40,088 nucleotides of DNA from Nitrospira sp. CG24B. Lineage in GTDB: Bacteria > Nitrospirota > Nitrospiria > Nitrospirales > Nitrospiraceae. The stretch lies in assembly GCA_002869845.2 (NCBI GenBank), contig NEWS02000004.1, positions 400,022 through 440,109 on the forward strand, given 5' to 3'. The notes beneath the pieces were generated by a model. The model searched no databases. It was given only the letters and a program-made list of their open reading frames with translations, and was not told the DNA's origin. Both the position numbers and the translations under genes were made by a program. Positions 1 through 40,088 of the stretch are shown one piece after another (within the stretch, counting starts at the first letter, position 1; each line of letters opens with the position of its first letter).

Positions 1-58
1 CCTGGTCCAGGAAGAATCTTTGTCTTTGTGAACAAGCCCATGAGCAAGGAGGTGGCAC

Positions 59-418
59 GTGGCTGCTCCCACCGTCCCGCAGGCGGTACAATCATGTCAT
101 GAGTTGCTCTTATGGCTGGTTCCGCAGCTCGATAAGTTTCCTCGTACCCGTCGCTTTACATTGGGCGAGCGCATCGAAACGGGGTTGCTTGAGGTCTTGG
201 AGCTGTTGGTAGAAGCGGCGTACACTCGGAATAAGGACACATCCCTGCGACGCGCAAATCTGAAACTGGAGGTCGTGCGGCACCTCTGGCGACTTGCGCA
301 TGAACTGAAAGTGACAGCCACCCGCCAGTATGAGCACGGTGCGAGGCTCATCGATGATCTCGGTCGGCAGATCGGCGGCTGGCTCCGCAGTCAACCGACG
401 AGTGAGCCACACGCATGA
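59..418 (+). CDS. avd: Avd-like DGR accessory variability determinant
   Basis: This 119-residue, mostly helical, basic protein resembles the Avd/bAvd four-helix-bundle family. Avd binds the reverse transcriptase and template RNA of diversity-generating retroelements and is needed for mutagenic cDNA synthesis. The best family signature is the C-terminal half, with LRRANLKLEVVRHL, a RQYEHGARLIDDLGRQIGGWLR-like helix and many Arg/Lys. The start is a GTG at 59 preceded by AAGGAGG at 46-52. Its stop overlaps the RT start (ATGA, 415-418), so the two are translationally coupled. The related 23S rRNA intervening-sequence proteins share this fold, but the adjacent DGR RT and template repeat favour Avd. 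Confidence 0.85.
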   Translation: MAAPTVPQAVQSCHELLLWLVPQLDKFPRTRRFTLGERIETGLLEVLELLVEAAYTRNKDTSLRRANLKLEVVRHLWRLAHELKVTATRQYEHGARLIDDLGRQIGGWLRSQPTSEPHA

Positions 419-1497
419 AGCGACTTGATGGGATCTGGAACAGGGTGACGAGTTTTGAGAATCTGTTGGGTGCGTACCGCAAGGCCCGGCGTGGGAAGCG
501 CAGCAAACCGGGCGTCGCGGAGTTTGGACTCAATTGTGAACATGAGTTGTTAGCACTGCAACGTTCCCTGCTCGAGGGTACCTATCAGCCTGGTGACTAT
601 CGACTATTCACCATCTATGAGCGCAAGCCGCGTGTGATTGCGGCCGCGCCGTTCCGCGACCGCGTAGTGCACCACGCGGTGATGCAGGTGATCGAGCCAC
701 ACCTGGATCGCACGTTCATTTCGGATAGTTATACCTGCCGCCATGGGAAAGGCGTGCATGCGGCGGTGGATCGCTACCAGGCCTGGGCTCAGACCTATCG
801 GTATGTGCTGAAGATGGACATCCAGCAGTATTTCCCCTCCATCGCTCATGACCTACTGAAAGAGAAGCTGCGACGACGGGTCAAGGATGCAGCGGTCTTG
901 GACTTACTCGACCGCATCATCGAGAGTTCGCCGAAGAGCACGGCCGAGCCTCAGTACTTCCCAGGCGATGACCTCCTGACGCCGCTCGACCGGCGAACCG
1001 GCATTCCCATCGGCAATCTCACGAGTCAGTTTTTCGCCAATCTCTATCTTGACGACTTCGATCAGTACGTCAAACAAGCATTGAAGGTCAGGCCGTACTT
1101 GCGATACGTGGACGACATGGTGGTGCTGGACCAGGACAAGACCCGACTGGCGGAGATTCGTGTGGCGGTCCGTGAGCGGCTTGGGATCGACCGGCTTCGC
1201 CTGCATCCGCGTAAGGCGCCTATCTCCCCCGTGGCTGACGGGCTGAATCTCCTTGGATATGTCGTCTATCCCGCGCGTCGACGGTTGCGCAGTGACAACG
1301 GGCATCGTTTTGCCAGGAAGTTTCGCCGCATGGCGGCGGCCTACCAAGCAGGGCGTCTGGAGTGGGCTAAGGTTGTCGCTTCAACCCAGAGCTGGATTGG
1401 CCATGTGCAACATGCCGACACAGAGGGCCTTCGCCGGGCGATCTTCTCCCAGGCTGTATTCACAAGGGGAGCAGGCCAAGAGATGGCCAGCGCGTGA
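415..1497 (+). CDS. DGR-type reverse transcriptase
   Basis: RNA-directed DNA polymerase of 360 residues. Motif A is at residues 133-143 (KMDIQQYFPSI, catalytic D135). The DGR-diagnostic motif 4 is GIPIGNLTSQ at 196-205; other retroelement RTs have QGxxxSP here. The catalytic YVDD box is at 231-234. There is no maturase, integrase or RNase H domain, and the length matches DGR RTs. In known DGRs this enzyme copies a template RNA with adenine-specific infidelity, and the cDNA replaces the variable repeat of a target gene. The ATG start overlaps the avd stop. The 3' end runs into the template repeat, so the last codons and stop are also template sequence. Confidence 0.95.
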   Translation: MKRLDGIWNRVTSFENLLGAYRKARRGKRSKPGVAEFGLNCEHELLALQRSLLEGTYQPGDYRLFTIYERKPRVIAAAPFRDRVVHHAVMQVIEPHLDRTFISDSYTCRHGKGVHAAVDRYQAWAQTYRYVLKMDIQQYFPSIAHDLLKEKLRRRVKDAAVLDLLDRIIESSPKSTAEPQYFPGDDLLTPLDRRTGIPIGNLTSQFFANLYLDDFDQYVKQALKVRPYLRYVDDMVVLDQDKTRLAEIRVAVRERLGIDRLRLHPRKAPISPVADGLNLLGYVVYPARRRLRSDNGHRFARKFRRMAAAYQAGRLEWAKVVASTQSWIGHVQHADTEGLRRAIFSQAVFTRGAGQEMASA

Positions 1498-1602
1498 TCC
1501 GTGGTGGCTCCTGGAACAACAAACCGGAGAACCTGCGTCCATCCAACCGGAACAGGAACACCACCGACAACCGGAACAACAACCTGGGTTTCCGTCTCGT
1601 CC
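1488..1602 (+). repeat. DGR template repeat (TR), FGE-type target sequence
   Basis: Just past and overlapping the RT stop is a non-genic stretch that reads in the frame beginning at 1494 as VIRGGSWNN...NNNLGFRLV. This is the C-terminal signature of formylglycine-generating-enzyme/sulfatase-modifying domains, a very common DGR target fold. Ten Asn codons lie between 1515 and 1583 and all are AAC, the codon that adenine mutagenesis diversifies most. Coordinates are approximate: without the variable repeat the exact ends cannot be set. The reading frame continues past 1602 with no Asn richness. No second copy (VR) was found in this window. Confidence 0.85.
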
Positions 1603-1800
1603 AGTCCGCCCGCACGGCGCGTAGCCGGTCCAGAGTCGATCTGTTTACGGACAGGTCGGGCGAGACAGCGGGTGTCCATGAGCCTGTTTCCCGGTCTCCC
1701 GTCGAAACGGGAAGGCCGAATAGAGGGCCTGGGGTGAGGCGAGTCGAGGCTGTCGGCGAAGCCGATGGCCCCGGGCGCTGCTCCGTCGAGTAGACCAGTC
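1603..1800 (+). other. Post-TR region with stable hairpins, possible DGR RNA 3' part
   Basis: About 200 bases after the template repeat contain no convincing gene. Two compact hairpins are visible: 1697-1712, with a perfect 6-bp stem TCCCGT/ACGGGA and a CGAA loop, and 1753-1765, with a 5-bp stem TCGGC/GCCGA and a GAA loop. In characterised DGRs the RNA flanking TR is structured and binds RT-Avd, so this may be the 3' part of the template RNA or simply its termination region. No T-tract follows either hairpin. Confidence 0.4.
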
Positions 1801-1864
1801 AGAGCCGGATGGGGGGCTCAATATTCAGGACCGGTTCGGCTGAAATGCTCGTCGTGATACTTGC

Positions 1865-1893
1865 TTGCCCAGATTTGAATAAGCCACTATAAT
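1865..1893 (+). promoter_or_regulatory. Sigma70-like promoter for the toxin-antitoxin operon
   Basis: A perfect -10 box TATAAT at 1888-1893 lies 17 bases after a -35-like TTGCCC at 1865-1870. It is 30 bases upstream of the antitoxin ATG and is followed by AGGAGG at 1913-1918. Confidence 0.6.
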
Positions 1894-1909
1894 GGCTATT
1901 AATAAGGCC
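1883..1909. promoter_or_regulatory. Candidate autoregulatory operator of the toxin-antitoxin pair
   Basis: Two inverted repeats overlap the -10 box and the transcript start. One is GCCA at 1883-1886 paired with TGGC at 1893-1896. The other is GGC-TATTAATA-AGGCC at 1894-1909, whose core TATTAATA is a perfect palindrome. Phd/YefM antitoxins commonly bind such palindromes to repress their own operon. The binding assignment is inference. Confidence 0.4.
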
Positions 1910-1923
1910 AGTAGGAGGTAGCT

Positions 1924-2202
1924 ATGCCACAAGTTGATGAGTACGTTTCCGTCAGTGAGGCTAAAAATAAGTTATTGGACCTAATCAGGCGGATGAAGCA
2001 CAAGCAGGAGGTTGTGGCTATTACGCGCGATGGTGTTCCTTCTGCGGTGCTCTTGAGTATGGATCAGTTTGAGGGGCTCGTGGAGACAATCGAAATCCTG
2101 AGCGATCAGAAGTCGATGCGCCCGCTCCGTCGATCCTTGAAGCAGGCTGAGAAAGGGCAGTGGGTGAGCCATGACGCGGTATTTGGACGCGAGAATCTGT
2201 GA
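1924..2202 (+). CDS. Phd/YefM-family antitoxin
   Basis: This 92-residue protein has the N-terminal Phd/YefM DNA-binding fold: YVSVSEAKNKLLDLIRR, then VAITRDGVPSAVLLSMDQFEGL. A charged C-terminal segment (about residues 60-92) is expected to wrap the toxin. It should neutralise the downstream RelE/ParE toxin and repress the operon. The start ATG has AGGAGG five bases upstream. Its TGA stop (2200-2202) overlaps the GTG start of the toxin, typical of coupled antitoxin-toxin translation. Family assignment is firm; the exact partner specificity is not visible. Confidence 0.9.
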   Translation: MPQVDEYVSVSEAKNKLLDLIRRMKHKQEVVAITRDGVPSAVLLSMDQFEGLVETIEILSDQKSMRPLRRSLKQAEKGQWVSHDAVFGRENL

Positions 2203-2492
2203 AAGGCTACCGAGCTCGGTATACGGCGGAAGCGGCTGAGCGAATCCGTAAGTTTCATCCACAAGTCAAACGGGAGATCAAAGAAGGCATCAGGGAGCTA
2301 CTGATCTCTCCGCTCGCAGGTCATTCGCTCCAATTTGAACTCGCCGGACTTCGATCCTATCGTGTCAGGACCTATCGAATTATCTACCGCATTCATGATG
2401 ACGAGTCTTGCCTTGATATTGTCTTTGTCGGTCCACGGCGCAATGTATACGAAGAGCTAAGAACATTGCTGCTCGCAAGGGGGGAGAAGTGA
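2199..2492 (+). CDS. RelE/ParE-superfamily toxin
   Basis: This 97-residue basic protein has the RelE/ParE fold. An N-terminal helical pair (AAERIRKFHPQVKREIKEGIREL) is followed by the strand pattern LRSYRVRTYRIIYRIHDD and a C-terminal IVFVGPRRNVYEEL. In RelE-type members such proteins cut mRNA on the ribosome; ParE members inhibit gyrase. The YRVRTYRIIYRI pattern looks more like RelE/YoeB-type interferases, but the sequence alone does not decide. The start is GTG at 2199 inside the antitoxin stop. It is intact, with no frameshift. It lies about 700 bases from the DGR cassette, a typical accessory-region neighbour. Confidence 0.88.
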   Translation: MKGYRARYTAEAAERIRKFHPQVKREIKEGIRELLISPLAGHSLQFELAGLRSYRVRTYRIIYRIHDDESCLDIVFVGPRRNVYEELRTLLLARGEK

Positions 2493-2494
2493 GT

Positions 2495-2513
2495 AGCCCG
2501 TTCGCCATGGGCT
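2495..2513. terminator. Weak hairpin between convergent toxin and UDG genes
   Basis: AGCCC at 2495-2499 can pair with GGGCT at 2509-2513 across a 9-base loop between two convergent genes. There is no T-tract on either strand, so this is only a possible bidirectional terminator. Confidence 0.2.
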
Positions 2514-2526
2514 TGAAACAGCAAGG

Positions 2527-3183
2527 TTATCCAAAAAGGTCCATCTGAGCTGGCTGGGGGGATTCAATATTCAAAACTGGTGTGGCTGGGGTAGAAGCTG
2601 CGTTCGTTGGCTCAACCGGTGTGGAGTGGCGGTCGAGAAATTCTTTCAGCTTCTTGAAATCTTCTTTCAACGTAACGAGCAGGTTGCCTTGATGCAGAGC
2701 GGCTGCTGGGTGGAGCAGAGGGAACAGCACAAAATCTTTCATGTAGAAGGCCTGTGCCTTCACCTTCGTAATGCCGACTTTCCGCTCCAATAATGTCTGG
2801 GTGGCCCAGTTGCCCAGGGTACAGACCAGTTTGGGGCGAATCAATTGAATCTGCTGCAGCAAGAACGGCTTGCACGTTTCCACTTCGTCTTGCTCTGGAT
2901 CACGATTATTCGGTGGCCGGCACTTGATGACGTTGGCAATGTAGATGTGATCGCGTGAGAGATCTGCCGAGGCCAGGAGGTCATTCAGGATTTTACCGGC
3001 TGCCCCCACGAACGGCTCACCCTTCTGATCTTCATTGAGACCTGGCGCTTCTCCGACAAACATGATACTGGCATGAGGGTTCCCCACGCCGAAGACGACT
3101 TGGCTGCGCCCGAGCTTGGCGAGTTTACATCGCTCGCAGTTGACGAGGGATTGAGCGAGGTCTTGAAGAGGAGTGAGTGTCAT
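2527..3183 (-). CDS. Family 4 uracil-DNA glycosylase (4Fe-4S)
   Basis: Base-excision repair enzyme removing uracil from DNA. Counting from the ATG at 3183 it has 218 residues. Four cysteines placed as in family 4 enzymes (C16, C19, C88, C104) should hold the iron-sulfur cluster. The active-site motif GEAPGLNEDQKGEPFVG is at 44-60 and the second motif LLHPAA at 156-161. A Pro/Thr/Ala-rich tail ends in QMDLFG, which looks like a beta-clamp-binding peptide. A longer reading from TTG at 3243 exists, but the added residues look unlike the family. It is monocistronic, convergent with the toxin gene and divergent from the next exported protein. Confidence 0.92.
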   Translation of the reverse strand: MTLTPLQDLAQSLVNCERCKLAKLGRSQVVFGVGNPHASIMFVGEAPGLNEDQKGEPFVGAAGKILNDLLASADLSRDHIYIANVIKCRPPNNRDPEQDEVETCKPFLLQQIQLIRPKLVCTLGNWATQTLLERKVGITKVKAQAFYMKDFVLFPLLHPAAALHQGNLLVTLKEDFKKLKEFLDRHSTPVEPTNAASTPATPVLNIESPQPAQMDLFG

Positions 3184-3274
3184 GAGGTGTAAGGGCGACG
3201 AAATGCGTAGCGGTATCTTAAAAACGGACAGCCGGGATGTCAATCAACATAATGTGGGTTAGGAGGCCAGTGAA

Positions 3275-3901
3275 ATGGCGATGAAACGGACTTGGATGGG
3301 AAGCCTTTTGGTCGCGATGCTTCCAGCAGTGGTATCTGCGGCATCAGTGGAGCTGGCAGCGTACAGTGATAAGCCGTTGTGTGAACAAGTGGCGAAGTTG
3401 TTTGGAAAAGGGCTGAATGCTGTCCCAGACCTATCAAGGACTGTGGAGTGGACTGCGGTGGTGTTGAAGGGAGAGGGACCAAAGACTAGGCGCTGTTCGA
3501 GTCTCGACAAGGCAAAGATGGATCTGAACAACGATGGGCGCGATGATGTAGTGGTGAAGACCACGTTTTGTATGAAGGGCGCACCGAGTGAGAGTTTCTA
3601 TGTCTTTCCCGCCAATAGTCCGGTCCTCGACCAACTGGCTTGGCAAGACATGAGCCCCCTGTTGGCAACGCACGACAAGTTTGAGCGTACCGGAGGAACA
3701 TATCCGCTGACGTCTCTTCCCATGGACACAGCATCGTCATCTCCTGCGTTGAGCACGGTCTTTACGATTCAACCGTTCCGGCTTGATGGTGTGGCCTATA
3801 TCGGCCTGACCGATGCTCGACGGGAGTGGATGGTCATCGCGAAGTATTGGGGCGGCGAGCGGTTTGAGGATTTGTGCTACCTGCACGCAGGATCTAATTA
3901 A
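3275..3901 (+). CDS. Exported hypothetical protein
   Basis: A 208-residue protein with a clear signal peptide (MKRTWMGSLLVAMLPAVVSAAS, cleavage near residue 23), so probably periplasmic. A DLNNDGRDDVVV stretch near residue 88 resembles the calcium-binding loops of FG-GAP/EF-hand-like proteins that report the content of 'numerical display' repeats, but only one copy is present. Four cysteines after the signal peptide could form disulfides. The start is well supported by AGGAGG at 3261-3266, eight bases before the ATG. The 3' end overlaps the convergent lipoprotein gene by eight bases. I do not recognise a specific family. Confidence 0.8.
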   Translation: MAMKRTWMGSLLVAMLPAVVSAASVELAAYSDKPLCEQVAKLFGKGLNAVPDLSRTVEWTAVVLKGEGPKTRRCSSLDKAKMDLNNDGRDDVVVKTTFCMKGAPSESFYVFPANSPVLDQLAWQDMSPLLATHDKFERTGGTYPLTSLPMDTASSSPALSTVFTIQPFRLDGVAYIGLTDARREWMVIAKYWGGERFEDLCYLHAGSN

Positions 3902-4217
3902 GATGGTAGCCTTTTGCTGCCAGACAGGTATCCCGCATGGCGTTGATGGTCGAGAGGCCATGCAGTGCGCGGGCGTGGTCGGCAGGACTCTGAGGCCCCG
4001 CACTGAAGGGAAAGGGTGAACTCTGACTGTAGAAGTGCTGCTCGTTGGCTAACCGTGCTTTGTATTCACACTCCATATAGTCCCGCTCCACATCATATCG
4101 GTTGAGGCCAGCGGGGTGGCCTCTGCGCTCGTAGGGACTTTGCGCACAACTCCACATGAGTAGCGGAAGCGTAAGTACGAAGATCCTGGCCCATGAATGC
4201 ATCTCTACTCGTACCAT
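3894..4217 (-). CDS. Small lipoprotein of unknown function
   Basis: A 107-residue protein whose N-terminus is a lipoprotein signal peptide: hydrophobic segment IFVLTLPLLMW and lipobox LMWSC, so lipidated Cys at residue 24. The mature part is polar, with a YDVERDYMECEYKAR segment and one more Cys near the end (DTCLAAKGY), a layout seen in many small Nitrospirota and proteobacterial lipoproteins. It follows hpnE by 15 bases and is probably the last gene of that operon. An internal ATG at 4202 is an equally possible start. Function unknown. Confidence 0.7.
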   Translation of the reverse strand: MVRVEMHSWARIFVLTLPLLMWSCAQSPYERRGHPAGLNRYDVERDYMECEYKARLANEQHFYSQSSPFPFSAGPQSPADHARALHGLSTINAMRDTCLAAKGYHLN

Positions 4218-4232
4218 CCAGCCCTGACAGCG

Positions 4233-5549
4233 TCAAGCGGGGTGGGCGGCGACGAGCTCTGCACAGCGATGGGCGCTGACAAGCGCACTCTCCAGATTGG
4301 CAGGCCATCCGGTGTCGGTCCATGCCCCAGTGACGAATAAGTTCTGGATAGGACTCTGTTGAAGCGGCCGCAATCGCGCGGCACCCGGTGTCAGCAACAG
4401 GGCCGCGTGGTTCTCGTGAAAGACTGACTGAGCGGTCATATTCTCTCTGGCCGTTCCGGAGAACAATTCGCACATCTCGGTCTGTGCTGCCTCGACCACC
4501 TGATCGTTGTTCAACTCGGTGAGCCTGTTCCCGACCGCAGAGAGCCGATAGTCAATTTCACCTGACTCGAGTGATGTACTGGTGAGCTGGTGGAATGGTC
4601 GGCCAGGGAGGAGGAGCAGGCGAGGCCTTGGCTTCGTCGTGGGGTAGGTCAATTGAATCACGACCTCGCTCAGACTTTGAAGCTCGGTGAGCTGCGCGAA
4701 GTAGGCGTAGCGGGTCAGCAGCCGTTCCGGCAATAGCTGCAGGAGATTCTGGTGGGACAGCGCGATGATGTACCGGTCGGCCCGCAGTCTGGTGTCGTCG
4801 TGAAGCCGGACCTCGCTCACACCAGTCTGTCCAAACTGAAGGGTAGGCCAATGGGTTAGAGAGACAATCTGTGCACCGCCTTGCCGGAGCGCCTGTTTCA
4901 TGGGGCCGATGAATCGGTGGTCGATGGAGCCGGCCAGGCGTGTGAGCCTCGCATCCGATGCATCGCGCAGAAACACAGTCGAAAGCAGATGGACGAAGGT
5001 TGAAGCGGCGAGACGTGTCAGCGCGTTGTCGGTCAACCACTGAGCGAGCGGATCCCAAATCCGTTCTCTGGCTTCGGGACTTTGCCCGGTCGCCGTCAGC
5101 CATTCATCTGCCGTCCGATTCTCTAAATCCGCTGGGAGAGTGTGGGCCTGTTCCCAAATTTGCTCCACATGGGAGAAGAGTCTCCACCGATCTTGCCAGG
5201 AAAGGCCGTGGAAGCTGAAGAGGCTCATCATCCACTGAAAGGCTCCGGGAAGACGGGTCGCCTGATAGGGGGCGATTCGCCCATCGGGGAGCCGAAATTC
5301 GAGTGGAATGGTCTGGTCGGGTTCCGAAGGTCTTCCTCGGTCGAGCAGGCGAAGGACCCGCGTCGTCTCCTGGTGGCATCCCAGAACAATCGGGGCTGGC
5401 TGGAATGCATCGGTCCGGAACCCATCGAGCCAGCCAGGATGATCGAGCAGGGTGATGTGGTAGCCCTGTTGACGAAGATGGTACGCAGTGGCCAGGCCGG
5501 CCAGTCCAGAGCCGAGAACGAGGACGGTCTGTGAGGACGGCGCAGTCAC
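4233..5549 (-). CDS. hpnE: Hydroxysqualene dehydroxylase (FAD-dependent, HpnE-like)
   Basis: FAD-dependent amine-oxidase/phytoene-desaturase-type protein of about 438 residues. The N-terminal dinucleotide fold VLGSGLAGLATAYHL is followed by an acidic strand end (ITLLDHPGWLDG), and the C-terminal FAD-contact segment reads NLFVTGAWTDTGWPANLESALVSA. HpnE reduces hydroxysqualene to squalene, the last step of the HpnCDE route feeding hopanoid synthesis. The assignment rests mainly on direct coupling to hpnD: a GTG start at 5549 overlaps the hpnD TGA. A TTG at 5570 opens the same frame but has poorer support. Other amine-oxidase family roles cannot be excluded from the sequence alone. Confidence 0.8.
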   Translation of the reverse strand: MTAPSSQTVLVLGSGLAGLATAYHLRQQGYHITLLDHPGWLDGFRTDAFQPAPIVLGCHQETTRVLRLLDRGRPSEPDQTIPLEFRLPDGRIAPYQATRLPGAFQWMMSLFSFHGLSWQDRWRLFSHVEQIWEQAHTLPADLENRTADEWLTATGQSPEARERIWDPLAQWLTDNALTRLAASTFVHLLSTVFLRDASDARLTRLAGSIDHRFIGPMKQALRQGGAQIVSLTHWPTLQFGQTGVSEVRLHDDTRLRADRYIIALSHQNLLQLLPERLLTRYAYFAQLTELQSLSEVVIQLTYPTTKPRPRLLLLPGRPFHQLTSTSLESGEIDYRLSAVGNRLTELNNDQVVEAAQTEMCELFSGTARENMTAQSVFHENHAALLLTPGAARLRPLQQSPIQNLFVTGAWTDTGWPANLESALVSAHRCAELVAAHPA

Positions 5550-6406
5550 GAGAATCGGGAGCGGAGCCAAACCTGTAGGGCAATAATCACTCGTTGGGTG
5601 GTGGTGAGACTAATACGGGGTCCGAAGACCTGATAGTTCGACCGTTCGATCCGTTCCAGGATCCGACTGTAGATGCCACGCATGATTTCCGCCACTGTCA
5701 ACGCACGGCGTTCATGAGCTGGTAGTTCCTTGAGGGCCGCATCGGCTCGCTTATAATAGTGGTGCGCGCGTGACGCCTCATACTCCATCAACGCTTGAAA
5801 TTCAGCCGAATAGCTCCGATTCAGCAGGGCTTTCTCGGGATAGTTCCATTTCTGCAAGTCATCCAACGGCAGATAGATTCGGCGTTGGGCGGCATCCGTT
5901 CCGACATCGCGCAGGATGTTCGTTAATTGGAACGCCATGCCGAGTGCCACTGCATAATCCTGTGCCCGCGCCGATGTGACTCCGAATATATGTAAACAGA
6001 TGAGCCCCACCACGGAGGCGACGCGATAGCAATAGAGCGACAGCTCATCGAACGTGATATACCGATTATTGAACAGATCCATCTCGACGCCTTTGATCAA
6101 TTCCTCGAAGTACGCTTTTGGAATGCCCAAGGTCTTCACATGGTGGGCGAGGCTCACCATGATGGGAGTAGTTGGGATGCCGGAATACACCGCGTCAAGC
6201 TCCTCACGCCAGCGTTTCAGTTCGTCTTTCGGGTCGCTCCCCGCAGCCGGTTCGTCGACGGCACTGTCGACGGCCTTGCAGAAGGCATAGACCGTGTACA
6301 TGGCATCGCGTTTGGCTCTGGGAAGAAAGAGGAACGAATAGTAAAAATTGCTGCCGCTTTTCTTTGTGTAGGCGGTGCAATAGGCTTGAGCTTCAGAGCC
6401 ATTCAT
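5546..6406 (-). CDS. hpnD: Presqualene diphosphate synthase (HpnD-like)
   Basis: A 286-residue squalene/phytoene-synthase-family enzyme that condenses two farnesyl diphosphates to presqualene diphosphate. It carries the conserved YAFCKAVDSAVDE first Asp region (DSAVD in place of the more usual DDxxD) and the second motif NILRDVGTDAAQRRIYLP. It lies between a BtuF-like gene, whose stop overlaps its ATG (ATGA at 6403-6406), and hpnE, so the three are cotranscribed. No HpnC homologue or squalene-hopene cyclase is in this window, so the rest of the hopanoid pathway must lie elsewhere. The HpnC/phytoene synthase alternative is less likely given hpnE next door. Confidence 0.87.
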   Translation of the reverse strand: MNGSEAQAYCTAYTKKSGSNFYYSFLFLPRAKRDAMYTVYAFCKAVDSAVDEPAAGSDPKDELKRWREELDAVYSGIPTTPIMVSLAHHVKTLGIPKAYFEELIKGVEMDLFNNRYITFDELSLYCYRVASVVGLICLHIFGVTSARAQDYAVALGMAFQLTNILRDVGTDAAQRRIYLPLDDLQKWNYPEKALLNRSYSAEFQALMEYEASRAHHYYKRADAALKELPAHERRALTVAEIMRGIYSRILERIERSNYQVFGPRISLTTTQRVIIALQVWLRSRFS

Positions 6407-7344
6407 GATGCGCAGCTCCCGGTCTGCGTGGAGGCCTCAAGTTTGATCGCCTGGGCTGGGTCAAGGGCATGGTCAGGGGTCGGATGCAGAATGGATGCGA
6501 GCAGTTCCAGGCCGTCGACGAGTCGAGGGCCAGGGCGGCTGAAGTAGGAGGCCGCATCGACGACGTAAAGATTCGGCCACTGTTTGCAAGCCTGCCGCCA
6601 TGCGTCACCGGATTGTCCGACGCGCGTGAGCTCATTGACCGTGCGCTCGACGGAGTACCCGCACGGCATGATGAGGACTACGTCGGGCCGAGCGGCTTCC
6701 ACGGCATGCCACGTCGTTTCATGCGATGGAGCATCCTGAGATCCGAGGACATCGAGGCCACCGGCCAGCGCAACCATTTCTGGAACCCAGTGGCCTGCAA
6801 CATAGAGAGGATCCAGCCATTCCAGACACACCACACGCAGGCGCGTGGACGTCTTACTGGTTGTGGCGCGCACGTGGTCCACTCGACGACGGAGTTCATG
6901 GGTGAGTGCTCGTCCCTTCGCGAGTACGTCTGCCGCTTGGGCGATGCGCTCGATATCATGGATCATGTCGTCTAATGTCGTTGGGCTGAGCGTGAGCACC
7001 TCGGGTCGATGTTGGAGTGACTCGATCACGCGTGTGAGTTGGTCCGGCGTAACCGAGCAGACATGACACAGGTCTTGCGTGAGAATAAGGTCCGGACGGG
7101 CACGGCAAAACGCATCTTCATTGAGTCGATAGAGTCGTTGTCCAGATGCAACCAGTTCTTTGACCTGCCGGTCGATTTCTCCACCGGAGCCTCCGTCCTT
7201 TCCAACCAGAGGTTCGATCATGACGGGAACTTGCCGAACCGAGGCAGGAAAGTCGCATTCGTGGCTGATACCGACCAGCTGATCGGCCAGATCGAGAGCA
7301 GCAACTATTTCCGTTGCCCCGGGGATGAGTGAGCAGATTCTCAT
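6403..7344 (-). CDS. BtuF-like cobalamin/metal-chelate binding protein
   Basis: Periplasmic-binding-protein type III fold of the BtuF/FepB superfamily, with the typical opening MRICSLIPGATEIVAAL, then GISHECDFP, DLILTQDLCHVCSV and a C-terminal PGPRLVDGLELLA. There is no signal peptide or lipobox, so it is likely cytoplasmic or exported by another route, as in the soluble 'cobalamin-binding protein' subgroup often annotated in bacteria. I chose ATG 7344 because the family begins there; GTG 7371 adds nine residues and has an AAGGA upstream. The gene starts four bases after the HAD gene stop and overlaps hpnD by four bases. Its ligand is not proven. Confidence 0.78.
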   Translation of the reverse strand: MRICSLIPGATEIVAALDLADQLVGISHECDFPASVRQVPVMIEPLVGKDGGSGGEIDRQVKELVASGQRLYRLNEDAFCRARPDLILTQDLCHVCSVTPDQLTRVIESLQHRPEVLTLSPTTLDDMIHDIERIAQAADVLAKGRALTHELRRRVDHVRATTSKTSTRLRVVCLEWLDPLYVAGHWVPEMVALAGGLDVLGSQDAPSHETTWHAVEAARPDVVLIMPCGYSVERTVNELTRVGQSGDAWRQACKQWPNLYVVDAASYFSRPGPRLVDGLELLASILHPTPDHALDPAQAIKLEASTQTGSCAS

Positions 7345-7348
7345 TGTG

Positions 7349-8032
7349 TTATGTCGGCCATAAACGGGCACGCAAATCCTTGAGGCGCGTTTCGCTCAAA
7401 CTAGAGCTGATGGCATCGGCCTCGTGTAGGTCCTGGATGGTGTGTGTATTGGCCACCGCCAAGACCTTCATTCCCGCCGCTTTCGCGGCCCGAATGCCGG
7501 GGAGGGAATCTTCGATGACCAGGCATGCATCCGGCGAAATCGCAGCCATAGACTGGTGACGGTTCAGTCCAGCCAGGGCTTGCAGAAACGGTTCCGGATT
7601 GGGTTTGCCGCACGTCACATCCTCTGCGCTGGTAATGTGACCAAACGCTTTTCGAATCCCGATTTGTTCCAGCACCAACTCGATCTCAGGGCGCAAGGCA
7701 CCAGAGGCGATGGCAATGGGGTAGGCGGCCGCGGCAGCTTCGATAAATTCTCTGACACCCGGAAAAATCACGAGATGATCCTTGATCGAGGTCAAATAGG
7801 CGGCGGCCTTTTTCGTCATCAACTCTTCGAGAAGGGAGGGAGAGGCCGGTCGGCGATTGATTCGCAGCGCCTCCAGAATACATCCACGATCGTCGAAGCC
7901 GAGATAGTCGGCGTAATAGTCTTGTTCGGTCAAACTGATCTCGATGTCTGCCAATGTCCGGCGCAGACTTTCAAAGTGCAGCGGCTCGGTGTCGGCGATG
8001 ACACCATCGAAGTCAAAGATTACGGCGCGCAT
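7349..8032 (-). CDS. HAD-superfamily hydrolase, beta-phosphoglucomutase-like
   Basis: A 227-residue HAD phosphatase/phosphomutase with a cap inserted after motif I. Motif I is FDFDGVIADTEP, with nucleophile D7 and acid D9. Motif II is in IASGA, the motif III lysine in CGKPNPEPF, and motif IV is VIEDSLPGIRAA. The family includes beta-phosphoglucomutases, sugar-phosphate phosphatases and phosphoglycolate phosphatases; the substrate cannot be read from the sequence. ATG 8032 has AGGA upstream; a GTG at 8059 is possible but lacks a clear ribosome site. It is first in the minus-strand run leading to hpnD-hpnE. Confidence 0.87.
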   Translation of the reverse strand: MRAVIFDFDGVIADTEPLHFESLRRTLADIEISLTEQDYYADYLGFDDRGCILEALRINRRPASPSLLEELMTKKAAAYLTSIKDHLVIFPGVREFIEAAAAAYPIAIASGALRPEIELVLEQIGIRKAFGHITSAEDVTCGKPNPEPFLQALAGLNRHQSMAAISPDACLVIEDSLPGIRAAKAAGMKVLAVANTHTIQDLHEADAISSSLSETRLKDLRARLWPT

Positions 8033-8093
8033 GGATTCCTGTGGCTCGTGATGTCTCACCTGCTATGATGGCGGCGTGAACGGGCGGCATTAT

Positions 8094-8132
8094 AGCACAG
8101 AGGGCGGCGATGTGATCGCCGCCCTCTGTGCT
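8094..8132. terminator. Perfect 18-bp inverted repeat between minus-strand genes
   Basis: Bases 8094-8111 and 8115-8132 are exact reverse complements with a 3-base loop, giving a very stable hairpin 26 bases past the stop of the 8158-8919 gene. No T-tract follows on the minus strand, where a TATAAT immediately follows instead. It may act as a terminator, mRNA-end stabiliser or protein-binding palindrome. Confidence 0.55.
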
Positions 8133-8157
8133 GGGGGAGTGTAGTGCACCTAGGCGA

Positions 8158-8919
8158 TCAGGGTTTCAATTTAAGCTGCTTTTCAACCAACCAACCTTTT
8201 GTGCCGAAGTCACTGCGGACGGAATAGACCCAGTCACTTCCCTGGAGGTCGCCGTCGAGAATCGTGAGCGCAGTTCCCGGTGGAATAGCTGGTCCCGGTT
8301 TTGTCCCTTCGGCATCCTGAGCCAGGACCACTTTTGTCCCAGGATTTGTTGGATCTGCAAGTACGCTGACCCGCTGACCTTCGCTGAACAGGGGAGTCGG
8401 CGACGCGGTGATAGGTGCAACGGGTGCCGGTGCTGGTGACGGCGGGGCCTGTATTGGAACTGAGGCCGTCGGCATCGGCTGAGGGACTGGAGGTGTGGGA
8501 ACGGGAGCTGTCGTCGGCGCTGCAGCCTGCGGTACCTCAACTGGTATTGCAGGGGGTGGAATCGGAACAGCGGCTTGAGGCTGAGTGGCCGGGGCAGGCG
8601 GCGCCGGTCTTCGGGCGACAGGCGGTTGAGGTTGTGGGGCCGGCGATTCGCCGAGAAGCGGCCCGACGTAATCCATGATCATCTCCTGCTCCATCGCGAC
8701 ATAGGCGCCGCCGCCGATCACTATCAACAGAAGTACCCACAGAAGCGGACGCCCACTCGACTGTTTGGGCGGCTTTGTAGGCGAAGGAGATCGAATCGTG
8801 GTGGTCTGTTCCAGCTCTTCTTCCGTGAATTCCAGGTCAGGTTCCGGCTGACGAGCGAACAACAGGCTCCACGTCAGAGGACTGCCAGCCAACGACGGGC
8901 CCCCAGCGATAGCAAACAT
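8158..8919 (-). CDS. Membrane-anchored Pro-rich protein with C-terminal SH3-like domain
   Basis: About 253 residues. A cytoplasmic-looking acidic N-terminus (EPDLEFTEEELEQ) is followed by one transmembrane helix (PLLWVLLLIVIGGGAYVAM, about residues 58-76). Next comes a long Pro/Ala/Val/Gln linker (about 90-175), then a compact C-terminal domain with QRVSVLADPTNPGTKVVLAQ, GTALTILDGDLQGSDWVYSVRSDFGTKGWL, the pattern of bacterial SH3 domains. Such proteins usually bind cell wall or periplasmic partners. The start at 8919 has GGAGG six bases upstream; the longer open frame to 8976 does not. It appears monocistronic. Confidence 0.8.
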   Translation of the reverse strand: MFAIAGGPSLAGSPLTWSLLFARQPEPDLEFTEEELEQTTTIRSPSPTKPPKQSSGRPLLWVLLLIVIGGGAYVAMEQEMIMDYVGPLLGESPAPQPQPPVARRPAPPAPATQPQAAVPIPPPAIPVEVPQAAAPTTAPVPTPPVPQPMPTASVPIQAPPSPAPAPVAPITASPTPLFSEGQRVSVLADPTNPGTKVVLAQDAEGTKPGPAIPPGTALTILDGDLQGSDWVYSVRSDFGTKGWLVEKQLKLKP

Positions 8920-9074
8920 TTCGCACCTCCCTCTAGCAGACAGCATCGTACAAGCTAGAAAAATACTTATCATCAAGCCTATAGGCTGTCAATTTTGTCC
9001 GAATATTCAGCAGCGCCCATTCCGGTACGGATGCAGACTCAACAGGATTGTACATGGGAACAGGATAAGACGTG

Positions 9075-9234
9075 AATGCAAGGGGCTCAGCCGATGCCAT
9101 GTCTTCGGCCACGCAGTGGAACCTGTCGCAGGTGATTCACCTGCGATGTCCCACTCGTTTTTGGCCGAGTAGCGCTGGCGCAAGACCGCGAGGACGTTCG
9201 GCGACAGTCTGGATGGTTGAGGTGGAGTGATCAT
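9075..9234 (-). pseudogene. Decayed N-terminal fragment of a class II-like ribonucleotide reductase
   Basis: On the minus strand the frame from 9234 reads RLSPNVLAVLRQRYSAKNE and then GESPAT, very like the N-terminus of B12-dependent ribonucleotide reductases (LSxNAxxVLxxRYxxKDExG...ETPE). After GESPA the similarity continues only in another frame, at about 9125-9075, as RFHCVAEDMASAE, matching the family's FRRVAxxMAxAE helix. A frameshift and loss of everything downstream are therefore implied. No other reductase segment follows. The similarity is judged from memory of the family and needs a database search. Confidence 0.45.
9126..9146. repeat. Perfect 10-bp palindrome
   Basis: TCGCAGGTGA at 9126-9135 and its exact reverse complement at 9137-9146 flank a single T. 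It sits inside the nrdJ-like remnant at the frameshift point and may have arisen with, or caused, the disruption. A regulatory role is equally possible. Confidence 0.45.
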
Positions 9235-9354
9235 AGCGAGGCCGATACCATTTATAGCCCTTTCACTTGAGGCGGAACATGCAAAGATTAAGGAATCACT
9301 CGGGCCTCTTGCATGTCTGTCGAGGCGGCAGGCACAATGCAGCGATCAACGATC

Positions 9355-9768
9355 ATGAAGTCCTACCGCGAAGAACTCTGGTTTGAGACAAAGACCAGAC
9401 GGGCCTATATCAATATCACGCCCCACGTCGAGGCAGTGGTAAGGAAGAGCGGGGTACGGGAAGGTCTTGTTCTGGTGAATGCGATGCACATTACGGCCAG
9501 TGTGTACATTAATGATGATGAGCCTGGCCTCCTACAAGATTATGACGAATTCCTGGAACGGCTTGTTCCGCAGGAGGCGGTGTATCGGCACAACGATACA
9601 GGCGAAGACAACGGTGATGCTCATCTGAAGCGACAGGTGATGGGGCGAGAAGTCGTGGTCGCGCTCACCGAGGGCAAACTCGACTTCGGTCCGTGGGAAC
9701 AAATTTTTTATGGCGAGTTCGACGGACGTCGTCGTAAGCGGGTTCTTGTGAAGATTATTGGTGAATAG
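9355..9768 (+). CDS. YjbQ family protein (UPF0047)
   Basis: A 137-residue YjbQ-family protein: [34 protein letters not shown], then [12 protein letters not shown] and [21 protein letters not shown], spanning the whole domain. The conserved His and Asp in MHITAS and DAHLK are the family's metal/active-site positions. The E. coli homologue has a weak secondary thiamine phosphate synthase activity; the physiological role is unknown. I start at ATG 9355 ([12 protein letters not shown]) because homologues begin there; in-frame ATGs at 9313 and 9337 also exist and none has a strong ribosome site. Confidence 0.88.
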
Positions 9769-9846
9769 GGACGTGCGGAGAACCTGTGTGTGACGAGTCG
9801 TGCGTAATCGTTCAGGGACTTGCATGGGTAGGAAAAGTTTGGCAAC

Positions 9847-10914
9847 ATGCCTTTTGAGTTGTCGAGCCATGGCCGCTGGCTCGTCCAGCAGGGAGCTTCG
9901 ATGTTAGGCTGGTCTCGCCCCGATCCACTCACACGGGATCTCATTCATCTCATCAACGCCCGTCGCCACGATCATGGTGATACCGATGATGCGATTGATA
10001 CCTTGCAGGCGTTTCTGGAGCAGGGACGCGAGCATGATCTACTGACCGTGCTGGCGGCGCTCGACGAGGAAATGGCCGAATGGCTCTTTGATCTGGTCGC
10101 GGAGGCCAGCTGCACGTTGCTGTTGGACGGACCGGACGACGAAAAGCCCACCTACGGCACGATGGCGGCTTTAGAGCTTCCCTTGCAGGCGAACTTAACC
10201 GCCCCGCTTAAACTGAAGATTGATCCAATCGCCACGGCTGATCTCTTGCATAAGTCTCTTCAGCTTCCTACTGGAACGGTTGTTCGCGTCGAGTCGCGCC
10301 TCTTGACCGATGCCACCTTGGAGATGCTGAATCTTCAAATGTTTCATGACCACCTTGTGACGGTTACGGATTCCAGACGTGTCCAATCCGTGGCGGCGCG
10401 GTTGCTTCCTCCGGTCGAAAATACGGCGTTTCTTCTATTTGAGCTGATCGGCGCTCCAGACCCCGGTTTGCCCGATACATGGGAAGACGGACAGCGTCGT
10501 GAGATTCTCGAAGGGCTGGTGAAGCAATGTCCAGAACTGGCGTGCGCGCCCGATACTATCGAGGCGCCGGTCTATGCCGCCTATGCGATGTTCGACGCGC
10601 AGAATGCGGTACGACTCCATCACCTCGCCGATGAGACGGCGGCAGTATGGCGAGAGCTAGATCCGCTTGTCAGATCTCGCACCATCGTGCATCTCCATAC
10701 ACAATGTGGGAATGGGGTCTACATGCCAGTGTGGACTGATCTGTTCGATCCAGAGCTTCCGGAAGAGCATGGTCCGGTCTGGACCTCTCCGGACGTCTGG
10801 GTGTTTACCGCCGATCTGCCGATCGAATGGCCAGGGGAGATGTTGACCAATCGGCTATTGGCCGAAGGCTGTACCAGGTTCGAGAATCACATCGTCGAAA
10901 CTCCTGACAACTAG
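9847..10914 (+). CDS. Hypothetical cytoplasmic protein
   Basis: A 355-residue soluble, acidic protein without signal peptide or membrane helix that I do not recognise. It begins with a helical region (residues about 25-90, with LQAFLEQGREHDLLTVLAALDEEMAEWLF) and continues as a mixed alpha/beta segment around GTMAALELPLQANL and HDHLVTVTDSRRV. The C-terminus is Trp-rich (VWTDLFDPELPEEHGPVWTSPDVWVFTADLPIEWPGE). The frame is intact and codon use resembles its neighbours, so it is very probably a real gene. It starts 78 bases after yjbQ on the same strand. An alternative start is ATG 9901. Confidence 0.75.
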   Translation: MPFELSSHGRWLVQQGASMLGWSRPDPLTRDLIHLINARRHDHGDTDDAIDTLQAFLEQGREHDLLTVLAALDEEMAEWLFDLVAEASCTLLLDGPDDEKPTYGTMAALELPLQANLTAPLKLKIDPIATADLLHKSLQLPTGTVVRVESRLLTDATLEMLNLQMFHDHLVTVTDSRRVQSVAARLLPPVENTAFLLFELIGAPDPGLPDTWEDGQRREILEGLVKQCPELACAPDTIEAPVYAAYAMFDAQNAVRLHHLADETAAVWRELDPLVRSRTIVHLHTQCGNGVYMPVWTDLFDPELPEEHGPVWTSPDVWVFTADLPIEWPGEMLTNRLLAEGCTRFENHIVETPDN

Positions 10915-11029
10915 TTTCGCGCGTTCCTGCCTTTTTTTCTTCCTGCCAGTCGGTTCTGTCGATCGCGCGATCCTGCAAAAAACTCCTGTTTCGATGATTT
11001 TTTAGCCGCGTTATTTTATCCTCACCGTG

Positions 11030-11641
11030 ATGAAGCCCGCCAGCACCCAAGAACGATTTGGGAATGCGATCACGAACTCCATTTCTGTGGCGGGGCTGGT
11101 CTTGGTCTGGGCTATTATCTGGGCAAATGTCCCATCGAAGGAAGAACTCTTCTCGGCGCCATCGGCTTCACCGATCGCTGACGCGCCGCGTGTTCTTGAT
11201 CTCGATCTGACGATTCCAGGTGTGACTAGGCAACCGACTGACAGTCTAGCAGGAGCGAGAGAAGCGGAGTCGGTGGCCACTCTCGGTGGCGTATCCGCTC
11301 TGCGCGACAGCCGCGCCAGGCAAATCGCGGAAATGAAGTGTGAGGCTGAGGTTCAGCAGTACTGTCCCGATTCGCTTGTCGGAGAAAACAGGCGACGTTG
11401 TGTGGTGCAGCGCATGAAACGATTTGACCCTTCCTGTCAACAGATCGTGCGGCAACGGCTGGTGCGTTGGACGGACGCTGAAGGGTCTAGGCTCGCCTGC
11501 GCCGACGATGTGAAGCGAGTCTGTGTAACCGTGCAGCCAGGTGATGGCCGTATTCTGCAATGTTTGCAGGCGCATGAGCAGGAGCTTTCAGAGGGCTGCT
11601 ACCAAAGTTTGCCTAAAGGGCGTCTCCACTTACGAAACTGA
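11030..11641 (+). CDS. Membrane-anchored protein with Cys-rich GLG1-type repeats
   Basis: About 203 residues. An N-terminal hydrophobic helix (ISVAGLVLVWAIIWANV, about residues 17-33) should anchor or export it. After a low-complexity linker, two cysteine patterns of four each follow: CEAEVQQYCPDSL...RRCVVQ...DPSC, and CADDVKRVCVTVQPGDGRILQCLQAHEQELSEGC. The second is a textbook Cys-rich GLG1-type repeat (C..D..RFC....PG.GR...CL......LS..C), which probably forms two disulfides outside the cytoplasm. Function in bacteria is unknown. GTG at 11027 is an equally possible start. A run of seven Ts at 10932-10938 ends the preceding gene region. Confidence 0.8.
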   Translation: MKPASTQERFGNAITNSISVAGLVLVWAIIWANVPSKEELFSAPSASPIADAPRVLDLDLTIPGVTRQPTDSLAGAREAESVATLGGVSALRDSRARQIAEMKCEAEVQQYCPDSLVGENRRRCVVQRMKRFDPSCQQIVRQRLVRWTDAEGSRLACADDVKRVCVTVQPGDGRILQCLQAHEQELSEGCYQSLPKGRLHLRN

Positions 11642-11785
11642 AGATTCGCATGCCAGGCATCGTCCCCTCACGGCTGCGTTTGTGTCGTGTTTGACTGCCA
11701 ACCTGAGACGATTCAGCAATAGTGATGGGGAGGAGTCGCTCGAGCTGAAAACTCGCGAAGAGCCGAGAGAAGGAGTCCCTCGTAT

Positions 11786-13183
11786 TTACGCAGCCAATCC
11801 TTCGAGACAGGAGCGGAGTTCCATGGCGAACTCTCCGGCGCGGCGATAACGGTGGACCGGGTCTTTCTGCAATACTCGATCCAGGACTTTCTTTACGATG
11901 GGAGAAAGATCCGGCCTGATGGCTTTCACACTGGGATGCGGCGTATGAGCGATGGCAAACAGCAATGCTGAGACGTTGTCCGCAATAAAGGGAGGACGAC
12001 CGGTCAGGAGCTCGAACATGACGACGCCGAGCGAAAAAATATCTGAGCGCCCATCCACCTTTTTCCCTGAGATCTGCTCGGGGGACATATACGTGGGAGT
12101 TCCCAGCACAATATTCGTTTGAGTTTTCGACGATGTCGCCATCTTGGCGATGCCGAAGTCCATGATCTTGACGACCTCATCGGTGGTCAGCATGATATTC
12201 GCAGGTTTGATGTCACGATGCACAACGCCCTGCTGATGGGCATAGTCCATCGCGTCGGCGACGGTCGCCAGTATCGGAATCATTTTTGTGAGCGGTAGAA
12301 GATTGGGTTTCCGCGACCACTGCTTGAGCGTGGTGCCCTGCAGCATCTCCATGGCGATGTAACCGAGGTCGTCTTCTTCTCCGGCGTCGAAGATCGTGAC
12401 GATATTGGGGTGAGACAATCGCCCGGTGGATTCGGCTTCCTGAAAAAACCGAGCTTTCACTTCCTGCAGTTTATCGTGGTCGTCGATCTCGTCGAGCCGC
12501 ATGGTCTTGATCGCCACGAATCGCTGGATCGTCGGATCTTTCCCAAGATACACCACCCCCATTGAGCCGCGCCCTAACTCCTTGAACACCTTATACCGAC
12601 CGAGCGTACTGGGTGGACCGTTCTGTGTGGTGAGGATGGGCGTTGTGGCCCCGGACTCGCTCTGTTCTTGTTCCGAGTCGATATCGTCAGTGCTTTCGGC
12701 GGACGCTCCTGGTCCTTGGCATCGAGCCGATTGCACAGGTTTTACAAAAAACCGGCGAAGCGCCTCGAGATGCAGAAGCCAGGCAGCAGTAATCCAGATC
12801 CCACTCAGCGTCAATGCTGCGGTATACGCTAGGGCATAGCGCGTGGGGCCTACAGGGGCGCGAAGCGCAAGCTCGGTAACCCGGATGGTCTTATCTGTCA
12901 CGATCACCATGAACAGGGTGGTGACCGGAAGGGCCAGTTGTCGCAGAAACGAGAAACCCTGTCCGTTATCCGGCATCTGGGAAAATGCGCGGAGCGAAAG
13001 CATGCAGAGTGCGACTAACCCTGTTTCTTCGGCAATGAAGCGAATGGTTTGAGAACTCGTCAAGCCGAACAACGAGAGAGGAAGCGACTCCGCCGCCGGC
13101 AGTTTGCTCAGTACGGGACCGGCCAAAAGTATGGCCAGTGTGACAAGCACATATTGAAGGGTCCAGCTCGACGCGTTGACCAT
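11786..13183 (-). CDS. Membrane Ser/Thr protein kinase (Hanks type)
   Basis: About 465 residues. The N-terminal third (residues 1-150) holds about four hydrophobic segments, then a polar linker, then a complete kinase domain. The Gly loop is LGRGSMG at 203-209, the ATP lysine is in VAIK at 226, and the helix C glutamate is in FFQEAES near 249. The catalytic loop HRDIKPAN is at 322-329, DFG at 342-344 and SPE near 367. All catalytic residues are present, so it should be active. Bacterial PknB-type kinases usually put the membrane segment after the kinase; here it comes first. ATG 13183 is preferred over a TTG at 13237. Confidence 0.9.
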   Translation of the reverse strand: MVNASSWTLQYVLVTLAILLAGPVLSKLPAAESLPLSLFGLTSSQTIRFIAEETGLVALCMLSLRAFSQMPDNGQGFSFLRQLALPVTTLFMVIVTDKTIRVTELALRAPVGPTRYALAYTAALTLSGIWITAAWLLHLEALRRFFVKPVQSARCQGPGASAESTDDIDSEQEQSESGATTPILTTQNGPPSTLGRYKVFKELGRGSMGVVYLGKDPTIQRFVAIKTMRLDEIDDHDKLQEVKARFFQEAESTGRLSHPNIVTIFDAGEEDDLGYIAMEMLQGTTLKQWSRKPNLLPLTKMIPILATVADAMDYAHQQGVVHRDIKPANIMLTTDEVVKIMDFGIAKMATSSKTQTNIVLGTPTYMSPEQISGKKVDGRSDIFSLGVVMFELLTGRPPFIADNVSALLFAIAHTPHPSVKAIRPDLSPIVKKVLDRVLQKDPVHRYRRAGEFAMELRSCLEGLAA

Positions 13184-13270
13184 GGGTGACGAGATCAAAA
13201 GATAGTCAGAGTCTAGCGGATACTGAAGGAGAGTCAATGGATTGGAGAAAAATATGCGGAGGATATCGCG

Positions 13271-14119
13271 CTAGAGTCGTCCGGCGGCTTCCTTCATCTT
13301 GGGAAGCAGCGAAGTCGGAATGTGCAATGTGCCCTTGCCGATACCGACTTCGATGTCGGGTTTCGTGAGGCCATGGAAATCGCTTCCGCCGGTGACCAGG
13401 AGGCCGAGTTGTTGAGCCAGGCTGAGGTATTCTCGAGTCTGTCGCGCGGCATGTGTACTATAGTAGACCTCTACCCCGTCAAGCCCATCGGCTTTGAGCT
13501 GTCGAACCAGATCGACCAGCGGCTGCTCCGCGACCTTGACCCATGTCGGATGAGCCAGGACGGCAAGTCCTCGAGCTGCCTTGATCCAGCCAATGGCTTC
13601 GGCAGGGCTCGGGAGTTCCCGAGGCACGTAGGCCGGTTTACCCTCAGCAAGAAAGCGATCAAAGGCTTCTTTAGCAGAAGTGACGACGTGTTTGTCCATT
13701 AAGGCACGGGCGATGTGCGGTCTACCAACCGAATCGCTGCCGGCGAGTGCGCGGACTTCATCGTACGTAATGTCGATTCCGAGGGTCTGCAGGCGTTCGA
13801 TGATCTGTGGATTCCGGCGGTGACGCCCGTCCCGCAGAGTCTTCAGGCGAGCAAGCAGGTCAGGATCCTGCTGATCAAGAAAGTACCCCAGAACGTGCAA
13901 CTCAGAGTTGCCGGTAAACGAGCTGATTTCCACCCCAGGTATGATCTCGATTCCACACCGTTGTCCGACCGTTATGGCCTCAGTGACACCCGTCATGATG
14001 TCGTGATCGGTAATCGCCAAGGCCGTTACCCCTGCGTGGTGCGCCATATTCACCACTTCAGTGGGCGTGCAACTTCCGTCAGAGTGGGTGGTATGCAGAT
14101 GAAGGTCCAGGCGACTCAT
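13271..14119 (-). CDS. PHP-domain phosphoesterase (YciV/RNase AM-like)
   Basis: A 282-residue PHP phosphoesterase of the YciV/TrpH family. The metal-binding motifs are HLHTTHSDG at 6-14, TDHD at about 37-40, PGVEIS near 61-66, LAHPTW near 192 and GGSDFHG near 244. Characterised members hydrolyse 3',5'-nucleoside bisphosphates such as pAp or trim short RNA 5' ends. It is intact and of normal length. Its ATG overlaps the stop of the FolB-methyltransferase gene (ATGA, 14116-14119), so it is translated with it. Confidence 0.9.
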   Translation of the reverse strand: MSRLDLHLHTTHSDGSCTPTEVVNMAHHAGVTALAITDHDIMTGVTEAITVGQRCGIEIIPGVEISSFTGNSELHVLGYFLDQQDPDLLARLKTLRDGRHRRNPQIIERLQTLGIDITYDEVRALAGSDSVGRPHIARALMDKHVVTSAKEAFDRFLAEGKPAYVPRELPSPAEAIGWIKAARGLAVLAHPTWVKVAEQPLVDLVRQLKADGLDGVEVYYSTHAARQTREYLSLAQQLGLLVTGGSDFHGLTKPDIEVGIGKGTLHIPTSLLPKMKEAAGRL

Positions 14120-15057
14120 CGCGATGGCTCTGGAGTAAAGGGTTTCTGCGCGACAAGTTGGGCGGTGTAGACGGATTCCGACTCGCTCGTTCCTTCGTGG
14201 AGCCCTTCGTCATAATGGAGAATGCGGAGGCCGGATGTGAGGCGTAGGAGTTCACTCTGTGCAAGGCAAAACTCTCGACGCTTTGGATGCTGGCGCTGGA
14301 TGTGGTTATCGATGGTAAAGGTTTCGTAGAGCAACACCCCGCCGGGCTTCAGCGCCTCGATAAGAGAGGGGAAGAGCGGTCGGTGCAGGTAAAAGAAGAC
14401 GAGAATGGCATCGTACGCTTCATGTCCGAGATCCGGCTCTTGCGGCGGTGGCGGCTCCAGATCCAGTACTCGCGAACTGATATCAGTGAGATGTCGTGTT
14501 TGGGCGTGAGTCAAAAGCCGTGCGAGGGCCTGTTCGTCTCGATCAACAGCGTCGATCTGGTAGCCCAGCGAGGCGAGAAACAGTGCGTGACGTCCGCTAC
14601 CGGAGGCCACATCGAGGACCTGGCCTTTAGGAAGACGATGGAGTTGTTGGGCGAGAAACTGGGCCGGTGGTGGCTCTGCGCGGAGGATGTGCTGCGCGAG
14701 TCTTGTGCGCTCAATGTTGATTCCGACGGAACGGGTCACGTAGGGGATGGGGGGATGTAACTTCCGCAACCACAGCTTGATGCGACGGATCGGGAATTCA
14801 TCGAACAGGGCTGCCAAGAGCCGTTCCGCGAGCGTTTCCAGAAGCTGGGACTCCTGCACGGTCCCGATGTCGACGACCAGCTGAGCCACTTTCGCGTAGT
14901 CGATCGTATGACCAAGATCGTCAGATAATCCTGCTGCCTCCAGTCGACAGTCCAATTCCAAATCGACCGCAAGGGGTTGTGGGCGGGCGCGTTCCTCGGG
15001 TGTCACACCGCAGCGGCCGCGGAACTCCAATCGTTCGATGACGACATGTCCACCCAT
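14116..15057 (-). CDS. Fusion of dihydroneopterin aldolase (FolB) and SAM methyltransferase
   Basis: A 313-residue two-domain protein. Residues 1-118 are a complete FolB-type dihydroneopterin aldolase (IERLEFRGRCGVTPEERARPQPLAVDLELD, DYAKVAQLV, QLLETLAERL), an early step of folate synthesis. Residues 120-313 form a class I methyltransferase close to TehB/UbiE types: glycine loop LDVASGSGRHALFLAS, acidic AVDRD, then EAYDAILVFFYLHRPLFPSLIEALKPGGVLLYETF. No frameshift or stop lies between them. The same gene order as separate folB and methyltransferase genes is possible elsewhere, so this looks like a fusion. It overlaps the PHP gene. Confidence 0.88.
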   Translation of the reverse strand: MGGHVVIERLEFRGRCGVTPEERARPQPLAVDLELDCRLEAAGLSDDLGHTIDYAKVAQLVVDIGTVQESQLLETLAERLLAALFDEFPIRRIKLWLRKLHPPIPYVTRSVGINIERTRLAQHILRAEPPPAQFLAQQLHRLPKGQVLDVASGSGRHALFLASLGYQIDAVDRDEQALARLLTHAQTRHLTDISSRVLDLEPPPPQEPDLGHEAYDAILVFFYLHRPLFPSLIEALKPGGVLLYETFTIDNHIQRQHPKRREFCLAQSELLRLTSGLRILHYDEGLHEGTSESESVYTAQLVAQKPFTPEPSR

Positions 15058-15139
15058 GTGTGTATTGTCGAAGATCGGAATTCAGGCTGTCAAGCAAAGA
15101 GGAAGATGTGACGGGCGAGAGGTGTGATGGGTATGAGGG

Positions 15140-16696
15140 CTAGACGAAGTATCGGCTCGTGTCGAATTTGTGTTCCGTATTGTCAACCAACCGAATAATG
15201 CTGTAGCGGTACTCGCCGGCATCATCCTTCTCGGTCAAATCCAACTCGGGGCCATTATCTATGGGAGTTCCCTGCGCATCGGTAATAACTTTGACGACTG
15301 GCCGCTCGCTCTCAGTCGTATCGGTGGCAGGCTTGAGTACGACGGCGAATGCATCTGAATCGAGGACGACCAGACTGCCGATTGGAATGATTCCCACGCA
15401 ATTGACGAACAGTTTGAGCAAGGTCACATCGAAACTTTTCCCAGATTTCGAAAGCATCATATTGAGTACTTTTGAGGGTGACATCGGTTCACGGCGGTAG
15501 ACGCGGGACGATGTCATGGCATCGTAACAATCGGCGATTGTGAGGATGCGCCCCGTCAGAGAGAGTTTCCACGGTGTCTTTAACTTGGGATAGCCGGAAT
15601 AATCCAAGTTCATGTGGTGTTCGAAGGATGCTGCGGCCATGCGGGCCGGAAGGTTGGTGATGCCGCGTAACTGCGTGAGGCTCAAGACTCCTTCCGTGGG
15701 ATGGTTGCGCATCATCGTCCACTCGTCTTCCGTGAACTCACCTGGTTTATTCAAGACTTCCAGAGGAATGGTCGACTTTCCCATGTCGTGAAACAGCGCA
15801 GCCAAGCCGAGATCAGCTAGTTCGATTTTCGGATAGCCGGCTCTGTTTGCGAGCGCAATGGAGAGGAGCGAGACGTTGACAGAGTGGTTATGGGTGTATT
15901 GATCGTGGCAGCGAAGCGTGGTGAGGCCCAGCATGATCGACTCGTCCTGCATCATCAGGTCGACGATATTTTGAATGGCACGTTTTGCCTGCTTAAAGCT
16001 CAACGCTTTGCCGTCGCGGGACGACTGCGTCAGACTGCCGACCGCATCGGCGGCTTTGCCATACGCAGTTTTTGAGCGTACTTTGTGCTGAGCTTTCGAA
16101 CTTCTGTTTTCTGGAAGGTCTTCTTTGAGGTTGAGCAATCGAGGGTCCTTCAGTTCGATGCCGGCCACGGCCAGGTTGACCAATTCCTGCCGGAAGTCCT
16201 CGATCGACTTCGTGGCCGGATCGAGACTGACAAAGAGGTGGGCGAACTCTCGAAGGTCCTTGGAAGAAACCGAAGAGGAAAACGTCAGGCCGCCGATCTT
16301 CCACTTTTTCAAGGCGTCAAGAACGCTTGAGACGACCAGCATTTGTTGTGCCGTCACTTTTAGATGGTTCTCACCGAGGAAGAGGAAATCGTCCTGTACC
16401 CACAAGGTGACGGGTTGGTCGTGGGCGAGAGTTTCAATGAGGGTCAGCATCGTTTCGACGGGTTTGTCGAGAGCGGCATTGGCACGGCCATGGATTTTCG
16501 ACGTCTTAATCAGTGTATTCAACTGTGTGATGAGCTGGAATCCCAGCATCACCAACTGTTGGTCGAGGATATCTCCAGCTTCTGACCCTTGACCGATCTT
16601 CCGTGACAACGACTTTTCGTGTGTCAGGAGCGGCTGGATCTGATCTTCGCTGGGCGGGCTTTGCAGAGGCTGCGACTGGCTTTCTTTCACGATCAC
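15140..16696 (-). CDS. HD-GYP domain phosphodiesterase-like protein
   Basis: About 518 residues. The C-terminal HD-GYP domain (about 235-440) keeps H271, HD at 303-304 with K307, H332, the HH pair at 360-361, D365 and GYP at 368-370, so metal binding looks intact and it may hydrolyse cyclic di-GMP. Residues about 65-160 form a helical N-terminal module also seen in the upstream HEAT-like protein. The start GTG 16696 follows the upstream stop by five bases and has AGGA in front; GTG 16690 is an alternative. The open frame continues upstream to 16954 only inside the previous gene. The signal sensed is unknown. Confidence 0.88.
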   Translation of the reverse strand: MIVKESQSQPLQSPPSEDQIQPLLTHEKSLSRKIGQGSEAGDILDQQLVMLGFQLITQLNTLIKTSKIHGRANAALDKPVETMLTLIETLAHDQPVTLWVQDDFLFLGENHLKVTAQQMLVVSSVLDALKKWKIGGLTFSSSVSSKDLREFAHLFVSLDPATKSIEDFRQELVNLAVAGIELKDPRLLNLKEDLPENRSSKAQHKVRSKTAYGKAADAVGSLTQSSRDGKALSFKQAKRAIQNIVDLMMQDESIMLGLTTLRCHDQYTHNHSVNVSLLSIALANRAGYPKIELADLGLAALFHDMGKSTIPLEVLNKPGEFTEDEWTMMRNHPTEGVLSLTQLRGITNLPARMAAASFEHHMNLDYSGYPKLKTPWKLSLTGRILTIADCYDAMTSSRVYRREPMSPSKVLNMMLSKSGKSFDVTLLKLFVNCVGIIPIGSLVVLDSDAFAVVLKPATDTTESERPVVKVITDAQGTPIDNGPELDLTEKDDAGEYRYSIIRLVDNTEHKFDTSRYFV

Positions 16697-16701
16697 GTGT
16701 C

Positions 16702-18501
16702 CTAGTGTGTCGCACCGGTTGAGGGGAGGGTGCGCTGTAGCCGTTGAGCTTGCGACAATGCCGCGGCGCAGCCCTGGCGAACTGCGGCACTTCCTTTTTT
16801 GGCCCCCAGTGAGAGCGCGGCGATGGCGGCAGGGGTGGCGAGTTTTCCGAGTGTTTCTGCTCCCAGGACTGCCAGCTCTTCTTTTTTTCTCCGATTCGTC
16901 CATGTCCACTCGGTCATCAGACCTTGCCAATACGGAACCGCTTCGTCGCCGCACGTGGCGCGGACAGCCTGAAAGATTGCTCGTCGCTCACTGATGGGGC
17001 GATCCATAAACCCTTCTTCTGATAGAAGCGGGGACCATTGGGAGAAAGGAACGGTGTACTGGCCGGACATGAGCAGCTTCAGCGCAGCAAAGCGAACCCC
17101 ATCATCTTCATCGGTCGAGAGAGAGACGAGTTTCGTGCCATTGCCGTTGGGTCGGAACAGGCCGAGCGCACGGACTACTTCCCGACGAACCTGCGCGTCA
17201 GGATACCGGGTTAATCTTTCGACCGGATCGGCGAACTTGGGATTATTCCACTTGATGAGAATCGAAAGCAGATTGCGAACATACCCACGCCTACGATCCG
17301 ATAGCCCTCGCAACAAGGGATCCGGGTGGTCCTTCGCGAGGGTGATGAGGGCCTCTGACACAATGGCCTGGTGGACCGGTGACGTGACGTTCGCGAGAAG
17401 CGGACAGAGTGAGGGGACGGCATCCGCCTTCATCAGCAGTAAGACAGTAGAGAGGCCTTTTACGTCGGCGTCCTGGTTTTGGTTGAGATATTCCTCGATC
17501 ATCTTCACTCGTTCCGTACGGCCGAGTCCATTGAGGAGCGAGGCCAACTGCTGTTTGTGTTCCTCGCCCAGATCTGGCCGCACGGCATCCGTTTCGTGGA
17601 GGAGACTTAAGACGTTCTCCAATACCGTCCATTTGCCCACGCGAAGAAGGGATTCCACGACGGTGCCCCATAGACTGAAGAGTTTCGTTAGCAATGCGGG
17701 AGACTTCTCTGAGGCGAGGATTGCGGTCAACATGTCCAGAATGTACATGAGACTGTCTTGTTTTCGCTCTGCCTCGATCTCTTGTACGAGGACGGCCAGT
17801 TCTTCTTCCGTGACCTCATAGCCTGCAAGCCCAGACTGGAAACGATTTTTATCGTTTCCAGAACCGCCGCTCCCAGCGTCGGCCCCTTCTTTGATCCGCT
17901 TTTTGCGTTCTCGCTCTAGATCCAGTAACTCTCTGAGTGTCGAATCCGATGAACTCATGCTACTGTCAGGGCGGGTCACGCCATCGCTTGCGACCGACGA
18001 CTTTGAGAGTTCTTCGGCTGTTGCAAGTGTGATCGTCGACAGATTCCGAGACCACAGGCGCGTGACGATATCATCGTCGTCCTCATTCGAGTCGACGTTG
18101 CTCCATAAGGATGCAAGGAAGAGCGACAGCTCTTCTTGTGTGAGCCCCTCGTGCAGGACGAGTTCTCGGATGCCGTCACCGTACAGTTTGAAGGCGAGAC
18201 TCTCGCTTCCTCCATCCTGCTCTGCCTGGTAGACGACATGGTCCTTACATCGCAATTCAGATCGTTGAACGAGGAAAGCCAGTCTTGAATACGCAGTGAG
18301 GTGATTGGTCAATTCTTCGAATAGCTGCTGCGTAAATTTCTGGGCGACAGGATTCGCTGAGCCGTACGTCCGGTTCGATTTGGCCGTTTTGTCAAGTAGT
18401 TTTAAGACACGTTTGACGGAGACAATTTCTGGATCTTCAGCCGTGCGTGTGGCGACTGCGGCGGCCATCATTTCTTGAGCCGTTTTGAGGTCGGTCGTCA
18501 T
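16702..18501 (-). CDS. HEAT-like repeat protein paired with HD-GYP
   Basis: A 599-residue soluble, helical protein with no signal peptide. Residues about 40-130 (NRTYGSANPVAQKF through LTQEELSLFLASL) resemble the N-terminal module of the downstream HD-GYP protein. The C-terminal half (about 330-590) reads as HEAT-type helical pairs: LAKDHPDPLLRGLSDRRRGY, LTRYPDAQVRREVVRAL, LSTDEDDGVRFAALKLL, LATPAAIAALSLGAK. HEAT scaffolds bind other proteins, so it is probably a partner or adaptor for the HD-GYP protein encoded five bases downstream. The ATG at 18501 is clear; no catalytic motif is visible. Confidence 0.78.
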   Translation of the reverse strand: MTTDLKTAQEMMAAAVATRTAEDPEIVSVKRVLKLLDKTAKSNRTYGSANPVAQKFTQQLFEELTNHLTAYSRLAFLVQRSELRCKDHVVYQAEQDGGSESLAFKLYGDGIRELVLHEGLTQEELSLFLASLWSNVDSNEDDDDIVTRLWSRNLSTITLATAEELSKSSVASDGVTRPDSSMSSSDSTLRELLDLERERKKRIKEGADAGSGGSGNDKNRFQSGLAGYEVTEEELAVLVQEIEAERKQDSLMYILDMLTAILASEKSPALLTKLFSLWGTVVESLLRVGKWTVLENVLSLLHETDAVRPDLGEEHKQQLASLLNGLGRTERVKMIEEYLNQNQDADVKGLSTVLLLMKADAVPSLCPLLANVTSPVHQAIVSEALITLAKDHPDPLLRGLSDRRRGYVRNLLSILIKWNNPKFADPVERLTRYPDAQVRREVVRALGLFRPNGNGTKLVSLSTDEDDGVRFAALKLLMSGQYTVPFSQWSPLLSEEGFMDRPISERRAIFQAVRATCGDEAVPYWQGLMTEWTWTNRRKKEELAVLGAETLGKLATPAAIAALSLGAKKGSAAVRQGCAAALSQAQRLQRTLPSTGATH

Positions 18502-18632
18502 ACGTAAGACCTACCGGCAGATCGCGGATTCGTCAAGAAAAGCGCTGTTCTCTGCAGTTGTACTACTCTCAATATGTACGTGATTCAATGGCTTGTTTGC
18601 CACGAGTGGCATCGGTAGAATCGAGCCGTACT

Positions 18633-19271
18633 ATGAGTAGAACTCCTCTCGTGATCTGTTTCGGCGATAGTCTGACGGCTGGGTTTCAGTCGCCGACCAA
18701 GGACAATCCGGTTGGACGGGAAACTCCCTACGGGCAGTTCGTACAGTCTTTTTTAGGCGGAGGAGCAGCGGTTCGCACCAGTGGAATTTGCGGTGAGTTG
18801 ACGGGCGAAATGGTTATGCGGTTCCCGCAGGATGTGCTTGCTCATCAACCAGGCTATGTCCTGATTCTTGGCGGCACGAACGATCTGGGGTGGAACGCAT
18901 CACCCTCTGAAATCATGGGCAATCTGGCCACGATGTATGAACAGACCTTGGCAATGGGTGCGGTTCCAATTCCTGTGACGGTACCTTCGATTCGAGTGGA
19001 AGATGCTTCAGCCAGCCAAGAAGGACAGGCGTGGGTCGCTGAGCATCTTGCCCGCCGAAGCCAGCTGAACAAGCGTATTCAAGATTATGCCGACTCTAAG
19101 GGCATTGTGTGTGTCGATCTGTTTACTGTGACGGTAGAACCAGAGAGTGGGCAACTAGCTGCGATCTATTCGAATGACGGGATTCATCTGACCACTGTTG
19201 GATATCGGTTATTTGCCGAGCAGGTGGCCCGTATTCTGAAGCCGCTGTTGGCGCAAGACACACAACCATGA
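18633..19271 (+). CDS. SGNH/GDSL-family hydrolase
   Basis: A 212-residue SGNH esterase. Block I is ICFGDSLTAGFQ, with the catalytic Ser in GDSL; block III is LGGTNDL, and block V is DGIHLTTVGYRLFAEQ, with the catalytic Asp and His. Members include arylesterases and TesA-like thioesterases acting on esters or acyl groups. No signal peptide is seen with the start at ATG 18633; a longer frame from ATG 18588 or TTG 18558 adds non-hydrophobic residues, so the protein seems cytoplasmic. Its stop overlaps the thioredoxin-like gene start by four bases. Confidence 0.87.
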   Translation: MSRTPLVICFGDSLTAGFQSPTKDNPVGRETPYGQFVQSFLGGGAAVRTSGICGELTGEMVMRFPQDVLAHQPGYVLILGGTNDLGWNASPSEIMGNLATMYEQTLAMGAVPIPVTVPSIRVEDASASQEGQAWVAEHLARRSQLNKRIQDYADSKGIVCVDLFTVTVEPESGQLAAIYSNDGIHLTTVGYRLFAEQVARILKPLLAQDTQP

Positions 19272-19600
19272 GTTCCATACTCCAAGCCGTCACTGATCGA
19301 GAGTTTGATCGAGTGGTGGAAGTAAGCACTGTTCCGGTGTTGGTTGAATTCTGGAAGCCAGGCTGCGGTCATTGCCAGGCGTTAATGAAGGAATTGGAAC
19401 AGTTGGGGCAGGAGTCGGGCGAGCGGCTACTTATCCTGACCATGAATGTGGATGAGGAGTTTCAGATCCCTGCCGAGCTGGAAGTCTCCTCGCTTCCCAC
19501 CCTGGCGTTGTATTACAACGGGGCATTTGTGCAGTTCATCGGAGGGATTGGAAAGCGGGATGAGATTGCGAAACAAATTGGGATTGCGTTGGGTCGCTGA
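19268..19600 (+). CDS. Thioredoxin-fold protein with CGHC motif
   Basis: A 110-residue thioredoxin-fold protein: VLVEFWKPGCGHCQALMKELEQL with the redox pair C33-C36, and the cis-Pro loop SSLPTLALYYNG, followed by the usual C-terminal helix. The CGHC dipeptide between the cysteines is the one seen in protein disulfide isomerases rather than the CGPC of thioredoxin, so its redox potential may be more oxidising. There is no signal peptide, so it is cytoplasmic. It is translationally coupled to the SGNH hydrolase (ATGA at 19268-19271). Confidence 0.9.
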   Translation: MSSILQAVTDREFDRVVEVSTVPVLVEFWKPGCGHCQALMKELEQLGQESGERLLILTMNVDEEFQIPAELEVSSLPTLALYYNGAFVQFIGGIGKRDEIAKQIGIALGR

Positions 19601-19621
19601 TCGGTTTCCGTGCAGATCAGG

Positions 19622-21169
19622 CTACAGCACCCGCCAACTGCGGCCGTCGTTTTGGATCAATCGATCGGCTTCCACCGGTCCCCACGTGCCGGCTTGATAC
19701 TCGGGGAGCCACCGTTGTCCTGACTTGTCGCAGGGTTCGAGAATCTGAGTGATCCAGGCCCAAGATGCTTCCACCGCGTCGCGCCGCATGAAGCGGGAGG
19801 CGTCTCCGGCCATCACGTCGAGCAGGAGGCGTTCATAGGCCTCTGGAGATGGACGACCGAACACCTCCCCATACTTGAAGTTCATTTCCACCGGATGAGT
19901 TTGCGCACGAGTGCCGGGAACTCGTGAGACGATACGGAGCGAGAGCCCTTCTTCCGGCTGAATTTTCAACGTCAACACGTTCGGAGCCTGAGGATTCTGT
20001 GCGTTGGCATTAAAGAGGATTTGTGGGATCTCTTTGAATTGGACTGCGACTTCGCTCGCGCGCAGGGGCAACGCCTTTCCCGTTCGCAAGTAGAACGGAA
20101 CTCCGGACCATCGCCAATTCTCCACAAAGCATTTTATAGCCACGTAGGTTTCAGTGGTGGAGTTCGGCTTGACGCCATTTTCTCGGCGATAGCCTGGGAC
20201 TGGTGTGCCGTGTGCAGTCCCCTCTGTGTATTGCGCCCGTACGGTGCATTTGTCCACATCCTTGGCGGTGATGGGCCGCAAGCAGCGAAGCACTTCCATC
20301 TTGGCGTTTCGTACCACGTTGGGGTCCAACGAGTACGGCGGCTCCATGGCAACGAGGCAGAGCAATTGCAGCAAATGATTCTGCACCATATCGCGAAGCG
20401 CGCCGGCTTCTTCATAGTAGGTGGCTCTTGTGCCGACGCCTTCTGCTTCGCTCACGGTGATTTGGACGTGATCCACGTATTTGTGGTTCCAAATCGGCTC
20501 GAAAATGCTGTTGGCAAAGCGCACGACCATGAGATTCTGAACGGTCTCTTTCCCGAGATAATGATCGATCCGGAAAATCTGTGATTCGTCAAAGACACGC
20601 CCGGTGACTTCATTGATGGCCTGTGCAGAGGCCAGATCGCGCCCAACCGGTTTTTCCACGATGATGCGTGTATAGGGCGATCGAGCTCCAGGAGTTCCTG
20701 CCAGTCCAGAACGCGACAATCCCTCACAGACATCCGTGAAGGAACTGGGGGGAATGCTGAGGTAGAAAATGCGGTTCCCGGGAAGTTGGAACCTACGCTC
20801 GAGTTCTTCGGCCCGTTCTTTCAGGCGCACATAGGTCTGTGCGTCGTCGTTTCCTCCCGCCAAGTAAAACAGGTGTTGGGAAAAGGCGTTCCACGTATCT
20901 TCGATGAGGGCCTGTCGGGAATGTTTGACGACGCCATCGCGGACGCTGGCTCGGAACTCTTCATCGCTCATGGGGGTACGGCCCAGGCCGATCACGACAT
21001 AGTTCGACGGCAACAAACCATCGAGAAGCAGGTTGTAGACTGCGGGGATCAAACGCCGACGAGCTAAGTCGCCTGAACCTCCGAAAATGACCAGGGTACA
21101 GGGCTCAACCGGCGGCAGTGGTTCCTGCGTGGGGTGGATATCGATTCGTTGACCATTCGCGTGAGTCAT
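19622..21169 (-). CDS. zwf: Glucose-6-phosphate 1-dehydrogenase
   Basis: Full-length G6PD of 515 residues, oxidising glucose 6-phosphate to 6-phosphogluconolactone with NADP+ in the oxidative pentose phosphate pathway. Visible motifs are the coenzyme loop FGGSGDLARRRL at 29-40, IIVEKPVGRDL, and the substrate-binding signature RIDHYLGKE with the catalytic His region. The ATG 21169 is preceded by GAGGAG at a six-base spacing. It follows gnd on the same strand with a 27-base gap, so the two enzymes of the pathway are cotranscribed. No lactonase gene is seen in between. Confidence 0.97.
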   Translation of the reverse strand: MTHANGQRIDIHPTQEPLPPVEPCTLVIFGGSGDLARRRLIPAVYNLLLDGLLPSNYVVIGLGRTPMSDEEFRASVRDGVVKHSRQALIEDTWNAFSQHLFYLAGGNDDAQTYVRLKERAEELERRFQLPGNRIFYLSIPPSSFTDVCEGLSRSGLAGTPGARSPYTRIIVEKPVGRDLASAQAINEVTGRVFDESQIFRIDHYLGKETVQNLMVVRFANSIFEPIWNHKYVDHVQITVSEAEGVGTRATYYEEAGALRDMVQNHLLQLLCLVAMEPPYSLDPNVVRNAKMEVLRCLRPITAKDVDKCTVRAQYTEGTAHGTPVPGYRRENGVKPNSTTETYVAIKCFVENWRWSGVPFYLRTGKALPLRASEVAVQFKEIPQILFNANAQNPQAPNVLTLKIQPEEGLSLRIVSRVPGTRAQTHPVEMNFKYGEVFGRPSPEAYERLLLDVMAGDASRFMRRDAVEASWAWITQILEPCDKSGQRWLPEYQAGTWGPVEADRLIQNDGRSWRVL

Positions 21170-21196
21170 CAGGATCTCCTCAATGAGGCCAGACCA

Positions 21197-22090
21197 TTAC
21201 CGTCTGACCGAGTGGCCGCCAAAGGCATTTCGCAGGGCTGCCAGCATCTTTTCAGCAAACGATTCGTCCTGTCGTGAGCGAAACCGCGTAAAGAGGGCCG
21301 TCGTGAGGGTGGGTACCGGCACGTCCTTCTCGATGGCATCGGCGATCATCCAGCGGCCTTCGCCGGAATCTTGCACGTACCCCTTTAGTTTTTCTAGCTT
21401 TTGATCGTCCTTGAGAGCGCCTGCGGCCAATTCCAGCAACCAGGACCGGACGACACTTCCGTTCATCCAGAGATCGGCCACGCGCGCCAAGTCCAGCTTG
21501 TATTCGCTCTTTGACATCAGCTCAAATCCTTCGGCATAGCCTTGCATCATGCTGTACTCAATGCCGTTGTGCACCATCTTCACATAGTGCCCGGCACCGG
21601 CCGCGCCGACGTGAGCCCAGCCGTTTTCAGGTGCCAAGGTCTTGAACACCGGTTCAAGCCGTTTGACGGCTGCGTCTTCTCCGCCGACCATGAGACAATA
21701 GCCGACTTTCAGTCCCCAGATCCCTCCACTGGTTCCCGCATCGACATAGTGAATGCCTTTTTTCTTGAGCTCGGCAGCCCGTCGCACATCGTCGTGAAAC
21801 CTGGTATTTCCACCGTCCACGATGGTGTCACCAGGTTGCAACAATGCGGCTACCGCCTGGATGGTTTCTTCGGTAGGGGCGCCGGATGGAACCATGATCC
21901 AGACGGCACGTGGAGCGCTGAGCTTACCGATTAGATCGGTCAGGGATGAAGACCCGATGCAACCCTGGCCCTCGGCCTTTTGGATCAAGTCGCTCGAGCG
22001 GTCGTAAGCTACGACGCGGTGTTGATCGCCCCGAAGGCGCGTCACCATGTTCATCCCCATCTTACCGAGTCCGATAAATCCCAGTTCCAT
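21197..22090 (-). CDS. gnd: 6-phosphogluconate dehydrogenase, decarboxylating (short form)
   Basis: A 297-residue NAD(P)-dependent 6-phosphogluconate dehydrogenase of the short GndA/GntZ-like class, converting 6-phosphogluconate to ribulose 5-phosphate. It has the N-terminal Rossmann motif GFIGLGKMGMNMV, VDGGNTRFHDD, GTSGGIWGLKVGYCLMVGG and the active-site helix GAGHYVKMVHNGIEYSMMQ. The shorter length and sequence separate it from the about 470-residue classical Gnd, and this class is often NAD-dependent. ATG 22090 has AAGGAG seven bases upstream. It is coupled in an operon with zwf downstream. Confidence 0.93.
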   Translation of the reverse strand: MELGFIGLGKMGMNMVTRLRGDQHRVVAYDRSSDLIQKAEGQGCIGSSSLTDLIGKLSAPRAVWIMVPSGAPTEETIQAVAALLQPGDTIVDGGNTRFHDDVRRAAELKKKGIHYVDAGTSGGIWGLKVGYCLMVGGEDAAVKRLEPVFKTLAPENGWAHVGAAGAGHYVKMVHNGIEYSMMQGYAEGFELMSKSEYKLDLARVADLWMNGSVVRSWLLELAAGALKDDQKLEKLKGYVQDSGEGRWMIADAIEKDVPVPTLTTALFTRFRSRQDESFAEKMLAALRNAFGGHSVRR

Positions 22091-22229
22091 AAGAGTGCTC
22101 CTTGGTTTGTCGCCGGTCACAGCCGATGCGGTGTCCGTCGATCGATTTACAGGCAGGTACGGTTCCTCTCAGGTTGTGCGCGAAACGCGTTCCCAACGCG
22201 GAGGCTACCGGTTGAATGCACTGCTCTTG

Positions 22230-23033
22230 TCAGTCGATGCGAGCAGGATTCGGGACATCCTTAAAGAGGAGATCGGCAAATTGCCGGCCAAAGTTGAGCC
22301 GGTCGGTGAGAGTGGTGGCCGTGAGGAACTGTCCAGCGAGGTCCGCAAGAGCTGGTTCCCGTGAAAACATGAACCGATGAACATCTACCGGAGCGACCAA
22401 CCAAAAGCCTCTCAAACGAAAGAATGCGGAGATGCAATCCTCGTAAAACAGCGTCAATAGATAGTGGGCTGTTCCCAGTTTCTCTACGAGATCCTGCGCT
22501 TTCCCCAACAGATGGTAACACTCGGCCTTTAGCCGAATCTGTTCATTGATGGATGCCGGCGGCGGACCTTGGCGAAAGCGGTGGTGGATCTTTTCAGTCA
22601 GCTTCACACAGATGCCGTCGTGATCGTAGAGAATTCTGCCTTTTCGCAGCAGGGAGGGGAGTCGAAGTGAGTACGCGAGGTCCTCCTCGACGGACTGGTA
22701 TCCATGGTAGCGAATATCCGCGAGGCGGTCGCCGACACGAAGGATTTCGTGACTATCGGCCTCTCCCTTGACGAGGGCGATCAAGTCGATATCGCTGTGG
22801 AGCGTGAGAGCCTTCCGAGCTCCCGACCCGATGAGGATGACGCCGACAAGGTCACCGCCCCGTCGGCCTTTGATATGCCGTAACGCGACTTCTACATTCG
22901 CTTCAAATCCAGGGGGTGGCGGCAACTCGGGCTGTTCCGGCGGTTCCGGGACTTCAAGTAGCTCGGCGTTCAGTTCTTCACGAGTGGGAGTGCTGGTCGT
23001 GTGCTGTGTGTCCATGACGTCTTCTAATTCCAT
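22230..23033 (-). CDS. Nucleotidyltransferase-domain protein
   Basis: About 267 residues. After an acidic, Pro-rich N-terminus, the minimal nucleotidyltransferase signature is GSGARKALTLHSDIDLIALV, with GS and the DxD metal ligands, followed about 60 residues later by a strand where the third Asp may lie (GRILYDHDG). The C-terminal half is helical (RLKAECYHLLGKAQDLVEKL...YLLTLFYEDCISAFFRLRGFW), reminiscent of HEPN-type or substrate-binding helical domains fused to such enzymes. Substrate unknown. The start ATG 23033 is weakly supported; ATG 23015 is possible. It precedes gnd on the same strand with a 139-base gap. Confidence 0.8.
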   Translation of the reverse strand: MELEDVMDTQHTTSTPTREELNAELLEVPEPPEQPELPPPPGFEANVEVALRHIKGRRGGDLVGVILIGSGARKALTLHSDIDLIALVKGEADSHEILRVGDRLADIRYHGYQSVEEDLAYSLRLPSLLRKGRILYDHDGICVKLTEKIHHRFRQGPPPASINEQIRLKAECYHLLGKAQDLVEKLGTAHYLLTLFYEDCISAFFRLRGFWLVAPVDVHRFMFSREPALADLAGQFLTATTLTDRLNFGRQFADLLFKDVPNPARID

Positions 23034-23174
23034 GATAATGAATCGTGTGTGCCAATGTTCTGAATCGACTAGCGTAGGGCCTGTCGCTCGTTCTCGCTGG
23101 TCTCCAACCTCGTGGAGCCGCAACAGGCGAAAGACCTGATCGCTTCGGCATTCTATGGATGGAGGCATATCGTG

Positions 23175-24206
23175 TCAACGTTTGAGGACGTTGGCAAAGG
23201 CGTCCGCGGCTTCGTCGATCTGCTTGTCCGTGATATGCAGATGGGTGACCGCGCGATAGCTTTGTCCTCCAACGGCGTTAATAAGCACGCCGTGCTCTTT
23301 GAGCGCAGCTACGAGTTCGGCCGGAGAACGGTGCTCGTCGACGATGTCGAAGATGACGATATTCGTTTCGACGTGCTGCGGCGCAATCTGGATTGCGGAA
23401 AGGTGTTGGAGTTGGCGAGCCAGTTTTTTGGCATGCTCATGGTCGGTCTTGAGCCGAGCGACATGCCGCTCTAGCGCATAGATACCGGCGGCGGCCAGGA
23501 TGCCCGCTTGGCGCATCGCGCCTCCATACATTCGGCGAAAGCGGCGCGCGCGATCCATGAGTCGCTGGTCATTGGAGATCAACAGCGATCCAACGGGGGC
23601 GCCCAACCCCTTCGAGAGACAGAGGGAGACGGTTTCGAAGTGTTGGGCGTACACCGTCGGAGGCAAGGTGGTGGCGGCCACGGCATTGAAGAGCCTGGCC
23701 CCGTCGAGATGCATGGGAATGCCATGTCTCACCGCGAGAGCTCGGATCTTTTCGATCGTAGAGAGCGGATAAATCGTACCGCCTCCGGCATTGTGCGTGT
23801 TCTCGATGCAGATCAAGGCTGTCGGAATGCTGTGCGCGTCGTTTGGTCTGATAGCGGCTTCCACCTGCTCGACAGTCATGATTCCCCGCTCACCGGTCAC
23901 CCAATGAAGTTGCACGCCGGCCAGTGCCCCAGCTGCGCCCTGTTCATAGCGAACGACATGACTCTTGCTCTCGACGATTATTTCCTGTCCCGGTTGAGTG
24001 TGTGACCGAATTGCCAGTTGATTGGCCATGGTGCCGGAGGGGACGAAGAGCGCGAACCGCTTGCCGAGCATGGCTGCCGCCATATCTTGGAGCCGATTGA
24101 CGGTTGGGTCTTCTCCGTACACGTCATCGCCGACCTCGGCGCGCGCCATGGCTTTCCGCATCTCGTCCGTCGGCTTGGTCACGGTATCGCTACGAAGATC
24201 GATCAT
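23175..24206 (-). CDS. ltaE: Low-specificity L-threonine aldolase
   Basis: A 343-residue PLP-dependent aldolase of fold type I, cleaving L-threonine/allo-threonine to glycine and acetaldehyde. It opens with the family signature [13 protein letters not shown], has [14 protein letters not shown] near 27-40, [14 protein letters not shown], an [10 protein letters not shown] segment holding the PLP-binding Asp, and the Schiff-base lysine in [15 protein letters not shown] 24206 has GGGAGG upstream; the longer frame to 24278 is not conserved. Divergent from the transporter gene, with a 92-base shared upstream region in which a TAGAAT (24244-24249, minus) could be its -10. Confidence 0.94.
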
Positions 24207-24298
24207 ACTGTTCGGCCTCCCAAGAACTCCGTACGGTCCCGGTATTCTAACAGATCTGCCACTTGCAGGCGAAGGCACACCTGCTACACTGCGGGTCT

Positions 24299-25618
24299 AT
24301 GGTTGGATTGGATCACACACGACTGACTGGGTGGGCTTACTCCCTCGGTGTGAAGCGGGAAGAATTCGTCCCGTTGGCGTGGGCTTTCGTCTATTTTTTC
24401 TGTCTGTTGTGCGGATACTCGATTCTCCGTCCAGTGCGCGACGAAATGGCCATCGAAGGAGGATTGAAACATCTTCCCTGGATGATGACGGCGACATTCC
24501 TCACCATGCTCGCGGCCACGCCACTATTCGGGTGGCTCTCGGCGCGATGCTCCCGCTACCGGCTGCTGCTGATTGTCTATGCGTTCTTCATTGTGAATCT
24601 GTTGCTCTTCTATGCGCTGATGATGAGTCATCTATATCCCGAGTGGGTGGCCCGAAGTTTTTTTGTCTGGTTGTCGGTGATGAATCTCTTCATTGTGTCG
24701 GTCTTCTGGAGCTTCATGGCCGATCTATTTACCCCGGAGCAGGGGGCGCGGCTGTTCGGTGTCATTGCGGCTGGGGGAAGCAGCGGAGCACTGGCGGGTC
24801 CCCTCATCACGACAGGCCTGACGTTTATCGTCTCTGTTCCGGTGCTCATGTTGGCCTCGATGGTGTTTCTCACGCTGTGTCTCGGATGTATCTATCGACT
24901 CGACCGATGGGGGCGCGAGCAGTCGGTCCACCATCAGTCGCGACCAGGTGAACCCCTTCGCGGAAGTTTCCTGGCTGGTATTCGCCTGACGATGTCGTCA
25001 CCCTATTTGCTTGCGATTTGCGGCTATCTGGCCTTTTTGACCATGACCGCAACGTTTCTGTACCTCGAACAGACGCGCCTGGTCTCGGAATATTTTGATC
25101 AGCCCGAAGCCCGGACACGCCTCTTCTCCTCGCTCGATTTTACGACTGGTCTGTTGACGTGGTTGACACAGATGTTCGTCACCACACGTGTTATCAGCCG
25201 GTTTGGTCTGGTCGCGCCCTTACTGTTTCTTCCAGTGATTAGCTTGATAGGGTTTATGGGTATCGCGCTGTGGCCGACTCTCGGGGTCTACGTCGTCTTT
25301 TCTGTGTTGCGTCGGGTGGGGGAGTATGCGTTATCGAAGCCTGCGCGTGAGGTTCTCTTTACCGTTGTCACTCGAGAAGAGAAATATAAAGCGAAGAATT
25401 TCATCGACACGGCTATCTCACGGGGTGGCGATGCCTCGACGGGGTGGCTAGTCACTGGAATCAAAGCTCTGGGTGCCACCACGGCCCATATTGCGTTGGC
25501 GTGCATGCCACTCATGATCGCCTGGGCTTGGCTGGCTACTGTGTTGGCTCGCGAGGAAAAGCGTCGGTCGGCAGCTACTGTATCTTCGATTGCGGAGCGT
25601 TCACACCGTACAGTATGA
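24299..25618 (+). CDS. MFS/NTP-NDP carrier-like membrane transporter
   Basis: About 439 residues with ten to twelve hydrophobic helices. The first helix carries the family signature CGYSILRPVRDEMAIEGG, typical of a bacterial group annotated as MFS or NTP/NDP exchange transporter (Npt/Tlc-like). Later segments include WSFMADLFTPEQGARLFGVIAAGGSSGALAGP and LSKPAREVLFTVVTREEKYKAKNFIDTAISRGGDA, both strongly conserved in that group. The substrate is not established for free-living members. ATG 24299 lies very close to a possible promoter (TTGCAG 24263-24268, TACACT 24285-24290), so a downstream GTG at 24350 could be the real start. Confidence 0.85.
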   Translation: MVGLDHTRLTGWAYSLGVKREEFVPLAWAFVYFFCLLCGYSILRPVRDEMAIEGGLKHLPWMMTATFLTMLAATPLFGWLSARCSRYRLLLIVYAFFIVNLLLFYALMMSHLYPEWVARSFFVWLSVMNLFIVSVFWSFMADLFTPEQGARLFGVIAAGGSSGALAGPLITTGLTFIVSVPVLMLASMVFLTLCLGCIYRLDRWGREQSVHHQSRPGEPLRGSFLAGIRLTMSSPYLLAICGYLAFLTMTATFLYLEQTRLVSEYFDQPEARTRLFSSLDFTTGLLTWLTQMFVTTRVISRFGLVAPLLFLPVISLIGFMGIALWPTLGVYVVFSVLRRVGEYALSKPAREVLFTVVTREEKYKAKNFIDTAISRGGDASTGWLVTGIKALGATTAHIALACMPLMIAWAWLATVLAREEKRRSAATVSSIAERSHRTV

Positions 25619-25648
25619 ATCTGTAGCGCTTGTTTCCGATGTCGCTGT

Positions 25649-26479
25649 TTAGTCTCGAATGACTACCGAGCCGATCAGATAGGAACCGGCTCGTCCAGAC
25701 TTGGTTCCTCGGATCCGAACCTCTGATACATCGCGTGTATGCTCACGGATGTTCCAGGTGTTGCCAGCCTTCAGCTCCGGCCAGAACCACCAGGTTCCGT
25801 CGCGTTTCTTGAACCAGAGTTGAATTGAAGTATCCGGCAGCACCGAAATCGATTCCATGTCGAAATACGTCGGTGCACGAGTCTCAGGATTGCTCACCCA
25901 AACTTTGACCCACTGATTCTGATCATGCGAAGACAGAACGCGGGGAGTTTTTGCCCAATCAACCTCTGTGCATTTAAAGTCCACAAGTTTGCCGAATCCA
26001 CGACCGAGGCCGTCTCCAGGATCCGGAAGGGTGTAGCACTCGATCCCCGTTTCCATGCTCAAGTGGAAATGTGTGAGACCGATCGTGTCGACGTTAATGT
26101 CATGCTTGGAACAACGCTGGCGATAGGTCCAGCAGTCGCTATGTTTCGATGGATCACATGTCTGCAAGGGGCCGAATCCGATTCGGCTCGTCCTGTATGC
26201 CAAGGTTGATCTCGCCTGGGAATAAATATGTTCCAGCGCGCTCTCATCGTCGAAATTGACCAGGCATTGTTGAGGACTGCTGCCGTTGGGACGGGCTTGT
26301 ACGACCTTGGGCGGTTGATTCTCCCGTTCTCGTTCGGTCACTTGTTCGGGCGTAGCTTGTGTGGGGGGACCTAGCGGGCTTACCGGTTTCATCTGAGCAC
26401 AGGCTCCCAGTAATACCGTCAAACACGCACAGAGCGCCATCTTGAAACCATGTCCCGTCACGTGAACTAGTGAGCGCAT
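25649..26479 (-). CDS. Exported lipoprotein of unknown function
   Basis: About 276 residues. The N-terminal signal peptide ends in lipobox LLGACAQ, placing lipidated Cys near residue 27; the following MKPVSPLG argues for outer-membrane sorting. The mature part has a Pro/Glu-rich linker, then a mostly beta domain with six cysteines (CLVNFDDES, QTCDPSKHSDCWTYRQRCSKHD, ECYTLPDPG, DFKCTEVDW) that probably form disulfides, and a Trp-rich end (DGTWWFWPELKAGNTWNIREH). ATG 26479 has AAAGGA five bases upstream; ORF extension to 26536 is unsupported. No family recognised. Confidence 0.8.
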   Translation of the reverse strand: MRSLVHVTGHGFKMALCACLTVLLGACAQMKPVSPLGPPTQATPEQVTERERENQPPKVVQARPNGSSPQQCLVNFDDESALEHIYSQARSTLAYRTSRIGFGPLQTCDPSKHSDCWTYRQRCSKHDINVDTIGLTHFHLSMETGIECYTLPDPGDGLGRGFGKLVDFKCTEVDWAKTPRVLSSHDQNQWVKVWVSNPETRAPTYFDMESISVLPDTSIQLWFKKRDGTWWFWPELKAGNTWNIREHTRDVSEVRIRGTKSGRAGSYLIGSVVIRD

Positions 26480-26582
26480 CGCTGTTCCTTTCTCTTGCGC
26501 CAACGCGAGCCAGTATGCCAACTTCTCATTCGCCATCCTACGGTGTAATTGTAGCAGTGAAAAACGTGAGGCGTTCAGGTCA

Positions 26583-26612
26583 TTTACTCATGAAAAAAAC
26601 GCGTGGTATAGT
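26583..26612 (+). promoter_or_regulatory. Candidate sigma70-like promoter for the ProA-like gene
   Basis: TTTACT at 26583-26588 and TATAGT at 26607-26612 are separated by 18 bases, about 100 bases upstream of the ATG at 26710. Both boxes are 4/6 or better matches to consensus. Confidence 0.4.
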
Positions 26613-26667
26613 CCGAGGCTCTAAAAGCCCAAGTATATGCCATTGTCTCAGGGAGATAGGGTGATTG

Positions 26668-26680
26668 CAATGACTCATTG
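26668..26680. promoter_or_regulatory. Palindrome upstream of the ProA-like gene
   Basis: CAATGA and TCATTG are perfect 6-base arms around one C, in the leader between the candidate promoter and the ATG. It could be an operator, or chance. Confidence 0.2.
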
Positions 26681-26709
26681 GAAGCCGTATCTCGCGAAAA
26701 AAGGCCACT

Positions 26710-28077
26710 ATGTCGACTGAGGTTCCGGTCAAGTTATACCTTGATAAGTTATTGAAAGATTGCCGGAAAGTATCGGTTGACCTGGCTCTTCTTCTTGGTT
26801 CCGTGAAGGCAAGGGCGCTGCATGCGGTGGCCGATCGAATCGCTGTAGATCAAGACGCTATTCTCTCGGAAAATTCCAAAGATGTCGAGGCTGTAGGAAA
26901 GTCCTTTGAGAATGCGGACATGAAAGATCGGATGAAGGCTGCTGTGGCTCGTGTCCGCCTGACGATTGACCAGATGAAAGAGATTGTTGAGCGACTGCAT
27001 TGCATCGCCGATCTGCCAGATCCCATCGGCGCCGTGACGTCGCGACGGGAACGCCCGGATGGGTTACAAGTCTCCAGGGTGAGGGTGCCGATCGGAGTGG
27101 TCGGCGTGATTTCCGAACGGACTCCGCTCGTCACCGTGGAATCGATGGCGCTGTGTCTGAAGTCGGGCAATCTCTGCATCTTTCGTGGGGCTCCGGAATG
27201 GAAGTTGACGCATCAGGCAATTCATGCACGATTTCGTGAGGCGGCAACGGAGCACGGCATACCCCATGGGGCCTGGGTGCTCATCGATCGCCAAGAGAAA
27301 GAAGTTGCGCTCGACCTGATTCGATCAGGGAAAATCCTCGATGCGCTCATTGTGCGTGGCGGAGCCGGGTTACGCAAGACGGTTGCGGAGCAAGCCAAGG
27401 TTCCGGTGCTCTGTGATGATGGGGGCCTCACGCAGTTGTACATCGATGAAACCCCCGATATTTCGGTTGCGCAAAACCTGGTGATCAACTCGAAGGTGCA
27501 GCAGGCGGGAGCCTCCAATTCGCTGGATACTTTGCTGGTGCAGCAGATTGTGGGGAGGCAGTTCCTGCCTCCGTTGATCAACCGCCTGCTGGACCAGTTC
27601 AAGGTGGAAGTGCATGCCTGCCCAAAGACGGTCGCACTCATGGGGCAAATGGCGATGACGGGACATACTGCGATCATCCCAGCGACAGAGGCGGATTGGC
27701 ATACGCAGTTCGCCGGTCCGACCCTGGCTGTAAAAATGGTCGAAGACCTCGATGAAGCGTTGGCCCATATTAAAACGCATGGTCCCTGTCTCACTGCCGG
27801 AATTGCTACCACACGCTATGAGTCGGCCATGCGATTCACCAGAGAAGTTGATGCCAGTGCGGTGCTGGTGAATGCATCGACCAGGATTCATGCCGGCGAT
27901 AGCTTCGGAATGGGGAGCGACGTGGGGCTGAGCGTGGGGAAACTGCACGCGAAGGGTCCAATTGGTTTGGAACAGCTGACCTGCGAGAAGTATGTGGCCT
28001 TCGGGTCGGGGCAGCTTCGGCTTCCTCATCCGGTGCCGGAAGCGTATTTCGACGCCATCATGCTCAAACGGCCGTAG
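26710..28077 (+). CDS. ProA-like protein lacking the catalytic cysteine
   Basis: A 455-residue paralogue of gamma-glutamyl phosphate reductase, the second step of proline synthesis. The whole ALDH-type fold is recognisable: RVRVPIGVVGVI near 124-134, ALCLKSGN, VRGGAGL, and the C-terminal FGMGSDVGLSVGKLHAKGPIGLEQLT. However, catalytic motifs differ: the usual QRPxVCNALETLL reads QQAGASNSLDTLL, so the nucleophilic Cys is Ser269. In addition YEARP reads SERTP, and HGDG reads CDDG. Activity as a glutamate-semialdehyde dehydrogenase is therefore doubtful. No proB is adjacent. The ORF is intact and well conserved in architecture, suggesting a new or structural role rather than decay. Confidence 0.85.
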   Translation: MSTEVPVKLYLDKLLKDCRKVSVDLALLLGSVKARALHAVADRIAVDQDAILSENSKDVEAVGKSFENADMKDRMKAAVARVRLTIDQMKEIVERLHCIADLPDPIGAVTSRRERPDGLQVSRVRVPIGVVGVISERTPLVTVESMALCLKSGNLCIFRGAPEWKLTHQAIHARFREAATEHGIPHGAWVLIDRQEKEVALDLIRSGKILDALIVRGGAGLRKTVAEQAKVPVLCDDGGLTQLYIDETPDISVAQNLVINSKVQQAGASNSLDTLLVQQIVGRQFLPPLINRLLDQFKVEVHACPKTVALMGQMAMTGHTAIIPATEADWHTQFAGPTLAVKMVEDLDEALAHIKTHGPCLTAGIATTRYESAMRFTREVDASAVLVNASTRIHAGDSFGMGSDVGLSVGKLHAKGPIGLEQLTCEKYVAFGSGQLRLPHPVPEAYFDAIMLKRP

Positions 28078-28207
28078 ATGCCTACTCAAAACGCTTCCCA
28101 GCTTCCTTCGCAGTCGTTCGAACCACGTCACGTACCCGCACTACGCAGGCCTTGTGGTTCTCACTCCTTGCGGCCTTGATGTGAACTGTTTTGAGCAGGC
28201 GTAGCAC

Positions 28208-29074
28208 ATGACGAATAACCCACTGGGGCATTTGCTTCGAGAGCATCTTGCGTGGTGGGGGCTCAGGCACTTCACATCCGACCGCGAATACTTCTTGTGG
28301 CAGCGACAACAGCTCTCCGTCGAAGAGCTGAACCAGCTCAACATCCATGCCGACCGAAAACGCACAGGCGATTCTGTCGATGAAAGGGCGTTTTATGATC
28401 TAGCCGCGCACCCGAGGGTCTTCCCGGTTCTCTATAGCCAGCGGTATGAATATTATGAAGCGATCGGGCTGCAAGCGATGGCTCATCTCGGCAAGGCTCA
28501 GGACATTCTCGATTTCGGTTGTGGTCTCGGCATTCTGACGACTTTGTATGCCCTCCGCTTCCCTGATGCGAATGTGGTCGGCATCGATCGCTCAGCGGCG
28601 TCCATTGCGATCGCACAACAAAAGGCGAAGGACCTGGGCCTGCGTAATCTTCGGTTCATCTGCTTGGATCTCCAAGCAGATGGACCTTTTTCAGGCTCCT
28701 TCGATCTGGTGTTAACGACGCACGCACTGCTCCAGGCTGAACAGGATCCTGGGATACCCAGCGAGAGCTGGCGGACGTTTGACCGTGGACACGATCCATC
28801 GCAACAGATGGTGTTTGAACAGCGGACAGGTTTGGCGTGCCGACTTGATCACCTGTGCCAGGTTCTACGCCCCTATGGCCGCATGATTGTGTGCGAAAAA
28901 ACACGGCAGTTGGCCAGGCGAGTACCGTTCCAACGTGCGCTGGCGGGCAGGGGGTTACAGCTTGTGCAGCCTGCGGATCTGATTCATTACCGATCCATCG
29001 AAGAAGTGGTGGAGGATGGACCATTCTATGTATTGAGTAATGGGACTCAGACCACGGCGGCTTGGTCTATCTAG
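28208..29074 (+). CDS. SAM-dependent methyltransferase
   Basis: A 288-residue class I methyltransferase. The glycine-rich SAM loop is ILDFGCGLGILTTLYAL near 99-115, the acidic strand end is VVGIDRSAAS, and the family's post II segment is SFDLVLTTHALLQAE, followed by CQVLRPYGRMIVCEKT. An N-terminal helical extension of about 95 residues precedes the domain. The product modified is unknown. It lies 130 bases after the ProA-like gene on the same strand; no stable hairpin is seen between them, so cotranscription is possible. Confidence 0.82.
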   Translation: MTNNPLGHLLREHLAWWGLRHFTSDREYFLWQRQQLSVEELNQLNIHADRKRTGDSVDERAFYDLAAHPRVFPVLYSQRYEYYEAIGLQAMAHLGKAQDILDFGCGLGILTTLYALRFPDANVVGIDRSAASIAIAQQKAKDLGLRNLRFICLDLQADGPFSGSFDLVLTTHALLQAEQDPGIPSESWRTFDRGHDPSQQMVFEQRTGLACRLDHLCQVLRPYGRMIVCEKTRQLARRVPFQRALAGRGLQLVQPADLIHYRSIEEVVEDGPFYVLSNGTQTTAAWSI

Positions 29075-29106
29075 AAACCCCTAACTACCATGCAAAATTG
29101 CCTAGA

Positions 29107-29192
29107 GAAGAGAGCCCTCTGATCACGGGCGTTGCCTCGGGGAACCGTTGCATTGTAATCGATCCAACGACGGATACCATAGGGCTCTTTTT
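29107..29192 (+). terminator. Long-range hairpin with T-tract after the methyltransferase gene
   Basis: AGAGCCCT at 29111-29118 pairs with AGGGCTCT at 29181-29188 and extends by wobble and A-T pairs into a TTTTT tract. An inner 5-bp stem (29146-29150 with 29165-29169) lies in the loop. This is a plausible rho-independent terminator, or a small structured RNA. No gene lies in 29075-29332. Confidence 0.45.
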
Positions 29193-29228
29193 CAAGACAT
29201 CATTCTCCAAGGCATTGTGGCGGTTGCC

Positions 29229-29258
29229 TTGACTCTATTTCCGTCGCTTTGCTACAGT
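29229..29258 (+). promoter_or_regulatory. Sigma70-like promoter for the NHL-repeat gene
   Basis: TTGACT at 29229-29234 and TACAGT at 29253-29258 are separated by 18 bases, about 77 bases upstream of the NHL-protein start. Confidence 0.5.
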
Positions 29259-29335
29259 GAACAACCCAATTCTAAATGATTGAAAGTTCCACTGTTTCTG
29301 AATCGTTCCCACGAGCAATCTGAGGCAACACCGTG

Positions 29336-32302
29336 ATGAAAGCTTGGCTTTTTGACGAGATGTTTCAATTCGATCGGTCCCCCATCCGTATCGATGGGCT
29401 TCAGGGAGAGTGGGGTGCCGGAGATTCAGTGGCGGAGGAAGAGGAGCTGCCGTCACCTCCGCAACACGTTCATGCCAAACCCGGCAATGGGCGTATTATC
29501 GTCACCTGGGATCCGGTTCCGGATGCCATGTACTACAACCTCTACTTTCAGACGTCCAAGGGCGTACAGATCAAATTCTCGGAACTGACTCGTCCCATCG
29601 CTGGCCCTGAAGATTTTAAGGGCGTGATCGGTGTGAAGAAGGACAAGGCGACGTGTCTGGAGGGCGCCTCGAGTCCTTACGTTCATGATGACCTGGCCAA
29701 CGGCACCTGTTACCACTATGTCGTCACCGTCGTCACCTCGAAGGGCGAAAGCCTTGAATCGCAAGAAGTGATGGCGATTCCATCGCCCTATCTCCTGGCC
29801 TTGGTCATCGGCTGTGAAGGAGTGGGCGACGGGGAGTTGAACTCGCCCACGGGGATTGCGCTCGACAAGAACGGCAACATCTACGTGGCAGATACGGATA
29901 ACCATTCGATCCAAAAATTCGATAAGACTGGAACGTTCCTGGCTCGGTGGGGCGGTGAACCCAGTTCACAGGAAGGCCAGTTTTACTATCCCCGTGGGTT
30001 GGCGGTCGGGCCGGGCGATGCTGTGTATGTGGCTGATAGCGGCAATAACCGGGTACAGAAGTTCGATCTCGAGGGTAACGCGCAGAAAGCATGGGGCAAG
30101 TTCGGGTTCGCCTGGCGGGGGGCCGATATGGGCCGCTTCGATGTGCCCTGGGGCATTACCACGGATCAAGACGGCCATGTGTATGTCTCCGACACGAGCA
30201 ACGCGCGCATCCAGAAATTTCAAGCCGACGGCCAGCCACTGCTGAAGTGGGGCCGTGACGGCAGCTTTGACGGCGCCTTCTTCTTCCCGCGCGGCGTGGC
30301 CGTCGATTTCATCGGCAATATTTATGTGGCCGATGAAAGCAATAATCGCATCCAAAAATTCGATGCCCGAGGAAGTTTCTTGACGAAATGGGGCCGGGAA
30401 GGCCATGGCCCTGGACAGTTTAAGTCACCATGGGGCATCGCGTGTGATGCGCTCGGCAACGTCTATGTCGTCGACAGCGGCAACCATCGAATTCAGAAGT
30501 TCGACGGCAACGGGACGTTTCTGTGCTCATTTGGGAACCGAGGGAAAACAGAGGGGCAGGTCAATTTCCCGTATGGCATTGCGGTAGATAGGGAAGGCTG
30601 CGTGTTCGTCGTGGATAGCGGCAATCACCGTGTCCTGAAATATGTGCCGACCGAAGAAGAGATGAATCGTGGGAAGGACCAGCCTGCGCAACCAGTGGAG
30701 GCCGGGGCGGTGCAGCCACCCCGCAGTCTCGCGGTCAAGGCCGGCGATACGGAAGTCTTTCTGAGTTGGATGGAGGTGCCAGGCGCGCAGGCGTACAATC
30801 TCTATTTCAGCACCTCCCCTCATATCACGATAGAGGGGGCGACGAAGATTGAAGGCGTCACGACCCCTTACACGCATGAAGGTCTCACCAACGATACGCC
30901 CTATTTTTATGCTGTGACCGCGTCGTTCGAAGATGGAGCGGAAAGCGGACTCTCGGAAGAAGTCACGGCGATACCCGTGCTCATCGATATCACGGCGCCG
31001 CAGAATCCTTACGCCGTGATCAATCACGGGGCCTTCATGACCAACTCGCCCGAAGTCGTGGTGACGATTTCGGCAACCGATTTGGATACAGGGGTCGGGG
31101 CCTATTTTATTTCTGAAAGTCCGTTGACGCCTGTGGCTGGCACGCCTGGGTGGGTGGATGTGACATCGGCGATCAAGTTCGGCGCCACGATTCCGTTCAT
31201 TCTCTCGCCTGGAGATGGGCACAAAACCATTTATGTGTGGTTCAAAGATATCGGCAACAATGTCTCCACGCCGGCCAGCACGACTATTTTGGTTAATACG
31301 TCTGGCTATCTGTGCGTGTCGAAGTGGGGAAAGCCGGGGCGGGGCGCGTCGTTGTTGCACGGCGGAGAGTTTATCGCGCCGATGTACGGGCTGTGCGCCG
31401 ATCAGCAAGGGTCGCTGTTTGTCGTCGACAACGGCAACAATCGTGTGCAGAAGTTCGACAACGCTGGGAACTTCATCATTCTGTGGGGGAGTTTTGGCTC
31501 GGCCAATGCGAATTTTCACAATCCCACCGGTATTGCCTGCGACGGCAAGGGCGATGTCTGGGTGGTGGATACCAATAACCACCGGGTTCAAAAGTTCGAC
31601 GGGAAGCTCGGTGGGTACATGATGAAGTTTGGTTCGCGTGGAAACGGCGAAGGACAGTTCAATGCTCCCTGGGGGATTGCGGTCGACCGCGTGCGCGGTT
31701 ACATCTATGTCGTCGATAGCGCCAATTTCCGTGTGCAGAAATTCGACATGTCCGGTGAGTTCATCATGGCCTGGGGCAGCTTTGGCAACGGTGACGGGCA
31801 GTTCTATTTCCCGCGCGGAGTGGCCGTCGATCAAGAGGACGGGACGGTCTATGTCGTCGATATGGGCAATCACCGCATCCAGAAATTTGATACCAGTACC
31901 AACGTCTTGCCACAGCTGTTAACGAAGTGGGGAGGCAGTTCAGCTGCCGGGCATGCCAGCAGTGCTCTGGCGCAGGAGGCCGGACAATTGCGCTCGCCCT
32001 GGGGCATCACCGTCGACGGAGCTGGGCATCTCTACGTGACGGATACGGGGAACCATCGGATTGAAAAGTTCGATCGCGAGGGTAATTTCATCACTCAGTG
32101 GGGCGGGTTCGGCAACGGCGATGGGCAATTCAATTTTCCCTACGGGATCGCCGTCGATGCGAAGGGGAGCGTTTTTGTCGTGGACAGCGGCAACACGCGG
32201 GTGCAGCAGTTCATGCCGGCGGACGAGGGCAGCGAGCGGTTGCAGGGCGAGGCGGAGGAGCTGGCCGAGGTGGAGAACGCGCAACGAACGCAGAACGTGT
32301 GA
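29336..32302 (+). CDS. Large NHL-repeat protein with two six-bladed propellers and FN3 domains
   Basis: About 988 residues. A fibronectin-III-like domain (about 45-155) precedes six NHL repeats (about 165-440), each ending like [15 protein letters not shown] second FN3-like domain (about 460-550), an Ig-like segment (about 555-655) and six more NHL repeats (about 675-960) follow. Six repeats per set suggest two separate beta propellers, probably by internal duplication. Unlike most NHL/FN3 proteins, no signal peptide is visible: the N-terminus [16 protein letters not shown] is not hydrophobic. GTG 29333 is an alternative start. It is 10 bases upstream of guaB but has its own promoter. Function unknown. 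Confidence 0.88.
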
Positions 32303-32312
32303 AGAGGGAGCG

Positions 32313-33779
32313 ATGCTTGATAAAGAACCGCGACTCGGACTGACGTACGACGACGTGGTCCTCGTGCCGGCCAAGTCGAAGATTGTGCCCAATGAAGTCG
32401 ATACCAGCACCTATGTGTCGCGGAATATCCGGATCAATATCCCGCTCGTCAGCGCGGCCATGGATACCGTGACGGAGTCTCGGTTGGCGATTGCGATGGC
32501 GCGCGAAGGGGGAATCGGGATCATCCATCGCGTGTTGTCTCCGGAAGATCAGGCGACGGAAGTGGATAAGGTCAAGAAGTCTGAAAGCGGAATGATCCTC
32601 GACCCCGTCACGATTTCTCCCGACGAAACGATTCGAGACGCGTACCAACTCATGGCGAAGTATCGGATCTCGGGTATCCCCGTCACCAAAGGGCGCAAGC
32701 TGGTCGGGATTCTCACCAACCGCGATCTCAGATTCGAAACCAGGATGGAGCTGAAGGTGGCGCAGGTGATGAAGCGAGACCGGTTGATCACGGCGCCGGA
32801 GGGCACCAGCCTGGAGAAGGCGAAAGAGATTCTGCATGAGCACCGGATTGAAAAATTACCGGTGGTGAACAAACAATTTGAACTCAAAGGGCTCATTACC
32901 ATTAAAGATATCGAAAAGCGGGTCAAGTATCCCAACGCCTGCAAGGATGGCCATGGGCGCTTACGGGTCGGGGCGGCGGTGGGTGTTGGACCGGACACGG
33001 AAGCGCGCGTGACGCTGCTCAAGAGATCCGGCGTGGACCTTGTCGTGATCGACACGGCGCACGGCCATTCGCAAGCCGTGTTGGATACGGCGAAGATGAT
33101 CAAGAAACTGTATCCAGCTCTCGAACTGGTGGTGGGAAACATCGGGACCGCAGAGGCGGCCAAAGACCTCCTCAAAGCCGGAGTCGATGCGGTCAAGGTC
33201 GGGGTCGGACCGGGATCGATTTGCACGACGCGGATCGTGTCGGGTGCCGGAATGCCGCAGCTGACCGCCATCGCGGATTGCGCAAAAGTGTTAACTGGCA
33301 GTGGGGTGCCGATTATTGCCGATGGCGGCATCAAGTTCTCAGGCGATATTACAAAGGCCTTAGCTGCTGGGGCGTCGTCTGTCATGCTTGGTGGGCTCTT
33401 TGCTGGAACAGAAGAGTCTCCCGGTGAGACGGTGCTCTATCAAGCCAGAACCTACAAGGTCTATCGCGGCATGGGTTCCATCGGGGCGATGGAGCGAGGG
33501 GGCGGGGATCGGTATGGACAAGGAGGACGCCCGGCCCAGAAGCTGGTGCCCGAAGGGATTGAAGGCCGTGTGCCCTATAAAGGTTCGCTGGCTGCCGTGG
33601 TGTATCAGCTAGTCGGCGGTGTGCGATCGGGAATGGGATACTGTGGCTGTAAGGCGATTGTCGATTTGCAACGGAATGCCACGTTCATCAGACAATCCGT
33701 GGCCGGTCTTCGTGAGAGCCATGTGCATGACGTGATCATTACCAAAGAGGCGCCAAACTATCGGATGGATTGGGAATAG
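32313..33779 (+). CDS. guaB: Inosine-5'-monophosphate dehydrogenase
   Basis: A 488-residue IMPDH oxidising IMP to XMP with NAD+, the first committed GMP step. The TIM-barrel start is [14 protein letters not shown], followed by two CBS domains (about 95-215: [26 protein letters not shown] and [22 protein letters not shown]). The catalytic loop [18 protein letters not shown] contains the nucleophilic Cys near residue 310, and the flap has GGGDRYGQG. The ATG has a purine-rich GAGGGAG just upstream, and the frame that runs further upstream overlaps the NHL gene only. It is followed by guaA. Confidence 0.98.
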
Positions 33780-33819
33780 CTCTGCGTGAAACGTCTCTCG
33801 TGCAAGCGTTCGGGGTTTC

Positions 33820-33902
33820 AAGTTTCTCGTTTCATGTTGTCCTCAACGTTTCAGTGGTCCGAAATGATCAACGTGAAACCTGGACGTAGACACTAGAAAC
33901 TT
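33820..33902. repeat. Imperfect heptad inverted repeat between guaB and guaA
   Basis: AAGTTTCTCGTTTC at 33820-33833 matches the reverse complement of 33889-33902 at 12 of 14 positions. The arms and the space between are built from repeated seven-base units around GTTTCAN (for example GTTTCAA, GTTTCTC, GTTTCAT) and their reverse complements. Such elements lie in intergenic gaps and suggest a mobile or recombining repeat or an RNA stem. Confidence 0.45.
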
Positions 33903-33927
33903 CGAGCTCGGACGAACGACGGTCTCC

Positions 33928-35484
33928 ATGGAATTGTGGCACAATAGAATTCTGGTCCTCGACTTTGGGTCGCAGTACACGCAATTGATCGCCCGCCGCA
34001 TTCGCGAAGCCCAGGTCTACTCGCAAATCCTTCCCTGTACAGTCCCATTGGCAACGATTCTTGCGTATCGGCCGCAAGGTATTGTCCTGTCCGGAGGGCC
34101 TTCCAGTGTCTACGAAAAGAAAGCGCCGCTTGTCTCCAAGGAGCTTTTTGATCAGAACATTCCAATCCTTGGCATTTGCTATGGCATGCAGTTGGTGACG
34201 CATTTGTCAGGCGGGAAGGTCGTCAAGGCGCCGCATCGAGAATATGGCCGGGCGGATGTGCTGATCGATGACCGCAGCGATCTCTTTAAAGGCATCGGCG
34301 CTGGTGGTTCCTCGGTGGTGTGGATGTCCCATGGAGACCGGATCGAGCGCATGCCGAAGGGGTTCCGGTCCATCGCCCATACAAGCAACTCGCCGGTTGC
34401 GGCCATGAAGTCGGAGGATGCGCAGCGGCGGATCTATTGCCTGCAGTTCCATCCGGAAGTCGCGCATACGCCGGAAGGAGCGAAGATACTCCGCAACTTT
34501 GTCTATGAGATTTGCGGCTGCACGCCGACCTGGACCATGCAGTCCTACGTGGATCAGGGGGTGAATCAGATCCGCGAGCAGGTCGGAAAAGATCGCGTGA
34601 TCTGCGCGCTGAGCGGCGGAGTCGATTCGTCGGTCGCGGCGGCTCTCACGCATCGCGCCATCGGGGATCAGCTGACCTGCATCTTCGTCGATAACGGGGT
34701 GCTCCGGGCGGGCGAACGGGACCAGGTGAAGAAGACTCTTGCGTCACAGATGCATCTCAATCTTCGGGTGCTTGATCGGACGACACAGTTCCTGGACGGT
34801 TTGAAGGGCGTCACCGATCCCGAACGGAAGCGCAAGATCATCGGACGTTTGTTCATCAAGAATTTCGAGGTCGAGTCCAAGAAGCTGAGGGGCGTCAAGT
34901 ACTTGGTGCAGGGGACACTCTATCCCGATGTCATTGAGAGCGTGAGCTTCAAGGGGCCGTCGGCCACGATCAAGACGCATCATAATGTCGGTGGGCTGCC
35001 AGCCCGGATGAAGTTGAAATTGATCGAGCCGCTTCGGGAATTGTTCAAGGACGAAGTGCGGGTGTTGGGAACCGAACTGGGCTTGCCGGATGAGATTGTC
35101 TGGCGGCAGCCGTTTCCCGGTCCGGGTCTCGCGATCCGGGTGCTTGGCTCCGTGACGAAGGAGCGATTGGCGATCCTCCGTGGAGCCGAGACGATCGTCG
35201 ATCAGGAAATTCGCGACGCGGGACTCTATCGGGACATCTGGCAATTCTTCGCCGTGCTCTTGCCGATCCGCACCGTCGGTGTCATGGGCGATCAACGGAC
35301 TTATGATAATGTCGTGGCGATCCGTGCGGTGACCAGTGTCGATGGGATGACCGCCGACTGGGCCAATATCCCGAACGATGTGTTGAGCCGGATGTCGAGC
35401 CGGATTATCAATGAAGTGAAGGGCGTGAATCGAGTGGTGTATGACATCAGCTCGAAACCGCCGAGCACTATAGAATGGGAGTAA
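33928..35484 (+). CDS. guaA: GMP synthase (glutamine-hydrolysing)
   Basis: A 518-residue two-domain enzyme converting XMP to GMP. The N-terminal class I glutaminase has [25 protein letters not shown] and the nucleophile in GICYGMQL, plus [10 protein letters not shown] with His and Glu. The ATP-pyrophosphatase domain carries the PP-loop [11 protein letters not shown] near residue 230, and the C-terminal dimerisation domain ends in [16 protein letters not shown]. Normal length and order. It lies 148 bases after guaB, separated by an inverted repeat, so the two may be expressed from separate transcripts. Confidence 0.98.
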
Positions 35485-35488
35485 AAAA

Positions 35489-35579
35489 CGTGAGGGGTAA
35501 GGGGTGAGGCGGTAGATATGAGTCGAGCGAGAAATATGGACACTCTGCTCATCTCACTCCTGACGCCTTACGCCTAACG
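35489..35579. repeat. Imperfect inverted repeat of GTGAGG/TAAGGGG heptads
   Basis: The arm 35489-35509 pairs with 35559-35579 at 17 of 21 positions around a 49-base loop. Each arm is a chain of seven-base units (TGAGGGG, TAAGGGG, TGAGGCG; opposite arm TTAGGCG, TAAGGCG, TCAGGAG in reverse complement). It fills the whole gap between guaA and the pseudouridine synthase gene. The design matches the guaB-guaA gap element in style, not in sequence. Confidence 0.55.
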
Positions 35580-35583
35580 AGTT

Positions 35584-36429
35584 ATGGAAATCAGACTTCA
35601 AAAGCTTATCGCGAGCACGGGGCTCTCCTCTCGTCGTAAGGCAGAGATGCTCATTGCGTCAGGCCGAGTATCGGTGAACGGCAAGGTCGTCACGGAACTT
35701 GGCACGAAGGTCAATCCTGCCCTCGATCACGTGAAAGTGGACGGGAAGCACCTGACCTCGGCACAGCCGTTTGTGTATTTGATGCTGCACAAACCCAAGA
35801 ACGTCATGTCGACGTTGGACGATCCCGGTGGGAGAGACACCGTGAAGCACTTTCTTCATGGCGTGTCCGTGCGGGTGTTCCCGGTCGGCCGCTTGGACTT
35901 TGATAGTGAAGGACTCATGCTGCTCACCAATAATGGTGAGTTGGCGCAGGCCCTCCTGCATCCGCGCTATCATGTGCCCAAGACCTATCTGATTAAGGTC
36001 AAAGGTGTGCTGACTGATGCCGAGATCAGCCAACTCCAGCACGGAGTCAAACTAGAGGATGGCATGACGAGCCCGGCGGTGGTCAAGAAGATCAAGAGAG
36101 CCGAGGCGAACTCCTGGCTGGAGATCACGATTCGGGAAGGCCGCAAGCATCAAGTGAAACGCATGTTGGAATCCGTGGGGCATATGGTGATCAAGCTGAT
36201 GCGGGTGAGGATGGGGCCATTGGCGCTTGGCCATCTGGAACCCGGCGAGTTTCGCTTCCTCACCGATCGAGAAGCCAATGCCTTGCGTGAATTGGTTGAG
36301 GAACGCGTGACCTCGGTCGAAAAGGGAGAAGAACCCATGGCTGGTCCCAAGCGGTTGGTCAGGCGCGAGGGCTGGGCGAGACCGCTCAAGACCAAGAAGC
36401 ATGTTGGAAAGAAAGCGAGAACGGCATGA
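35584..36429 (+). CDS. rluB: 23S/16S rRNA pseudouridine synthase (RsuA/RluB family)
   Basis: A 281-residue RsuA/RluB/RluE/RluF-family enzyme. An S4 RNA-binding domain (about 1-60, [30 protein letters not shown]) is followed by the catalytic domain with the Asp nucleophile in [17 protein letters not shown] near residue 103, KTYLIKVKG and [11 protein letters not shown]. RluB modifies 23S rRNA; the symbol is by best resemblance, as RsuA, RluE and RluF look similar. A basic tail of about 40 residues (from [10 protein letters not shown]) extends beyond the domain. Its stop overlaps the aspS start by four bases. Confidence 0.9.
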
Positions 36430-38189
36430 ACATCCGCACACATCGCTGCGGCGAATTAAAAAAGCAACATGTAGGGCAGACCGTTGTGCTGAATGGCTGG
36501 GTCCAGCGACGGCGAGACCATGGCGTGGTTATCTTTATTGATCTTCGTGACCGAACAGGCATCACACAGGTCGTCTTCAACGCAGAACGAAATCTCGCGG
36601 TTCACCAAGCCGCCCATTCGCTTCGCAGCGAGTGTGTTGTGTCGGTCTCGGGGCAGGTCATGGCGCGGCCGGATGAGTCAAAGAATCCAGACCTCTTGAC
36701 TGGCGAAGTTGAAATCTTTGTCGATGAGGTGGAGATTCTCAATGAGGCCAAGACCCCGCCATTTGTGATCGAAGACGACGCGGAAGTGACGGAAGCGATT
36801 CGGTTGAAGTATCGTTTCCTGGATCTTCGCCGGCCTAGGATGCAGCAGCTCTTGAGCCTCCGTCATGGTATTACGCAGGCCACGAGGGAATTCGTGAATG
36901 CGGAAGGATTTCTGGAAGTGGAGACGCCGATTTTGACGAAGAGCACACCGGAAGGCGCCAGAGATTATCTGGTGCCGAGCCGCGTCAATGCTGGACAGTT
37001 CTTTGCGTTGCCTCAGTCGCCGCAACTCTTCAAGCAGGTGCTCATGGTCAGCGGCGTGGATCGCTATTACCAGATTGCACGTTGCTTCCGTGATGAGGAT
37101 CTTCGTAACGATAGGCAGCCTGAGTTTACCCAGATCGACCTGGAACTGTCGTTCGTCGATCGAGAGCAAGTCATGAGCCTCATGGAGCGCATGATTGTCA
37201 CGATCTTCGATAAGGTCGGCGGTGTGCAGTTGCCGACACCCTTTCCCCGGATGACCTATGCGGAAGCCATGGGTCGGTATGGGTCTGACAAACCGGATCT
37301 TCGCTTTGACATGCCGCTCTATGACATGACGGCGTTCGGGGCGGCGAGCGAGTTTAAGGTGTTCAAGGATGCGGCGACCAAAGGTGGGATGGTCAAGGCG
37401 CTGATCGTGAAAGGTGGCGCAAACCTGTCTCGCACGCGAATCGATGCGTTGGGGGAGACGGCCAAGAGCTTCGGGGCCAAGGGCCTCGCCTGGCTGAAGT
37501 TGACGGCTGAAGGCCAGCTGGAGTCCGTCATTGCGAAGTTTTTGGATGCGAAGGCCTTTGCGGAGGCTCTGCCTGAGGCGAAGCCTGGTGACCTGGTCCT
37601 GTTCGGCGCCGATAAGCCGGCAGTCGTTCATGATGTGATGGGGCGAATCAGGCTCATGTTGGGTGAAGAGTTGAAGTTGATCGATACCTCAGCCTGGAAG
37701 CCCTTATGGGTGATCGATTTTCCCATGTTGGATTACGATCCAGACCAGAAGCGGTACGTGGCCATGCACCATCCCTTCACGGCGCCACTCGATGAGGATC
37801 TGCCGTTGTTGGAATCCGAACCCCTGAAAGTGCGAGCCAAGGCCTATGACATGGTGCTGAATGGCAGTGAAATCGGTGGTGGCAGCATTCGTATTCACCG
37901 CAGCAATGTGCAGAGCAAAGTGTTCGATCTCCTTGGGATCGGCAAGGAGGATGCAGCGGTCAAGTTTGGATTTCTGCTGGAGGCGCTGGAGTATGGCGCT
38001 CCGCCGCATGGTGGGATCGCATTTGGGCTCGATCGCTTGGTGATGCTGCTGGGGAATGCCGATTCAATCCGCGACGTCATCGCGTTCCCCAAGACGCAGC
38101 GGGCGCAATGCCCATTGACCGACGCGCCCTCGGCTGTCGCTGCTGATCAACTCAAGGAATTGCGCATCAAGCTGGATCTGGTCGAGTAG
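36426..38189 (+). CDS. aspS: Aspartate--tRNA(Asp/Asn) ligase
   Basis: A 587-residue bacterial-type AspRS of normal length. The N-terminal OB-fold anticodon-binding domain has [22 protein letters not shown]. Class II catalytic core motifs follow ([42 protein letters not shown], and [15 protein letters not shown]), with the bacterial insertion domain between. A His follows RRRD, as in AspRSs that also charge tRNA-Asn, where E. coli has Leu. This suggests the non-discriminating type that works with GatCAB. It is coupled to rluB upstream and followed by aroC 15 bases later. Confidence 0.96.
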
Positions 38190-38204
38190 GGAGCGTGCCT
38201 CCAT

Positions 38205-39368
38205 ATGGCCGGTAATACATTCGGCAGAATCTTTACCGTCACCTCGTTCGGCGAGAGCCATGGACCCGCCATCGGGTGTGTCGTCGATGGATGCCCACCT
38301 GGACTCGCACTCTCGGCAGAAGATATCCAGCAGGACCTCGACCGGCGAAAGCCGGGGACCTCTCGCCATGTCACGCAACGGCAGGAGTCGGATACCGTTG
38401 AAATTCTCTCCGGAGTGTTTGAGGGACTGACGACGGGTACGCCGATCGCGCTGCTGATTCGTAACGAAGACCAGCGCAGCCGAGATTACGGCAACCTCGT
38501 CGATACGTTCCGTCCGGGCCACGCCGACTACACCTATTGGCAGAAATATGGAATTCGTGACCATCGCGGAGGAGGACGAGCCTCGGCCCGCGAGACAGCG
38601 GTGCGCGTGGCAGCGGCCGCGATTGCAAGAAAATGGTTATCGGAGAGATACGGCATCGTCATTCGAGGCTATCTGAGCCAGTTGGGGCCTCACGAGTTGC
38701 CATTCAAGGATTGGGCGGCGGTCAGTCAGAATCCGTTTTTCTCTGCCGACCCGGATATGGTGCCCAAGCTCGAATCATTCATGGATGACCTGCGTAAGGC
38801 CGGTGATTCGGTCGGCGCCAAAATCACGACGATTGCCGAGCAGGTGCCGGTCGGGTGGGGTGCGCCGGTCTATGCCAAGTTGGATTCAGATTTGGCTGCT
38901 GCGATGATGAGCATCAATGCGGTGAAAGCCGTCGAGATTGGGTCTGGTTTTGCGTCAGTGACTCAGCGTGGGTCCGAGCATGGCGACGAACTGACGCCAG
39001 ACGGATTTCTCTCCAACCATGCCGGTGGCATTCTCGGCGGCATTTCCACTGGGCAGGACATCGTCGTGACAATCGGCATCAAGCCGACATCGAGCATCCG
39101 CATCCCGCGCAAATCAATCGACAAGCAAGGCAATCCGGTCATGGTGGAAACCAACGGCCGCCACGATCCCTGTGTCGGCATCCGGGCGACACCAATTGCT
39201 GAAGCCATGCTGGCGCTCGTCCTCATGGACCACGCGCTGCTGCATCGAGCGCAGAATGCGGATGTAACGACGGCAACACCAAAAATAGCTGGCTCGATAA
39301 AACAGGCGACCTCACAGGGAAAAACTCAATCAGCCTCAAAGATCAATCCTGATCCTGCCGAAGCATGA
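38205..39368 (+). CDS. aroC: Chorismate synthase
   Basis: A 387-residue FMN-dependent enzyme making chorismate, the last shikimate step. It opens with [31 protein letters not shown], then [54 protein letters not shown] and [11 protein letters not shown], all conserved around the active site. The signature near the C-terminus is [24 protein letters not shown] polar tail of about 30 residues follows. It lies 15 bases after aspS and is the last gene of the plus-strand run; a hairpin follows at 39393. Confidence 0.97.
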
Positions 39369-39392
39369 CGAGTCAGTTCCCCACTGCGCACT

Positions 39393-39411
39393 CCTTTCTA
39401 TAGGAGAAAGG
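39393..39411. terminator. Hairpin between convergent aroC and DUF190 genes
   Basis: CCTTTCT at 39393-39399 pairs exactly with AGAAAGG at 39405-39411 across a 5-base loop, midway in the convergent gap. There is no T-tract; possible bidirectional terminator. Confidence 0.35.
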
Positions 39412-39429
39412 TTGTGAGAGATATGGTCT

Positions 39430-39774
39430 CTACTGTGGCGCACGCCCATCAAACGTGCGAATCTCAACTGTCTGCAGGGTGGCGATCAGGCCGGAACATA
39501 CCTGTTGTTGAATGAATGTGAGAAACCCTTCTACATTCTCTCGGGAATCTATAATCTCGATGGTAATAGGAAGGTCTTCAGCCAATCGTTCGATCTTGAA
39601 TGTGTGGATCACGCGTGTGTGGGGCCCGAATCCCATGAGTCCTCGGTAGACTGTGGCACCTGACAACTGTCGTGTGTGAGCCTGTGCGACGATCCATTCA
39701 TAGAGAGGCCGCCCGGCGTGTTTATCGCTTTCCCCGACGTAGATTCTCAGTAGACATCCGTGTTCTATGTGCAT
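39430..39774 (-). CDS. DUF190 family protein
   Basis: A 114-residue DUF190 protein: LLRIYVGESDKHAGRPLYEWIVAQAHTRQLSGATVYRGLMGFGPHT, then LPITIEIIDSRENVEGFL, matching the PII-like ferredoxin fold of the family along its length. It is cytoplasmic. It begins three bases after the crcB stop, and DUF190 genes are commonly next to crcB, so a role connected with fluoride export is likely, though its ligand is unknown. Confidence 0.93.
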   Translation of the reverse strand: MHIEHGCLLRIYVGESDKHAGRPLYEWIVAQAHTRQLSGATVYRGLMGFGPHTRVIHTFKIERLAEDLPITIEIIDSRENVEGFLTFIQQQVCSGLIATLQTVEIRTFDGRAPQ

Positions 39775-39777
39775 CGA

Positions 39778-40088
39778 TCATTTCCAAAGTAGATAGGCGG
39801 TGGAGTAGCCGAGCCATACGGCGATGAGGCTCAGGACTATATGGCCGACGATATTTCCTCCGGCGAGCCACAGTTCTCCGTCACGCAGCAGGTTCATTGT
39901 TTCATTGCCGAACGCCGAGAACGTGGTAAATCCTCCCAATAGACCGACGATCAGAAAGGCCCGGGTTTCCCCGGAGAGGACGCCTCGCTGATCGGCGAGC
40001 TCAGCTATAAATCCAACCAGCGCACAGCCCACAAGATTGACGGCCAAGGTCCCGAATGGAAATTGAATACTCTTGCTGAGCTGTTGTG
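39778..40088 (-). CDS. crcB: Fluoride ion exporter CrcB (5' part cut by window end)
   Basis: The visible 103 residues cover most of a Fluc/CrcB small membrane protein. The frame is open through the window end and reads FPFGTLAVNLVGCALVGFIAELADQ, then FLIVGLLGGFTTFSAFGNET, with the conserved TTFS and the Asn of the AVNLVG helix lining the fluoride path. Two more membrane helices follow. About 20-25 N-terminal residues, including the first helix, lie beyond 40088. It is followed by DUF190 in the same operon. Whether a fluoride riboswitch precedes it cannot be seen here. Confidence 0.93.
   Translation of the reverse strand, partial: QQLSKSIQFPFGTLAVNLVGCALVGFIAELADQRGVLSGETRAFLIVGLLGGFTTFSAFGNETMNLLRDGELWLAGGNIVGHIVLSLIAVWLGYSTAYLLWK

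What the first reader, a model, noticed from the sequence alone, without database searches (positions are those of the whole stretch)
59..1624. Diversity-generating retroelement in avd-RT-TR order
Seen: an Avd-like protein, an RT with GIPIGNLTSQ and YVDD, and an AAC-rich repeat overlapping the RT stop. Known: this trio defines DGRs, which hypermutate a target protein's ligand-binding face at template adenines. The compact order avd-RT-TR with both junctions overlapping suggests one transcript makes the proteins and the template RNA. The host is probably a nitrifier-related environmental bacterium, where DGR targets are little studied.
Basis: partly seen in the sequence, partly recalled or inferred. 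Interest (0 to 1): 0.9.

Follow-up and report, generated by a model that had tools for sequence, protein, structure and literature searches.

The report
Retroelement mutating a bacterial immune sensor
This Nitrospira-type bacterium carries a gene set of a kind that rewrites one short stretch of a target gene; in close relatives that target looks like an immune receptor, so it would likely let the cell pre-diversify phage detectors, though this genome's own target probably fell into an assembly gap and no activity has been tested.

Summary
In detail: avd (59-418), a reverse transcriptase (415-1497) and an AAC-rich template repeat (TR, about 1486-1604) form a diversity-generating retroelement (DGR) core in a Nitrospira-type genome. 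No adenine-specific variable repeat (VR) was found in the assembly, but a 100-N gap abuts window base 1, and bases 2-31 read LVQEESLSL*, like a target's C-terminus. In sister genomes the gene before avd is an about 880-aa TIR-nSTAND1-FGE protein (two complete, one gapped) or DUF4062-nSTAND1-FGE (one); in UBA6909 its VR differs from its TR at 21 of 32 adenines and 0 of 82 other bases. The likely function is diversification of an NLR-like phage sensor, a kind already proposed by Dore et al. 2024: a new member of a known kind.

Two by-products look newer. Bases 1601-1787 encode a covarying RNA, without Rfam match, that abuts the TR in 15 of 15 testable loci not used to build its model. After VRs, far more than after TRs, lies an array of CTT/CTG units spaced 7-8 nt; as a pattern in ten genomes it pointed to four remote VRs outside my set. 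I propose it marks the recipient site. This window shows at most a trace of it. All function is inferred.

The parts
2..31 (+). likely last codons of the local target gene (LVQEESLSL, stop TGA); bases 2-12 resemble the 3' edge of sister VRs and the bases after it
   Evidence: Read from the sequence. CTGGTCCAGGA compares with CTGGCCCAGGA at the VR end of L062 and CTCGTCCAG at the end of this TR. The contig breaks exactly here at a 100-N gap. Inferred, not shown.
18..27 (+). two CTTT units spaced 6 nt; at most a trace of the phased array seen after other VRs
   Evidence: weak, does not meet the 7-8 nt spacing by itself
59..418 (+). avd, accessory variability determinant, 119 aa
   Evidence: NF033474 101 bits, PF22296 65.5 bits
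415..1497 (+). DGR-type reverse transcriptase, 360 aa; start overlaps the avd stop (ATGA)
   Evidence: PF00078, 8ub7 1.2e-51, tree, motifs
1486..1604 (+). template repeat (TR), overlapping the RT stop; 31 adenines in 1491-1604
   Evidence: the same position holds the TR that explains VRs in L060 and L062
1587..1604 (+). adenine-poor 3' edge of the TR, counterpart of IMH*
   Evidence: alignment with sister VR ends; the name IMH* by analogy with BPP-1 (passages of PMC12875486)
1601..1787 (+). structured noncoding RNA 3' of the TR (spacer-like): helices 1607-1613/1668-1674, 1636-1645/1650-1659 (UACG loop), 1693-1698/1711-1717, 1741-1751/1767-1777
   Evidence: conserved in four Nitrospira-type sequences, falling off after about 1773-1798; covariation; model R1 149 bits, built with this sequence included; some outer pairs of the last helix are not standard pairs in the window

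Best explanation
Window 59-1787 encodes the core of a diversity-generating retroelement (avd, reverse transcriptase, template repeat and a conserved structured RNA behind it), which likely rewrites the 3' end of an immune-receptor-like gene whose last codons probably lie at window bases 2-31 and whose body is probably missing in an assembly gap. Likely steps: (1) avd-RT-TR-spacer is transcribed as one RNA (inferred from overlaps and order). (2) The folded RNA at 1601-1787 would recruit RT-Avd and place the start of cDNA synthesis at the TR 3' edge (by analogy with BPP-1). (3) The RT misreads template adenines (seen only as footprints in sisters). (4) The mutated cDNA would replace the VR of an FGE-domain gene just upstream. 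(5) In sisters that gene is mostly TIR-nSTAND1-FGE: the mutated FGE face would sense an invader, the STAND NTPase would oligomerise and the TIR domain would trigger cell arrest or death (by analogy with antiviral STAND proteins; untested). The C14 TIR-FGE gene is likely a retired or second, remote target.
For: RT and Avd identity. Sister loci: L062 own TR-VR, 21/32 A changed, 0/82 others; L060 16 of 17 mismatches at A. 62 of 86 related loci have A-biased TR-VR pairs (threshold: at least 6 mismatches, 60% at A); the best pair has at least 75% at A in 61 and at least 90% in 40, and 22 have a pair with all mismatches at A. Target architecture: L043 and L040 TIR_2 + nSTAND1 + FGE; L041 TIR_2 + nSTAND1, with FGE sequence before its next gap; L060 DUF4062 + nSTAND1 + FGE, with avd behind it. 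All 70 target proteins scanned have FGE. FGE domain model of L062: pLDDT 84, pTM 0.87; best fold match PvdO 5hha (6.4e-22), T. denticola variable protein 2y3c at rank 17 (1.9e-15). RNA: 34 pairs, 89% of cells paired, 22 pairs with double changes, 0 of 500 shuffles as high on any measure. Gap at base 1; G019 also has N gaps between its FGE and RT and inside the RT.
Against: No A-specific VR found in G000 (90.5% complete). The tail at 2-31 is short, and its phased array is at most a trace, unlike L043 and L062. The architecture of the local target is unknown: one sister has DUF4062 in place of TIR, and L060's VR carries a length change that shifts the frame, so not every sister copy is intact. 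No reads, expression or phage data. TIR and STAND activity were not tested.
Confidence: 0.78

Rival explanations
1. The element is an orphan DGR: nothing useful lies in the gap, and it acts or acted only in trans on the C14 TIR-FGE gene.
For: The C14 TIR-FGE end aligns with the TR without gaps over 114 bases. Its edges match 24/28 and 16/18, 40 of 46 together; the other 24 FGE loci fetched from this genome (some are the same gene twice), both strands, reach at most 21/28, 14/18 and 32 of 46. It is followed by one of only four CTTTN{3,4}CTTTN{3,4}CTTT matches in 3.1 Mb (reversed-pattern control 24). TIR-FGE genes carry A-specific VRs in L064 and L070.
Against: 27 of 83 non-adenine bases differ, 15 of them at third codon positions: long drift, not recent homing. 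Window 2-31 and the sister loci argue for a cis target.
Confidence: 0.14
2. The locus is a decaying DGR that no longer diversifies anything.
For: No live VR found; an IS-like sequence cuts a target-like FGE fragment on C14 (56213-56647); L060's VR has a one-base length difference.
Against: Avd and RT frames are intact; the spacer RNA is conserved and covarying; the RT is 96% identical to RSF1 over 281 residues.
Confidence: 0.15
3. The RT is not a DGR RT but a defence or group II type enzyme with an accidental AAC-rich 3' end.
For: PADLOC lists many RT models, DRT and RT-Cas1 among them, which looks like generic RT similarity.
Against: Avd beside it, tree, 8ub7 as best structure, A-specific pairs in sisters.
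Confidence: 0.01

Closest known systems
Bordetella phage BPP-1 DGR (record AY029185, L140)
   Same: avd-like gene, RT, TR, adenine footprint, structured spacer RNA 3' of the TR (the spacer role from passages of PMC12875486)
   Different: BPP-1 order is VR-bbp7-TR-RT (bbp7 recalled as avd); here TR and spacer follow and overlap the RT end; model R1 does not find the BPP-1 spacer; the phage target is a tail protein
DGR-diversified STAND/CLec conflict systems of Thiohalocapsa and other multicellular bacteria (Dore et al. 2024, PMC10907252; first part of the text with abstract, and searched passages read)
   Same: STAND NTPase plus C-terminal FGE/CLec target, some with TIR N-terminus; proposed antigen sensors. 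A Thiohalocapsa RT (L074) is 60% identical to ours
   Different: Host is Nitrospira-type, a name found there only in a cited title; one avd-RT-TR core with a missing target; I did not place our RT in their clade numbering
Antiviral STAND proteins and bacterial NACHTs (as described in PMC10907252)
   Same: effector - STAND NTPase - sensor layout in sister targets
   Different: the sensor is an FGE domain rewritten by a retroelement; no antiviral assay
Treponema denticola variable protein 1 (2y3c)
   Same: FGE-like fold of the diversified domain
   Different: the solved chain of 294 residues matches our FGE domain profile only; no TIR or STAND part was sought in it

Membership tests
Diversity-generating retroelement | RT of the DGR clade | tested here: met
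   (quick tree)
Diversity-generating retroelement | accessory protein Avd | tested here: met
Diversity-generating retroelement | adenine-rich template repeat next to the RT | tested here: met
Diversity-generating retroelement | VR in the same genome differing from the TR almost only at adenines | tested here: inconclusive
   none found; the place where it should be is a 100-N gap; met in sister L062 and nearly in L060
Diversity-generating retroelement | target domain of C-type lectin/FGE fold | tested here: inconclusive
   met for sisters; own target missing
Diversity-generating retroelement | adenine-mutagenised cDNA and retrohoming | not testable with these tools
   needs reads or an assay
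STAND-type (NLR-like) phage sensor as DGR target | effector-STAND-sensor layout | tested here: inconclusive
   met in L040 and L043, in part in L041, with DUF4062 in L060; own target missing
STAND-type (NLR-like) phage sensor as DGR target | phage-triggered toxicity | not testable with these tools
   no assay
DGR spacer (Sp) RNA | folded RNA directly 3' of the TR | tested here: met
DGR spacer (Sp) RNA | same structure as the BPP-1 spacer | tested here: inconclusive
   R1 does not match BPP-1 at E up to 10; the paper on its structure (PMC11995886) is not held

The most novel reading that the evidence does not exclude
DGRs share a hidden address code: a phased array of three to seven CTT(T)/YTG units, one every 7-8 nt, directly 3' of the variable repeat and missing 3' of the template, is the general form of the mutagenic-homing signal, tells recipient from donor, and marks remote targets across a genome; it is read together with a cross-phylum family of TR-abutting spacer RNAs, perhaps by the Avd ring, one unit per subunit. 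In this Nitrospira the array behind the C14 TIR-FGE gene marks a second, NLR-like target of the same retroelement.
Probability: 0.4. Interest if true: 0.85.

Novelty: new member of a known kind. Interest (0 to 1): 0.6.

Why it matters
Nitrospira run nitrification in soils, waters and treatment plants (general knowledge), and what their DGRs diversify seems little described: my searches for DGR with Nitrospira or Nitrospirota listed no paper with both in its title; Nitrospirae appear in one line of the DiGReF table. A retroelement that rewrites NLR-like sensors there would extend the anticipatory-immunity idea, proposed for multicellular bacteria, to this group. More generally, an RNA model that finds the spacer next to the TR, and a simple phased pattern that points to remote targets, would turn two poorly defined parts of DGRs (what recruits the RT, what marks the recipient) into testable sequence rules.

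Tried and rejected
C14 TIR-FGE as a live VR: rejected, because 27/83 non-adenine differences in the ungapped comparison (an earlier gapped count gave 22/87) do not fit recent homing. No other TR tried explains it clearly better; the L042 TR scores 52.3 bits against 50.7 for the window's, with as many non-A differences (best 25 rows shown).

Edges of the TR in other FGE loci: one search scanned one strand only, which was wrong for loci on the minus strand; one search repeats it on both strands and replaces it.

BPP-1-style hairpin directly after the VR in Nitrospira: no stem of 6 or more bp with a 3-6 nt loop in the window flank, L060 or L043; in L062 only one that lies partly in the VR end. 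That search led to the phased array.

Synteny with RSF1 (L041) to size the gap: judged by eye from ORF lists, no shared flanking genes seen; not pursued. Rfam: one match in 1-3600, an 18.7-bit hit inside the RT gene, below its gathering score of 38.

Against the phased pattern: 10 of 25 distinct sites in ten genomes had no TR match, one of them (L145) behind an unrelated reading frame; the reversed control gave 7 matches against 28. In G068 the control (5) exceeded the matches (4), and G066, the genome of L060, had none. CTTT itself is rare in the control stretches (0.21 and 0.07 per 60 nt against 2.6 after VRs), so part of their missing pairs is composition; the dinucleotide shuffles are the fairer control. 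21 of 63 VR flanks have fewer than three units at 7-8 nt. The looser form in G000 is rarer than its reversed control (4 against 24), so the C14 match is notable by place, not by count.

Against the RNA model: it misses 32 loci that have a called TR, so the family is not shown to be universal; four hits (L045, L046, L131, L139) align over only about 80 nt; the six weaker matches (E 0.039-0.49) are mixed, L103 starting 20 nt behind its TR. Phages: one weak match in seven regions (L162, E 0.017).

A first script for dinucleotide shuffles failed and was replaced. The careful tree did not finish; the quick tree is reported.

Full report
What is there. Window 59-418 is avd (NF033474, 101 bits against a cut-off of 80), 415-1497 a DGR-type RT (best solved match 8ub7, 1.2e-51) and about 1486-1604 an AAC-rich template repeat that overlaps the RT stop. 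Avd and RT share ATGA. The window is contig C15:400022-440109 of a 3.14-Mb, 90.5% complete genome. The closest named relative by RT is Nitrospira sp. RSF1 (L061; 96% over residues 5-285); the host is therefore a Nitrospira or near kin, by inference from RT relatives.

Where is the target? At E up to 0.001 the TR has only one other match in the genome, on contig C14. Directly left of window base 1 lies a run of exactly 100 N, which looks like a scaffold gap. Bases 2-31 read LVQEESLSL* in frame; sister targets end ...GFRLVQDIP* (L043) and ...GFRLAQDFGP* (L040). I infer that the contig broke at the VR and that the local target is in the gap. RSF1 (L041) has N gaps between its FGE sequence and the RT, where VR end and avd should be, and inside the RT before the TR.

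What the target probably is. Of 58 other genomes searched, eight had RTs at 7e-69 or better; I fetched regions of all eight. In L040 and L043 the gene before avd encodes TIR_2 - nSTAND1 - FGE with the VR at its end; L041 shows TIR_2 - nSTAND1 and then, after a gap, FGE sequence. L060 (Nitrospira defluvii MAG) has DUF4062 in place of TIR and avd behind it. L042 matches the RT only from residue 80 on and has no avd match, so its target is unknown. In L062 (the same record as L040) the VR differs from the TR at 21/32 adenines and 0/82 other positions. Against the window TR, the L043 VR differs at 16/31 adenines and 10/83 others, as expected for a VR made from a slightly different TR.

Wider set. 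One scan of named genomes returned 80 loci (capped, more exist). With six further loci, 62 of 86 held an A-biased TR-VR pair (at least 6 mismatches, at least 60% at A); the TR lies 3' of the RT in 51 and 5' in 11. One search listed 85 candidate target ORFs; I gave 70 proteins to one scan: L040 and L043 added, and 17 of the 85 left out as short, in a wrong frame, or surplus to the size limit. All 70 have FGE; 9 have nSTAND1, 11 NACHT, 9 TIR_2, 4 a caspase domain (counts by family, not by combination). Single-protein scans show TIR-FGE (L064, L070), caspase-FGE (L063, L139) and TIR-nSTAND1-FGE (L069, L071), but also FGE alone, FGE with ankyrin repeats (L045) and NACHT-FGE (L075). The RT tree nests the Nitrospira group among gammaproteobacterial DGRs, which suggests horizontal transfer (quick method, long branches noted by the program).

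RNA behind the TR. Four Nitrospira-type sequences are 78-94% alike in 40-column windows starting at 1483 to 1716, then 77% (1746), 61% (1773) and 38% (1798). With ten further sequences, mostly gammaproteobacterial, a four-helix structure shows 89% paired cells, 22 of 34 pairs with double changes, and no shuffle of 500 as high; sliding the partners by 1-3 columns drops pairing to 39-48%. The structure was drawn from these sequences, so some excess is expected. Model R1 searched on 90 sources gave 35 hits at E up to 0.0014, 21 of them not used to build it. One search sets 33 of the 35 against independently called TRs: six have no called TR; in the other 27 the hit starts 1-14 nt before the TR end. 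Twelve of these 27 are model sequences, which begin there by construction, so 15 are independent, among them three with the TR 5' of the RT (L078, L109, L126). Thirty-two loci with a called TR had no hit. On all 41 matches up to E 1, RNAalifold predicts 20 pairs, 19 with double changes (that alignment is fitted to the model). Passages of PMC12875486 say that the BPP-1 spacer folds and recruits RT-Avd; I take this RNA as its counterpart.

Phased array behind the VR. In 63 loci (one VR each, 60 nt after it), pairs of CTTT occur 35 times at lag 7, 47 at lag 8 and 28 at lag 15, against 3.3, 3.4 and 2.8 in dinucleotide shuffles; 300 bp further on and behind TRs there are none at these lags (61 loci each). 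Chains of three or more CTT/CTG units with steps of 6-9 occur in 77.8% of VR flanks, 9.8% of the distal controls, 1.6% of TR flanks and 24% of shuffles. With steps of 7-8 only, 42 of 63 have three or more units in 80 nt. These loci are related, so the counts are not independent. In seven phage DGRs, with a wider unit that I chose after looking, the mean chain is 3.57 at VR ends and 1.43 at TR ends (shuffles 1.60, sd 0.26, highest of 500 2.86); BPP-1 itself scores 2 and 2. By eye, BPP-1's VR end has three TGA triplets spaced 8 and 7 nt, all three changed in its TR.

Prediction test. A strict form of the pattern had 28 matches (25 distinct sites) in ten DGR genomes, against 7 in the reversed control. 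Ten sites are VR flanks already in my set. Of the other 15, four sit behind remote VRs not in it: L147 (16/30 A, 0/92 others), L148 (26/30, 4/105), L149 (7/31, 4/108), L153 (15/25, 4/93). One is behind a diverged copy (L146: 16/26, 22/88) and ten had no TR match. I do not claim that these remote VRs are new to science; remote targets of cyanobacterial DGRs are published (passages of PMC7517822, which suggest cruciforms or homing sites as cis features). Remote targets may have arisen by duplication of gene plus flank, so this shows association, not need. In the window's genome a looser form has four matches, one of them 25 bp behind the VR-like end of the C14 TIR-FGE gene.

Mechanism and limits. 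Shown: gene identities, adenine footprints in sisters, RNA covariation, array association. Inferred: one transcript, recruitment by the RNA, homing into the gene in the gap, phage sensing, cell death. Untested: all activity. That Avd forms a ring is recalled. Searches on array terms and on a conserved DGR RNA listed no paper that I recognised as describing either in general; only listings and some passages were seen, and most subscription papers, including the BPP-1 structure paper, are not held, so this is weak evidence of novelty.

Verdict. The DGR is real and an ordinary member by its parts; its probable NLR-like target fits a published idea. The RNA family and the phased array are the parts a specialist may not expect.

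Noticed in passing
G000 contig C14:101871-103076 (L004:3872-5077): TIR-FGE protein of 401 aa whose 3' end resembles the TR and is followed by a phased CTTT array; likely a retired or second DGR target.
   Followed up: yes
G000 contig C14:56213-56647 (-), L058: FGE fragment 69% identical to the sister DGR target, cut inside the VR region by an IS-like sequence.
   Followed up: partly
window 1924-2492: Phd/YefM antitoxin (1924-2202) and ParE-like toxin (2199-2492) pair beside the DGR.
   Followed up: no
L046 (G052:C1:1585000-1598000): Eight A-biased TR-VR hits around one DGR in a long contig of a genome of the same order: a cluster of FGE genes as targets.
   Followed up: partly
L060:1750-4539: VR of a Nitrospira defluvii MAG is one base shorter than its TR and shifts the reading frame of the target end; assembly error or a real inactive copy.
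   Followed up: no
L147, L148, L149, L153: Remote VRs away from the RT locus of their genomes, reached through the phased pattern.
   Followed up: partly
L145 (G062:C215): A phased array, identical in the 20 matched bases to that of a DGR target in the same genome, behind an unrelated reading frame.
   Followed up: no
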